NCBI GenBank assembly: GCA_016490735.1
Contig: JAEMWC010000365.1
Location: 600,001-664,000, forward strand
Direction: 5' to 3'
From: Pachyseris speciosa
Taxonomy: Eukaryota > Cnidaria > Anthozoa > Scleractinia > Pachyseridae
Length of the DNA stretch: 64,000 nt
In this document: in pieces, positions 1 to 64,000 of the stretch
How the letters are laid out: each line of letters begins with the position of its first letter
Numbering within the stretch: the first letter of the stretch is position 1
The notes under the pieces: model-generated
What the model saw: only the letters and a program-made list of their open reading frames with translations
What the model was told of the DNA's origin: nothing
Databases searched by the model: none
Program-made: the position numbers and the translations under genes

Positions 1-299
1 CCTCTCACCCCAACCAGTGACAATCCAGCTGATCTAGAAGCCTAATCATTTGCTCTTACTCCGACCAAATTGCATCATGCGACCAGGTATTTTCTATAAG
101 GTGGATCTGTACTGTAGGCGCAGATGGAAACAAATCCAGTACTTAACAAATGTGTTTTGGAAAAGATGGCTTTTCAGAGTACCTACCTACCCTCCAAGAG
201 CATCAGAAGTGGATGAGATGATCACGAAATCTTGTCACTGGATACTTGGTATTGGTTGTAGACAAGAAAGTACACCGTGGTCAATGGCCGCTGGGCATA
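1..299. other. Unassigned AT-rich sequence at window start
   Basis: No convincing coding sequence, RNA or repeat structure was recognised. Open frames here are short and have no familiar motif. Confidence 0.4.
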
Positions 300-994
300 G
301 AAAACGTCATTTCAAAATCTAACTTCTCGGTTTTAAAATTCTTTCGCGATCATTCCAGTTTGTCCAACTTTTTTCTGAGCTTTACCTACTATAAAGATTA
401 CAATACAGAATATTTACAGAATATTTACCATGACACTACATTAGAAGTACTAGCACGGATGATGATAGCAATAATATTACACTACAACTGGGGTTCGATA
501 AAACAGGTAAAAAATTTTAAGGTATCTTGATACTAAGTTACAATGTACTTCCCAAGTAGCAGAAAAGAAAATCCCCACACAACAACATCGACAATTTAAC
601 ATAAAGAAGGAGTTGCAACACACAAGGAAAAGAAACTTAATTACAAGGATCTAACACCAAGGACTACACTCGAGCTACAATAAACTGGGGTTAAGGTTAA
701 TAATTCAAGGTGTTCTATTTGCAAAAAAATGTTAAGTCATCTCTAACTTGGAAAATGCTTGTGAATTCATCAGGAGCTGTGAACTTTGAACGACGTCAAA
801 GTCAGGAAAAAGAAAGAAAATTTTCTGCCATGGGCTTGCGGTATCGAGAAAACGTAACACTTGGACCTTTCACATTGTTGTTTTGCAGAGGACAACAAAA
901 AAATGTACCAAATGCGAGGCCCTGTTTACAAGCAGTTTGGGTAAACCTAGTGCTAGGATTACCCTAGCAGAAGGGTTACTCTATCGCTCCCACA

Positions 995-1025
<31 letters not shown>

Positions 1026-1806
1026 CATCCTTCGTATTTACAAGGCAGCCAGGGATACCCTAGCAGTAGGGTAACCCTAGCTGAGCTCTAGGGTAGCACT
1101 AGCGCCAGGGTAACCCTAGCTCCCTTGTAAACGCTCTGCTAGGGATTACTCGCCCACCCGGGACAACATTTCAATTGTTTCCAGACCCTTTGAATGTTGG
1201 CAGCAAACGGCAATCATGGCGGACCATGTACAACGCGGGGTTCAAGGCGTTATAATCTTCGTTTTCTCTCAGAAACAGATAACTTTACTAGTGCAAGATT
1301 GGTAACTATCCTTTTCTCGAATAACTTCCCCCAGCATTGATCTGTGCGGCCACGTTTTCTTTGTAATCTTCTTCGTCGAATTACTCTCCCGTTTCCTCTA
1401 ATGCTACACTCGAGAGAATGACATTCGTTTGATATTGTAACTTGTTTTCGTTGTTTAGAAATAAGAAGGTAAAATAAGAAGGTAACAAAACATCATTCCA
1501 TAACACTAGAAAGTAGTAATAACAGGCAGTACAGACAGGAGGACCGAAGTACTTAGCGGAACTGTTCTCTGTTATTTGCGATTAAGTTGTCCCGGGTGGT
1601 AGGGTAACCCTACTTGTGAAATTTTGCATGAAAACCCGGGCTATCTTTGATCCTTTTGCTACGGTAATCCTACCACTAGGGGTACCCTCTTTGATTGAAT
1701 ACAGGGCCCTCAACGCACGTGCAAAGCCATTGTTTTTACTCATTAAACCTATTGATTGTGGCGTTCTCGTTGCCGTTCCCGTCCTCGTTCACGCCTTAAG
1801 CTCGCG
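300..1806. repeat. TIR element copy (25.1-kb family) split by insertions
   Basis: Three blocks match the intact element at 25100-25474: about 300-370 (GATCATTCCAGTTTGTCC and flanks), about 790-905 (TTGTTGTTTTGCAGAGGAC then a poly-A-rich stretch) and about 1712-1806 (TTTTTACTCATTAA, then the CCCGTCCTCGTT terminal motif). The sequence between blocks 2 and 3 is a second inverted-repeat element (916-1711). The sequence between blocks 1 and 2 (about 370-790) is unmatched in the 25-kb copy and may be another insertion or the longer ancestral interior. The left terminus is diverged, so the left limit is approximate. Confidence 0.55.
916..1711. mobile_element. Nonautonomous inverted-repeat element with AGGGTWACCCT palindromes
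   Basis: The ends are imperfect inverted repeats about 60 bp long. The left end begins GAGGCCCTGTTTACAAG and the right end, read on the minus strand, begins GAGGGCCCTGTATTC; both continue into a GCTAGGATTACC-like block. Inside are nested inverted repeats: CACCCGGGACAAC near 1155 against GTTGTCCCGGGTG near 1587, and TTTACAAGG near 1037 against CCTTGTAAA near 1119. GGGTAACCCTA recurs at least four times. A pyrimidine run lies at 1000-1026. Flanks AATGC and AACGC could be an imperfect 5-bp target duplication. No transposase is encoded. The superfamily is not recognised. Confidence 0.55.
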
Positions 1807-3030
1807 CTAATTGTATATGGTTTGACTGAATTTTAGTCACACTTCCCCGTATGAGAATACCCTTGGTGCCGAACTGGTGTCTGCTTAGGAAAATGCCCGC
1901 TTACAGGAGTTTAAAAGACCGAATCGAAGGTACCGTAAGAGGTAGGGGTGTGTCAGCCTGGCCTCATTAGAATTCGCAAGTCTAAGTTGCATAAACAAAA
2001 GAACACTGCATATAAGAGTGACGGGATACCGGAGACGTTTGAGAAACTGTACGCTGTCGCTAAATGAACACAAAAATCGACAGAGCTGTAATATAATTTG
2101 AGTTCCGTAGTGTCACTCGACTTCAAGAGGTTTGTACTTTTGAGGGAATAGCCCCGACCGTGCCTTTAAAAAAATGTTCGCTTCCTCTAACGAGAGATGT
2201 CCATTTAAAGGACGTCATAAATGCATCAAATCACCTTTAAATGTTCAACGACAGTTTTTTATTTTTTTTTTCTTAATTCATTAATGTGCGTAATTAATTA
2301 GTTGAGAGAGAGCATGAACTCAAAGAAAAAGTGTTAGGAAGTCTATTGGTGAAGTAACGAAAAATGGTAAACGAGATTCTAATGATGACTAGAAGGGAAT
2401 TATTTTTTCTACAGTTAACGATTATTAAACCTGGAAGCAGAAGTGAATCGAACGGGAACTGGAAATAGCTCATGCAGTCCCCTCCACTACTCTCTCTGTT
2501 TGCCTTCCAACCATTATGAAAAGACTGTCCTTGGTGTCGAAAATTGATGCCGAAATACCGAAAATCAAGTATCACATAAGTAAAATTAACAATGAAAGAT
2601 AAAGAAAGGTAATTTTTGAGTTGACATCGAAACATTTTTTTCAGACAATGACGACGGTATTTCAGCGTCCTACACGCCAATTGAGGTCGTTTTTGATATA
2701 TTCTTCAGCGGCTGGATATCCCAATAAAAAAGCTGTGTCAACTTTTAATTTCGAAATTTGACTCACTAATAAAACAAAACCAGACAGAAAAGACAAACAT
2801 GTTTGAAATTCACGGCAAATATTGCTCCTCAGTAATTTTTCAAATTAAAAGAGATAAGAGCTGCGCGAACGTTTCAATTTGGTACTATTTGTTTTAACAA
2901 AGAATTAGAAGTCCAAGAAGTATGATTTTCGTCTCGATCCAGAAATTAAAAATGTATTTTAAGCAAGTGGTGAAAACTGAAATGATTTTGTTGTTGCTAA
3001 GGAAATGTTCGTGACTTTCAAATATGCATG
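1807..3030. other. Intergenic DNA, nothing recognised
   Basis: AT-rich sequence with several poly-A/T runs. A 128-codon minus-strand open frame at 2294-2680 has no recognised domain and no start or splice context that would support it. Confidence 0.4.
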
Positions 3031-3032
3031 TT

Positions 3033-3360
3033 TCACAGTCCACGTTGATAGATGTTCATAACAACTGGTTTCAGTTGATCACTTACCACATTCATAGCTT
3101 CGAAGCAGCCAACGTTGGTGAGAATTTATCATCTTTTCTTGATTCCCCCTCACGGTTAGTTGATATTACATACTTTCACATACTTTTCACTTTGAAAGGC
3201 TGCACTGAATGAGGCGTTTCCGAAAACAAATTTGGGACTTTTTCATGTAATTTTGATGTAGATTTATTTCGCTTGCTTTTCCCTATGCATGCTATTATCT
3301 GTCTTATGGAAATATTCTATGATCACGAATGGATTTATCAGTAGCCGCTACTTGCGAAGA
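3033..3360 (+). repeat. Segment duplicated at 23.28-23.70 kb
   Basis: This stretch, just upstream of the trefoil gene, is colinear with 23285-23700. Shared landmarks in the same order include ACAGTCC...GATARATGTTCA, the AGCTTC block, TACTTTTCAC, GTAATTTTGATGT, ATTTATTTCG-like sequence, GAAATATTC and AGCCGCTA. Divergence is substantial with many small indels, so the duplication is old or both are copies of a dispersed repeat. Confidence 0.5.
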
Positions 3361-3913
3361 ACAAGTACATACACACATCTAATTGATATTTTTTTGTGCG
3401 CGTATGTTGTTCGGCTCCTAGTAGCCAGTATGAAACATAAGCTAAGAAATCAAAAAATAGTTTGAAACAACTGGCAAAGGGTATCAATACAGGCAAGGTA
3501 TTCTTGCGTGCCATATGAGTTGAAAACCAGACCTATCCTTTACCGCGGGGATTCGGTCAACATCCTTGATGAAATTCAAATGAAGTGGTTGGATGATATA
3601 CACAGAAATACTAGAGAATATACTGCATTTTAACACTTCAGAGTAAAGTTGAAAGGATCTAAAACTTCAAGTCCACGTGAGTGAATAGTCTCGGTTGAAG
3701 GTATTTGTCTTTTCTGCAGCTAAATATTTCTTTCTGATTTGCCTTCGGGTCTAGCTTATTCTTATCGGAAATTTTACGGAATAATGAAAAAAGTCCAAGA
3801 AAGTTAGCGCGTGCTCCCCGTCCTCAAAGTTTGCTATAGCCATCCAATCTTGGTAGGTTAACTTTACAAGGAAACGTAGTTTTATTTCGTTTGCTCTTCG
3901 ACAGAGTACTAAA

Positions 3914-4013
3914 ATGGAAAGACGATTCGTGGTTTCCATAATGGTGATGTTTAGCATAGCTGCTGTGACGGCGAAGCCAACTTGGGAAGACGTTCAAGAC
4001 CCTGCCTCATCAG
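3914..4013 (+). CDS. Exon 1: signal peptide of the trefoil gene
   Basis: ATG at 3914 starts 33 codons plus one base before the donor GTAAAA. The product begins with MERR and a hydrophobic core and has a plausible signal peptidase site after VTA, leaving a short acidic linker before the trefoil exons. This ATG is chosen because the signal peptide follows directly. No clear TATA box was seen just upstream. Confidence 0.65.
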
Positions 4014-7000
4014 GTAAAATTTCTGCAGTTAAAATTGATTAGGCCAAGAGGGAAGGGGAGCTTATACAGCCTAGGTAAATTTGCCTGTTCCTTAATTAAG
4101 AGGCAGTCCCGCTAAAAGCGGTCCTCTCGACTTGGCGACCAAAAAAAGTTTTCCTTTATTTTTGACCATGAAAAGGCTTTGTTACACATGTTTAAGAAAT
4201 GCTATAATTATTTTCCAATTCTTTATATTTTTGCGCCGCCACAGGCCCAAATTGAATTTTGGCTCACCTGTCCGAACTGATAGCGATCGAAAGTGTAAAT
4301 TTCACAGATTTTGTCAAGCACGCTCTGACTGCAAAAATCTAGCTCACTGAATTATATTTTGCTACAAGTTACAAGGTGTATTCAGTTAGTTCACAGACTA
4401 AATATAGAAACTTACAAAAAAATCTTACGCGTTCCAGCGTGATTAGAAGACACCCTTCTCTTGAGCCTTAATTTGCATATCGAAAACTAACCATAAAAAG
4501 GAAGGAAATCTCAAAAGTTTGGCCTAAATCCTGATAAAAAAAAAAAAAGAGCAAAGTCTATACTCCAATGGACTCGTATATTGCTTCAAACCGGCGGGTA
4601 TCACCTTAGCTTCCACACACCACGAGCTCAAAATTGACGAAAATCCATGTGTTTACATAATTATCGTTGGTGTCAAATACATTTGCATAATTCTAAATTC
4701 CGAAAACATGTTTTTTTCACCGTTCAGATTCTTTTACTGGCCTTCTAAACAATGGGTCTGAACTTCTTTTAATGATTGTATGCAATAGAAGTCTTGTGTT
4801 GTGGTAAAACGTTGCGAAAACATTATCAGTCTTTATGCCTTGCGAGACCCACAAAGTAAACATTGGCAGTTGTAAGTAGTCTATCAAATAAATTTCGTTA
4901 GTTCACCTTGTAAACCATGACATGGAAAATACCAAATTCTAAAGTCAAAGTTTTGCAATTTGGTAATTGTAGACGTTATATGCATCTTGAGGGAACACAC
5001 AAACATAAAATACATTATGCTAATAATTTTGAAACAACCACATGCAAACATACACTCACGGCCTGCCCACTGAGAAAATGCTCTGAATACTTCTTGCAAA
5101 CACAAGCGACCCGATTCAATGGCACTACTTTCTGCAAATTTCTTTCTATCATTGATGGTTTTCATGCGGCTGCACGTTGCAGTACTACTTCCATGCAGGC
5201 GCTGATCCACGGGAGGTGAAATGAGTGAATTTTCACCCCCCCCCCCCCTTTTTTTCTGAGCCCCCCTTCTTTCTTTCTTTTTATTTTCTTATCCCTCAAA
5301 TATTCAAATAATATTACGTTTCGGGATTGTCGCGTACGCTTTTTGACTTTCTTGGGAAAAACCTTTCCCGAAACAGCTGTATATTAACGGGAAAAAACTC
5401 GGTTCGTAACTTATATGTACGAACCTCTGAACTCCTTTAGCAAGAAGTATATATTACCAGAAATTTGCGACATCAAACTTCGCGATGGTTATGCATATGA
5501 TTGCTGATGGGTTGGATAGATCAAGAAAAAAATCACTGTACTGTGACTTCTCGATACTTGGCCCATGTAAGAACAGGAATTTTGCATGTAATAACATAGT
5601 ATTATTTTATATATATATATATATATACATTGTAAACAATTATTCACATATAAGTGGAGGCCGGTGGAAAGTGGTAGTTCGTGCCGCTCGGAAAATAAGC
5701 AACACTATTCCTCGAGAACGAGGTAGACAATTATCGTTTTAAACCCAAGCAGTAGACAACTATCTTGGATATAGTATATAACTGAATGGCCAATCAGAAT
5801 GCGCGAAAACTTTTTTTTCCCAAGGTACGTGTTTTGACAATTTTTTTCATACTTTCCAAACATATACGAATGAAAAGCTGTCGCTCCGCTTTTATACTTG
5901 GGCGATTGTTTCTCATTTAGAAGCGGACAGAGTTTAAGAGAAGACATAAATAAACGATTATTCAAGTATCAACGGATCCAGTGACTGATGGATGGCTAGA
6001 TTGATGGAGGGAAGGACCAGGATAGAAAAGATAGAAAGAAAAAAAAGATAGAAAACTTTATTTCATCACGGTAGTTTTGTTCAAAAAAGGTAAAATACAT
6101 TATTTAGAGCTAAAATACAATTAATGTTTAATTTATACAATGGATAGATCGATGGATTGATGCATGCATGCATGCATGCATGCATGCATGAACGGATGGA
6201 TGGCTGGATAGATGGATGGATGGATGGATGGATGGATGGATGGATGGGTGGGTGGGTAGATTCATGTTCCTTTTTGTAACGTGTTTTGTTCCTTTTTGTA
6301 ACTTGCGTTACTTTTTGTAACTTGTGTTTGGTTACGAAAAGGAACCTATGTTCCTTTTTGTAACCAAAGGTTACGAAAAGGAACATATGTTCCTTTTCGT
6401 AACTTAATAAGGTTACGAAAAGGAACAAGTGTTCCTTTTAGTAACTTAGTAAGGTTACAAAAAGGAACAAGTGTTCCTTTTAGTAACTTGATAACGTTAC
6501 GAAAAGGAACAAGTGTTAGAAACTCAAGATAATACTATTTTAAACCGGTATTCGTGCACTATATTATCCTGTAAGCTTCGATAGGAATATTCTTATGGAA
6601 ATAAAGACTTGCTAATTGGAAAATTTAGAGTTTTGCAGAGTTTTAAAAATGGAAGTAAGTCAAATACGTAACAAGGCATATTGCCCAGAAGAGGTGACAT
6701 CAGACTAAAGGGGTTCGTCGACACCAGTCCAGAGTAAAAGACGCTCGGCAAAGAGGAAATACCATGTGCTATGTAGTGAAGATGGTCAGAGTGAACACGA
6801 CACAGGTCCTCCATCGCCCAACAATGGAAGGAGAAGCATCTTCCACGTTCAAGATGTACCACCACATCGAAACCCTGCTAATTTACGGGGAAAACAGCCA
6901 TTTTACACTGGGATGCTGCTGGAAAGGAAATCAGTCCATTGGAAGAGACAAGGCAAGACAAGAATGGTAACGATGATGATGATTAAACAATCGTCGTCAG

Positions 7001-10000
7001 CACAGAGAAACGCCTAACCAGAAAGATCCCCGGGGAGGGGGGGAGGGGGGAGGGGGCTACTAAAAAACATTTAATTCGGGGAGGCTCCGCCCCAATGTCC
7101 GACCCCTTACCCTTTTATATACCATTTTTGACGGGAAAGGTACCCCTTTCGTATACCTTCCATTAGAACAGTACAGTCATTAGGTATGTGTGATCGAAAT
7201 ATTTTAATGAAAGGCCCTTTTAAATACCTAAATGGCAGAATTCCCTACCCTTTTATATACTTCGAATCGGAAAATCCCTACACTTTCATATACCTGAAGC
7301 GTGAAAAAGGTACCCCTTTCGGACGGAGCCTCCCCGTATAGGCCATTATAGGGAGTGCCCCCCCTCCCCCACCACCACCACCACCACCACTCGCCCCCCG
7401 GAGAAAGATCAAAGAAGCCAGTGGTGGGTTTTTTTGCAGAAGATGGGAGTAGCGAAGATACCGGTAGTGAAGACTGTATGTAGAGGAGGAAGCTGTACTT
7501 CCACATCGAAGCCCTGGTAGCTTACGGGGAGAGCAGATACTTCTTCACTGCGGGATGCAGCTGGAGGTGATGTTACTCCATAGGAAGCGACAAGACGAGA
7601 CAAGAATGGTGAGGACGGTGATCTTACAGTTGAAGTCAGCAAAAAAAAAAAAAAAAAAACAGTGTTGGTTGTTTTGCAGAAGATGAGAGTAGCGAAGATA
7701 CTGGCGATGATGATGATTATAAACCTCAAGATGACGAGAATGACAGTGAAAAGGATGAGGAGGTGGAAGATCAACGTGAAGATGACGAAGAACACCTAGA
7801 GAAGGTTAGCGACAAGACGCCAAGTCAGAGGGACCACTGCTTGATGAGAGATCATCTTATCACACGGCTGGTAATACTCGCCAACATGACGTTCGGAGAG
7901 CTAGCGAAAGCAACGCCAGATAAAGGTCAGATGGTGGTGAAATACAGGACGTTGACCTCTCTTGGACCTGCTCATCTGGTTCTGAGCCCTACCATTTACA
8001 CGTGGCTGCAGGCATTCGTAAAGGTCATGCGAAACAAAATACCAGGTGCAGGGACGAGCAGCGATGATCATGTCTTCATCAGCTCTACTGGAAACGCAAT
8101 GTCATCAGTCGTCCATGGGTTGGCGTAGCTGAACTTATTTTGGCAGAAAGCAACGGGTAATGTACTTGTCAGGGTGAACGCGGCGGCGTTTAGAAAGGCA
8201 GTAGTTTCCGCTGTACATGAAGAACATGGGCATCTGAAGAAGGATCTAGCAGACCTGATGGGCCACAATTAAAAGACAGCAGAAGAGTTCTACCTTATCC
8301 GTGCAATATCATGTACAGATCAGACGGAAGCTGAAGAAGAAGTTCCAGAGTGAGGTGGTGTCCCAACAGCAAGGTAGGTAGGAAGATCAAAGGGATCGGA
8401 ATTTGAAAAACGGTCGGCATCGCTGGACAGATGAGGAGAATGAAGCAGTGGAATCGGCATTTGAAATGGCTGTCAAGGAGAAATCCATTGATATACAAAC
8501 AGTAAAAGACATCGTTCCAGGGCACGAAATCCACAGTAAAATCGACGCAAGCAAAGTTAAGTCAGATGCTTTATAAAGGAAGCGGGGTCAAAGGAAAGTG
8601 GGCCAGCTCTTCCGACTGAGACTGAACGCAGCAGGACAAACTTCATCGCTTGTTCCTGGACGAGAAGTCAGAGGTTACGTCATTAGTGAGCCGTAAAGGA
8701 GGAACGACCTTCACAGATCATCAAACAGAAAAACATTGGTGGTTGTTTGGAGATTATATCGAAAGCAATGAAAGAATTACCCAAAATTATCTGAAGACCA
8801 CGATTGAAGAAGAAGATGAAGCAAGAAAAGATATGTTGGTTTTACGCCTCAGCAGCTTTTAGACAGTTGGGACAGAGCGAAGGAAGATTGCGCGTCTTCA
8901 AGATAAAAAAAGAGCAGGTCATCACCGGTAAGCACACTTGACTTGTATGCAATGCTTCGAGTGTACCATGACATAAGTTAAACACAGCTGTATTTACCAT
9001 GTTTCTTTAGAATAGTTTTGCCTTAAAATTTTAGAATTCAAGGGCTCAAAAAGACACTGAGCCATTGCAGCTAGAACGAGCATTTACATTCGTTAAGAAA
9101 GCCCATTTCATAGCTTAATTACTGTTGCTGTTAATTTAATTAAGTAAAGCTATTTTAAGGTTAAGTGGCTTAATGTTATTTCGTTATAATTGCTGAGCCA
9201 CTGTAGTTAGAACGAGCTTTAACATTCGTTAAGAAAAACCATTACATAGGTTAATTAATGTCACTCTTACTGTTAATTTAACTAAGAAAAGCCATTTTAG
9301 GCTTAAGTACTGTTACTGTTATTTCGTTAAAATTGCTTTTATTATAGAGCATTTGTTGTTAAAAAGGTATATGTTGGATTCTCTGAGGTGGCATTAACGT
9401 TACTTAATACCACTTGCAATATTATGATCACAAACAAAATTATGAGAAGCTCTTTTACCCTGTAGAAGGCCCAACTTACGGCATGTTCCTTTTTGTAACC
9501 TCGAGATTTCATGAATAAAATAAAAGACACGAACTTTTGGTAAAAGTGCATATATTCTCTTCACTCAATAAACATTATGCAATCAGGAAATGAAAGAAAA
9601 TTGTCATCAGAAAACTAACCAATAATTTTTGTATTGTACCCTATTCCACACTCTGCAATTGTTCCTTTTCGTAACATTAGCGCATTTCGAGTGCATTCGG
9701 GAAAAAATTAAAAACTCCCTTTTACATGGCATTACGATGTCAGTACTTTCACATTACATCGACAGAAGGGCAGGCTATATGATTCAATAAAAATCTTCGA
9801 TAGCCATGGTTTTAATAACCTAAAATATCACTTCGCATGGATTGAATAGATTTAGCAACATTTTAGCAACTTTTGTGTCTTCAGATAGCATTACCTTCCT
9901 GCGAAAGAGTCGCGTAAATTCTTTAAAACACAGCGAGATATTTCCAAACTCCTTGGACAATGTTGTAAGCTATTTGTCTTGATGTCCAATAACTTAAAGT

Positions 10001-10615
10001 GCCATCCATTGCATATTTCAAGAACTATTTTACTTTTAAGAATTGAAACCAAAAAACACTAACGTTTGAAAACTTTTCAAACCTTAGTCGACTATAAAAA
10101 GTATAGACTTACACTCGGTTTGAAAGCTGTGAGCTTTTAACACAAATTAAAATGTTTCAGGAAGTTCTCTGGCCAATGTGCACCTTAGTTAACGCAATAT
10201 ATCCGCGCGATTTGCTTTATTTTCGGATTTATAACACTTTCCCGTTCAGAAACCTGACGAGTGTTCCTTTTCGTAACATTTTTGACTTTGTCAAAATGTT
10301 ACGTCGCTAAATTTCAATCTTAGTTAAAGCTTTCTTTACTGCCGAAAAAACTCCTTAAAATCTTCCCATTACTTCAACTTTGGTTTTAAAAACATGCTGC
10401 AAATTAAATATGGCTAAGTTAGAAAATAGGTTACGAAAAGTACTGACGATGAATCTAAGGGTGGGTGGATAGATGGATGGATGGATCGATGGATGGGTGG
10501 GTGGATAGGTGGATGGATGGATGGATGAAGGGAGAAAGGGAGGGAGGGAGGCAAAGGGAGGTAAGGATTGATTGATTGATTGATTGATTGGTTGGTTGGT
10601 TGGTTGGTTGGTTGG

Positions 10616-10646
<31 letters not shown>

Positions 10647-12093
10647 GTTGTTTGGTTGGTTGGTTGGTTGATTGATTGATTGCTCGCTTGGGTGGATTGC
10701 TAGCTGATTGGTTAGTTGATTAATTGCATTTGTTTCGTTGTTTGGTAGGCTGGCTGGTTGAATGGTACTAACTGATTGATTGATTGATTGACTACCGATT
10801 GATTGGTTTAGTGATTGTTTCCTTGCCTGTTTGATTAATTGATTGATTGATTGACGTTTGTAGTTTTTTAACTTTTAGCTCCAACTCAGTGTGAAGTTAG
10901 TGGTGTTAACCGGTATGAATGCGGCTAGCTTGGTATCGATGAAGCCACATGCTTGAAGAGAGACTGTTGTTGGGACGACAGTGATCCATACGCAAAATTC
11001 TGCTACGTTAAAGGAAGCTCGTGTAAGAATATTTACTACTCTTTTACGTAAAACAAACGTTTTCAAAGAGCGTAAAAAGGGAACTTCATTAGTTACGAAA
11101 AATAGCTAGTCGTTCAAGTGCACGTTCCCGTGTTACAGTTTTCTTTTTTTGTTTTGTTTTGTTTTGTTTGTTGTTTTGCACAGATCTTCCTGATGGTCTT
11201 TGCCCCGTTGCACCTTCTAAACGAGTCGAATGTGGTTATTATGGGATACAAAAAGATGAATGTCTGGGTAAATCGTGCTGTTGGGACGATACAGTAGACG
11301 GTGCAAAGTGGTGTTTCAAACAGCCGGGTGAGTAACAATTTTAATTGGATTGCATTGCATTGATTTGACTGTATACAGTTCGGTTAATTAGACACTTCAA
11401 TCCAAAAACGTAGAGGGTATTAAGAAGAAAACTGTTTCCGTTGATGACAACAACATAGCGCAATGGTATCAAATCTTCCGAGAGGACGTGTCACTAGTAC
11501 AGAAAAGCCGCCTTCTTGGATCTCTCGATTTCAATATAATTTGACTCTGAAATAATTACAACCAGCATATCAGCGGAAAGGTGCTTTTTAAAAACGTGAG
11601 CGATATGGGGACGAACTCAAAAATTTCCATTTAAGTTGAAAGAACCAAATTTTGGAATACATGGCGACCAAAATGTTGGAAAATCATTTCAGTTCAGTCA
11701 GCGTCTCATATATGCGCTCTTTGTGCCACCCATCCTTCCCTCCCTCCCCCTTGCAGGACTAAAAAGGTTTAGGGAAACGTGGTAAAGTAAATGTTTTCAC
11801 CAACGCTATATAACATTATTTCATTTGGGATCAAACCTGTCAACTGAAAGTTGTTGTTGTTTCGTCATAACTTACCCTAAGGTCATTTAAGTTGTTATTC
11901 TAAAGATTAAAATACTTCGTGTCTAGATCTGCCACCCGAAAGCTGCTATATCTACCATGGCGTGTCAGGAACCTGCAAATACGTCTGTGACGAGGGCGAA
12001 AATAAAATGTACGGAATAGGGCAGTGCAAGGGCCGCATATGTTGCTACTTGGAGTGTAAGTGTCTGAATTGTTTACTATTCAGTTTCCTGTAA
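3914..12093 (+). CDS. Secreted peptide gene: signal peptide, two trefoil domains, big-defensin-like domain
   Basis: Four exons are inferred: 3914-4013, 10879-11022, 11184-11327 and 11927-12093. All three introns are phase 1 with GT/AG ends, giving 555 nt (184 aa). Residues 1-20 look like a signal peptide (hydrophobic [15 protein letters not shown] before KPTW). Two trefoil (P-type) domains follow with CG..GI....C and CCWDD motifs. A six-cysteine module with spacing C-x9-C-x3-C-x12-CC-type ending (C-x4-CC) comes last. Trefoil proteins are secreted, disulphide-rich lectin-like proteins of mucus and repair; the last module resembles big defensins, so a role in the mucosal barrier is inferred. 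Exon 2 has an in-frame TAG at 10926-10928, so the full-length form cannot be made as read; omission of exon 2 leaves an intact 136-aa form. It could be a recent pseudogene, an assembly error or a natural isoform switch. Confidence 0.7.
4014..6129. other. 5' part of the trefoil gene intron 1
   Basis: Intronic, AT-rich. It holds a poly-C then poly-T run near 5236-5258, a short (TA)n tract at about 5610-5627, and no coding sequence that could be supported. Overlapping open frames on both strands at 4884-5219 are a chance pair without recognised motifs. Confidence 0.45.
6130..6260. repeat. Tetranucleotide repeat (CATG)n then (GGAT)n
   Basis: A GCAT/ATGC run at about 6162-6190 is followed by about ten GATG units to 6256. 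The minus strand spells CATC units. Similar GATG arrays recur at 10455-10530, on the other side of the palindrome-rich part of this intron. Confidence 0.85.
6261..6515. repeat. Array of GTTACGAAAAGGAAC inverted repeats
   Basis: Arms of the form GTTACRAAAAGGAAC face GTTCCTTTTNGTAAC across a 4-bp centre. Four palindromes have GGAAC-N4-GTTCC cores at 6341-6354, 6380-6393, 6422-6435 and 6464-6477. The palindrome at 6370-6403 is perfect over 34 bp. Single arms lie at 6266-6280, 6285-6302 and 6496-6510. Isolated arms also occur further along the intron at 9485-9499, 9661-9675 and 10263-10277. Confidence 0.85.
7052..7364. mobile_element. MITE with CGGGGAGGCTCCG terminal inverted repeats, copy 1
   Basis: The left end (GGGGGCTACTAAAA, then CGGGGAGGCTCCGCC at 7077-7091) is mirrored at the right end (GGACGGAGCCTCCCCG at 7321-7336, then a TATAGG...GTGCCCCCC flank). 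The interior has repeated ACCCCTTTCRTATACC and TTTATATAC motifs and no coding capacity. A second, better conserved copy is at 57719-58062, and a degenerate relative is near 39776-39930. Confidence 0.75.
7430..7690 (+). repeat. About 240-bp tandem duplication inside recombinase pseudogene A
   Basis: TTTTGCAGAAGATG followed by GAGTAGCGAAGATAC occurs near 7431 and again near 7672. The DNA between ends in a 19-base poly-A run. The unit also contains a diverged copy of 6850-6990 (shared CCACATCGAARCCCTG and GACAAGRCRAGACAAGAATGG). Confidence 0.6.
8871..10454. other. 3' part of intron 1, tandem duplication and scattered GTTCC arms
   Basis: A tandem duplication of about 140 bp occupies 9059-9194 and 9195-9337, each unit starting GAGCCAYTG and ending in TTATTTCGTTAWAATTGC. 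Beyond it are isolated GTTCCTTTTYGTAAC arms and otherwise featureless AT-rich DNA. Confidence 0.6.
10455..10860. repeat. Tetranucleotide repeats (GATG)n, (GATT)n, (GGTT)n
   Basis: GATG units occupy 10470-10530, then GATT and GGTT blocks alternate from about 10567 to 10690 and decay to 10855. The tract ends only about 20 bp before the acceptor of trefoil exon 2. Confidence 0.85.
10879..11022 (+). CDS. Exon 2: first trefoil domain, carries a TAG stop
   Basis: A 144-nt exon, phase 1 at both ends, after an ACTTTTAG acceptor and before a GTAAGA donor. It encodes a trefoil domain with cysteines in the expected places (C...R..CG, C....CCWDD, FC). TAG at 10926-10928 falls right after the CG motif, where trefoil domains usually carry a non-conserved residue. 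A single base change could have produced it. Confidence 0.65.
11184..11327 (+). CDS. Exon 3: second trefoil domain, intact
   Basis: Exactly the same length (144 nt) and phase as exon 2, pointing to tandem exon duplication. The trefoil signature is complete: [16 protein letters not shown], a central Cys, then CCWDD and a final WC. Acceptor TTGCACAG, donor GTGAGT. Confidence 0.75.
11927..12093 (+). CDS. Exon 4: big-defensin-like six-cysteine module
   Basis: The exon opens in phase 1 after a GTCTAG acceptor. It encodes a peptide with spacing C-x9-C-x3-C-x12-C-x4-C-C. The C-x3-C and C-x4-CC parts match big defensins; the first loop is three residues longer. Read straight through, the frame ends at TAA 12091-12093 after four more cysteine-containing codon groups (CKCLNC), and AATAAA follows at 12104-12109. 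A strong donor (GTAAGT) at 12056 offers an alternative ending in an unseen exon. A broken partial copy of the exon end lies at 12187-12225. Confidence 0.55.
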
Positions 12094-13560
12094 AACTGTA
12101 TAAAAATAAATGCAGTCTTTAGAGAACAAATTCAGCAAGTACGTGTGCGAAAAAAACGAACCCAAAATCTTGGAATATCAGAGTCAGTAGTGCAAGGGCC
12201 GCATCTGATGTGCCTGTGAGTGATTGAATGTCCTATGAATGCCTAACAGAAGCCTAGCAATAAAATGTTTCTCTACCATGTGCACGCCAAATAATCGCAC
12301 AGCTAAGATACAGAATTCTCTGAAGTTATCTCATTTGTGTAGAACACTCCGGGGTGTCCGGCGTAGTGGGTTCGGCATTAAAAAAAAAACCAAAGTCACC
12401 ATGTGTTCACATATTGTTCTGTAAGGAAAATAGTTTCGTTTTATTTACCGATGTATCAAAAAGTAGATTTCCGTAATCCACTGTTCGGTATTGAAAATCT
12501 TGATGACAATAGAGTGATTTAGAATCACGTCTATGGCAAACCAAAACTTCCCGTTTACTCAAGGTTTGCAGTTCAAGAGAGGACGAGGAGGGGTATTGAC
12601 TTGGCCTGAATTCAGTATTTCTCTCTACAAACACCGAGTGAAATAGTTTAGGCTTGTATTTATTAGAGAGAGAATTTTGAAAAATGACCATAGGTTTTCA
12701 TATGAGGTTTGCGCTTAAAGCCAAACAAGTAAAAGCAACTTTTAAGGTCCACATTTGTTTTTAAGGTTATGGAACTTTAGCCGCCTATTTATTTCAAAAT
12801 GCAGTGATCTTTCAAAGCCACCTTGAAACACTGTTTAATGTATGATCATAAAATGCTTGTTATCACGTAAACCCGGCAAGCAGCAAACGCTGCTTCACCA
12901 TTCGCGCATGACGCAAACGTGATTCGAAATGTCGCTAATTTAAAATTCAGTAATTTCTATAAATTTACTGTTCCAGCCAGCCATACCAAACATAGTAATT
13001 TTCCAATGCTTTATTCCTCCCATCCGAGAGATATATTAAAATTCCTATTTTACGCCTATTATAGCGATATTAGAATGTTTGAGTTATGCTTACAGAGCTT
13101 TTACGCCCTCAGCTTGGGATATTTTAACCTTGAGCACACCCATTTCGCTAATACCCCATATATTCCGTGGTGGTCGATACAATTCTGATAGTGAAGTAGT
13201 TTTGGATACAAACGTACGTTTAGGGTAGTTGTGCGAACTTTATAGAAGAGTGGTTTTGCAGGGGTGTGCAAACAAAATCGTTGTACATATATATAGTTTA
13301 AACTTCGAACTAAACATTTTCGTTACAGATTTTGTTAACCTTAAGACATTCTTCTTCACTCTTTTAACCCTTTAGTAAGGCAAGCTTCTGTCATCATCGT
13401 CATCATCAGCATTATGATCATCCACGTTTCCCAAAAGTAATTACAACCAAGATTTTGCCATCAAATTAATCTTTTTTGCTTGTTTATTTTGTTTTGGGTT
13501 CGGCTGGGCAATTCTTTTCATTAATAACTTCTGTACAGTTTGATGAGACACCAGAGATAA
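12094..13560. other. Downstream of the trefoil gene; partial exon-4 copy, otherwise empty
   Basis: AGTGCAAGGGCCGCAT at about 12188-12203 repeats the end of exon 4, followed by a decayed TGTGCCTGTGAGTG. Nothing else was recognised; the open frames at 12407-13188 lack motifs. Confidence 0.5.
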
Positions 13561-13580
13561 TTTGTTTTTGAAAATCAAGT

Positions 13581-14165
13581 GTTCCGCGAGGTCTTGGGTT
13601 TTGTTCCTTTAAATGATTTAGGAACAAATTAATCATGCACATAAAGGAATCCGTTCTTAGGAACAAATGTCAGCTAGATTTGGAACCAAAGTTCCCGTTG
13701 TTGTAATTGGGAACACACTGTTCCTATTTCTTTCAGTAAAAAGGAATAATTTGTTCCGTTAATATTTTTAGGAACAAAAGTTCCTTTTCATGCAATTCCT
13801 TTTTTTTTTACAATTTGTATTTAATTTGACTTCGCACTTAACTCAATGAGCAACACGTTGCCCCTCTTAACCGGTATATTACATTATTGGCAACGATACA
13901 AAGGAACAACTGTTCCGTGGAAAGTGTTCACTGATTTGCGAATGGGAACGCCAGCTGTTCCTTGTTGAATGCCTTTTGTTCCTATTAGTGACACAGAGGA
14001 ATAATTTGGTTCCTGATCACATTGGACCTATTTCCATTGAATAGGAACCATGGTTCCGATCTTAAGCTGCATAAATTGCGGTGTTAGAAAACAAGAAAAA
14101 ACGTTCCATTTCATTATAGGATCTGCAAGTAAGGAAACGATGTTCCTTTTTAGCGTTAATAAACT
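13581..14165. repeat. Cluster of GGAAC/GTTCC palindromes
   Basis: More than fifteen GGAAC or GTTCC words occur in under 600 bp. Palindromic pairs include GGAACAAAAGTTCC at 13771-13784, GGAACAACTGTTCC at 13903-13916, a longer one at 13944-13961 and GGAACCATGGTTCC at 14044-14057. The core is the same GGAAC-N4-GTTCC as at 6.3 kb, but without the GTTAC outer arms. Confidence 0.75.
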
Positions 14166-14402
14166 TGAATTCACGTTCCGAAGTTGTCGCTTATTACAGG
14201 AGCCAGTTTTCTGTCTCTCTAGCAGACCATATTTTTCTGATATCCTGAACCATTTTGTCTGTCCGGCTTGCTGTCTGACAACAAGTCACATCTCTTTGAC
14301 AAACCAGTTTGGCCTGTCACGTCCATGTCAATGTCCAGGTCCTTGGGCGGGAACATGCAGGTTCACAAAATGTCCGGATATCTTGGGCAGGACCATACAG
14401 GC

Positions 14403-14430
14403 AAGACATGCTCATGATTGAGCATGTCTT
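14403..14430. repeat. Short hairpin (AAGACATGCTC arms)
   Basis: AAGACATGCTC at 14403 and GAGCATGTCTT ending at 14430 form 11-bp perfect arms around a 6-base loop, about 190 bp upstream of the recombinase ORF. It could be an element end, a regulatory hairpin or chance. Confidence 0.5.
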
Positions 14431-14593
14431 ATTGTTTCGTGAGGTGGCAACTGGTAAGGAAAAAGAGGTGGCGGGCAAGATTGAGCACGTTGAGGTAGAT
14501 AAGGAGGAGAACATCATTAATTGGTCAAAAGCCGATTGTGACCCTAAGAGAATCACGTGTAACGATATCAGTATGTATACGAGTCTTTGGTGA
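14431..14593 (+). other. Open frame just upstream of recombinase pseudogene B
   Basis: A Lys/Glu-rich reading frame (EVATGKEKEVAGKIEHVEV and onward) runs to TGA at 14591 and overlaps the start of the recombinase frame in another phase. Codon-like regularity and the phrase INWSKAD near its end suggest it may be the original N-terminal part of the recombinase, separated by a frameshift near 14570. No domain is recognised. Confidence 0.35.
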
Positions 14594-14617
14594 GCTTACA
14601 TTTATTTCCATTTACGA

Positions 14618-16303
14618 GATGAGTGGACGAAAAGCTGAGATAGATTGGTCAAAAATAGCAAATGCATCTCCAAGACCAAAGAGACTTCACTTAGAAGAAG
14701 ATGACGTTGATGGTTTGTTTCGTTGTCCAGTGCAAGAGTGCGGCCACGATGGATTCATATCTCAACGAGGCTGTAGAATACACGTAAAGAAAAAACACAG
14801 TTGGTTCGATTATTTTGATGAAAAGCCATCAAACGCCCACATTCAAGCAGGAAAAAGTATAGAAGATGTAGAAAAAGATGCAATAGCGGCAAACGTGGTA
14901 AAGTCTGTACCCACGTTTGATCGTTCAAGTTCAATCGTAGAGGAACTCCTATCGTGGCTTACAGGTAGTGGAGGAGGTTGCAAGAGTGAACGTCAATCGC
15001 AGCAAATCACTAGCAAATGTCTCAAGTTTCTCAAATTTTGTTGCAAGGACGAAGAGGAGCTTTCCTTGGATATTATTGACTTTAGCTTATGTTCTTCTAA
15101 CCTTCTCTTTAAATTTGTTGATACGATGCAGGACGAGTGGAAACTTGGCCACGCGGGACGCATTGGCTATTTAGACGCCATTGCTGAGCTGATGGACTTC
15201 AGAAAGGTAAACGGAGCATCCGAGGTTGTACTGAGGGACCTGTCCTCCACGGAAACATACTTAAAGAAGGCCCGTAAAACAGTTTCGAAAATGATGCGAT
15301 TGCAATGGACGAGTGAACTCGACATAGACACCTTAGAATCGAAGGGACACTGGGCTACGCTGGATGAGCTCTTGGAAGTTGTCGCGCGTTACTTGCCCCG
15401 CTACGAGGTCGTGCTCAAGGCGTGCAAGGACAATCCAGGTGCAGTATCACCACTGGACTTGTCCTTCGCCACCAAATTTCTCGCGGTATATTTGTTTATC
15501 AAAGTTAAAGGTTCCCGCCCAATGACTTATCAGTATTTAACCGTTGAAATGGTGCGTACTGCTAAGACTAACGGTGGATTTATCGATCAGAAAATGTTTA
15601 AAACAGCGGGCAAGTATGGCTTAGATTCTCTTTTCCTAACAGACACAAGCATGCAGGTATTGGAAGGCTACATTGATTCAATTCGCCCTTTGTTCAAGCC
15701 GGCTTGTGATTATGTCTTAGTGATGAGGAATGGCGGCTAACATAATAAGCTTGGGGAGCTCATGAGCAAGCTAGTTTTTGACGCCACCGGAAAATACGTC
15801 CACCCTACTCGTTATCGACAAATAGTTGAGACAGCCAGTTCTAAGAAACTTAGTAGCAACGCACAGGGCACGATTTCCGAAGACCAGAAGCACAGCTCCG
15901 TTGTGGCAAGAGTGCATTACCAAAATCAAAGATCGCGGGAAGTCGCGACCAAGGCGCACGAATATCTGGAAACACTTTATGGCGAGAAGGGATCAGCCTT
16001 AGAGATGGATCTTCGATCAAAACTTTCAGACAAATCTTCGTCCTCTCCGGAACAAGGAGAAGATTTTGGAGGGTCTTTAACCGAACAAGCCGATAATTCC
16101 AGCACGCCTAAGTTAAAATGAAAGAATGCTGTAAAATCGCCCGATTCTTGTTCAGGAAAGAAAATTCTTCTGTTCACTGCCGAAGAGGATAAATATTTGA
16201 AGATGGGACTAGATCGCCATGGTTTCGGAAATTGGACAGCAATACTTAGAGACCCAGATTTTTATTTTCAGAAAGGACGCAAACCGAACTCTAAAATTTA
16301 GTT
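14618..16303 (+). pseudogene. Zinc finger - tyrosine recombinase - SANT protein pseudogene B
   Basis: One frame runs from ATG 14618 to TAG 16301 and is interrupted only by TAA 15738 and TGA 16119. Near residue 36 is a C2H2 finger (CPVQEC, then HVKKKH). Residues about 110-510 hold a tyrosine recombinase: box I Arg in VMRNGG just before the TAA, box II HPTRYRQIVET, then a His and the presumed nucleophile in ARVHYQNQRSRE. After TGA 16119 the frame continues with a Myb/SANT repeat (TAEEDKYLKMGL, HGFGNWTAIL). Members of this recombinase group move DNA circles (Cryptons and relatives) or act as integrases. It converges on the SF3 helicase pseudogene with about 330 bp between ends. With only two nonsense changes in about 560 codons, it died recently. 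It has no introns. Confidence 0.7.
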
Positions 16304-16633
16304 CAAAATGTACTAAACCATAGCAAAATAGGTTATTGTTTAACGAGGGCAACTTACATTAAACATTCATCTAATGAAATTCAGTTAATCTTAGGTCAAC
16401 TGTCTAAGAATACTTTACAAGTCATCGCTATTAACCATACGTTTTCTGTGCCATCAGTTTCCCAGCAGATTCTCTACCAACACAGGGCATAACTGATACC
16501 ACAATTCCAGTTATGACAGTTATTTTCTTTATTTCAAACAGACAAAAATCAGTTAGCGTACAATTGACTAGTTTCTCGTTTTAAATTCGATAACTTGGTA
16601 ACAAATTTCTTCATATGTTTGGAAGTTTCTTGC

Positions 16634-19608
16634 TTACTTATGATAACATCGATTTTCATCGTTGGCTAAGTTGAAAAAGTTCGAAATCCTTCCCTTCTTG
16701 GGCACTGCTGGCATGCTTGCTTGTGATTGCCGTTTTCTAGATTTTCCTCTTCGAAGAACGGTTTGGCTTGCGATTTTTGGTGTTGGTGTCTGGGAACTGG
16801 AAGAAGGAGTGATGAAAATCTCTTCATCGTCGCATTCTTCTCCATAGAATGGGTATGGCATGGGTGCCCATACGCTTGTAACACGTTCGGCCTGTTCGTT
16901 CGAAATCCACTTCATCTCCACTGCTCTTTTCTTTCTTTCCTCGATTACAAGTCTCGAAAGGCCAGGCAACTCATCTCTTTTATAATTTAACTTGAGGGCT
17001 TCCACAGTAACACCGATTATGTAATGAACAGCGCATTTTACATCCTCATCTCTTGCAGTCTCCTCTCGTTCTTGTAGCTGTCGTACTTCTTTTTCCTTTG
17101 CCCACACCCACTCGTTCTCAAAGTATTTGGACGCTTTATTCTGCAAATTTTCTGCTCTTCTTCTTTCTTTTTTGAGAAGTACTCTTGTCTTGAACGTTCA
17201 ATTCTGGGATGGTACGGACCTCCAACCGTCTCCATCAAGTGAAGCATTCCCAGAGATATCCAGTGTTGTCTTGTCTCGGCAAGAATCCGCGCCTTAGCCC
17301 GTTGTGCTTCATTTTCTCTCTCCTTCGTAGCCCGCTTCACTCCAGCGGCAATGAGCCCCAGTTGCCTCTGTGTTAGACTGTTGCATGGCTGCTGATCTCG
17401 AAGCTCAAAAATCTTCTCAAGAGTACTCTCCCATCCGTCAGAACACGTTGAATCAGCATCAGAGTTTACTTGGTTGTCTTCTCCCTCAGACATATCGTCG
17501 TCTTCTACTACGAGTTGCCCTTCCTCGACACTTGCTTCTTGGTCGCTTTCACTGTCTTCCAGGTTCATCGTTTTGATTCTATCCTTTTCCTCTTCATCAA
17601 ATTCATTTGGCTTTGCAGCTGACCCAGGCACTGGAGGGGGAAGCTCATCATCTCGCGTACGAGCGACTCTGCTTGCCCAAACAATACAGTCCATTGCGCA
17701 GTCTCGTAATGACTGTTGTACTCCTGGAACTGGTGGAGAGTTGAGACTTTTAAAATGGAACTTGCGTAGACGCGCATCCATGGCCGCGTTGTGCTCTTCC
17801 CCGAAATCCATTTCTGTTTGGCAGATGATGAACATGGGGCATCGAATTTCTTGTTGGCTAGAATTTCTGTTTTCTCGATCATGAGCTGTAAGTCCTCCCT
17901 GCGTCAAAATTAAACTTTCCAGTCATCTGGATCTAAGAGCTTCGCGTATGTCTCATCCATGAAGATTACTTGGGTCTTTTAGTCAACAAGACTCTTGTTA
18001 ATGGCCTTCTATTTAGTTATCATGACGATGTACCTGTCAATGGAAACACAAACAACTTCAATTGTATAAAAAAAATCGCGTGTACACTCGATCTCTAAAT
18101 ATGCTCATTTTAGAAGAACTGAACATTTTAGAAGGACTGTTGACTCTCTGACTCTTTCACATTTTCTATTCCAAAGACGTCAAATACCAAACCAGCTCTA
18201 GTAAGTGCCGGGATTGCTCTGTTTTGCAATCCCGATGAAAACACGGGACTTGCAACTTGCAGGTGGATCACACGTTCACTGCCGTGAATTGACGGAACAG
18301 GTTCTTCCAATATCTGCGATTCTAGCGCCTCTAAACAATTCTGAAATGACATATCAACTTTTCTTTGCATGAACCTGTTATTGTGGTCTTTCACTGTTGT
18401 GCACAAGGGAGCCACTGCATTTTCTTCCTTTCCTCTCGTACATTCTTGTACAGAGCTCGGTAACAGCTCAAACGCCCCTCTCAAAAGTTGAAAAACACTT
18501 CCGAGTTTGTGCTCAAACTTTCTACCAGATAAAGCAGACAAAACCAAAACAAAACAGCAGCAGCAACAACAACAACAACAAAGGCAAAAAAGCAGCAAAT
18601 ACCTAGTAGGAATTATCCGAGTGATTGGGGTGAATAGGCTTGTTTTCCCACTGTTTGGTTCCCCAATTAAGCACATGACTTTCTCTTTGTGTTGTTTAAT
18701 TCCATGATTTAGGAGGCGCAAGTAGTATTCGCAGAAGTATGTCACATCAGTCGGACTTAAAATGTTTTGCATAATTTCTTTAAAGTACTGTACAAAAGCT
18801 CGCGGACTTTCTTTGCCAATTTCTTGAATAGGGTTTTGTTTGGACAAATGTTCTTTGACTGAGCGAGAAACACCAACCTTTCGACACTTCAATTAAGCCA
18901 TAGTTGATTCTTAATTTTTTCGTAAATTCGCACTCGGGGGTAGCCAGTATAGATTCAAGCTTGCTGAAATTAGTGATGATAATCTTCTTCAATTGATCGT
19001 TGTTTGCCAGGACTGACAGGAACTTTTTGATCGAGGACGCATGTTCGAAGGTATACATCGAGGCTACGTTTTTCTCAAAAACTTCGCCTTTGTGTAACGA
19101 GTAGCCCAGTTTTGCCATGGCTCTCTCAATTTTGTTTAGTGCGACAATGACAAGGGACTTGGACAAGGCACTTCCAATATTTAGCTGTCACTTCCATGCC
19201 TGCCTCCAGAAGCGCTGAGTGAACTGGGATAGGTGACACTCTCAGGCTATCTCTGGATTGGAGAGCTATCCAATACGATATTGCAGGCTAATAGATCTTT
19301 TTCTTTCTCTGAGAAGTTTTTTTCGCCGTTTCTTCGTCACCCTCTTTGTCTTCTTCACATTCGTTTTCCTCAACTTTCTTTTCCACAACTGCAACTGAAG
19401 AAAAGAAAAATGCCATCTGTTTGATTTTCTTCATGGCTTTGTCACACTCGTCTCGTTTAGCAACGATTTGTAACCACAGCTTGTCTGGGTCTCTTTTTTC
19501 TTGAGATGTGTTGTAGGTCACTTTGACTGAGATCACTGAACATTTGTCTTCAACGATGGGTAATACTTTGCTTACAAGAGCACTTCGAATATTCTGCAGG
19601 AGAGTCAA
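16634..19608 (-). pseudogene. Superfamily 3 helicase-like ATPase pseudogene
   Basis: Several minus-strand frames join into one decayed gene. From N to C: a Lys/Glu-rich start (19608-19290), an alpha-helical region (19166-18900), Walker A GEPNSGKTS at 18638-18664, Walker B VIFMDE near 17955-17972, a motif C-like CPMFIICQTE near 17815-17850 and an arginine-finger-like MDARLRKFHF just after. This order is that of SF3 helicases. An acidic linker, a basic coiled-coil-like region and a basic tail with RISNFF near 16660 follow. A 569-nt intron (18034-18602) between Walker A and B restores frame. Damage: frameshift near 18890, stops at 18009-18011 and 17979-17981, a 5-nt shift near 17910, frameshift near 17150. 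SF3 helicases initiate replication in small DNA viruses and plasmid-like elements. Confidence 0.65.
18034..18602 (-). other. Inferred intron inside the SF3 helicase pseudogene, with a long open frame
   Basis: Donor AG/GTATTT and acceptor GACAG/GTAC put the RIIPTR and YIVMIT codons in frame across the gap. The intron contains an (ACA)n/(GCA)n tract at about 18555-18585 and a 470-nt open stretch with no recognised domain, which may be inserted foreign sequence or a lost exon. Confidence 0.5.
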
Positions 19609-20060
19609 ACAAAAAAAGAAACGTTAGCACTCTTACTTGAATTCTATGCAAGATTTCACTCTTACCCTTAGACTAAACTGTTAAAGCACTGTTGAGCTGC
19701 CTAGCAGGAGCACTTGCCATCACGATTTCAACTTTATAACTGACGAGAGCAACTTTCAGCCTTTCGCTTTTATATCATTTCAGCTAATAGCTGATTTAAA
19801 TTCTGACACTCTCTTTTGTTTCTCGGAGTATCCATGCTATTTGAACGAAATAGCGGTACGAAAATGCTTTTGGTATTTCATTCAAGGGCTCCAAAGCTTT
19901 TAGTAGGTAGCGAATACCGAACGCTGCGAAATGAACAAATTTTGTTAGCTTTGAAAATTAAATATTAAAACTTTTGTCAGATATCCAATATCTTTGAAAG
20001 AAACGCATCCTTGCTTTGAAAGCAATGAAAAAGTATTCTGAAAAAGAACGATTTCATGAC
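19609..20060. other. Nothing recognised; possible right flank of the composite element
   Basis: AT-rich sequence without motif, repeat or open frame of note. Confidence 0.35.
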
Positions 20061-20092
20061 TATTTTTGGAGGAATTCAGTAGTGACGGTCGC

Positions 20093-20560
20093 AAAAAATT
20101 TAATAAGATATTCCAAACTCGTCAGTGTAAAGAAACAAAAAAGCGTGCAGTCCAGTGCACTGGCTGCAGTTGTATCCTACCCCAAATAATTCAAACTAGC
20201 AAAGAAAGACCAAAGTATGTCATTAGCAATGCGCCAGGAATATTAAGAAAGTGTGAACAATCAAAAGATGGATGTAAAAACATTGACATTAACAATTTCA
20301 CTTTCTGTAAATATTTGAGCAAGCAATGTGCTGCGTCCATTGTTTTGGTATGACTGTTTTCGAGGAATTTAATTTAGTGAATGTAGCATATTAAAATAAG
20401 GTATCCCAAACTCGTGCAAGGAAAGCATGCCGTCCATTGCACTGGAAGCAATTGTATCATACCCCCGAAACAATTCAAAATAGCAAAGAAAGACCACAGT
20501 ATGTCAGCAATGCCCAGGGAATGTTAAGAAGGTGAGAAAGATCAAACGATGGATGTAAAC
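20093..20560. repeat. Tandem duplication, about 300-bp offset
   Basis: 20110-20290 and 20400-20565 share CCAAACTCGT, GTCCANTGCACTGG, AATTCAAANTAGCAAAGAAA, GACCANAGTATGTCA and GGATGTAAA in the same order. The first copy holds a 95-codon open frame with several cysteines; the second is disrupted. No function is assigned. Confidence 0.6.
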
Positions 20561-20719
20561 GCCTTGAATTAGCATTTTTTTTTTCTTGCAAGTATTTTTG
20601 CAAAATACTTGTTCTGCTTTGAGCAACAAATTCCTCGAACAGAATTGCATGCGCAACCACGTAATATTACAGAAATATTAAAATACTATTTAACAATACT
20701 AAAAGATGATGCCATTCCT

Positions 20720-21055
20720 AACTCTTCATAATACAACTGTAAGTGCTGTCTTCATGGCTCCGTCATATCCACCATGCTTCAAAAAAATTCATTCAACTCC
20801 AAATTGCCCATTACTCAAAACAACACAAACAGTAGATAACGAAGACGCACTTGCAGTAAGATAGAGAGGTATTATTCAAAGACTTTTATTATGGTATTCA
20901 GAGATCTGGAAGTGCTGTCTCCGCGTATCCGTCATATCCACCATACTTTAAGAAATTCATTGAACTCCAAGTTGTCCCCGACACTAAAATATCTCAGATA
21001 AGACGGAAACACAGGAGATGACGGAGATACACTTACAGTAACATAGGGGATATAT
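20720..21055. repeat. Second tandem duplication, about 180-bp offset
   Basis: 20735-20870 and 20908-21055 share GTGCTGTCT, CCGTCATATCCACCAT, AAATTCATT, AACTCCAA and an ACACTTRCAGTAA block. Both copies end before a TA-rich run. Confidence 0.6.
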
Positions 21056-21080
21056 ATATAAGTTGAAGGATTAAAGAGGA

Positions 21081-21083
<3 letters not shown>

Positions 21084-21131
<48 letters not shown>
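21084..21131. repeat. (TA)n microsatellite
   Basis: An uninterrupted TA dinucleotide run of about 23 units. Confidence 0.95.
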
Positions 21132-21133
<2 letters not shown>

Positions 21134-21494
21134 TCTGTATAGGAGGGGAACCCTAACCCTGTACACCCCAAATAATCATATTTTCATTGAATAAATGTTT
21201 GATATCGCCATCGCCATCGCCATATATATATCGTCATCGCCATCCAAACGGGAATAGGCTGGTGATCCTAAGTAATTAAGGCAATCAGTTGCTAATATAT
21301 CCCCTCCCTACCTTACTGTACTTAATTTATTTCCAGGGGAATTTGGCCGTGCATCGCCGATCGACCGGGGAGTAGTGACGTGATCCTGGTTGCAGAAAAG
21401 AAAATGTGTGAAATTGTCTCCTCGGACCTTACCATAAGAATAAGGCCACACTGTGTATGTGTTGTACAGTAAAAATATGTGTTCCCAGTGTGGT

Positions 21495-22099
<605 letters not shown>

Positions 22100-23250
22100 C
22101 ATTTTATACAGACTTGACGTTTCGTATGCTAGGCAACATACATTTTCAAAAGTGACCGTTACAAGTTTTGAAAACTGTTTATATACTTTTAATACAGGGG
22201 TCTGGAACCGAGATTAAGGGAAACTATCTTAACAGTAAATATGTGAAAGGATCAACAGCTTCTCACTACTAATGTTTACATTAAAAGCTGTCTTAAGTTC
22301 TTGGATAAATAAGGTTTCCTTAATTTTGCAATGATAATCGGTTTTGCCGGACGCTAAAATGTCAAAATGATCCCATGCCACTTGATGTTGTGCCCAGTGG
22401 TTTCAACGTGGTCAGCAATAGCTGATGTGTGGTCATTTTTAGCGAGGGCCTTGAAATGTTCAGTTTTCCTGTCATGAAGTCTTCTTTTTGTCTTACCGGT
22501 GTAAAAATCAGTGCAGTCCCAGCAACCGGCCTTATAAATAACTTTAGACTTCTTCTAGAGCGGTTTAAGTGGTCCTTGTAAGGAAAGAAAGACTTGATGC
22601 GGAGAGTGTTCTGAAAAACTATCTTAAGGTTGACGCAGGAGTACAAAATGTAAACACAGGATCTTAGGCGTTTAGCGATTTGGTTGCTCTGTAGACCTAA
22701 GTAAGGTAACAGGATGATTATATCTTTCTTAGGAACTGTCAAGACAGGGCTGTTGGGCTTGTTTCTGTTTCTGTTCAAACCATCGTTAATGTTGTAGGTA
22801 ATTATACCTTGAGGGTAACCATTTTGTAGAAGAAGTTTCCGGAGATCATTGAGAGCAGATTGCAATAAAGAAGGCGTGGAGCAAATTCGATAACAATGAT
22901 AAGTGAGCGAACAAATGAGATTAATTTTGTATTTGCGCGGTGTGAACGAATCCCATTTGGTGTAGAGGCCAGTGAATGTCTTCTTCCGGTAAATGGATGT
23001 CTTGAAGGTGCTGTTCTGGCAGCGTTTGTGTGTCTAAAAATGGAATCTCGTTGTTCTGTTCAAATCTAATAGTGAATTTGATGCTGTTGTGACGACTGTT
23101 CAAATACTGTAAAAACTCATTCGCAGTGTCTTTACTGTCAAACATGGTAAAGGTGTCATGGACGTACCTATACCATACGGAAGGACGAACTTTACCGCTC
23201 ATGACCCATCTTTCTTCAAAGTGACACATGATTCTTCTAAAGTTAGCAAA
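22100..23250 (-). mobile_element. Penelope-like element fragment, RT end plus GIY-YIG endonuclease
   Basis: Reading leftwards from 23250: the reverse transcriptase palm (RPSVWYRYVHDTF, where the catalytic motif expected as YVDD reads YVHD), then FLDTQ and LRKLLLQNGYP, then a GIY-YIG-type module (CWDCTDFYTGKTKRRLHDR near 22470-22530, assembled from two frames) and a HTSAIADHV block. These are the hallmarks of Penelope-like retroelements. Frame changes near 22560, 22860 and 22920 and the altered palm motif show it is dead. At the 3' end, 22118-22150 on the minus strand has a degenerate hammerhead-like core (GAAAC with a GTATG/CATAC stem). The 5' part is missing beyond about 23250. Confidence 0.75.
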
Positions 23251-23284
23251 TTGAGTGACTTGATTCTTCTAAAGTTAGCAAATT

Positions 23285-23700
23285 TACAGTCCGCCCTGAT
23301 AAATGTTCAATTCATCACTAACCAACTTCAGAGCTTCTCAGCATCCAACTTTGGAAAGAATTGACCAACATAAATTTTCCAGATTACCTTTCTCGTTAGT
23401 TAGTCACATATACTTTTCACCTTGAATTCTCATTGAAGGAAAACATACCTACTAAAAGAATGGCTATATCAATTCCCAAAAAGGCCTCGAGGCATGAAAC
23501 GTTTCGCGAAAGCAAATATTGTGCTACCTCGGCGGTGTAATTTTGATGTCAATTAATTTCGTTTCTTTTTCCGAAAAGATGCTATCGTTTATGTTATAGA
23601 AATATTCAGTGATGAAGAACGGGTTTTGAGTACGGGAGGGTTTAGATTAGCCGCTATTTCGCCATATCAAGTTGGCTTACAAGGAGGCTTTGAAGTCAAA
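23285..23700 (+). repeat. Paralogue of the segment upstream of the trefoil gene
   Basis: Colinear with 3033-3360 as described there. Here it abuts the broken 5' edge of the Penelope-like element, where GATTCTTCTAAAGTTAGCAA is also duplicated directly (about 23231 and 23261). Confidence 0.5.
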
Positions 23701-25095
23701 CACAATGCCAAACTCAAAATAAATTTATCTGTCGACCAGCAAACGCCAAAAGAAGAAAAAAGGCGAAGTTCAACGTAAAAGAGAGGGACTGAGAGCACGC
23801 GCATATAGGGAAAGCTTTAATTTTGTGGAAAACATTGATAAACACTTCATAAATCAATTGAAATCAGAAGCCTCTTCATTCCGAATGTGCTTTTTACGTG
23901 GCATGCCTGCGGCAGACCACCTAATAAATTCGGTTCGTTTTCTCCACAAATCGACACTTTTTTAATTTTTTTTTTAATTTTTGAGATGCTTTGTATTGTC
24001 CTTCACTGCTACTTACAGCCGGAAACAACAAAACAATGAAAGCGTTATGTCATACATAGAGGGCTCTAGAGAGTCGGGTTTCGTCACCTGTGGGGAATTT
24101 TCAATATGGCTTGCTCTGTTCATCACGTGCGAATTTACAAGATAGTAGTTTGTCGGTCTTTGAGGGAAAATACCGTTTTTTGAAACTGTAAATGGAAAGA
24201 ATAAGTTGCAGGAAACACTCGGCAGCTTAAAAGGTGGAAACCAGTTTATTCCTAATGAAGAAATCCATCTTCGAGCACAGAACAGTGGGCGCAAATCATC
24301 GGATTCCAAGGGCTGTATACTTGTGTTTGAGATCTTCTCGTGGAAATTCACTCAAAACGTTACAGGTTTGAATGTGAATTTGTACCGTGCTTTTATATCC
24401 TTCATCGTCGAAACTATTATTGTAGTTTGTGTTGGAGTGCATCAGAGTGAATAAATTCTGTGGCTTCAAAGTGTCGCACAATATTCGCTTGTATTTCTTT
24501 CGCGTAGTTTTGTTCTCGGCGAAAATTTAGTGAACGCCTTTGCTTTTCAACCGGCAATGGAGGCTTGTCTGGATGAAATTTTATCTAGAAAAAACATAAT
24601 AAGAGAATTTATAGCCTGGATGCTGTTGTCTTGTTTCGTGTTCCGTGATGTGCGTGCTTTCACGAATCGAATCTTCGAGTGTATTCATTTCTTATAACGT
24701 ATTGCATTGCCCATAACCTTTGATTGACAGCAAAAGGATTCTTTTTTTTTTGTTATCGTTTGTTCTTTGTACTTACCACAGACCTGGGCAGTTTGTAATA
24801 ATCTACTGTAAGTTTACACCAGCATTTTGTAATATTTTGTGCGGTCAAACACATTCTGACCATTGCCATACATTTAAAATTTTTGAAATGCTTTCTATTG
24901 TCATTAGCTGCTAGTGACAGCTAAATCCGTTCGAAGCCAAGAGATTTTCCAACAAAAAGTGTGTATAAGAATTGACGACGGAAACCTTTGAAATAAACAA
25001 AGCTGCATTTGCGAAGCCGCTTTCAGTGTTCGAAATAATTATTTATAACGAACATGACGCAACATTTTTGAGTGGCGCCATCGCGTCTAGCAACC
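23701..25095. other. Intergenic DNA, no gene supported
   Basis: Contains poly-T runs and several short open frames on both strands (24013-24481) without recognised motifs. GAGTGGCGCC at about 25070 is mirrored by GGCGCCACTC at about 25528, so the MITE at 25.1 kb sits inside a wider inverted pair. Confidence 0.4.
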
Positions 25096-25099
25096 ATAA

Positions 25100-25474
25100 G
25101 GAGTTTAAGAAACGAGGACGCGACGGCAACGAAAACGTCATTTTAAAATATAGTCACTATCTTCTCGTTATTGAAGAACTTTCATGATCATTCCAATTTG
25201 TTCAACTTGTAAAATGTTGACGAACTATCCAGGCACTATGAAGGGCGTAAAAGTAAAGAAAAAGAAAGAGAAATTTGCCATCGTGTGCTCACGTTCTCGC
25301 CAAAACCTAAAATTTGGTCATTTCACGTTGTTGTTTTGCAGAGGACGACAAAAAAATGGACCAAAAATGGACCAAAATGTAAAAAGCAGGTGTTGAGCTA
25401 TTGGTTTTTACTCATTAATTCTATTGTTTTGTGACGTTCTCGTTGACCTTCCCGTCCTCGTTTCTTAAACTCCC
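25100..25474. mobile_element. MITE with GGAGTTTAAGAAACGAGGACG termini
   Basis: Left end GGAGTTTAAGAAACGAGGAC and right end GTCCTCGTTTCTTAAACTCC are inverted repeats of about 41 bp that include a GAACGTCA/TGACGTTC-like inner part. TAA on both sides (25097-25099 and 25475-25477) could be a 3-bp target duplication, as in PIF/Harbinger elements. Length 375 bp, no coding capacity. A split relative is at 300-1806. Confidence 0.75.
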
Positions 25475-25767
25475 TAAATGTGAACACAAGGTTGCACTGA
25501 GAAATATTTTTTTTCTTTTCGCTAAAGGCGCCACTCGAACTCATGCCATTACTTCAGTAAAGTTTTAATTTTGAATATCCAAAAGCATGCATGGCTTTAA
25601 TGGTTATTGAAGAAAAGGAAGGCAGATTTTGCGTTTCACATCTATTTCCTATGAGTCGGTCAAAGGCGCGACTGTGTATTCCCGAGGGATACCTAAAAAT
25701 CAAAAAATGTGATAGCGCTTTTCATCGTGTCGATTGAAAACTTTTTTATTCGGGCTGTGTCTAAGAG

Positions 25768-25893
25768 TGGGACGGGAACTCAGGGACGGGGACGCAGAGA
25801 CGCGTGTTCGGGGACGTGGGAAGCGGGGACGTGAGATGTGGGACGCGGGGACGCGAGATGTGGGACGTGGGGACGTGGGGACGTGGGGACGTA
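25768..25893. repeat. GGGACG-rich low-complexity tract
   Basis: GGGACGTGG, GGGACGCGG and GAGATGTGGGACG variants repeat with a period near 9-12 bp. The proline/arginine-rich open frame across it on the minus strand is an artefact of the repeat. Confidence 0.8.
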
Positions 25894-26106
25894 AAACTAA
25901 AGAAAAACTCTTTTTCACTCCCACTGCTTAGGAAATAATAAAATTTCGCAAGTTTACAGCTGTTAACGTTTTCACTTTAGGATTTTTTTTTTCGTTCATT
26001 TGATTGCTCCAATCAGTGAGAATTGAAAAAATGCTTGTATCCATGACCTCCCTCCCCTGCTGTAGTCGATAATGCTCCAGCGAGTTGTCAGTGACTTTAG
26101 ACTGGA

Positions 26107-26475
26107 CAGCAGTTTCCTCTTGTCAACGCAGGGGGTCTTTACCTCGTGGGTGATCATTGAGGATATTACCGAGATCGTAATCCCTACGAATCCTTACGAA
26201 TAGAATTTCAAATCAAGTTTCGACAATTTTTGCTTTCTCTATAGTATGTATACTGTTTTAAGGATATTTCTATGCGCTTGAAACATGTACTAAGCCGTTT
26301 AAAAGGGAATCAAAACGGAAATATGTTTAGAGAAAACGAAAATTGTCAAAACTTGATTTGAAATTCTATTTTCAATGAGGATTCGTAGGGATTACAATCT
26401 CGGTAACACTTACCATCAAAATCTTCTACGATTGCCCGCGACTTGAAGACCCCCTGCGTCAACAAAAGGAAACTG
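26107..26475. mobile_element. Near-palindromic hairpin MITE
   Basis: The left half from CAGTTTCCTCTTGTCAACG through GATCGTAATCCCTACGAAT to GACAATTTTTGC is repeated inverted in the right half, ending CGTTGACGCAG-complement and GGAAACTG at about 26475. The arms are about 145 bp each with a short unpaired centre near 26240-26320. No coding capacity. Confidence 0.75.
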
Positions 26476-26617
26476 TTTCCTAAAGTAGGGACTTAAAGCA
26501 TCGACGACGGGACGGCAACGGCGACGGAGAAACCGAGAAAATACTGGGGAGAGGACGCGGTTGTGGAGTGAGATTTGAAATAAGTGAAGAAGCCCATGCA
26601 TTTCCAATACACCCAAT

Positions 26618-27020
26618 CTGGTTCGAATCGTGTCCGATTGGACTCACCGGAAGTCAGGTCGCACCAAAGACAACCTTCCTCGTTCTTCACGCACGCACGT
26701 GCGACCTACAAAGTAATATCCGAGTCGAGTCGTCTCGACCCGTCTTTGCAAACGTCGATCCGTCTCACCGGAAGTTATCTCGCAAGTGACAAAGATAACA
26801 GACACATAGGGAGGGCAGAAAATTTCGACAGATCGACTCCATCTGATCGGCTAGAGTCGACCCGTCGATCCGAGTCGATTCGACTCCACCCGTCACCGGA
26901 AGTCAGGTCGCGCAAAAGAGAAAGTAATGATCGTTCATAACGCTGGCACACGAACATGACAGTTTCTGTACCAGCCAAGTTGCGTCGACTCGACAAGTCA
27001 GGTCGCTCAAAAGAGAAAGT
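26618..27020. repeat. GTCGAC/CCGGAAGT repeat complex, copy 1
   Basis: CACCGGAAGTCAGGTCGC, GTCGAGTCG-like and CGATCCGAGTCGA words recur in irregular order. The same vocabulary occurs at 43780-44040 and 46598-46985, so this is a dispersed family. Open frames here are repeat artefacts. Confidence 0.65.
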
Positions 27021-27029
27021 AATGATATG

Positions 27030-27300
27030 TAAGGTGGTGTATATGCCTCGTTCTTTAAGCCACGAGTCCAAACAAGCGCGCATTACTCGCGCATACCTCG
27101 TTGTTTAAACCACAAGCAGAAAGGCGCAACCGACACAAACAAGAACGCTACACATGTGTATGCCTCGTTCTTTAAGCCACGGTTCGAAACAAGCGCGCGT
27201 TACTTATATATATGTCTCGTTCATTAAGCCACGGTTCGAAACAAACGCGCGTTTATGATGTATGCTTTGTTCTAAATCGAAACAAGCGAACTACACATGT
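27030..27300. repeat. Minisatellite, CCTCGTTCTTTAAGCCACGAG unit, block 1
   Basis: About four diverged units of roughly 60 bp built from TATGCCTCGTTCTTTAAGCC, then AAACAAGCGCGCGTTACT. The unit has alternating CACATGTGTATG and GCGCGC sub-blocks. Further blocks are at 27770-28000 and 44866-45600. Confidence 0.75.
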
Positions 27301-27341
27301 GTGTAAACGTAAAGCTTGTGGGATGTGGCTGGAGTGACAAG

Positions 27342-27748
27342 GTAGCGGGCATTACCCCTTAAATCTACCAAAGCAAAGATTGAGCCCAAGCATTAGCAGC
27401 CATGGACAGCTGTTTCGGCCTTGTTAGGCCTCATCAGCATAGCATAGCTAAATACCCAAGCAGTGAATAACAATAACAAGCAGTGAAAACGTAAAGCTTG
27501 TGGGATGTGGCTGGAGTGACAAGGATACTTCACAAATTAATGTGATGAAGTAAGTATCCTTGTCACTCCAGCCACATCCCACAAGCTTCACGTTTTCATT
27601 GCTTGTTATATTGATATGTGGGTACTTGAGCCTGAGCATTAGCTATGCCATGCTAATGAGGCCTAACAAGACCGAAGCAGCTGTCCATGGCTGCTAATGC
27701 TTGGGCTCAATCTTTGCTTTGGTAGATTTAAGGGGTAATGCCCGCTAC
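27342..27748. repeat. Long inverted repeat with hammerhead-like cores (Penelope-type terminal repeats, head to head)
   Basis: Arms of about 195 bp (27342-27535 and 27550-27748) mirror each other around a centre near 27537. On the minus strand, 27412-27437 reads CTGATGAG, a GGCC-UAACAA-GGCC hairpin, then GAAAC, which is the conserved core of a hammerhead ribozyme. The mirrored copy on the plus strand (27653-27678) has the decayed form CTAATGAG...CGAAGC. A direct repeat, CGTAAAGCTTGTGGGATGTG, lies at 27308 and 27489. Hammerhead motifs are known in the terminal repeats of Penelope-like elements; the assignment is by motif only. Confidence 0.6.
27412..27437 (-). ncRNA. Hammerhead ribozyme-like core
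   Basis: CUGAUGA, stem II (four G-C pairs, loop UAACAA) and GAAAC match the type I hammerhead core. The downstream CAGC...GCUG could make stem III, but an extra base before the expected cleavage-site U makes activity doubtful. Confidence 0.5.
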
Positions 27749-27769
27749 TTTGTGGCCTTAGTGCCCTTT

Positions 27770-28000
27770 GAGTGGCTTCAGCCTACACATGTGTGTGCCT
27801 CGTTCTCTAAGCCACGAGCAGAAAGAAGCGCGCGTTACTCATGTATATGCCGCGTTCTTTAAGCCACGAGACCAAACAAGGGCGCGTTTTAAACCACAAG
27901 CAGAAAGGCGCAACCGACATAAACAAGCGCGCTACACATGTGTATGCTCTGTGTATGCCTCGTTCTTAAAGCCACGAGCAGAAACAAGGGCGCGTTACTG
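27770..28000. repeat. Minisatellite, CCTCGTTCTTTAAGCCACGAG unit, block 2
   Basis: Continuation of the block at 27030 on the other side of the inverted repeat, with the same units and orientation. The inverted repeat therefore appears to have inserted into one array. Confidence 0.7.
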
Positions 28001-28611
28001 ATGCCGCCGCCGAAGACGCCAACTTCTCTCGGAATATTCCTTCGCGTTCAGCCATTTTAATGATGACATGACCGATGTAGATTATTTACTGTTGTACAAA
28101 CTAAATACGGCAACAAATTAGATTAGATTTCGGAAACTAAATAAGATATCACATTTTCAGCCGAGGTAATGTAATAAAATAAAATGTACTAAAATGACCA
28201 ATATATTACCTAGAAGTAGCGGCTAGATTAACATGAACTCAATTGAAATGTTCTGCATGGAAGGCCGTGATTTGCGAGAAACGCTTTATCAGTACCATCG
28301 TCCATGTCAGTTTCCATATCTGTACATCTAGGAATTTGAACTGAAAACTACGATATGATAGGAGTTTTGGACGTTAGTTTTGAGCAACATAGACTAGTTA
28401 TTTTTCTCGGCCTGGTTTAGTGTAAATTAACAGCTCTAGTATGTCTTATTTCGATAAACAGTGCGAGACTCCAAATCATTTCTAATTTCGGAGGCATCGG
28501 CACTAGTTTTTTGTTTTGAAACAGCCGACTGATGAGATTGTTTAAGCTTATACTTTGGGAAAGAAAATAAGGCAAAAACTCAATGATTCTATTCCTTGGT
28601 ATCTTAAGAGG
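28001..28611. other. Intergenic DNA, nothing recognised
   Basis: AT-rich, short open frames only. Confidence 0.4.
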
Positions 28612-28859
28612 GTCTGGATGGGGTTAACTGACAACTGACTAATTGCCAAAAAAACAACTGACAACTGACAAATAGCCGAAACTTTAACTGACAACTGACA
28701 TTTTAAGTCGGTTTTACAGACAACTGACAAAAGGCTTTCGGCATTAATACTGTTTGAAATTCATTGTTGATAGCCTTTTTTGGTTGAAAAATATTACGTT
28801 AACCTTTTTTCCTTTAGTATTCATTCGTTTAGGATCGTTTTTAGATCGGAACTATCAAG

Positions 28860-28905
28860 CTGAGTTTCTAGTCTCTAGTCTGTCTAGTCTAGTCTCTAGT
28901 CTGTA
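28860..28905. repeat. TCTAG pentanucleotide-like tract
   Basis: TCTAGTC and TCTAGTCTG units repeat about six times. Confidence 0.8.
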
Positions 28906-30520
28906 AATCAGTTAAAAATTAACCATGTAAAATTTGAGACGTTTAACCCTAAGATGTATATGTAACGTGATCTTCAATTGGAGGCCACGAGTTTCGGGCC
29001 CAAAAGGTCATAAATCTATAACTGGAGGGGAAACGAAATGGCTGCATGTGGCGTTATTAAAGCTATCGATGGCTTCTATCGTCTTGATTCCGATGCAACA
29101 TGAATAAGAATATGTAGGCGGTATAGTCTTTGAAGAAGTTTCTTGTGGCATTTCTAGACTTGAAAGAACTGGCAACAAAATATGGCCATGGCAATTATCA
29201 CAGCTAACTCGTTTCGTTTCCACTTCATTGTTCAGTACAACAGTACAATAGATTGTTGTGTGCAGATGATGCTCAAAGAGACATTAGACTACAAATGTTG
29301 TTTCTGACGAATAAGCTAGCGAATAAGGCTGAAATAAATATTTCACCGGCACGAGAGACGGCCAGGCATGGGCGCTGCCCAGGGCTTCATGGGTAGTACC
29401 GAGGGGCATATAAAGGAAGTCTTAACACGTGGTTTCAGTCTAGGCCGCAGAATCACCTGTCCTCTTCTATTCGAACAAAATTTTATTTTACTGTTATATT
29501 ATTGTTATTTTAAGTTCGCATTTTCCATACCATTGTTATTCTTGGTTTTCACATGACGTCACAAAAAAACTAAAATTCAAAATTAACAGATTTTTGTATT
29601 TTTAGCTTCATCACGTAAAAGACATTTTAGAAATGTATCTGCTTGCATTTTTTCAGCTCGGTAGCGTGCTTTGTTTTGAAAATAGAGCAGTTTTAATTTT
29701 AGGTTTTTTCACAGTGCGTGACATAAACATGTCTGGTCACAGGCATGTCACGTACACGAAAACATCGATTCAGCTTGTGTTTTTGAGGTTTGAAAAGCCA
29801 ACATGACAGGAGAAGCGTCTTTGCGAAAGTTTGCAAGCTCAAAAGAGAGAAGAATGCCTTCGAGATAGCCAAGGTAAATTCCAGATGTTTTGACACGTTT
29901 TCGGCCGCCATATTTGTGCCCCTCAGAGGGACACTAACATGGTGTGTCCATACTAAACTCTATAATTCTGAGTGGGACATTTTGCCGAATAACTCGAGCA
30001 CGGAATATGGCACAGCCCCAAGCCTTTGGTATGTCGTTTATTTATTACTCTTCTACAACATCTCAATTTTTTGACTTAATTTATCGAATGGTAGATGATT
30101 TTATTTTTTACTTGCGTGACTGAAAACCAAGAATATCAATTTGACAAATAACGGCTTTAACGATTTAACTAGATCATTTCCTTATCTGTAAAGCCTTGTA
30201 GGATGGGCTAACAAATCTATAGAGCTGGGCCTTGGTTCCTACCCAGTTTTCCTGCCAAGTTTTTTTTACCACGCGGTTTTTCTGGCAGGTTTTTTCTGGG
30301 CTCCGTTCTAACTGCAGTTTCTTGTAAGCAGTTGCCCACTCTTGTAAGCTGCACACCACTAATACTGTATTTCACCACAATAAGACTGTCTGACTTCATC
30401 TATATGCTATATCTTCAAATAATGTACTACAAAAGTACTAGTCGCCTTTTTTCTGTATTTGTCATCTTTAAAAAGAAAAGCGCACTTTAGCATTAGTTTC
30501 GAATTCATGTTTGATGGCCT
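28906..30520. other. Unassigned interior DNA
   Basis: No gene supported. GGTTTTCACATGACGTCAC near 29542-29560 matches the end of the MITE at 42767-42912 and may be a lone terminus. Confidence 0.4.
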
Positions 30521-30525
30521 CATTG

Positions 30526-30820
30526 TAGCGTAATTGCTCAGGCCCTGATGCCATAGGGTGCATCATAGTGATGAGGCACGAAGCATTATTGTTCTCCTAT
30601 CATCGAATTATCCACGGCTAGTTTCACCCGGATTGCTCAGCGTAACTGCCCTAAATGTTTATCCCGCAAATCAAGTTCAGAAGAGCCAGTAGCTATCGGA
30701 ATTGACACCACGGTTTATTTTAGCGTAACTGCTCCAAGTTTATGATATTTGGTTTGGGAGTTCAGTTTACTCCTCAGTCAACCTCGCGTTGGCCAATCTT
30801 GAAACCTAGCGTAACTGCTC
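30526..30820 (+). repeat. Four spaced AGCGTAACTGCTC motifs
   Basis: TAGCGTAATTGCTC at 30526, AGCGTAACTGCC at 30639, TAGCGTAACTGCTC at 30721 and at 30807. Spacing is 112, 83 and 86 bp, and the intervening sequence is not conserved. Confidence 0.7.
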
Positions 30821-31204
30821 AAGCATACGTCGCTTGATTGGGGTTTACTCATACCTATCTCATTCATTCTGGTCTTTCCTGCGCTTATAGTTGAACTCCG
30901 ATAACGCTAGAAATTTCACCGCATTCCTGTAATCTGTATCATACTAGAGTGTAAGTTTCAATTCAGTTTGCTGTATGTTATCTGAACAGGGGTCGGGTTG
31001 GTTCTCGCCACGCCCTCCCACAATAAACCTATTCGCTCAATATCGTGTGCTTGCTTTTTGTCGTGTACTGGAGGTAAAATGTGACATTAGACTACAATGG
31101 GCTATTGCTGGTGCTTGATTGCCACTTGTGAACTACCCAAATGGCATTTCAAGTGCCGTTTCTTTTGATGTTCTGAGGCAGCAGGCTTACTTCTTCATTT
31201 GAAA

Positions 31205-31244
<40 letters not shown>

Positions 31245-31260
31245 TTGGGGGAGTGAAACA

Positions 31261-31386
31261 CGAAAATTTGGTATATCAACGAAGTTAATAATGTAAATTG
31301 ACCACCGTACAGGGATTCGATTAGCTGACGTTTCGAGCGTTAGCCCTTCGTCGGGCTAACGCTCGAAACGTCAGCTAATCGAATCC

Positions 31387-31417
<31 letters not shown>

Positions 31418-31438
31418 CGTTGATAAACCAAATTTTCG
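31261..31438. repeat. Near-perfect inverted repeat with a hammerhead-like core
   Basis: Two arms of about 86 bp flank a 6-base centre (31347-31352). On the minus strand, 31330-31352 reads GACGA, a GGGC-UAAC-GCUC hairpin and GAAAC, followed by GTCAGC. This resembles a hammerhead core with the conserved U of CUGA replaced by C. The mirrored half lacks the 5' core because of the junction. Confidence 0.6.
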
Positions 31439-32560
31439 TTACGTCTTCATTTGTTCAGTTGGTGTTGCTGGTGGTCTGTACGAATGCAGCCTCTCATCCT
31501 TGAAAGTTGACTTGTTTTTTCAAAAACAACTCGGAAACGTGTAAAGAAACCAAGATGCTCTATGGCTTTGGAAACGAAATTGTTTTTATTGACTTATAAG
31601 CTCGAAAGGTCAACTTTTTTTATCCGCTTTAGAGAAAACAGTTAAGGCTTTGGTCGGTTCTGGAGAGGAGGGAACAAGTGAAGGAACCGATCAAACATGT
31701 TCATTTCAGTCAGGTTTGCGGGATTTGTTCACTGCCGAAGACACTTGTTGTATCGGATGTTGCTACAGGCACTATCACACTATAGTTTCTGGACTCAGAG
31801 TGGTACTGTGTCATTCGTAAGAGTACTTGGACTTCTCTAACACAGTTTTGCATTGGAATCCACACTCAAAGCACAGAGAAAACTGACAAGTGTCCCTTCA
31901 AGATGCTTTAAACAACGTCTTGTGTGTACATGAACACATCAAGCGAACCGTTTCTGAAGTGAAACAAAGGCGTAGCACAAAAGAAACCACAGCGAGAATC
32001 TTCCCGCAGTGTTAAGCATGAGACTTTTATTACTACCTTGCTGAGTCTCAAGATTTTGGGACCATCTCCAGGGAGTCTTTGAAGAGAGTAACAAACTAGG
32101 GGGGCGACAAAGTGTTTCACCCACGAAAAGTCCCACAAACCAACATGAATTTTGCTAGCATAGAGTTCATGTACAACCTCTTCCGTCTGCAGAGATCAGT
32201 GCTGAGACTGAAACGGCTATGAAAGAATTCGTTGAGAAATATGTGTCCTGTAAGGCAAAGAATTGCCGAGCTGAAACCACAAAAAACAAGGCAGGGGCGG
32301 GCCCTACCGCCAGCAGTTTACGCTGACCAATCTGTAGATTGCGCTAAAGTGGACTTAGAGAGAAAGGCCGAAGATGAGTTGGCATCTCAACATGTGCATG
32401 ACACAACTCATGCAGTTCCTTGCACGAAATTGAGATGAAAAAGGAGAAATCAAAGAAACTTAAGAAAATGTGGGTTCTGCATTTCATTATATGGATTTTT
32501 TCTAAAAATGGGCCAACCAGGAATGTCCTCAGGTCTTCAGTTAATTATTAACAGCCACTT
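31439..32560. other. Unassigned sequence, no supported gene
   Basis: Overlapping open frames on both strands (31908-32438) have no recognised domain. One plus-strand frame near 32232 looks faintly protein-like but short. No repeats stand out. Confidence 0.35.
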
Positions 32561-32635
32561 AACTAACAACTGACAAATGCCTCAAAATTTAACTGACAAC
32601 TGACATTTGCATCCCCCCATCCAGACAGTAAATCA

Positions 32636-32775
32636 CCCACGACCTCTGGGATACCGGTGCAGAGGTCATGGGTTCAAACCCCGTAAAAGCCTGAATTTGT
32701 TTCAGGCTTTATTTTCACTACTACTTAAGTGGTGTTCATAACTGCGATGATCATTCACATATTCATTCAATCTTG
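32636..32775 (+). mobile_element. tRNA-derived SINE, 5'-truncated copy
   Basis: The B box GGTTCAAACCCC and the tail GCCTGAATTTGTTTCAGGC, then GTTCATAACTGCGATGATCATTC match the SINEs at 41.7 and 42.0 kb. The A box region is degraded. Confidence 0.65.
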
Positions 32776-33472
32776 TAAGTTGTAAAACTTAGATTCCCAG
32801 CTAGTAAATATACAAATTTTTGTTGTGTAAAAAGAAAAATAATTCTTATTTTATATATGTGGCCTATTTGTGTGTATTAAATTGTTCTTTTTTGGTAATA
32901 TTTTAGATGAATGTTATGCCATTCCCTCTGTTTCAAATTTTATTTGTTGGACATTGTGGCCATAGCTATGAAGAAGACATAGAACTTGAATGTTGTCAAC
33001 TCTTTGAACTTCAAGATGAAATACAGGTTGGATTGGGCAGAGTCATGAAAAATTAGGCCAGGTCAGGCCAGCCCAGGCCAATCACACATACAGCAATTTG
33101 CATCAATGTTCAGATGATTCAGGTACATGTTGTAGGTCAAAAATAAATTCTGGTTAAAATGATTTTAACCTAGTTTTATTCTCAAATTTCTTTGTCTTCT
33201 GGCCCTAATTATTCATAATCCATGATTGTGGTGTTAAAAATGTTGTATTACACTTTTATAGTAAGTAATCAGTTTAAATGTTGGCATGAAATCAAATCTA
33301 TATAGTTTAGATTTGAAGTGACAGTCAAGTTACATTTGAGCATTAAATATTAAAGAATTTCATACTATAACCATTTATTTTTATAGGAGGAACAGTCTGA
33401 AAGAGAGAATCCTGTATCCGAAAATCCCCTACTTTTAGCCGCAAGCAAGTTGTTCAAATACAGCAACCCATC
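32776..33472. other. AT-rich flank of the Gypsy element
   Basis: No gene supported. A GGCCAGGTCAGGCCAGCCCA run near 33057 is a short repeat. Confidence 0.4.
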
Positions 33473-33605
33473 TGTGGTATTTTGGGTAGTGATGGTCACG
33501 TGATGAAAGAGGATGCAAATAAACAGTTTACGAGAGATATCTCTGGTGTACGCACGTGTCTTTAACTTTTCCTCACTGTTCGCTTCTGGAACTATTTAGT
33601 ATACA
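33473..33605 (+). repeat. 5' LTR
   Basis: TG...CA ends, identical to the 3' LTR. It contains the promoter by family rule; ATGCAAATAAAC near 33511 includes an octamer-like word, but no TATA box was confirmed. Confidence 0.85.
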
Positions 33606-33651
33606 AAATTGGCGACGAGGATGGGATCCAGAAGGTAAACAAGGTATACAT

Positions 33652-36033
33652 ATGGCTGCAGTCATTGGTAATTTGGGTCCGTTTGACGAGAAGTCTGAGA
33701 AGTTTAGCGATTACGCCGATCGATTTGAAGCATACGTCGCGGCGAATGACATCGATGATGATAAGAAAGTGAATGTTTTTCTGGCTGTTATTGGTCCAGA
33801 CGCTTATAAGTTGCTGAAGAACTTGTGCGATCCTCACAATCCGAATACAAAGACCTTTACGGCGTTGTCGCAGCATTTGCAGGGACATTATGAACCTGCT
33901 CCCATTGTGATTGCTGAAAGACACAAGTTCTGGACGGCTATACAAGGCGAGAGCGAGAGTGTGTCGGAATTCGTCGCCAGATTGAAGAAACTGGCTTCGA
34001 CATGCAGCTTCGGTGAGTTTCTACTTCAAGCCCTAAGAGATAGGCTAGTCTCTGGATTACATCCAAAAATGTCCAGAACTCAGCGTCATCTCTTGTCGAT
34101 AAGAGATCTGACTTACGCTGTTGCGCGTGACAAATGCATTGCAGATGAAATGGCGGGCAAGGCGAATCTAGAACACATGGGAGAGTCGGCTAAAAGCGAG
34201 GTCAACAAGGTTCAGGGTGTTTCTTTCCTAAACACAAAGAACATCACTACCGGATATAATCAAACGCAGAGTGGTGGAAACACCGACAAGTGCAAATCAT
34301 GTGGAAGTGTGCAGCATAGATCGGAATCTTGCAAATACAGAAATGCCACGTATCATCACTGCCAACGCAAAGGTCATATTCGTCCGGTGTGTAAAGCCCG
34401 ATTGTCACAAATGCAGCTAAAAGGAAGATCAAGTGGTCAAAAGAGTGCTAAGCTGAACAGTTGCGATTGCAACTCAGATGATGTAAGTGTGGGGAGCGAT
34501 AATCATGTGAGTGAGACGCCTGTGAATGCAGATGAAGTAGGTGCGTTTGGTTTATACAAAACTGGAACTGAACACTTGTCGACTGAGTTTGTAAACAGCG
34601 TTAAACCGTATGTAGTAGATGTTCAGTTAGGTAAGGCACAAGTTAATTGTAAGATGGAAGTAGACACGGGAGCATCTCGTTCTACAGTGTCAAAACGTGT
34701 CTATGATTCTGTATTATCTGATTATCCCCTTCAGCATCCGGGGGTGATTTTGCGTAATTATTCAGGTGAAAAGATTCCTGTTGTGGGAAGAATTTCTGTT
34801 CCAGTGAAGTATGGTAATCAAGAAGAAATCCTTGATTTAATTGTTGTTGAAGGAAATCTCCCTTCCCTGTTTGGGCGAGACTGGTTAAGTAGAATAAAAC
34901 TAGATTGGAAGAACATGTTTGGAGTTAAGGAAGAAGTCGTTGAGAATAAGTTTTCTGTTCCCACATCTGAGACCTTTCCGGCAGAATTCAACAGTCTGTT
35001 AGAAAAACATAAAGAACTATTCAGCAGTCATGGCTCTGGCATCAAGGGTTTCATTGGTTCTTTGAAACTTAAAGAGGGTGCCAAACCAGTGTTTATGAAG
35101 GATAGGCCGGTCCCATACTCGCTCGTAGAAAGAGTTGAAAAAGAATATGATCGACTAGTGCAGTCAGATATTCTGTATCCGGTATCCTGTAGTAATTGGG
35201 CAAGCCCTGTAGTGCATGTCCCTAAATCTGACGGTTCCATAAGAATGTGTGGGGATTATAAGGGGATTAATGAGCGCATAGAGGATGATGTGTACAAACT
35301 GCCTAATGTGCAAGACATGTTTGCTATGCTATCTCAAGATGGGGCGAGCCCTGATACATTTTCAGTAATTGATTTGGCCAGTGCTTTCAATCAGTTGTTT
35401 TTGGATGAAGAGTCGTCTGGATTGCTTACCATCAACACTCGGAAAGGTTTATTTAAATCCAAGCGATTGTGTTTTGGTGTGAAAACTGCCACTTCCCAGT
35501 TTCAGAGAGTGATGGATTCAATCTTGTCAGGTATTAAAGATGTGTTAGTGAGAGTAGATGACATTCTGGTGGCAACATCAGGTGGAGTCACTGCTCATAT
35601 GGGAGTTATCAAACAGGTCTTGAGTAGGTTGGCCAAACACAATGTTAGATTAAATGGCCAAAAGTGTCAGTTCTTCCAAGCTCAAGTGAAGTACATGGGA
35701 CACATTTTGAGTAAACATGGAATCAGTCCAATTAAGAGCAAGCTGGATGCTATTCGATTAGCACACAGACCTCAAGATGTATCCCAGTTGAGATCATTTT
35801 TGGGAATGTTGAATTACTACTCAAAATTCATCAAAGACTTCTCATCTAAATTGCACCCACTGAATGAGCTTCTCAGTAACAAGACTGAGTGGTTTTGGAC
35901 CAAGGAATGTGAAGCGGCTTTTATATGGGCAAAAGAAGTTCTTTCAAGTGAACAGGTTTTGGTCCATTATGACCCCCAAAAACCTCTTCTACTGAGTGAG
36001 ATGCCAGTCCATATGGGATTGGAGCTGTGTTGA
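33652..36033 (+). CDS. Gag-Pol part 1: gag, zinc knuckles, protease, reverse transcriptase
   Basis: ATG 33652 starts a frame of 793 codons. Residues 1-180 are a Gypsy-type gag (EKFSDYADRFEAYV, FWTAIQGESESVSEF). Near residue 214 is a CCHC knuckle (CKSCGSVQHRSESC); the second has Tyr in place of its first Cys (YHHCQRKGHIRPVC). An aspartic protease follows (VDTGAS at about residue 337). The RT spans about residues 480-690 (MCGDYKGINE, DLASAFNQ, catalytic RVDDILVA, GHILSKHG). The frame ends at TGA 36031 because one base is missing just before the RNase H DAS motif; without that change the frame would continue into the next ORF. Confidence 0.85.
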   Translation: MAAVIGNLGPFDEKSEKFSDYADRFEAYVAANDIDDDKKVNVFLAVIGPDAYKLLKNLCDPHNPNTKTFTALSQHLQGHYEPAPIVIAERHKFWTAIQGESESVSEFVARLKKLASTCSFGEFLLQALRDRLVSGLHPKMSRTQRHLLSIRDLTYAVARDKCIADEMAGKANLEHMGESAKSEVNKVQGVSFLNTKNITTGYNQTQSGGNTDKCKSCGSVQHRSESCKYRNATYHHCQRKGHIRPVCKARLSQMQLKGRSSGQKSAKLNSCDCNSDDVSVGSDNHVSETPVNADEVGAFGLYKTGTEHLSTEFVNSVKPYVVDVQLGKAQVNCKMEVDTGASRSTVSKRVYDSVLSDYPLQHPGVILRNYSGEKIPVVGRISVPVKYGNQEEILDLIVVEGNLPSLFGRDWLSRIKLDWKNMFGVKEEVVENKFSVPTSETFPAEFNSLLEKHKELFSSHGSGIKGFIGSLKLKEGAKPVFMKDRPVPYSLVERVEKEYDRLVQSDILYPVSCSNWASPVVHVPKSDGSIRMCGDYKGINERIEDDVYKLPNVQDMFAMLSQDGASPDTFSVIDLASAFNQLFLDEESSGLLTINTRKGLFKSKRLCFGVKTATSQFQRVMDSILSGIKDVLVRVDDILVATSGGVTAHMGVIKQVLSRLAKHNVRLNGQKCQFFQAQVKYMGHILSKHGISPIKSKLDAIRLAHRPQDVSQLRSFLGMLNYYSKFIKDFSSKLHPLNELLSNKTEWFWTKECEAAFIWAKEVLSSEQVLVHYDPQKPLLLSEMPVHMGLELC

Positions 36034-36950
36034 GTCATCGCATGGAAGACGGCACTGAGCGGCCAGTAGAGTTTGCTTCTCGCACACTTAGTAGTGCAGA
36101 AAAGAATTATGCCCAAATAGAAAAAGAGGGGTTGGCCATAATTTTTGGTGTTAAGAGATTTCAGCTTTACCTCTATGGTCGAAAATTTACATTGGTAACA
36201 GACCATCAACCCCTAACTCGGATTTTTGGTCCTAAATCTAGTATTCCCCCCTTGGCTGCAGCTCGTTTGCAGCGTTGGGCAGTTCTCTTGTCTGGATATG
36301 ACTTTGATATTGTATTCAGAGACTCTGCTGGCAATGCAAATGCAGACTTCTTCAGTCGATTTCCACTATCATCTCAGGCTGATGATGATTTGGATCCAGA
36401 TGAACACTATGTGTGTGCATCTATGACGGATGACTTGCCCGTAACTGCAGTGGAGATAGGTGAAGGTACAAAGAAGGATAGCCTACTTGCAAAAGTGTAT
36501 GAATATACATCCTCGGGTTGGCCAGGTAGCTGCCCTAGTCCAGAGCTTAAACCTTTTTGGGTTCGCAGAGATGAGTTGGCTTTGGAAAATGGATGTCTTT
36601 TATGGGGCAGACGGGTCATCATACCATTCAAATTTCAAAAACGCTTGTTGGAAGAATTGCATGAGTGCCACCCAGGGATGTACCGTATGAAAGCACTTGC
36701 CAGGTCCTTCGTGTGGTGGCCTGGAATTGACCTTGATGTAGAGGACAAAGTAAGGCTTTGTAATGTTTGTACTAAGGCACATCAAACCCCTAAGGCAGTT
36801 CCCTTATTATTGTGGCCTTGGTCAACTGAACCTTGGCAAAGAATTCATGTTGATTATGCTGAGGTCAAGGGTCAACAATTTCTTCTTGTGGTTGACAGCC
36901 AGCACTACTGCACATGCAACTATAGAGGCCTTAAGAGCTCTGTTTGCTAG
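36005..36950 (+). CDS. Pol part 2: RNase H and integrase N-terminus
   Basis: In the shifted frame, the DASPYGIG motif at 36000-36025 starts RNase H, with FASRTLSSAEKNY, IEKEGLAIIF and TDHQPLT. The integrase zinc-binding part follows (LHECHPG, then CNVC) and the first catalytic Asp in HVDYAEV. The frame runs off at 36948 after a deletion near 36896, which removes roughly a dozen codons expected after VVDS. Confidence 0.8.
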
Positions 36951-37836
36951 ATATGGGCTGCCACATGAATTAGTCAGTGACAATGGCCCACAGTTTGTTG
37001 CTGGAGAATTTAAAACATTTTTGGAGATGAATTGCATCAAGCACACTTTATGCCCTCCTTATCATCCCTCCACTAATGGTTTGGCTGAGAGACATGTTCA
37101 GACCTTCAAACACATGTATCAGTCTTGTCCTGATAAGGGAACCGTTCAGCACAAAGTGGCTGATGTCCTGTTCCGCTACAGAAACACTCCCCACACCACA
37201 ACAGACAAGACTCCTGCACAACTGTTTTTGAAGAGGGAACCCAGAACACACCTCTCCTTGGTAAAACCCAGTTTACAAAGGCATGTACAAAAGAAACAAC
37301 TTGCTGCAAAGTTGTACAGGGATGGGCTTAACCCAAAGGTGCGAGTTTTTGATTTGTACCAGCCAGTCAGGGTTAAAAACACCAGGGGAGGGAGGGAGAG
37401 ATGGATACCGGGTACAATTGTGGCTGTGAAGGGACCAGAAACTTATTTAGTTCGAGTTCCAGGTAACAATCGTCGCTTTGTACATGCTAATCACTTGATA
37501 CCTGATGATGCTCGAGGAATGAGTGCCTATAAGGAAGTAGTCTCACCAGAACTGGTAGAGTATAATCCACCATCAGATTTTCAGAGGGAACCTGTCATTC
37601 CCATAACTAGGTCGCAAGTTCAGTCTGAAGTAGACAATGAGGTTTCTCGCAAGTCTAGTGTTATCTCTTTACCTGTTGTTAATGATGATGGTGATTTAGG
37701 AGGCGACCACTGTGTTCACAGTCCTGATCCAGTGATCACCAAAACTAACATGCCCAGTCACTCTGAGTCTAGATCAGGCCAAGTGGTTACACGATCGGGA
37801 CGGGTGGTCAAGCCTCCCGACAGATTGAATTTATAG
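36898..37836 (+). CDS. Pol part 3: integrase catalytic core and C-terminus
   Basis: A third frame resumes at ASTTAHATIEAL and carries the second and third catalytic residues (VSDNGPQF and NGLAERHVQTFK). It continues with the FRYRNTPHTTT block and a GPRTYLV-like C-terminal domain (KGPETYLVRV), ending at TAG 37834. Confidence 0.8.
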   Translation, partial: ASTTAHATIEALRALFARYGLPHELVSDNGPQFVAGEFKTFLEMNCIKHTLCPPYHPSTNGLAERHVQTFKHMYQSCPDKGTVQHKVADVLFRYRNTPHTTTDKTPAQLFLKREPRTHLSLVKPSLQRHVQKKQLAAKLYRDGLNPKVRVFDLYQPVRVKNTRGGRERWIPGTIVAVKGPETYLVRVPGNNRRFVHANHLIPDDARGMSAYKEVVSPELVEYNPPSDFQREPVIPITRSQVQSEVDNEVSRKSSVISLPVVNDDGDLGGDHCVHSPDPVITKTNMPSHSESRSGQVVTRSGRVVKPPDRLNL

Positions 37837-37887
37837 TAGATTTTTGTAAGTTGCGTTTGTTAAGAAAACTGTATAGGAAGGAGGAAA

Positions 37888-38020
37888 TGTGGTATTTTGG
37901 GTAGTGATGGTCACGTGATGAAAGAGGATGCAAATAAACAGTTTACGAGAGATATCTCTGGTGTACGCACGTGTCTTTAACTTTTCCTCACTGTTCGCTT
38001 CTGGAACTATTTAGTATACA
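37888..38020 (+). repeat. 3' LTR
   Basis: Identical to the 5' LTR over 133 bp, directly preceded by the polypurine tract. Confidence 0.85.
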
Positions 38021-38794
<774 letters not shown>

Positions 38795-40150
38795 CAAGGC
38801 TGCAATTTGTCCCAGAGAGGAAACACAGCAGCAATCTTTATGCAGGAGGCTCCACTCATCAAAGTGGTTTCCAGGGATCACTAAAAAAATCTAAAAGTTT
38901 ATTATGGAGACTCACTAAGATATACTGTCAGTGGTCTTCATTCTTTTTAATTCACAAAAAAGAGAGAGATGAAGGGATAACCAATGCACTAAGAGCAGTA
39001 CATCTGTGTTTTCATTTTCTTAAAATTTAATTTTTACAAATTTAGACTAATGAATAACATAAGTGGTAGTAATTCATACATTTAATTGCGAATGGCTTCT
39101 GTCACATAAAATAAAAATATTTAGCATTATTACTACAACACGGGTAGTGGTTAGTACATCAGTCCCAAGATTTATTTAAAAGCTCAAGTATGCAGCACCC
39201 TGTATTGCATCATCATGTTTGCTTACAGGAGCCATTGTAATACGCAACCAGCTCCAGCTGTAACCACTTTGCTGAATTCCCAATTTGGTCACTTACGAGA
39301 GCTTCAAGTGTAGTTGTTCTGTTGTCAAAAATTAATGCCATTGAAGATGGTTAACTTTTAGCTATTCTTATCTTCATGTCCTCAGAGCCCTCAAATCATT
39401 GCACTGATCTGAAGGCTTTTACCATATTTGAAACCCCTTAAATGTCTCTGTATCTTTCTTTGTAAAAAGCCTAGTCCAAGTACAGGGTATCACAGCACCT
39501 CCCCCTGCTTGCTTATTTGGTCTTGATGATGCTCATGCATCTGCCATTATTATTCTTGCAAATAAAAAGAACTTAAAGAAAATCACTTCATCAATATCTT
39601 TAAAAGAAATAAAAGAACTTAAAAAAGCAAATACCGTAAGTAAAAAGTTTAATCACTAGTTTTGTGATTGGCTCTCGAAACTCCCAAATCATTGAGAGCT
39701 ACTACTTTATTCTTTCAATGACAAAGTTTGTAATTATATTGTCACATGTCCAGGGAGTACACATAAACATTACATACAGGGATGCTCCACCCTGAGGTGG
39801 TAGCCCTTTACCTTCTCACATACTGGTGACATTTTTGACAGAGAAGGAAACACTTTCGTAAACCTGAAACAAAATAATATTACCACCTTTGTATACCTAG
39901 AGAGTGACTTTTAATCCCTTTTCACTTGAGAAACCTCTTCAAACACTTAGCAGCTAGGTGATCTCCTTGAGGTATTGTCCTTTTAACGTAGTGCTTCCCC
40001 CAGAGATTGCATATTTGACCACATCTTCCTCATTGGAACTTTCTGTGGGACTGTGATTTAGAACAAAAATAGGCTGGGAAATGGGTTTGTTTTCATGTGA
40101 GGACCAAGACAGGAACTAATACCAGTAATCATAGACAAAGGAAAACAGAG
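38795..40150. other. Intergenic DNA with a degraded MITE relic
   Basis: About 39776-39930 (GATGCTCCACCCTGAGG, GACATTTTTGACAGAGAAGG, TGTATACCTAGAG) is a diverged relative of the MITEs at 7.05 and 57.7 kb. Otherwise nothing recognised. Confidence 0.4.
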
Positions 40151-40154
40151 GCAT

Positions 40155-40459
40155 ATATGTGGATCAGACAGTATCATGGAACAATACGAAGCTGGGAAAC
40201 CTCACGAATCTGACAAGATGTACTGATTCATTTACATTATCAAGATCAAAAAAGACAAAATTAAAATGTTCTGTAAGTTTAAGGGGCAGAGCAACTGAAG
40301 TTCTTTGTCCAATTTTGGCAACATGCCCATGAGCTCGTTGAAGGTATGGCAACCATCTCCATTTGACTTTTTCTAACTCTTTGCTCTTTTCAGTGGTGGC
40401 CTTCTCACTAGCTTCCCTTTCAGGTAATAGCCATTTCAGAGTGTTACTTCCACTAAAAA
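40155..40459 (-). CDS. Possible terminal exon of an unknown gene
   Basis: After an acceptor-like TTTTTTTAG, a frame of about 95 codons begins with SNTLKWLLPEREASEKATT, has a charged helical part (TTEKSKELEKVKWRW) and ends FVLFHDTV-stop. Length and composition look coding and there is a Kozak-free start, so it would be an internal or last exon. No domain recognised; no partner exon found. Confidence 0.3.
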
Positions 40460-40845
40460 AATTTCAGTTGTTTCAATTTATGGCACGAAGACTAGCAAAT
40501 AACAAATATTAAAAAAACGTGCCAAAGGATAAATTGCAAAGGAGTCCAAGACCCCATATATAAGCAGATCACCTAAAAGCTATAAGAATATTAAAATATA
40601 ACAATAAAAAAGTATAAAATGTCAAAATAAGTAATAATAATAAGTATACAATGTCAAAATAAAGCTAATTAAGACCCTTAATACTTAATGCTAATACTTA
40701 AGACTCCATATAAAATCTCTTCAGCTTCTTCTTCGTCCAAGCTACTCGAATTAAAACGGTAGAACAGGCAGAACACACACTTCCAGGGTGGACATGTTTG
40801 GTGTCCAGTTCAATATCTACATTATAAAACTTTAAAATGGATGTG
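40460..40845. other. AT-rich intergenic DNA
   Basis: AATAATAAGTATA(C/A)AATGTCAAAATAA is repeated near 40611-40660; nothing else seen. Confidence 0.4.
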
Positions 40846-40849
40846 TCGA

Positions 40850-41268
40850 AAACGAAGACCCAAAAACGAAGACCGAAGACCGAGGACCCTGTGGTCTAAA
40901 CGAAGACCCTGTGGTCTAAAACGAAGACCCTGTAGTCTAAAACGAAGACCCTGTGGTGTAAAACGAAGACCCTGTGGTCTAAAATGAAGACCCTGTGGTC
41001 TTAAACGAATACCCTGTAGTCTAAAACGAAGACCCTGTGGTCTAAAACGAAGACCCTGTGGTCTAAAACGAAGACCCTGTGGTCTAAAACGAAGACCCTG
41101 TAGTCTAAAACGAAGACCATGTGGTCTAAAATGAAGACCCTGTAGTCTAAAACGAAGACCTGTGGACTAACACGAAGACCCTCTGGTCTAAAACGAAGAC
41201 CCTCTGGTCTAAAACGAAGACCCTGTGGTCTAAAACGAAGACCCACTGGTCTAAAACGAAGACCCTGT
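40850..41268. repeat. 21-bp minisatellite (AAAACGAAGACCCTGTGGTCT)
   Basis: About 20 head-to-tail copies of a 20-21-bp unit with point variants (GTAGTCT, CTCTGGTCT, ATGAAGACC). The minus strand is open across it as a VFVLDHR-type peptide repeat, which is most simply a property of the 21-bp period. Confidence 0.9.
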
Positions 41269-41700
41269 CAACTGTGTCTGACTTGCAAAGCTACGTGGAT
41301 AATCAAATACAGCGGATGCAATGTCCCCGGGAAAATTTGTAATTGATTATATATTGGCCAAATGTATAAATGAACAACAGTTATAGAACTGTTGCAATTT
41401 GATATATGTAAAAAGTGTCATACACCAAACTTTTTACTACATTTTAGTCTCATCACACAAACAAACAAGAGGCTACAATTAGCCTAAACTCTTGCCTGCA
41501 AAACTACATTGTATATCCCTAAGTTGGCGGGAAACAGGAGAAAAAGAGAAGTCTGTCTGTCCCCCTTTATATCGGACGCATTGCGCTTATATTTGTTTGT
41601 GCCTTGTCAACATATACCCGTTCCGAATTGCTTTACAGGTCAACCATTGATAACAATAGTAGAAGCCTGAAAAAAATTCAGGACTTCAACCCTGTTCATA
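41269..41700. other. Spacer, nothing recognised
   Basis: AT-rich sequence without gene or repeat. Confidence 0.4.
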
Positions 41701-41701
41701 T

Positions 41702-41887
41702 GCATATGAACCCACAATTGACCTGCTCCCAACGTCAGTGGCTTTATAGCTCAGTTGGTTAGAGCATCGCACCGGTAATCGCGAGGTCACGGGTTCAAAC
41801 CCCGTTGAAGTCCTGGATTTTTTTCAGGCTTCTTTTCGCAATTGCATAAATTGCGTTCACAACTGCGAGGATCATTCTTCATTTGAT
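41702..41887 (+). mobile_element. tRNA-derived SINE, copy 1 of a tandem pair
   Basis: The tRNA-like head at 41740-41813 has an A box (TAGCTCAGTTGG), a B box (GGTTCAAACCC) and a 7-bp acceptor-like stem. The anticodon arm has an 8-base loop without U33, so it is not a working tRNA. A GAATTTTTTTCAGGC-like hairpin and a GCGTTCACAACTGCGAGGATC tail follow. Confidence 0.75.
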
Positions 41888-41951
41888 TTCATTTCGGGCA
41901 GTTCACATATGATTCATTTCATATATAATTACACTCATTTCTTTCACGGTA

Positions 41952-42137
41952 ACATATGAACCCACAATTGACCTGCTCCCAACGTCAGTGGCTTTATAGC
42001 TCAGTTGGTTAGAGCATCGCACCGGTAATTGCGAGGTCACGGGTTCAAACCCCGTTGAAGTCCTGAATTTTTTTCAGGCGTCTTTTCCCAATTGCATAAA
42101 TTGCGTTCACAACTGCGAGGATCATTCTTCATTTGAT
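41952..42137 (+). mobile_element. tRNA-derived SINE, copy 2 of a tandem pair
   Basis: Same 186-bp unit 250 bp downstream, differing from copy 1 at only about five positions (for example GGTAATT for GGTAATC). The shared CATATGAACCCACAATTGAC leader suggests duplication of the whole unit rather than two independent insertions. The tRNA-like part is 41990-42063. Confidence 0.75.
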
Positions 42138-42239
42138 AGTTTATTTGTTTGCAAAATATCTAATCCGACATCGTTTACATCATTCTGCTGAGCGTTTGAG
42201 AAAGAAAACGCTTATGGAACGGTTTAGGATTCGAGATAT

Positions 42240-42676
42240 GGACAGACAAACGGCCGAAATTACTCATCGAAGTATCTCTTGCAGAAATAAATGAAAAAGA
42301 ATCGAAGGTTTGCTTTGAAAACATCTTTGAGGCTTTCGTGCAGTTTCCCAAGGCCTTCCCATATTTTTTGCACGAAAGGTGACTCAAGTCACGTGCGCTG
42401 CACATGAAGATGTTTGAAGAAAAGTTTCTTTTCGTCTTGGTTAAGGACATGTAACATTTTCTTGACAACCACTGTTTTGACATTTTCCTCCATATGCTGT
42501 GGTGTACACATCGTCAAAAGCACCTTGACCAAGCCGTTTTTCAACTTGCAGAGCATTAAAATCAAAGACTTTATGTTCGCGATACTTTCCGCAGAAGATT
42601 GTTGCTTTTTTAAGAATTGGGGGAGCTTGAAAAAACCGACATTCTCAACGCAGGGATGCATGTGAGAGAAAATCAC
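42240..42676 (-). pseudogene. Uncharacterised reading frame with one in-frame TGA
   Basis: From about 42676 the frame encodes ENVGFFKLPQFLKKQQSS, MLCKLKNGLVKVLLTMC and LNQDEKKLFFKHLHVQRT, then TGA at about 42389-42391, and continues in the same frame as ESPFVQKIWEGLGKL and FFIYFCKRYFDE before another stop. Charged and hydrophobic residues alternate in a helix-like way. No domain recognised. It may be a fragment of a lineage-specific or transposon gene. Confidence 0.3.
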
Positions 42677-42766
42677 ATTTTTCTAGCACTTGGTGAGTAA
42701 CGCACAGTTGACCTTTGCACCTTTATATGATAAGGACAGTATAGCAGAATAAGTCACCTCATCGTA

Positions 42767-42912
42767 ATAGAGGGTTTTCACATGACGTCACGGCCGCCAT
42801 ATTGGAAGTACAAAACAAAAGAATGAATTTCCTTCGGGAAATAAATTTATTGTTGTGTAAATAATTTTTATTGTTTTGTACCTCCAACATGGCCGCCGTG
42901 AAAACCCTCTAT
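42767..42912. mobile_element. 146-bp MITE with ATAGAGGGTTTTCAC termini
   Basis: ATAGAGGGTTTTCAC at the left and GTGAAAACCCTCTAT at the right are exact inverses. The arms continue imperfectly through GGCCGCCATATTGG against CCAACATGGCCGCC and GTACAAAAC against GTTTTGTAC. The left arm includes a TGACGTCA palindrome. Confidence 0.85.
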
Positions 42913-43596
42913 TTGCTCATATGCATTTGAAAAATAGAATATTGGTGACGACAAAATATACTAAAATCGTGACTAAAATGTATATTTCTATACTGTGGGA
43001 ATTTAATTGCGTTATACAATTTGTTGTACCGACTGAGATAAACTAAATGTCAAGTTTCTCGCGCGCTCAGATGACATTTTAATTTATTATGCGCCACAGA
43101 AATGAGAGCAATTTAGCTTAGAAAAATCTTTTCCTCTTGCATTTTGTCAGTTGAAAATTCACCTTCCGGAGTATCTTTTACGTAGTTTTTTATTTTTATG
43201 CCTTTTACGCGAATTAAAAGACAGAACTTGAGGAAGTTGTTTTGCTCAAAATGAAAAAAAATAACAACAACAACTCAATGTAAAATCACGAGCCACAGAA
43301 AGCGCGTGAAAAATTAAGCCTCGTTTTGCTTGGGTGTCTCGTTTTGGTTAAGTTGACCTGACTTGAGCCTGCGATCCAATCGAAAACCATTACCCGGTCA
43401 GCGGTCAACTTCAAAAACACAACTGACCTCGACGAGCTCTAAAATTGAGCCCGCGATATGGTCACGTGGTACTTGTCAGTGGAAACCGTAGTTTTGACAG
43501 CTGTCAATTGGCCATGACACGGATGTTCTATAACAAAGATGTACGCTGTAAACTAGGTGATCAGCTGGAGTATGGCGGCCATGTTGGGTTATTATG

Positions 43597-43627
<31 letters not shown>

Positions 43628-43779
43628 GACGTCGTCGTCGTCGTGCGCGCCCACGAGCAATACCGCTAGCCATTTTTACCATGAGAAAAGCAGTTGACGA
43701 GTTTCTATAAGTATGGTGCTCCGCTTGGCAGCACTGCGGGCCGCCTGAGCTCCGCTATAAACGAAATGAGTCGGGTCGT
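42913..43779. other. Intergenic DNA, nothing recognised
   Basis: A (GTC)n run near 43629-43642 is the only simple repeat. The open frame over it is arginine-rich by composition only. Confidence 0.4.
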
Positions 43780-44040
43780 CAATTGCTGTTGACGACCCGA
43801 CTCACCGGATGTCGGGTCGTGAAGATTAAAAAGGAAGTAATGTTTACTGCCGGAAGTCAAATGGCCTGGGGCACCGGATGTCAGGTCGCAAAGTTTAAAA
43901 AAGAAGTCAGCTTTACTGCCGGAAGTCAGACGGCCTGGGACAGCTTCAAAGATCTCGACGGATCGTGACGATCCGATCAGGTTGTGACTGTGACCCTTCA
44001 TTTGAAAAGTCGACCCGACTACTGGAAATGTCAGGTGGTT
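43780..44040. repeat. GTCGGGTCG/CCGGAAGT repeat complex, copy 2
   Basis: CACCGGATGTCGGGTCGTGA, GCCGGAAGTCA and CACCGGATGTCAGGTCGC alternate with AAGTTTAAAAAAGAAGTC-like spacers. Same vocabulary as 26618-27020. A LINE begins at its right edge. Confidence 0.65.
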
Positions 44041-44041
44041 A

Positions 44042-44866
44042 GAGACATACATACATACTTTATTTATTTATACATGGTAAATCTTCATTCTGTAGTACAT
44101 TAATAAAATTAATTAAAACAACACTGTTTTACAAGATTGCCGTGTGGGAGCCCAACTGACAATCGCTGTAAAATTTGTCAAGTTCCCTTTTAAAATATCC
44201 AAGAGAGTCTGATTTTCTTAATTTACGGGTAGGCTATTCCATAGTAGCGCCCCGCTGTAGCCCAAGGCACGCTTACAATAGTTCGTGCGTGGCTTGGGAG
44301 GGTTTAGTTTAATCTCAGAATCTCTTAAGTTATACGGTGTACTACGGATGCCAAATAAATCCTGCAGGTACGCTGGGGAAAGCCCTTAAACATTGACATC
44401 GCCTTAAGCTTTTTCCTTCGTGTGGAGAGATTGTCCCAGTTGAGCCTATTTAGGAGGATACTGGCACTAGTGTCGTAACTGGACCTGGTAATGACCCTGG
44501 CAGCCCTAGTTTGGAGTTTCTGGAGTTTGTCGCTCAAGGTAACGCTGAGCTCATCCCAAACAGGGCAGCAATAGTCAAAGTGGGGCAAAATCAACGCCTG
44601 GTAGATTTGAAGAGCGGTACTTTCGGAGATGAATGGTCTTATTCTTTTAAGGGCGCGTATGGCTGAGGATATCTTCTTACTAATTTCTTCTATATGTTTT
44701 GTCCATGAAAGGTGTTCGTTAATAAACAAGCCCAACGATTTAGCTTCTTTGACTTTTTTTGATCGATTTCCCGTCGATCTCAATAACGATCTCGTTATTC
44801 GATAGAGCATGTATTCGTTGATTTGACCCAATTACCATGAATTTAGTTTTAGACAGGAAAAAGCTG
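44042..44866 (-). mobile_element. 5'-truncated LINE (Jockey/CR1-like), C-terminal RT end
   Basis: The main frame (44830-44325) has the C-terminal reverse-transcriptase thumb region: SLGLFINEHLSWTKHIEEIS, IYQALILPHFDYCCPVW and LQTRAARVIT, typical of Jockey/CR1-type elements. A frameshift at the A7 run near 44757 separates it from the preceding KTKFMVIG segment. The 3' end at 44042-44060 is an (ATGT)n-like tail on the coding strand. The insertion separates the two repeat families at 43.8 and 44.9 kb. Confidence 0.75.
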
Positions 44867-45620
44867 GTGTATAAGCCTCGTTCTAGGAGTCCGAAAAAGC
44901 GCGCGTTACTCGTGTATACCTAAACCATAAGCAGAAAAGGCGCAACCGACAGAAACAAGCGCGCTACTCATGTGTATGCCTCGCTCTTTAAGCCATGAGC
45001 AGAAGCAAGCGCGCGTTACTTATGTATATGCCTCGTTCTTTAAGCCACGAGTCGAAACAAGCGCGCGTTAATTGTCTATGCTTCGTTCTGAATCGAAATA
45101 AGCGCGCTACACATATGTGTACTTCGTTCTCCAAGCCACAAGCAGAAAGAAGCGCGCGTTACTCGTGTATATGCCTCGTTCTTTAAGCCATGAGTCCAAA
45201 CAAGCGCGCGTTACTCGAGTATATCACAATCAGAAAGGCGCAACCGACAGAAACAAGCGCGCTACACATGTGTATGCCTCGTTCTTTAAACCACGAGCAG
45301 AAACAAGCGCGCGTTACTTATGTATATGCCTCGTTCTTTAAGCCACGAGTCGAAACAAGTGAAAAAATGCATCTCATTAGCAGAAATAATAACATGGGGA
45401 GGATCGAAACAAGCGCGCTACACATGTGTATGCCTCGTTATCTAACCCATGAACAGAAAGAAGCGCGCGTTACTGATGTATATAGCTCGTTCTTTTTAAA
45501 AGCCACGCGTCCAAACAAGCGCGTATACCTCGTTGTTTAAACCACAAGCAGAAAGGCGCAATCGGCAGAAACAAGCGCGCTACACATGTGTGTGCCTCGT
45601 TCGAACGACTCGTACGACTT
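44866..45620. repeat. Minisatellite, CCTCGTTCTTTAAGCCACGAG unit, block 3
   Basis: About ten units of 55-65 bp, alternating CACATGTGTATGCCTCGTTC and AAACAAGCGCGCGTTACT. Same family as 27030-28000. The tandem open frames with ASFFKPR-like peptides reflect the repeat. Confidence 0.8.
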
Positions 45621-46597
45621 GACAATAATATCACAGGATTTCTAAGTACCTTTAATGAGATGCATTTGTCCACTAGACAACCGCTTCCTCCATTCGAACG
45701 ACTCGTACGACTCGACAATACGATCGCAGTGACCCATGCCATATCTAACTCGCTCCAAAATTCGAATTCCCCCTAATGAGATGTAGTTCTCCACTCGACA
45801 ATTTGTCTGCGGACTCGAGAATCATACTTTAGCGATATTAATGCCCTGACAGCATAAAAAAGGGATATTTGAAGACAATTGTAAACTCCGAATGTTGTAT
45901 GCGTTGTTTTGAAAGCGTTCGTTCTAAAATATTCAAGAAATGGTTTTCTTCTTTTCTCAAGTGTCATAGCGATACACAAGCATGCCTTCTAGAAAAGGAG
46001 AGAGCCATGATACCTATAACGTGTGGACGGATAACTCCTTACACCTGTTAAAAAATGAGTATGGGTTTTCTTGAAGCGTTGTTATTAAAGCAACGCTCCA
46101 AAAATGCTTTCCAATCGATCAGTTCACGTTCGTTGTTGATTTGATTTAACTACATCGCATCAAAACACCGTCATCGGAGCAATACAAGAGGTCCGGTGTA
46201 GTTTGTTAGATTAATGGGTGATCAATTGGTTATGACTTTAGTACGTGTGGTGGCTCCTAATGGAACCGTTTTCTTTTTGGTTCGCTGGTCAGTGTCTTCA
46301 GTCCCTGACATGGCAGGTCGCGTGGAAGGCCATCCAGGTACAGATATTTCTGGTAATCGACGTCGCAGTAGAGCCACGAGTGTCTCTTGGTATATGCGTT
46401 GTTGAGGATGAAGTCTAGTTGTCTTGCCCGTTTCTCCGCCAATTGCCTGTCACTCCAAAACTGGGACAGCATTATCCATCGTTTGAAGAGATACGGGGAA
46501 CAGCCGTTCCCGAGGAAAAACAAGGTTAATTTAAACTCTGCGCGATCGCCAATTGCCGGTTTTTCTCCAAAATGCTAAGTTCATTTGCTGGGGCCAA
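45621..46597. other. Intergenic DNA with a short direct repeat
   Basis: TTCGAACGACTCGTACGACT occurs at 45600 and 45694. An 88-codon minus-strand frame at 46257-46523 has no recognised domain. Confidence 0.4.
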
Positions 46598-46985
46598 ACA
46601 ACATTTCTGACCCCCTCTATAGCGTTATGCTAGAATATTTCTAAGTCTCTCGCCAAATGACTTCCGGTGAGTCGGGTCGTCTTTTCATATGACGGGTCGT
46701 GACGATCCGAGTCGGATCGACTCCATTGCATCCGACAACATTTCTGACCCCCTCTATAGTGTTATCCTCGACTTTTTATAAGTCTCTTGGCAAATGACTT
46801 CCGGTTAGTCGGGTCGTCTTTTGATATGACAGGCCGTGACGATCCGAGTCGGATCGACTCCATCCGACAATATTTATGACCCCTCTATAGCGTTATGCTG
46901 GACTTTTTCTAAGTCTCTCGCCAAATGACTTCCGAGGAGACGGGCCGTCAACCACCTTAGTCGATCCGACTCACAACGGGTGTAT
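46598..46985 (+). repeat. Three tandem units of about 130-138 bp
   Basis: Units start at 46598, 46736 and 46867 with CAAYATTTMTGACCCC, continue through TCTATAGYGTTATSCT and AAATGACTTCCGGTGAGTCG, and end with CGAGTCGGATCGACTCCAT. The end part belongs to the GTCGGGTCG family at 26.6 and 43.8 kb. Confidence 0.85.
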
Positions 46986-49395
46986 TGGACAACCTTCATT
47001 ATTTTTCACGTCTGTACTTTCCGCCCTTAATCACCAAAAGAACAATGGCAACAAATAATTTAGTACCTTGACCGGATAAAAAAAAATTACTACCGGATAA
47101 AAAAAAATGATGACTGGTTTCTAATACCACACAACGAAGGAGGCGCGTCCATCGGAATGCCGGGACGCGTTCCAGTTTTTGAAGGCTCTTCAACTAAGTT
47201 CATATTACAAATAAACATTCCACTGACTTTATTTTCTATTTCTCGGAAAAGAATGTTGCTCTGTTCCAAGCAAGAGACTTCAACTTTTTTGGGAGACGCT
47301 TTTGCACATGGAATGCATATTTTACACATGGTTGAGCAAAAGCTTAAGCCATGAATTATAGAGCACAACATAATATTTGTGGTTATCTTCGTAACTTATG
47401 ACAGTTTTATACTCCAATACTCAAGCGTTCTTATGCAGTAGTCATTAGAAAACCCTTATAATTAGACTTACAGAGAACCATACACCCAGAAAATCTTTCG
47501 TTCAGCCTCCAAACAAACGATTAACCTTGCGTCTCTTTTTCATTTCACGCAGAACTTCCACCCATCGACGTCTGACGGTATTCAAGTAGTCACTTGGTAT
47601 GACTTGATTCATAGACCCAACATCCATCTTTTTCATCTTTTAAGATAGCATTGCTAATACTATTCCACTGTAATTTTTTTATATAGTTTGAGCGATTTTT
47701 ATATACGGTCTTAAATTTCAAGTTAACGTTGAATAGTAAACTACGTCATAGAACTCAACTCGTCACCATCACCCCTCTTTGAGTGGCTTGAATCTGTTTT
47801 CAGTTGACCTTACTTGGAGAAAGTATACTTTTAAAACCGTGTAAAAGACTATAAGAGTCTCTTTTCCAGAAATGTCAAAGAATGGAAACTCGGCTCTGCC
47901 TAGTCACTTAAATGGAATCTACCAGTTACCGGAATCATGAATTTGGGGTACTCGACGAATGAGTTATTTCAATCAAACAGACAGGATTTCTCAACGCTTT
48001 GGCGTGATTCAACAAAACAATCATCTTTCCGTCCTTCTCTAGTCCTTTTCCATCATTTTAGGAGACCCACGGCAGATAAACGCGACAGGAGGAAGAATTC
48101 ACGGTCGGAATCGGGACTACCGAAAGTCTACAATACGTGCACTAGCCCCGAGTTTCCCAGGAATTAGATTCTCACGCAGTCGTTTTTAGGGGACTCGTAT
48201 TACACCTCTTCCCCACAAACGCCTGCTTAACTGAGCACCATATTCCTTTCTCAGGCTAAGCTAATCACATCGAACATTCTTAATTCGGAAAAGTTGACCT
48301 TCCAAGGTTTACCTTGGCCTCAGGACGCTTTTCTCGGAAATAGTTCTGAGCACCGTGTGCTCTAAGTTCAAAATTGCTCGTTTAAATGCGTATCAACGGA
48401 CTGAATTTATAAGAGAAAATAGCGATATTTTCCTTAATATTTGCCGACTGGTTACGGAAAAGTCGCTTATTTATCAAGCTTTGCCTTCAATCTTCGATAT
48501 TCTCGCCGCTGGTCATGTTGCAGTTGTTTTTTCACTTCTCGTGAGTTTGTTTCGAAAATTCGAAGCCAGTTTTTTTTTTCTCCAATATGAAAATTGGTGT
48601 TTTAAGAAAAATTTTGAGGGAAAAATAATTTACTAAAACTAGCAGGAACTTATTTTAAAATAAAAGTTGGGCCTCTCATTAAAATTCTAGCCAAAGACCT
48701 GGAGTCTGGTGAATAGTCATGACATCATTCGTGTGTACTTAGTACAGTGCGTCACTCTGATTTTGTGAGGTTCATGGAATAAAAATGTCGGAGAACTTTC
48801 CAGTGTTAAGCTTTTTCGTGTTCTCAGATACGTTTCACGCCCCAAGTAGACTGCGCCGACAATTAGTTGGGACAATTGGGGGATTGGTTCGCTCTTCTGC
48901 ATGGCCAGCTGAATGTACGTGTACTACACTTGAAAAACCGTCTCGGAGGTACAATTGATTGGAGCATACTTCTACAAAGCAGAAGAACTCATTGAAAACT
49001 CCGCAAACGTTTTTTATTACTCAAAATAGCCTGGTAGTTGCATTACAAAGTCACGCAAACTAACTGCTTATAAAAACAAGCAAGTGTAGTGAATGTTATG
49101 GCTGAATAACCGTGTTTGCTTACTATCTCAGAGATTTAGTATTTTAGGTTATGCATTCGTAATGTTTCTGCGATAGTTGTACAGTAAATTATTTCAAAAT
49201 TTAGTGCTTTTCAACTGTTATAACTTGACCTGTAGATAATTTGGTACGATGTCACTAAAGACAAGATTTCCTACAGTTAAGGTACATCTCTCTTGAGGTT
49301 ACGGCTGCATGAAGTGCCGTGTGCGTTTGCTTGTTTTCTGTACGAATTTTTCACTGCCGTCATGTGCGGTAAACTCAGCTGCAGTCATTAACAAG
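46986..49395. other. Intergenic DNA, no supported gene
   Basis: Several open frames of 60-93 codons (47157-47371, 47937-48167, 48355-48636) have no recognised motif. TTTTTTATT at about 49011-49019 gives AATAAA on the minus strand and could serve as the poly(A) signal of the gene that ends at 49396. Confidence 0.4.
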
Positions 49396-51589
49396 TTACA
49401 GGAGGATGGATTCCAATTCCACTTTCATAGCCTCAACAAGTCGGTCTATGTGGTCTTCAGTGTTGTAGATATGAGGTGAGAATCGCATTCTGTTGCCCTT
49501 CTTGGTAGAGACGCCAATCTTGTGATTCTCGTACAACCTGTCATATAATTGCTCACTCAGTGGCTTTTCAGGAGCCTCTTCATCTTTGCCTTTGCCATGC
49601 TTGGACCTCTTGCCGCCCGAAGACTTGATCACGTCGTCTTTAAACTTGATCACCATGATAGCATGGAACATGCTCATCTGTGGAGGCGTCTCAATCACGA
49701 AGACTGGCTCCCCCAACTCTTGCATTAGTCTCTCTAGATTGCGTCTCAGCCGGATGGTCAGCGCCTTGAGCCTGTTTGCTATCCTGTCGTAGCCGATCAG
49801 ACCCATCAGATCGGCGGTGTACAAAAGCCCGATGAGGTTGGTGTCGTTTCTCTGGCCCACCATCTCAAACCTAGAGGCGTCTTTCGGAAGGTGGTCGTCT
49901 TTCGTCATTGTGGGTGGCGCGTGCATCTCTCCATTATAACCAATATCCTTGGGCGCGAAGTTCTCGATGCACTCTTTCCTCATGTACAGGATCCCGGTTT
50001 CCTTGGGTCCTAAGAACCATTTGTGGCTACCTCCGCTGTAACTGTCACAACCCATGTCTTTAAGGTCGTGTTTGATAGCGCCCCAAGATTGGGCCCCATC
50101 GACGTGGACATGAATATTCTTGTTCACTTTGTGAATTTCTGTACACAAATGTTTGGCTGGGAGATGAGTGCCGCTCAAGTGGGAAATCTGCAGAGATATG
50201 AACGGACCACAGCTTAGTTCATCTTGTTCCCATCGCCCACAGAGAGCATTGACTAAGATAAGTCATTTGAGTTGGCAGTCGCAAATCATTCGTGACTTAT
50301 TATTAAATCGTTCTCCGCATCCAAACTAATCCAGATAAATAAAAACGGCTTTTACCGGCCACTGTCAACACTGAAACGCTGCATCGGCTTCCAAAACGCT
50401 TAAATTTTTGCCCATATTATTTCCTGTGATTTCAGCGTTTTCAAAAGCGGGGCACCGTTTTCGACGTGCACAATGAAACACTCAGCCGAGGTTTGATCAC
50501 ATGACCCATACTGAGCTTTGAGCTTGTGTTACTTAGAAGATCATAAGTTAAGCTCAATGAGCACGTAAACGTACAAAAGTTAATCGTTTTTTTAGCAATC
50601 AACTATAAACAAACTGCGGAGGGAGTTTTGGTCGGACTCATCAATCAAGGACGAAAGAAGTAAATTTTTCGGTCTAAGATATCGAATACTTTTGGAAATA
50701 ACTCTTATACGGCAATCCGACGTACAGGGAAACAGAAATTATAGGAGTGGTCTGAATGTAACCAATAATTGACATCAGCCTGCGGTCTGATATCCATGCA
50801 GATAGCCAAAAGCGCTTCGAAAACTTATGAACTGGTTTAAAGTTCTGACATAACTAAAGCAGAGCAAAGACAAGACAACTAGGAAGCTGAGACAGCAAAA
50901 TTTGATCAAAAAAACAAGAGTTCAGCCCTATTCTTAACGCCGCTTACCTCGCTGAAGGCCACAATCTTCGTCTTCGAATTGACTTTTGCTAGGAACTTCT
51001 GCACAATCTTGGCTGGGTCTTGTTCGCCATCAAGCTTAACAAGTACGATGTTAATGTTTGGGAATCGGTCCTTCCTGATTTTCCAAGCTGATTCGCCGCC
51101 TGTCGGGTGATTCTCGTCCCAGAGGACGACCTCCTCCTCAGGCTGGAAAGTTAGTCCGTTGTTGAGCACGGCGTTGGGGTCCGAGCCATTCCTCACAAAA
51201 GCAATCAACTCTGGTTCCACGTTCAGCTGTGCAGCGATCAGCGCCCGGGCGATCCCGATGGTGTGGACAAACGGTTTGATTCGCTTCTGGATGGAAATAT
51301 CCCGGTTCCAATCGAGTGCTGTGGCATTTAGGAACAGCTGAACTGGGTGGAACAGGATCGAAAGATTTGCAGCGTTGATCGGGACACAATCTGCATAGTC
51401 ATCAAAGTCAAAAAGGCTGCGAATGTATTTCCAGAACTCGTCTTCATCGCTGGTGCCTACGATGGTGTTGACGATCTCTGCGAACGTTTTCTGGAAGGAG
51501 GCAAAATTCTCGCGACCTAAGAGCCCATGGCAGCGATACCAGTGTGCCACTTTAAAGGTGGGGCGCTCCTCGGGAGTGATTTTGTTCAT
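49396..51589 (-). CDS. Class V PLP-dependent aminotransferase-like enzyme (isopenicillin N epimerase-like)
   Basis: Two exons, 51589-50948 (642 nt) and 50187-49396 (792 nt), join in phase 0 (donor GAG/GTAAGC, acceptor TCTGCAG) to give 477 aa. The fold-type I pattern is clear: DFDDYADCVPINAANL near the N-terminus, VHVDGAQSWGAI with the cofactor-contacting Asp, then SGGSHKWFLGPKETGILY with the Schiff-base Lys, and RMRFSPHIYNTEDHIDRLV at the end. A Lys/Glu-rich loop (GGKRSKHGKGKDEE) is inserted late. Family members catalyse epimerisation, desulphuration or C-S lysis with pyridoxal phosphate; substrate unknown. ATG 51589 is chosen as the first Met before the conserved region, but the frame is open upstream to an acceptor-like TATTTAG at about 51669, so more N-terminal exons are possible. 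No stop or frameshift: probably active. Confidence 0.8.
50188..50947 (-). other. Intron of the aminotransferase-like gene
   Basis: 760 nt with canonical GTAAGC and CAG ends. No internal feature recognised. Confidence 0.65.
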
Positions 51590-51669
51590 GATGAAGCCAA
51601 GATGTTGCCTGAGTGAAATCTCAATTGCAACTGAGACCAGCTTCAACTCAATCCCTTTAAGCCCCACTA

Positions 51670-52300
51670 AATAGAGACCAGCGTTTTAATTTCTCCTTAT
51701 GATAAATCGTTTTGATAAGTCATACAAGTTATGAGAGTAAGCCAAATGATCATAAACGTTATGATGCTGAAACGACTTCTCTTAACTAGCATCACAGGAT
51801 ATATATAGGAAGGAGTGGGGAGAAGATTCATGTTGGTGTGAGGGCTTTAAGGGTTAAACTGGCTATCAAGTGCTCTTTATATTCAAATATTAATAGGCGT
51901 CATCTTGACAGTATTGGTGTCACGGATTTTTTCGTGCACTTAGTTTTCACATATTTTTCCTCACGGCCTCACAAGTTCTTTTTTCAGTTTCATTATTTTC
52001 TTTCCCCTTTATCAAAGCCTCATTAGTTTTTTCTCAGTTTCCATTGTTTCGTCTTTCTTTACATCGTCATTACTTTTCTGTTTAATTAGCTTTCATTTTG
52101 TACATAGCTTTAATTTGTTACTTAACCCTGTGTATTAATTTCATATCTGATTGTTTCCCGTATTATTTGGTTGTTATTGTAATCTTGGTGTGAGTCCCTT
52201 GAGTGTAATCATTTAATAATAGCAATAAGTCATTTATTGATGCCATGTAATTAACTTGTGGTCTGTAACTTGTAATGTTTACAACACTAACGCGATTATT
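51670..52300. other. Upstream flank of the aminotransferase-like gene
   Basis: AT-rich with many TTTCATT-like words. GGATATATATAGG near 51798 is TATA-like but its orientation and role cannot be judged. Confidence 0.35.
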
Positions 52301-52310
52301 GTAAACAACT

Positions 52311-52560
52311 TGTGAAATGAATATTTTTAAGTAGTATCGTTGATGTGTTAGAAAAGCATGCATGTGACCAAACAGCTGCAAAAGTAGTTCTCACGTGAAT
52401 ATTGCAAACTCCTTGTGGAATGAATAATTTGACGAAGTATCGCTGATGTGTGAGCAAAGCATGCACGTGACCAAACAGCTGCTTGTTCACTCCTTTTTTG
52501 GAATGAATAATTTGACGTAGTAATCGTTGATGTGTGAGAAAAGCATGCAAGACGTGTATT
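52311..52560 (+). repeat. Three tandem units of about 95 bp
   Basis: Each unit has TTGTGRAATGAATAAT, GACGWAGTATCGYTGATGTG and AAAGCATGCAYGTGACC, then AAACAGCTGC. Starts are near 52311, 52412 and 52498, the last truncated. The middle unit contains CACGTG and all full units contain CAGCTG. Confidence 0.8.
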
Positions 52561-52689
52561 AGTATTACTTGTGAAATTGTCATTGTTCGGAATCCTTGAT
52601 TGTTTGGACAAAGATTGTTTTCATTTACGAATATTTGTGTAATTTGCGGTAAAAACAATTAAGCAGACGTAGAATTTGTTAGTGTGGTG

Positions 52690-54140
52690 GACATACAGGC
52701 ATGGGCGAAGAAGAGGCGTGTGTCGTTTCAGAGTACCAAAAACGGAGGAGGAAGACTGCGTTCTTTTGGAGAGCACGGTTCCTAAAAACACCCAACATAA
52801 CACCAAGTGGGCAAAGCAGTCGAACAGACGAAACACCCATACAGCTGTCAAGTTGTCTCGAGCTTGACTTGACAAAAATTCAAGATTTTAGCACTCTACT
52901 CAAAGAGATGAATGGTGAAAGTGTGAATCTGTAGCTGAGTCGATTTGTTGAAGAATTACGCAATTGTAGTGGGCAGAGATACCCGGCTCAAACTCAGTAT
53001 GGGTTATTATCAAACGTTATTTGAGCGACATCAATGGATTCGATCCCTTGGCAAGAGGAGATAACAGGTTTGAGGACATTGAAATCGAGATTTATTTTTT
53101 GTTTATATTGCAGAGTTATTATTCCAGGTTTAGGCTGTTTCGCAAAGTTCCTGATGGTGAAATGCGTGATTCAGCAAAGAATGGGGTGGATTTGAAGACG
53201 AAGAAAGAAGATAGAAGAGATCACAGTGAAGGAGAAAGAGTTGTTTTGGCAGAAAGTGCTGCTGGGAGAAGCGTCAGCTGAGTGTCTTTTGCATACAATT
53301 TACTACAGTTTATTGTGGGAAGTTGTTTGGGTTAAGAGCAAGCAAGCAAACGCTTTTCAGATTTTCCAATATTCTTCTGAAAGAAAATTTCATTATTTTG
53401 AATAAAAGTACTTCCAAAACGTTTCATGGCGGTCTCTCGGATTTAAAACGTAGTGCAAGGTTAATGAAGCATATGTGTCATGAAACTGGAGTCACTCATT
53501 CGCGTTGCTTTCAAAGTTTGTTTCGTTTGTACTTGGATTCAAATCTGTGCCAGTAGTATTGAAGCATTTTATTTTCAGCCGGCGATAGATGGGCCTATTA
53601 CTTATGGCAAGATGACAGTAGGCTTAAATACACTGAGTAAAATACTCCCTGCTAAGTTACGTAAAAAGGCAAGCATTAAAAGGAAGACCGCTCATCGTTT
53701 TGCCCATAACGTGCGCCACAAGGCTTTTTCGCAATGGTGTCAATGAAAAAGAAGACAAGGGAACGCATAGGGTCATAGATCAGATTCTTTATTTCGTTAC
53801 CAAAAGCCAAGCGAAAAGCAAGTCAAGATTGTTAGTGATGCTCTTGCTCCGCCAGAAAATTTGTTTTCTAGTTCGGAAATGAAAACTTGTGTTGTGAGTG
53901 ATATTTGGTCAAGCACGGCAGGTGCTGACATATTAGAAGAAGTGTTAGCGGGTCTCGATATTCTTGACTGTAGTTCAAGGCCAGAACCAAATGTTGTCAA
54001 CAGAGATAGTTTGCATAGTAAAGAAAGCACTGACATTTTACCTGCCTTAGCAAATAAGAATAAAGTGCAAGGGGAGAAAAAGGCGCAAAGCTAAGTGATG
54101 TTTCTACTAATGTTTTGAGTCCAGTTTTTAATAACTGTAC
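52690..54140 (+). pseudogene. Crypton-like tyrosine recombinase pseudogene C
   Basis: Broken frames read in order as one recombinase: VPKTEEEDCVLLESTVPKNT and LDLTKIQDFSTLLKEMNG near the start, then SRFVEELRNCSG, GEMRDSAKNGV, an SKQTLFRFSN stretch and FYFQPAIDGPITYGKMTVGL. The C-terminal catalytic region has TAH, CATRLFRNGVNEK (53706-53746) and GHRSDSLFRYQKPSEKQ (53771-53820), the last holding the presumed nucleophilic Tyr. At least five stops or frame changes are present. This type resembles the recombinase-derived domain of QRICH1/KCTD1-like proteins and Crypton transposases. It is not closely similar to pseudogenes A or B in the window. Confidence 0.65.
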
Positions 54141-57100
54141 CGTAAATTTTTGGATGACTGGAAAATAGGGCCACTATTTACAGAACCATGCACGTGACCT
54201 GAATAGTGCATTCAAGAAAGAAAACGTAGAAGTTTCTGTCTGGTGTCTCGGAATACACGTGAAGGGAGAAGGTTCTAGGTTGTTAGAAGGCAAGGAACCT
54301 GAAAGAAGAGCTGAGGAGAATAGGGCATTACTCACTGCCAAGAAGACGGTAGTGCGGGCGAGCCACCTCTCATGACAAAATCCATTTGTCGGGCGCACCC
54401 TGAGCCAGGGTAGAGAGGAGAAAAGTCGTGATCATGAATCTTCGAAGTACGGTACGCAATTACAAAACCTACTCCGTACAGTTTAAAATCTTATAGCAGT
54501 GACAAGTGAGCTGTCGGTGGAAAGATAACGTCGAAAGTATAGCCGGTTTAATTCTAGTTCAGCAAGGAGCAAAGGAGTGTTTAAAGTTCACTCCACAAAG
54601 TAGTTAAGAAGATTATTTGTTGTTTGGGGACATTTCGAAACGTTTTGTGGCTCGTTATTGAGTGTGGATGGTTTCGTGGCTACGAGTCAAGCGAAACGTT
54701 ATCAGACAGTAAGGGACAGAACTGCTTATAATATTCTTGAAAATATATTCTGTAAAATATTCTTCTAAAATACTTTAAATTTAGTAGCAGGTTATTTCAT
54801 TTTTCTGGTTAACAAATTATTGTATTGTTAATAGTAATTACTTATTAAATGAGTTAATAGTGCACGCGCTGGCCTTCAGTTAACATACAATTTATGTTTA
54901 AATTTAGTACAGATATTCTTCCGGTATTATTAGGGTTGAAATTATTTAGGGATTTTTTTACAGTCCTTTTTCTCTATTTTATTAAACGTACTTATTTTCG
55001 ATTATTTGTGGCGAGAGTTATTGTGTTCGGGGGAAGGGGTGTGTTTGAAGCCTATATTGCGTGGACCCAAGGAGCCCTGCGCGTTAGCTACGTCACACTG
55101 GGTTAGATGCAAATTAGTTAAGCCTAGAATCTGGTACTTTTTAAGTCACTGCAAAACAGTTTTAAAACCACCAATCTGTCATTTAGCTGTTAAAACAAAG
55201 CCGGTAATAGGATTTCTCTTCCTCAAAACATGTGGTAGCCTGTTTGATGGACGCACTATTCTTTTAAAAGCTGTAATTTACTTGATACTGGAGTCGTTAT
55301 ACCCTATCTTTAGATAAAGTCGTTATTTTCCAACATTGGTGGTCATTATGATAAAGTCGCTAGTAATTACAAACCAAACGACATTTGCGGTCATTAAGGT
55401 TGCACACAATTTCAAGCGTAGATATTTGTTTCTGTGAAATGACAACAGAAAATCGCTCATTCTCAAACGCATTGTGCTGAGATTGGAAGTCATGAGGGGC
55501 TCAATGGGATTAACTATATGAATATTCTATCATCATCATCATCATCATTATTAACCGTCAACCGTCGAAAAAGCATTTGTTATTAGCCCTAAACCCGGAA
55601 ATAGACACCGAGACTAAGCAGATTATTTAAACAATATATAATTCGATACAAATAAAAAACTTGCGAACAATACTATATGAGACTGCAGTGACTTCACCCC
55701 CTAAGATACAATGCAAAGAAATAGTCATAACTGCTTATGGAGTGGGTGAAAGGGAAATGAAAAGCTAATATCTAGTAAATGCAATATATGCTTTAAAAAG
55801 CTTATTTGCTTGTTGCTCGTATTGCTAATTCAAGTGAGCACACATTTCTACGGAAAATTCTAAGTACTAAAGTATTAAGCAATAATGTCTATTCTCGTGG
55901 AGGTTTGTTGTGATTGGATATAAAAATCTTCTGACTTACATGTTGCACAGGATGCTTAATACCTGTACACCCTGCATCTCCCCGAGCTCTCCTAAAATAA
56001 CTGCTAAACATGAGTCGAAGAGTAACACCGGCACTACGTTAGCTCTATAAGGTATATACTCAAGCCCGAGGGCACACTTTTCCCTATACGGACCAACTTC
56101 CCGGGGAATAACAGATCTTTTTTCTGTACGTTTTTATTTTCTTAAGATGGACAAGGAAAACTGGTTGGCATAATTAAAGTCTTTCTACGAACGCTATGTC
56201 GCACTGTGACAGTTTAAATTTGGCATTATTAAAAAGCCGTCCGCAAACCTCAGAGAAAAATGGTAGATTTCAACGATAAAACAGAACTTCAAATATATCT
56301 TATAGCAATAAGCTTACTAAAACAGTGATACTTAATAGCAAGAAGAGAGAAATAAAACACTCACTAAACAACGATGCTTGAAAAATTCGCACAAACGTTT
56401 AAATGTATTGCTTTGTCTTGATAAAAATGAAATCACACCGGCTTTCAAATTCGGTTTTAAGGAAAGTTCTTAAAACTTAACACGAGGAATACACTTAGTG
56501 AAAAATACTTAACCTTTATATCTTATCATTTCAAATACTTTCAGTCTTTGTTCTCCTTCAAGACCTTCACAAATCAATGCTAAAGTAAGAAAACTACGCA
56601 AGAAAAACGTGTTTACATTATAGATATGCAAAGTGCAAAAACTGTTTGTTACACACACATATTTTCTTAAATGAAGTTAAACGGCATGACAACAGTTCAA
56701 GAAAAACAACTCGAAAAACAGCAAACCAGCAGTGTTGTCAGCAAAATCAAGTGAATATTCGCCCATTTGAGGAATAACCACGGCGTTTACCCCATCAGGG
56801 ATGCTTTTACTTCGATTTGCAAAGTTTAGTGAGCGAAAAGTTGCATTTGAAGAGGAAAAATCAAACGGAGTAAACAAAATTTACTTAAAAAACCGTGGAC
56901 AGAGGGGCAGACCGTTCCGGGCAGAGGGACCGCGTTACGAACCAATCAGATTGCAGGATTCGTTACCATGCCCTCTTGAAAAAAATGTTATTTTCCTTAT
57001 CATAAAAATGTTTTTGCACAAACTTTGAAACAAGAAAGGAAGAAAAAAAGATAAACTGATGGAATGTACACGCAAACATCCATTGGCAATAGAGAATCGA

Positions 57101-57718
57101 ACCACTTCTCTGGCATTTCATTAACATACATAACACACATATTTGTATGCTATGTTCACCAAAAACATTCAAGGCATTCTCAAAAAAATAGTCCTCCGAG
57201 AGGACACGTGCTTACTGGTATTGGATAATTGGATAGTACACCGAGTTCAGGGGCGTAGCGAGGTTTTTGAATAGTTGTAGGCCTGTTTTTAACGCGAGAG
57301 TCGTTATCACACCGAGGGCATGTATCGAGCGCCGAAGTCGCGAACTTCTAGAGGGCTCCGGAGGCATGCTTCCCCGGGAAATTTTTTTTTTATTGAAAGC
57401 TCTAAAACACCATTTCATGCATTCCTCAGACTCGTGTTTATGAAGTCAAGATAAATGTTACCATAATTTTGAACTAGAGAACCAAACTTTTCATCATCCA
57501 GTATTCCCTAAGCAAGAAATGGCCGTTTTATTAATGTGATCTGAACTCCCTTTGCCGCGCACACAAATTTGAGAAAGAAATAAACTATTCCTAGAAGAAA
57601 CGGTCGATGGTTCCGCTTGGCCATGGCTGCCCAGGTGCATGTTTCGCTGTCTCGCCATATGTAACCGTTGTACGATTGTCGGGTTTCCCTTGCTTTCGTA
57701 ATCTCACTCTTACAGCCC
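54141..57718. other. Long intergenic stretch without supported gene
   Basis: A (CAT)n run lies at about 55530-55551. Open frames of 66-108 codons (54174-54398, 54894-55317, 56677-57028) have no recognised domain. Base composition is AT-rich throughout. Confidence 0.4.
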
Positions 57719-58062
57719 GGGGGACTACTAAAACACATTTAATACGGGGAGGGTCCGCCCAAGGTCCGACCCTTACCCTTTTATATATCATTTTTGACAG
57801 AAAAGGTACCCCTTTCGCATACCTTCCATTGACAATTGGTACTCCTTTCATATACCTTCCATTAGAACAATACAGTCATGAGGTACGTGTGTTCGAAATA
57901 TTTTAATGAAAGGCCCTTTCAAATACCTAAATGGCAGAATTCCCTACCCTTTCATATACTTCGACTCGTGAAATCCCTACCCTTTCATATACCTGAAGCG
58001 GGAAAAAGGTATCCCTTTCGGACGGAGTCTTCCTGTATAGACCATTATAAGGAGTGCACCCT
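57719..58062. mobile_element. MITE with CGGGGAGGCTCCG termini, copy 2
   Basis: GGGGGACTACTAAAACACAT, then ACGGGGAGGGTCCGCC at the left, and GGACGGAGTCTTCCTGTATA, then GGAGTGCACCC at the right. Nearly colinear with 7052-7364, with one extra internal unit (TTTCATATACCTTCCATT duplicated at about 57796-57865). Confidence 0.75.
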
Positions 58063-58972
58063 CCACGCTCCACCCTCCACCCCCCACCCCCCCTTCCCGA
58101 GCCTTACAGAGTGGTTGCGATTGTTATAATCCTACGATACGTTGATAAATTGCGTTTCCTTTTTATAACGTTCGAAAAGAATTTCAGGAAATTGCTTATC
58201 TCTCACAACGGCACAATAATACAAAGGACGGGCAGGCTGAAAATTTGTAGGCCCGGGCCTACGAGCCTATAGGCTCGCTACGCGCCTGGAGTTACATTGT
58301 CCATATTTAATACCGCTGAAGTGTTATCGATAAACTTGTCCACGGAACTGTCAAATAAATGGTGTCAAGGTATTTAGAATCTATTAAAACAAGATGGCAG
58401 GGTTTGTGGTGTGGTAATGTTCAGGGTGAAACAGGTTGTAGGATGGGTGTGTTGTTGGTATCGTATTTTTCGGTTATGAGGCGCACTATTTTTTCGAAGA
58501 TGGTGCGCCTTTAAAAGGCAAATATTTTTCCGTAACAATTTTTTCTGAATTAATATTTTCTGCCATGATTAAGCACTGACTTTCATAGATATGGAGGTTT
58601 TTCGAATCCACTGTTAAGTTCCCAAGATGAGGGTAAAGACAATTTGATTCAAAGCCGCTGGTAATGCGAGATACCAAAACATGCGAGTATTTTCATTTGC
58701 ATTTCGGACGTGCACGTGCTCTGTAATGCGATAGCATCACAAACAAATCCATTGGGGGCAGAAATGTCAACTGTGTTTCGTTAGAAATTGTACAACATTC
58801 TTCGTTTATCCATCATTTTTGCGCACGAACATTTAAAGCCGGTTAACTGGAACATTTTCGTCGCTGGCAAATCAAACCAAATCGTCATTGAGCGTGTGTG
58901 ACAATTTACGCTTTTGTATCAGTAATCAACGGGAATCAGCTTTACAGATTTACAACTTTTTTTTAATGCTAC

Positions 58973-58975
<3 letters not shown>
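58063..58975. other. Intergenic DNA, nothing recognised
   Basis: GTAGGCCCGGGCCTACG near 58247-58263 is a short perfect palindrome. No gene supported. Confidence 0.4.
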
Positions 58976-59015
<40 letters not shown>

Positions 59016-60360
59016 TCACAAATACACATTTACAAGTCGTTTTACAAAGAATTAAATACAAATTGATTAAATAAATTTTCGTTTACAGATAACAATGACA
59101 CCATACTGTATGAACTACATTGTTTTACATAATCAGTCATCATAATTTATACTTGCTACTTATTTTACTAATGCATACTTGCCTTGATAATGTTAATAAC
59201 ACAGATTTCTACTTCAGTTAGCAAATGATCATATTTCCTCAAACCTCGTGTTTTTCTGTCTCATATTTATTGATCAAAATTCTCCTAAAATGACTTAAGG
59301 AAGGTTTGAGTACTTTACATCGACAAGACCACAAATATGATTTTCCTAGAATTAATATATAATTAATTAGATCCAACTCCTCCTTTAAGATCCCTATTAT
59401 AACATCACAATAGGCGAGCGAGAGACCTCGGCAACTCTTCAGTTTGTTTAAAATGTTTATCATTAACCTCATTCCAAAAAGCGTTCGAAAAAAGAACAAT
59501 CAAACATGATATGGGATATAGTTTCTGTCGCCTAATGGCAAAAAGAGCAGTTAGGATTGGAAATGTAACCTATTTTACACAGCAGGTCATTCGTATACAG
59601 GATGGAGTTTAATACTTTATACTGAAAGGAACGTAAGTAAGGTTCATTAGCCATCCTTACTGGCAACAAGAAAGCAGCTGAAACTTGCTGGTCTTCTAAG
59701 TTAAATTCTTCTTTCACCTTAGTCCATTTTCTGGGCTTTTCCAATTTTTGTTTTATAAGAAAGCAATAAAGTCGTGACATTTAAAATTTTCTAAATCAAA
59801 GATGACCTTAAAATTGGGTAAGTTGACCCGCAGCCTCAAAGGAACGGATTTCCTGAGACCAGTCCATACAAGGAAGTTTGATTTTGTCAAACCTGCACTT
59901 CTGACAACGTTAAAAGACTCAATGTTTGACATATTGTAAAGCAGATCACTTGTGTATTTTATATGCTTATCGAAATACGGTTTATAAAACACACTTTTAC
60001 CATCAATTTTTATCTCTTTGTTGTTCCATAAGATGTATTTGTACAAGTTGTTGGGATCTTCAATTTCTCTTATATTTGACCACCATATTAATAATTCTTG
60101 ATAAAAGGCTGTTGAAACGCATACTTGGTTTGCCTCATAATTACACTGAAATAAAAAAAAGACCCCTTGGCTTTCCAAAAGGTAGTCAAGGTAAGACTTC
60201 CAAAAACCCGATGAATCTTCGTTAGTAATTAGTTTTAACCAGCTCAACCTCAACGCTTTTACCATGGTTTCATAGTCTACCATTCTAAGGTCACCTTGGT
60301 CGTAAGGTACATAAGTTGAACGTCGGATGACTTTGTCTTTTAAGTTCCATAAAAAACGCG
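58976..60360 (-). mobile_element. 5'-truncated LINE (L1/Tx1-like), C-terminal part
   Basis: On the minus strand, 60283-59240 read in two or three frames as the region after the reverse transcriptase. It includes YKYILWNNKEIKIDGKSVFY, SFQYKVLNSILYTNDLLCKIG and a CCHC-like zinc module (CSFCH, then HIMFDC) interrupted by TAG near 59535, then a helical tail. This order matches L1/Tx1-type elements. The 3' end is an (AAT)n tail at 58977-59011. A frameshift near 59755 and other lesions make it inactive. Confidence 0.65.
58977..59011. repeat. (ATT)n microsatellite, LINE tail
   Basis: About 11 uninterrupted ATT units, directly at the 3' end of the minus-strand LINE. Confidence 0.9.
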
Positions 60361-60530
60361 TTCCAAACTAATTTGTGGTATTACATTTTGGAGAAATTCC
60401 GTGTATGATAACAACAACGCACTGAAGAATTTTACCAATCGGTGCGAAGTAGGGCATTTCATCGGAGCAAAATTTGGTTTCCGTCAAGTTCATAGGAGGC
60501 ACGATTTAAAATATGACAATTCCGTCAAAA
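60361..60530. other. Short spacer, nothing recognised
   Basis: No feature seen. Confidence 0.35.
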
Positions 60531-60534
60531 TCGC

Positions 60535-60830
60535 ACACTCTTAAATAAGGTGTGTTACCGCAACACACCTTTTTTGTCCTCAAAACAACACACATAGAGT
60601 TGTGTATAAATACACACCTTTTCATGTGTTACCCGAACACACCTTGGTGAGCTATCTAAACACACCTTGGTGTGTTCCCAAAACACACCTTAAGTTGTGT
60701 TTCACGCTTGTCCTAAATTTGACACACTTTCAGGTGTGTTCTACAGAAAGATGTGTTTTGTGACACTTCTTGATGTGTAACAAAGCACACCTTTAGTCGT
60801 GTTCTCAGAACACACCTTGCCAGGCACCCC
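60535..60830. repeat. AGGTGTGTT/AACACACCT palindromic array
   Basis: At least 12 copies of ACACACCT or AGGTGTGT in both orientations within 300 bp, some as tight palindromes such as AACACACCTTGGTGTGTT near 60660-60678. Spacers are 10-25 bp and unconserved. Confidence 0.8.
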
Positions 60831-61150
60831 AAACTATAACATTAACACAATTATTTGCACAAAACATGCAGTTGTCCACAAATAGTTTATTGACGTTCTA
60901 AAAACACTTTATATACAAAAAATTTAAAACAACAATTCTGTATAAATGAGAATGAATATATTTCATGAGAATGAATATATTTCAACTGCGGGTTAATGAT
61001 CATAACTGCGATGATCAGTCACATATTTAATTCTGTATAACTTCACAAAATTTGAGCTGGCAAACTTGGTTCCTTTGAATTCATTGTCACTTTGTACTGT
61101 AGTAATACAGTCTCTTGCAAAAAGTGAAGAACGCCTTAAATACTCTGGGG
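60831..61150. other. AT-rich spacer with a SINE-tail relic
   Basis: GATCATAACTGCGATGATCA at about 61000-61019 matches the conserved SINE tail at 32.7 and 41.8 kb. GAATGAATATATTTCA is duplicated directly at 60951 and 60969. Confidence 0.5.
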
Positions 61151-62364
61151 TTATTTAAAATAAAAAAAAACATAATAAGAAGAAATCAAATCAACCAATG
61201 CTTTTATAAGGTCACAAGCACTTTCAAAAAAGGCTTGGTCTTCTCCACAGACAAAAACTTGGTCAACTTCATTGCTAGTTCCTATGCAGACAAAGAAAAA
61301 TTCCACATGCTTGTCCTTAAACAGCTTGTCTGGTGGTGTTGTTGGCTGAAAAGAGAGAAGAGATACATTTGTTATCAAAATAAAAATACCAAGACATTGT
61401 TTCAATCATTGGCCACATACATGTAATAAATTACACCATGGTTGGAAAACAGTGTCTTGAGAAGACAACCACAAGTTGTGACATGCATGCATGGAAACAA
61501 TAAAATAAGCCATTATGAATAATTTTGAGCTTGTTCTGCCATACAATTATGGTTGAATAAAAATGATAATAAATAATAATAATAATAATAATAATAATAT
61601 CATCATTCCTGGGGAAACAGTAAGGTACATGAAAAGGAATTTGAAAAAGTTGAAAAATATCAGGATTTGTTGGGAGAAAGTAGAAGAATGTGGGGTATGA
61701 AAAACATGGATGTGGTACTGATTGTTGTAGGGGCCCTTGGAAGTGTTAAAAGAAACTTAAACAATGGATTGAAAAACTGGCGATTAGGGTTAGAATTGGA
61801 CTGTTACAGAAAACTACGGTATTAGGAATGGCCAGGATACTAATAATAAGCTTTCAAAATACAAAGACCTGGAAATCGAAGTATCTAGAATGTGGGAGAT
61901 GAAAACTACAACGTTACTGTACCAGTGGTAACTGGAGCACTTGGGGTGTTCAAAAAGGGGGGGGGGGGGGTGAGCGAGTCCCTTAAGATACTTCAGAAAA
62001 TAGCATTGTTGGGAACTGCACATATTTTGCAGGAAATGGAAAATGCTTTAATTCCATTACATGAATGGTTATATTCCTTGGTGTATGTATAATTATACCT
62101 GGATGTAACCTGCAATGTATACAAATGAAATAATGAAACCTTATGCCATAATAATAATAATATATACTCACATCTTGAAATTTAAACACATCTTGGCTGC
62201 TACGTTTTCTTTTGGTCCGCTGCTGAATAAATTTTATTGCATCGACCACTTCTGTGTTTGTCAATTTCTCGCCGCCTAGATTCAGAATGACTCCGAGACC
62301 ACTGACTAAACGGTCTTCAGCTCCTATCACACAGTTATCCCCAAGTACTGTATGTGCCACAGCT
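61151..62364 (-). CDS. Two-exon gene of unknown function (partial)
   Basis: Exon 62364-62172 ends with KFQD at a GTGAGT donor. Exon 61345-61151 starts PTTPPDKLF after a TTTTCAG acceptor and ends at TAA. The junction is phase 0. The product includes HTVLGDNCVIGAEDRLVSGL and VEFFFVCIGTSNEVDQVFVC, then FFESACDLIKALVDLISSYY. Regular hydrophobic spacing and intact splicing suggest a real protein, but no family is recognised. The upstream exon may begin at 62374 or 62364; the former leaves a TGA in frame, so the latter is preferred. The 5' end of the gene is not in hand. LINE relics lie in the intron in the opposite orientation. Confidence 0.45.
61572..61602. repeat. (AAT)n microsatellite
   Basis: About nine AAT units. 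Confidence 0.9.
61610..62045 (+). pseudogene. Two tandem LINE C-terminal relics
   Basis: 61636-61830 encodes KVEKYQDLLGESRRMWGMK, then VLIVVGALGSV; 61850-62045 encodes KYKDLEIEVSRMWEMK, VPVVTGALGVF and LQKIALLGTAHIL in changing frames. This KYQDL...VVGALG...LLGTAHIL signature is the C-terminus of a non-LTR reverse transcriptase family (R2/NeSL-like, by recollection). A 15-base G run at 61957-61971 breaks the second copy. Confidence 0.55.
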
Positions 62365-62374
62365 CAGACCGAAC

Positions 62375-62887
62375 CTGAGGAAATGAGAAATACACTAGTT
62401 GACAAAAAATTTAAATACAATTACAAAAATTGCAAAAATTCAATACAATACAAGGCTCCACATGAGCTGGGATCCTTGTCAAACTCTCTACATACAACTG
62501 TACATCATCACGATATGTGTTTATGACACCAGGAGTTTCAATAGAAGCTTCCCAAATCGTTGCTCTGCCCACTTTCTAACTGAACAAAATGGCTCCCTCA
62601 CTCAGTACAGCCAACACAGCCGCCTACTCTAGTCTAGGGGCTGCTGCCCACTTGAAAACTCAGTGAAACCCCTGTGACATAAATGGTGAGATATTTGAAA
62701 CTGATTGCAATGGTCTATCCAGAAAGCCTCAACACCTACATGTAATGAACTCTACAGTATCATTTTAACAGTCATGACAATATTGAGTCATTCTTGTCAC
62801 TTAAGTTCTGAGATGAAATAGAGACTGGACAGAATGGTCAACTGAAATGTCCAGACAATTAATTTTATATTTAACTGCACAAACATC
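62375..62887. other. Intergenic or upstream intron sequence, nothing recognised
   Basis: No supported coding sequence or repeat. Confidence 0.4.
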
Positions 62888-62955
62888 CTGGCCTCGGTTG
62901 CTCAAAAGGTGGATAGTGCTATCCACCGGATAAATCACTATCCAGCAATATCAAA
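62888..62955. mobile_element. MITE terminus (GGATAGTGCTATCCACCGG type)
   Basis: GGTTGCTCAAAAGGTGGATA, then GTGCTATCCACCGGATAAAT and CACTATCC form nested small palindromes typical of one end of a widespread hairpin MITE. The inverted partner end is not found nearby, so this is a solo or truncated end. Confidence 0.6.
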
Positions 62956-64000
62956 AGCAGTGCTTGGTGTGCATGCTGGAGGGCTTGGCTCAAGGCTGCT
63001 ACATGGATCAAGCAGATCAACAATACTAATAATCTTCCCTTAAGGCAGAGAACATTCCAGAGAATAGATATTCATTTACTAACAAAATGAGGTCTGTCTA
63101 GGCTACAAGGTAAAAAAAAAAAACTGATTTTAGACCATTGAGCCTAGGCTAAGCTAAATGGTAAAGAAAAAAGAAAAAAAACTGATTTTAGACCACTGGA
63201 ACCACATCAGTGGCAAATACTCTTAGTAGTAATATATATATTTAGCCAAGCCTAAAAGCGGAGCTCCAAAAGCATTCTTTTTCTACTGGCATTTACATAT
63301 AGTCTGCTTGTCATATCACCCATCTGACCTCACTCAAGCTACAGACCCAATGCTATAGAAAATAGTATGGAAAGGTGATCTGAGCCAGTGGCACAGTGGA
63401 TTTGGACCCCACGTGGATTTGCACTCTCCAGTCCAGATCTGCTTGTGGATCAGATTTGGACCCCCTAGTCCAGAACTGCTAGCAGATATGAATCCCCTTT
63501 TACGAATTTGGACCCCCACCCCTCCTAAAAACAAGCGTTCTATTGAGTAAGGTAATAAAAATTCCTTTCCAAACTGAGTTTGGAGATGTTAAAAAAGCAA
63601 AATAAAAATATTGAGGTAGGTTTTTTTAAAATAATCTTTAATACCTTGTGTAAAAAAGAACCTGCAAAGCTAGTTTTCATCTATAAATTTTTAAAACAAA
63701 ACATTTCTTAACATCTTAGAGCAATACCTAAGGACAGGTCTGTTTCCCCGTTCAACTGTAGGCAACTTAGTTACATACTTAGCTACTTAGGTATGGTTTA
63801 GAGCCACTAGAAATTGGTGGAGAAGCCTGGTGATTGCTCCTTGGAATCAGTATCACATCAGATATATAGTGATTCAGATCATCACTTCATAATGAATGCA
63901 ATTTCAATTATCCACAGCCTCCCATGAGACAGTCAGAAATCGGAAATGGTGTATCCTCTGGATATATGTATGCCTCACAAAAATTATGAAAGAAAGATAC
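62956..64000. other. Window end: short direct repeats, no gene supported
   Basis: ACTGATTTTAGACCA occurs at 63123 and 63181 after A-rich tracts. GATTTGGACCCC recurs four times at 63399-63520, giving a spurious open frame on the minus strand. The rest is AT-rich without features. Confidence 0.5.

Follow-up and report, generated by a model that had tools for sequence, protein, structure and literature searches.

Within the window, the 64,000-nucleotide stretch of DNA that was analysed, lies a worn copy of a mobile coral element with two genes, one for a recombinase-like protein and one for a virus-type replication helicase. Comparison with the units of relatives places this copy at 13417 to about 21050, with the right end absent. 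The initial annotation had drawn it too small, at 14403..19608, but was right in describing two decayed, convergent genes, whose ends lie tail to tail about 330 bp apart. Its proposal that both genes arrived in a single insertion fits the shared left end and the existence of relatives with an identical end-to-end layout. One such relative, C273, extends ~1.6 kb beyond the point where the window copy stops (about 21050) and reaches the right end. Complete units in the window's genome measure about 8.2–9.4 kb, and in the three units examined (one complete, one nearly so, one seen in part) no large frames occur besides the two genes. The window copy has the following features (+ and -, strand; none given where no strand applies).

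13417..13424 (+): left-end spacer ATCATCCA, made up of ATC from the host side and ATCCA from the element; same place and near-same letters in relatives of the window's subfamily
13425..13436 (+): recombination-site arm at the left end, CGTTTCCCAAAA; inverted match to the relatives' right-end arm TTTGGGAAACG
13426..14318: iteron-like array, putative replication origin or regulatory site; 22 GGAAC/GTTCC words in 892 bp
14403..14430: perfect palindrome, 12-4-12, seen in the window copy only
14619..16301 (+): decayed recombinase-like gene with C2H2 finger, tyrosine-recombinase-like middle and Myb/SANT end
15516..15518 (+): codon for the Arg in SRPMTYQYL, the residue proposed as first catalytic Arg; 119 of the 120 relatives listed have R here, with XerD-like spacing
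15801..15812 (+): HPTR box (His-x-x-Arg)
15891..15920 (+): KHSS ... HY, with the putative second His and, 9 residues further on, the putative nucleophile Tyr
16163..16292 (+): Myb/SANT-like repeat; TRF2 Myb domains are the nearest solved sequences
16670..19596 (-): decayed SF3-type helicase gene in several frames, one part displaced, from tblastn with relatives
17812..17845 (-): motif C-like CPMFIICQTE followed by Arg-finger-like RLRKF, from motif alignment
17951..17968 (-): Walker B, VIFMDE, from motif alignment
18135..18454 (-): displaced helicase coding stretch in the gap after Walker A, equivalent to unit positions 5525–5844 of C273
18638..18666 (-): Walker A, GEPNSGKTS, from motif alignment
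19597..21050: right non-coding part with diverged repeats, from comparison with C273

The two genes

Window positions 14619–16292 align to residues 1–560 of a 576-aa relative (P0002) with 81% identity; because the alignment is a single piece, this stretch has no frameshift, and it carries two in-frame stops (15738–15740 and 16119–16121). Searches returned 758 relatives of the gene, far above chance, and residue conservation was counted in a list of the best 120 of them. Six residues, R301, K329, H396, R399, H426 and Y435, are each retained in 111–120 of these 120 relatives and make up the R-K-H-R-H/W-Y set of tyrosine recombinases in order and with the usual spacing (R-95-H-3-R-27-H-9-Y, compared with 96-3-23-9 in XerD). 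Such a residue pattern was present in 35 of 3000 shuffles and in none of 159 helicases. The initial annotation had named the HPTR and HY boxes, whose residues are indeed conserved, but also took the Arg of VMRNGG as catalytic; residue spacing makes this improbable, and the first catalytic Arg is probably the R of SRPMTYQYL instead.

Among the Pfam, PHROGs and NCBIfam profiles there was no tyrosine-recombinase match for this family. Its hhalign comparison with five bacterial recombinases was not significant, an HMM built from these five scored the family like its own reversed copies, and the structure model was poor (pLDDT 44). The window's own protein pieces matched no Pfam family above the cut-off. 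We call the product most likely a tyrosine recombinase that also carries C2H2 and Myb parts for DNA binding because of its residue spacing and the anatomy of its site, in place of profile support. The core site of a tyrosine recombinase consists of two 11–13-bp inverted arms and a 6–8-bp spacer (excerpts of PMC3212892), and the site described below likewise has two inverted arms and an 8-bp spacer.

The helicase gene of the window copy is shuffled, with 320 bp (18135–18454) lying out of order within a non-coding gap. One stretch of this gene has 82 relatives, far above chance. Two relatives exceed Pfam cut-offs, P0149 for the papillomavirus E1 helicase (PPV_E1_C, 33.9 bits versus 26.5) and P0145 for parvovirus NS1 (Parvo_NS1, 24.4 bits versus 20), the latter match spanning the SF3 core only. 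An insertion derived from a parvovirus would be expected to encode NS1 together with its rolling-circle nuclease, next to a VP gene. Four of the six relatives scanned singly scored lower: three match below the cut-offs and P0127 matches nothing. Within the helicase alignment, 14 of 20 members match the E1 family and 13 of 20 the NS1 family at E<=0.1. The structure model was poor, its matches to solved structures being common helical arrangements only, and the sole viral fold match of this weak model at E<=0.001 was the D5 primase/helicase (7.9e-4). The helicase has a PCNA-box-like tail. Walker A, Walker B and motif C follow one another as in SF3 proteins, and P0149 and P0145 clear the E1 and NS1 cut-offs; this places the ATPase within SF3, as had been proposed from its motifs. 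A helicase of the replication-initiator type (E1/NS1/D5-like) appears to be the best explanation for this gene.

The SF3 matches are to virus families, and Polinton-like viruses can carry a recombinase together with an SF3 helicase, as would be expected if the element were a degenerate viral genome (Polinton-like, virophage-like or parvovirus-like) left with integrase and helicase once the capsid genes were gone. We consider such an origin very unlikely, given the lack of further large frames in the units described above. Moreover, pattern scans of IMG/VR viral contigs and of a separate collection of genome contigs, which may omit records near the window's genome, found no relative, and the named relatives of both genes come from corals and one sea anemone.

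Gene pairing across the genome

Twenty loci from three subfamilies of the window's genome (984 Mb) were surveyed from the recombinase side. In 16 of them the recombinase gene is followed by a convergent SF3-type helicase gene, which is truncated in some; three others have a 65-aa helicase remnant and one has no helicase. Of 45 helicase loci, 18 face a recombinase among the matches listed, compared with 0.06 expected by chance. Six of the other 27 were checked, and five proved to have a recombinase and one a recombinase fragment. Among the best matches listed for each gene, 92 of 110 recombinases have no helicase inside 6 kb. Taken singly, both families are multi-copy in corals, which would suit two unrelated repeat families adjoining by chance, but the counts from both sides refute this reading and leave it a negligible probability. 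The convergent pairing put forward in the initial annotation is real, and the genes are not apart in most loci examined.

The element matches more than 100 places in the window's genome, partly in head-to-tail chains joined at a lox-like site. The recombinase and helicase matches listed also share exact contig sizes in four cases, plus three noted by eye (358430, 2264954 and 8205 bases); only the 8205-base contig is short enough to suggest gene linkage in another assembly, and the coincidence may be due to chance.

Helicase-deleted copies recur (L037, L038, L042 and L045), and therefore the helicase is not needed in cis. These copies occupy several places, their recombinase parts are 98–99% alike to those of full copies, and described animal Cryptons have the recombinase as their sole gene (excerpts of PMC3212892). 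All this would be consistent with a Crypton-like transposon that moves by recombination alone and carries the helicase as an ancient passenger with another role or none. We nonetheless find this unlikely, as helicase subfamilies only 31–38% identical to each other keep alignable Walker A, Walker B and motif C, and the helicase-deleted copies retain the left end (L038 also the iterons) and may be copied in trans.

Element ends and a proposed cycle

Comparison of whole loci for conserved ends and empty sites, which the initial annotation had envisaged, revealed inverted 11–12-bp arms at the element ends and one probable empty site. The left arm CGTTTCCCAAAA at 13425..13436 is its sole exact copy within the window. 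Between tandem units the junction reads TTTTGGGAAACG-ATCTATTA-CGTTTCCCAAAA, a lox-like site of 12-8-12 layout; its 24-bp core is present in 62 places at <=2 mismatches (33 of them exact; none in the reversed control). Among the matches listed, 27 of the 62 lie 1088–1245 bp ahead of a recombinase match on the same strand. Full core sites were found one unit apart, at 8694/8695, 9373/9374, 9370, 9681 and 7701 bp, and such tandem units would fit a free replicating circle. Some near-identical arrays may represent two haplotypes of one locus.

Joining the flanks of L038 across one TC yields a 23-mer that is found 31 times in L038's own flanking repeat, from which we infer the empty site. At their junctions the ends act as though they overlapped by 2 bp (TC), and one of 15 left ends (L029) has no TC. 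A 2-bp overlap suits serine recombinases better, since tyrosine recombinases exchange 6–8 bp; together with the missing profile matches, this could point to a site-specific enzyme of some other, unrecognised fold. The six conserved residues in classical order and spacing and the 12-8-12 core site make this decidedly unlikely, and such an enzyme would leave the rest of the preferred explanation unchanged.

The array at the left end of the window copy has 22 GGAAC/GTTCC words, compared with a shuffle mean of 1.7 and a largest shuffle value of 6. All five copies counted carry 19–32 words per ~0.9 kb (shuffle mean near 2), and two other subfamilies have the same kind of iteron-like array. The palindrome at 14403–14430 was considered as an attachment site and rejected: it is rare by chance, yet its exact pattern occurs in none of 20 other copies.

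Independent insertions are much alike (L027/L028, 99.4%; L037/L038, about 97–99%), and near-identical copies with intact frames suggest recent activity; therefore, circles can be searched for directly. Between L040 and L046 dN is 0.10 and dS 0.88. The close copies L027 and L030 have nearly equal values (dN 0.012, dS 0.013), no constraint being visible at such a scale, and two wider pairs are saturated.

The gene pair, its layout, the ends, full core sites, tandem units, iteron array and intact near-identical copies are all observed, and from them we infer the recombination chemistry, circles, replication and iteron binder of the following cycle. The recombinase would unite the two inverted terminal arms as the lox-like 12-8-12 core site, releasing a circle. 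The helicase, bound to the left-end GGAAC iteron array, would open this circle, and host polymerases would copy it. Circles would then be inserted by the recombinase at TC dinucleotides, often within CT- or CAT-rich repeats; alternatively, a circle could enter the core site of a resident copy and produce head-to-tail arrays. We think it likely that the window copy is a decayed two-gene integrating element of this kind, combining a Crypton-like recombinase with its own replication initiator in a self-replicating circle that integrates at TC. There is an even chance, in our judgement, that the family represents an animal nuclear self-replicating integrative plasmid: capsid-free, with two genes, an SF3 initiator, an iteron origin, a lox-like site, TC integration, site-bounded tandem arrays and an unusual 2-bp overlap.

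Comparison with known systems

Among the open PubMed Central papers listed by full-text searches, none describes such an element in its title or abstract opening. Elements of the Crypton kind leave copying to the host, as the described eukaryotic ones carry the recombinase. The coral element seems to supply the replication initiator and the origin itself, following in an animal the logic of a bacterial integrative plasmid or P4-like satellite. Because of its paired genes and the chains joined at a lox-like site, it may be viewed as an animal counterpart of bacterial integrating plasmids. It would make an animal plasmid accessible to testing and corals a source of a natural lox-like recombination system, and it might connect recombinase transposons with viruses that code for SF3 proteins.

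Like Crypton DNA transposons (CryptonA in animals), these are multi-copy eukaryotic DNA elements whose recombinase has the R-H-R-Y set. According to excerpts of PMC3212892, Cryptons include non-autonomous copies; those of animals have only the recombinase and lack both terminal repeats and any additional C-terminal domain, whereas fungal and oomycete Cryptons end in direct repeats of 4–6 bp, a C48 peptidase being added in some of those from oomycetes. The coral element differs, as the initial annotation had supposed, in its SF3 helicase gene (16 of 20 loci), and also in its C2H2 and Myb parts, inverted 11–12-bp arms, lox-like junction site, iteron array and site-bounded tandem arrays.

In phage P4-type satellites and bacterial integrative plasmids, a tyrosine integrase is paired with an iteron origin and a replication initiator or a helicase, which in P4 is of the SF3 kind; both circular and integrated states exist. 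The coral element resembles them by anatomy only, in its integrase, initiator, att site and iteron origin; unlike them, it resides in an animal nuclear genome, has no recognised primase domain and shows no sequence relation.

With Polinton-like viruses and virophages it shares a recombinase and an SF3/D5-type helicase in an integrating element. Those viruses carry capsid genes, whereas the three coral units examined have no further large gene. Their size is 14–40 kb (abstract of PMC12220804), compared with about 8.2–9.4 kb and two genes in the coral units.

As in Cre-loxP, inverted arms flank an 8-bp asymmetric spacer, in a 12-8-12 arrangement. The loxP site itself is 13-8-13. Unlike Cre-loxP, the coral element enters unrelated TC-containing targets, and its two ends have only 2 bp in common.

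The gene pair and its copies

The window copy has its left end but lacks its right end, and it holds the two convergent, decayed genes that the initial annotation described, with ~330 bp between their 3' ends, which lie tail to tail:

14619 (ATG) to ~16301, + strand: decayed first gene (recombinase-like), two in-frame stops
~19596 to 16670, - strand: decayed second gene (SF3-type helicase), split into several frames

In the second gene, a displaced coding stretch of 320 bp (18135-18454) now lies inside the non-coding gap after Walker A, which is probably an intron. The window copy and the copy on contig C273 are 90.9-97.5% alike across their six largest same-strand pieces.

The assembly containing the window (984 Mb, 2368 contigs) has at least 110 first-gene matches (110 of 675 candidates were scored). 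We sampled 20 ten-kilobase regions from these, 10 of the window subfamily (89-95% identity), eight at ~67% and two at ~65%, and judged the presence of the helicase by tblastn with nine helicases. A convergent helicase adjoins the recombinase in 16 of the 20 loci, its first part being missing in L029, L031 and L036. At L037, L038 and L042 the helicase is reduced to a 65-residue remnant, and L045 carries the recombinase twice, with no helicase detected by this search. Between these four helicase-deleted loci and full copies, the recombinase parts are 98-99% alike; the deleted copies were perhaps copied in trans. Searching the whole assembly with one helicase query gave 64 pieces, corresponding to 45 loci, of which 18 are convergent to a listed recombinase (0.06 expected by chance); one of the other 27 has a listed recombinase near but not convergent, and 26 have no listed one within 6 kb. 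These pairing counts rest on locus lists that comprise the best-scoring places only, and some listed loci may be two haplotypes of the same locus. Six of the 26 were inspected: five have a convergent recombinase and L053 only a 27-residue fragment. Among the loci examined, all in the window's own genome, the two genes are not mostly apart, the outcome that the initial annotation named as refuting. Contigs C998 and C97 also carry inverted pairs of copies ~5.1 kb apart, either real or assembly hairpins.

Copies L027 and L028, whose flanks are unlike, are 99.4% alike, and L040 and L043, with surroundings in common, 99.8%. The recombinase frame is intact (566-574 codons) in six chosen copies. For L040 versus L046, dN is 0.10 and dS 0.88; for the close pair L027 and L030 the values are 0.012 and 0.013, and dN/dS is saturated for two wider pairs.

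The two proteins

The first protein has 758 relatives, the best 120 of which were examined; the second has 82 for one 294-residue stretch and 146 with a 20-member profile (best 120 of 146 examined). Full-length relatives have ~575 and ~865 residues, respectively. The few named ones come from the corals Porites lobata, Oculina patagonica and Desmophyllum pertusum and one sea anemone, Actinostola.

In the first protein a middle part separates a C2H2-like finger from the Myb/SANT repeat at the C terminus. This repeat was detected in 21 of the 22 members of alignment A1 of the protein's relatives (member 22 is incomplete) and is closest among solved sequences to TRF2 Myb domains. The middle part contains R301, K329, H396-x-x-R399, H426 and Y435 (numbering of the 576-residue relative P0002), each conserved in 111-120 of the best 120 relatives, with misses that are mostly gaps. 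The residue distances in the alignment are 95, 3, 27 and 9 versus 96, 3, 23 and 9 in the bacterial tyrosine recombinase XerD; a loose pattern with such distances was found in 108 of the best 120 relatives, in 35 of 3000 shuffled sequences and in none of 159 helicase relatives. None of the libraries and profiles tried (Pfam, PHROGs, NCBIfam, hhalign, HMM) recognized the protein as a recombinase, and its structure model is of poor quality. We consider it very likely to be a tyrosine recombinase. The arginine of VMRNGG (equivalent to R371), initially taken for a recombinase box, is on spacing probably not the first catalytic Arg; a weak hhalign match aligns its surroundings to XerD 175-216, beyond the first catalytic Arg at 148.

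The SF3 class proposed for the ATPase agrees with curated profiles: among six helicases scanned, one scored above the E1 cut-off and another above the NS1 cut-off, and the helicase relative P0127 had no match. At E<=0.1, the E1 and NS1 families matched 14 and 13 of 20 alignment members. Pfam PF19263 is among the precomputed annotations of some distant relatives. The sole viral fold match at E<=0.001, from a query model with a mean pLDDT of 50, was giant-virus D5 primase/helicase. Each SF3 motif was found by pattern in 85-92 of the 159 helicase matches, many of them fragmentary, and 74 of these 159 have a C-terminal tail such as GRITHFF, which we take to be PCNA-box-like.

Ends, core site and target

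Homology between copies stretches well past both genes (pairwise blastn). The left end of the window copy lies at 13417-13436, rather than at 14403 as initially annotated.

Ends, junctions and unit lengths of the element
Window-subfamily left end (window 13417-13436): ATCATCCA-CGTTTCCCAAAA
Window-subfamily right end (contigs C273, C696, C144): GTTTGGGAAACGATC
67% subfamily ends: TCTATTACGTTTCCCAAAA and TTTGGGAAACGATC
Junction between consecutive units (L040, L041, L043): TTTTGGGAAACG-ATCTATTA-CGTTTCCCAAAA, two 12-bp arms with 8 bp between
Two-gene unit lengths: ~8.2 kb (L041), 8.7 kb (C1431 array), 9.2-9.3 kb (C696, C273), 9.37 kb (C1785 array)

The sequence left of the L041 junction is different, which suggests that junctions of this kind are common to unlike elements. 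Genome-wide, the 24-bp core occurs 62 times at <=2 mismatches (33 exact; reversed control, 0), every mismatch being confined to the spacer. Full sites spaced one unit apart form pairs or series on contigs C178, C1431, C1785, C1829, C743 and C2361. Twenty-seven of the 62 stand 1088-1245 bp ahead of a listed recombinase match in identical orientation; the other 35 (e.g. on C268, C394, C454, C1326 and C1978) have none listed behind them, which suggests other subfamilies or non-autonomous elements sharing the site.

The left-arm pattern recovers 15 left ends among 21 copies, including three tandem junctions; in the remaining six the left end is changed, missing or masked. TC occupies spacer positions 2-3 in 14 of the 15 (the exception is L029), and ATC directly follows all seven right-end arms that have no intact left arm after them. 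CAT, CT, CTT or CCT repeats surround several copies. Fusing the L038 flanks across a single TC yields a 23-mer that occurs 31 times in the surrounding minisatellite, and the empty site therefore would have had a single TC. Tyrosine recombinases do not usually work with an overlap of 2 bp. Of the conserved ends and empty sites that the initial annotation looked to, we thus have arms common to copies and one inferred empty site.

Just inside the left end, a stretch of ~0.9 kb contains 19-32 GGAAC/GTTCC words (five copies, three subfamilies) versus a shuffle mean near 2, an excess not found in the L040 helicase gene or the right part of L027. The cluster looks like an iteron array, and we therefore propose a putative replication origin there. 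The right part of L039 has 266-bp tandem repeats. The right non-coding end of the C273 unit (contig ~891-894 kb) contains a large imperfect inverted repeat, with reversed matches to window 20620-21050. An ORF scan (>=90 aa from ATG) of complete C273, near-complete L040 and partly seen L046 revealed no convincing third gene; smaller frames overlap the first or second gene or simple repeats.

Elsewhere the window contains:

6388-6427 and 43767-43804: perfect inverted repeats, 16-bp arms
22354-23033, - strand: frames that include a GIY-YIG-like stretch (YKAGCWDCTDFYTGKTKRRLHDR), possibly the end of a Penelope-like retroelement
31288-31411: perfect inverted repeat (59-bp arms, 6-bp loop) that is probably a small MITE-like element
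41740-41813 and 41990-42063, + strand: two tRNA genes, 250 bp apart

Comparison with known systems

Judged from sequence alone, the anatomy of the coral element is that of an integrative plasmid, with which it shares an integrase, an initiator, iterons, an attachment site and tandem accretion; we infer that it would be excised, form circles and replicate. Parvovirus-related sequences are reported from one cnidarian species (PMC5013282). Cryptons are the closest kind of eukaryotic element described. Animal Cryptons, according to PMC3212892, encode the recombinase as their sole protein and lack terminal repeats, whereas the coral element adds an SF3 helicase, paired at 16 of 20 loci, and terminal arms, in line with the contrast initially drawn with ordinary Cryptons.
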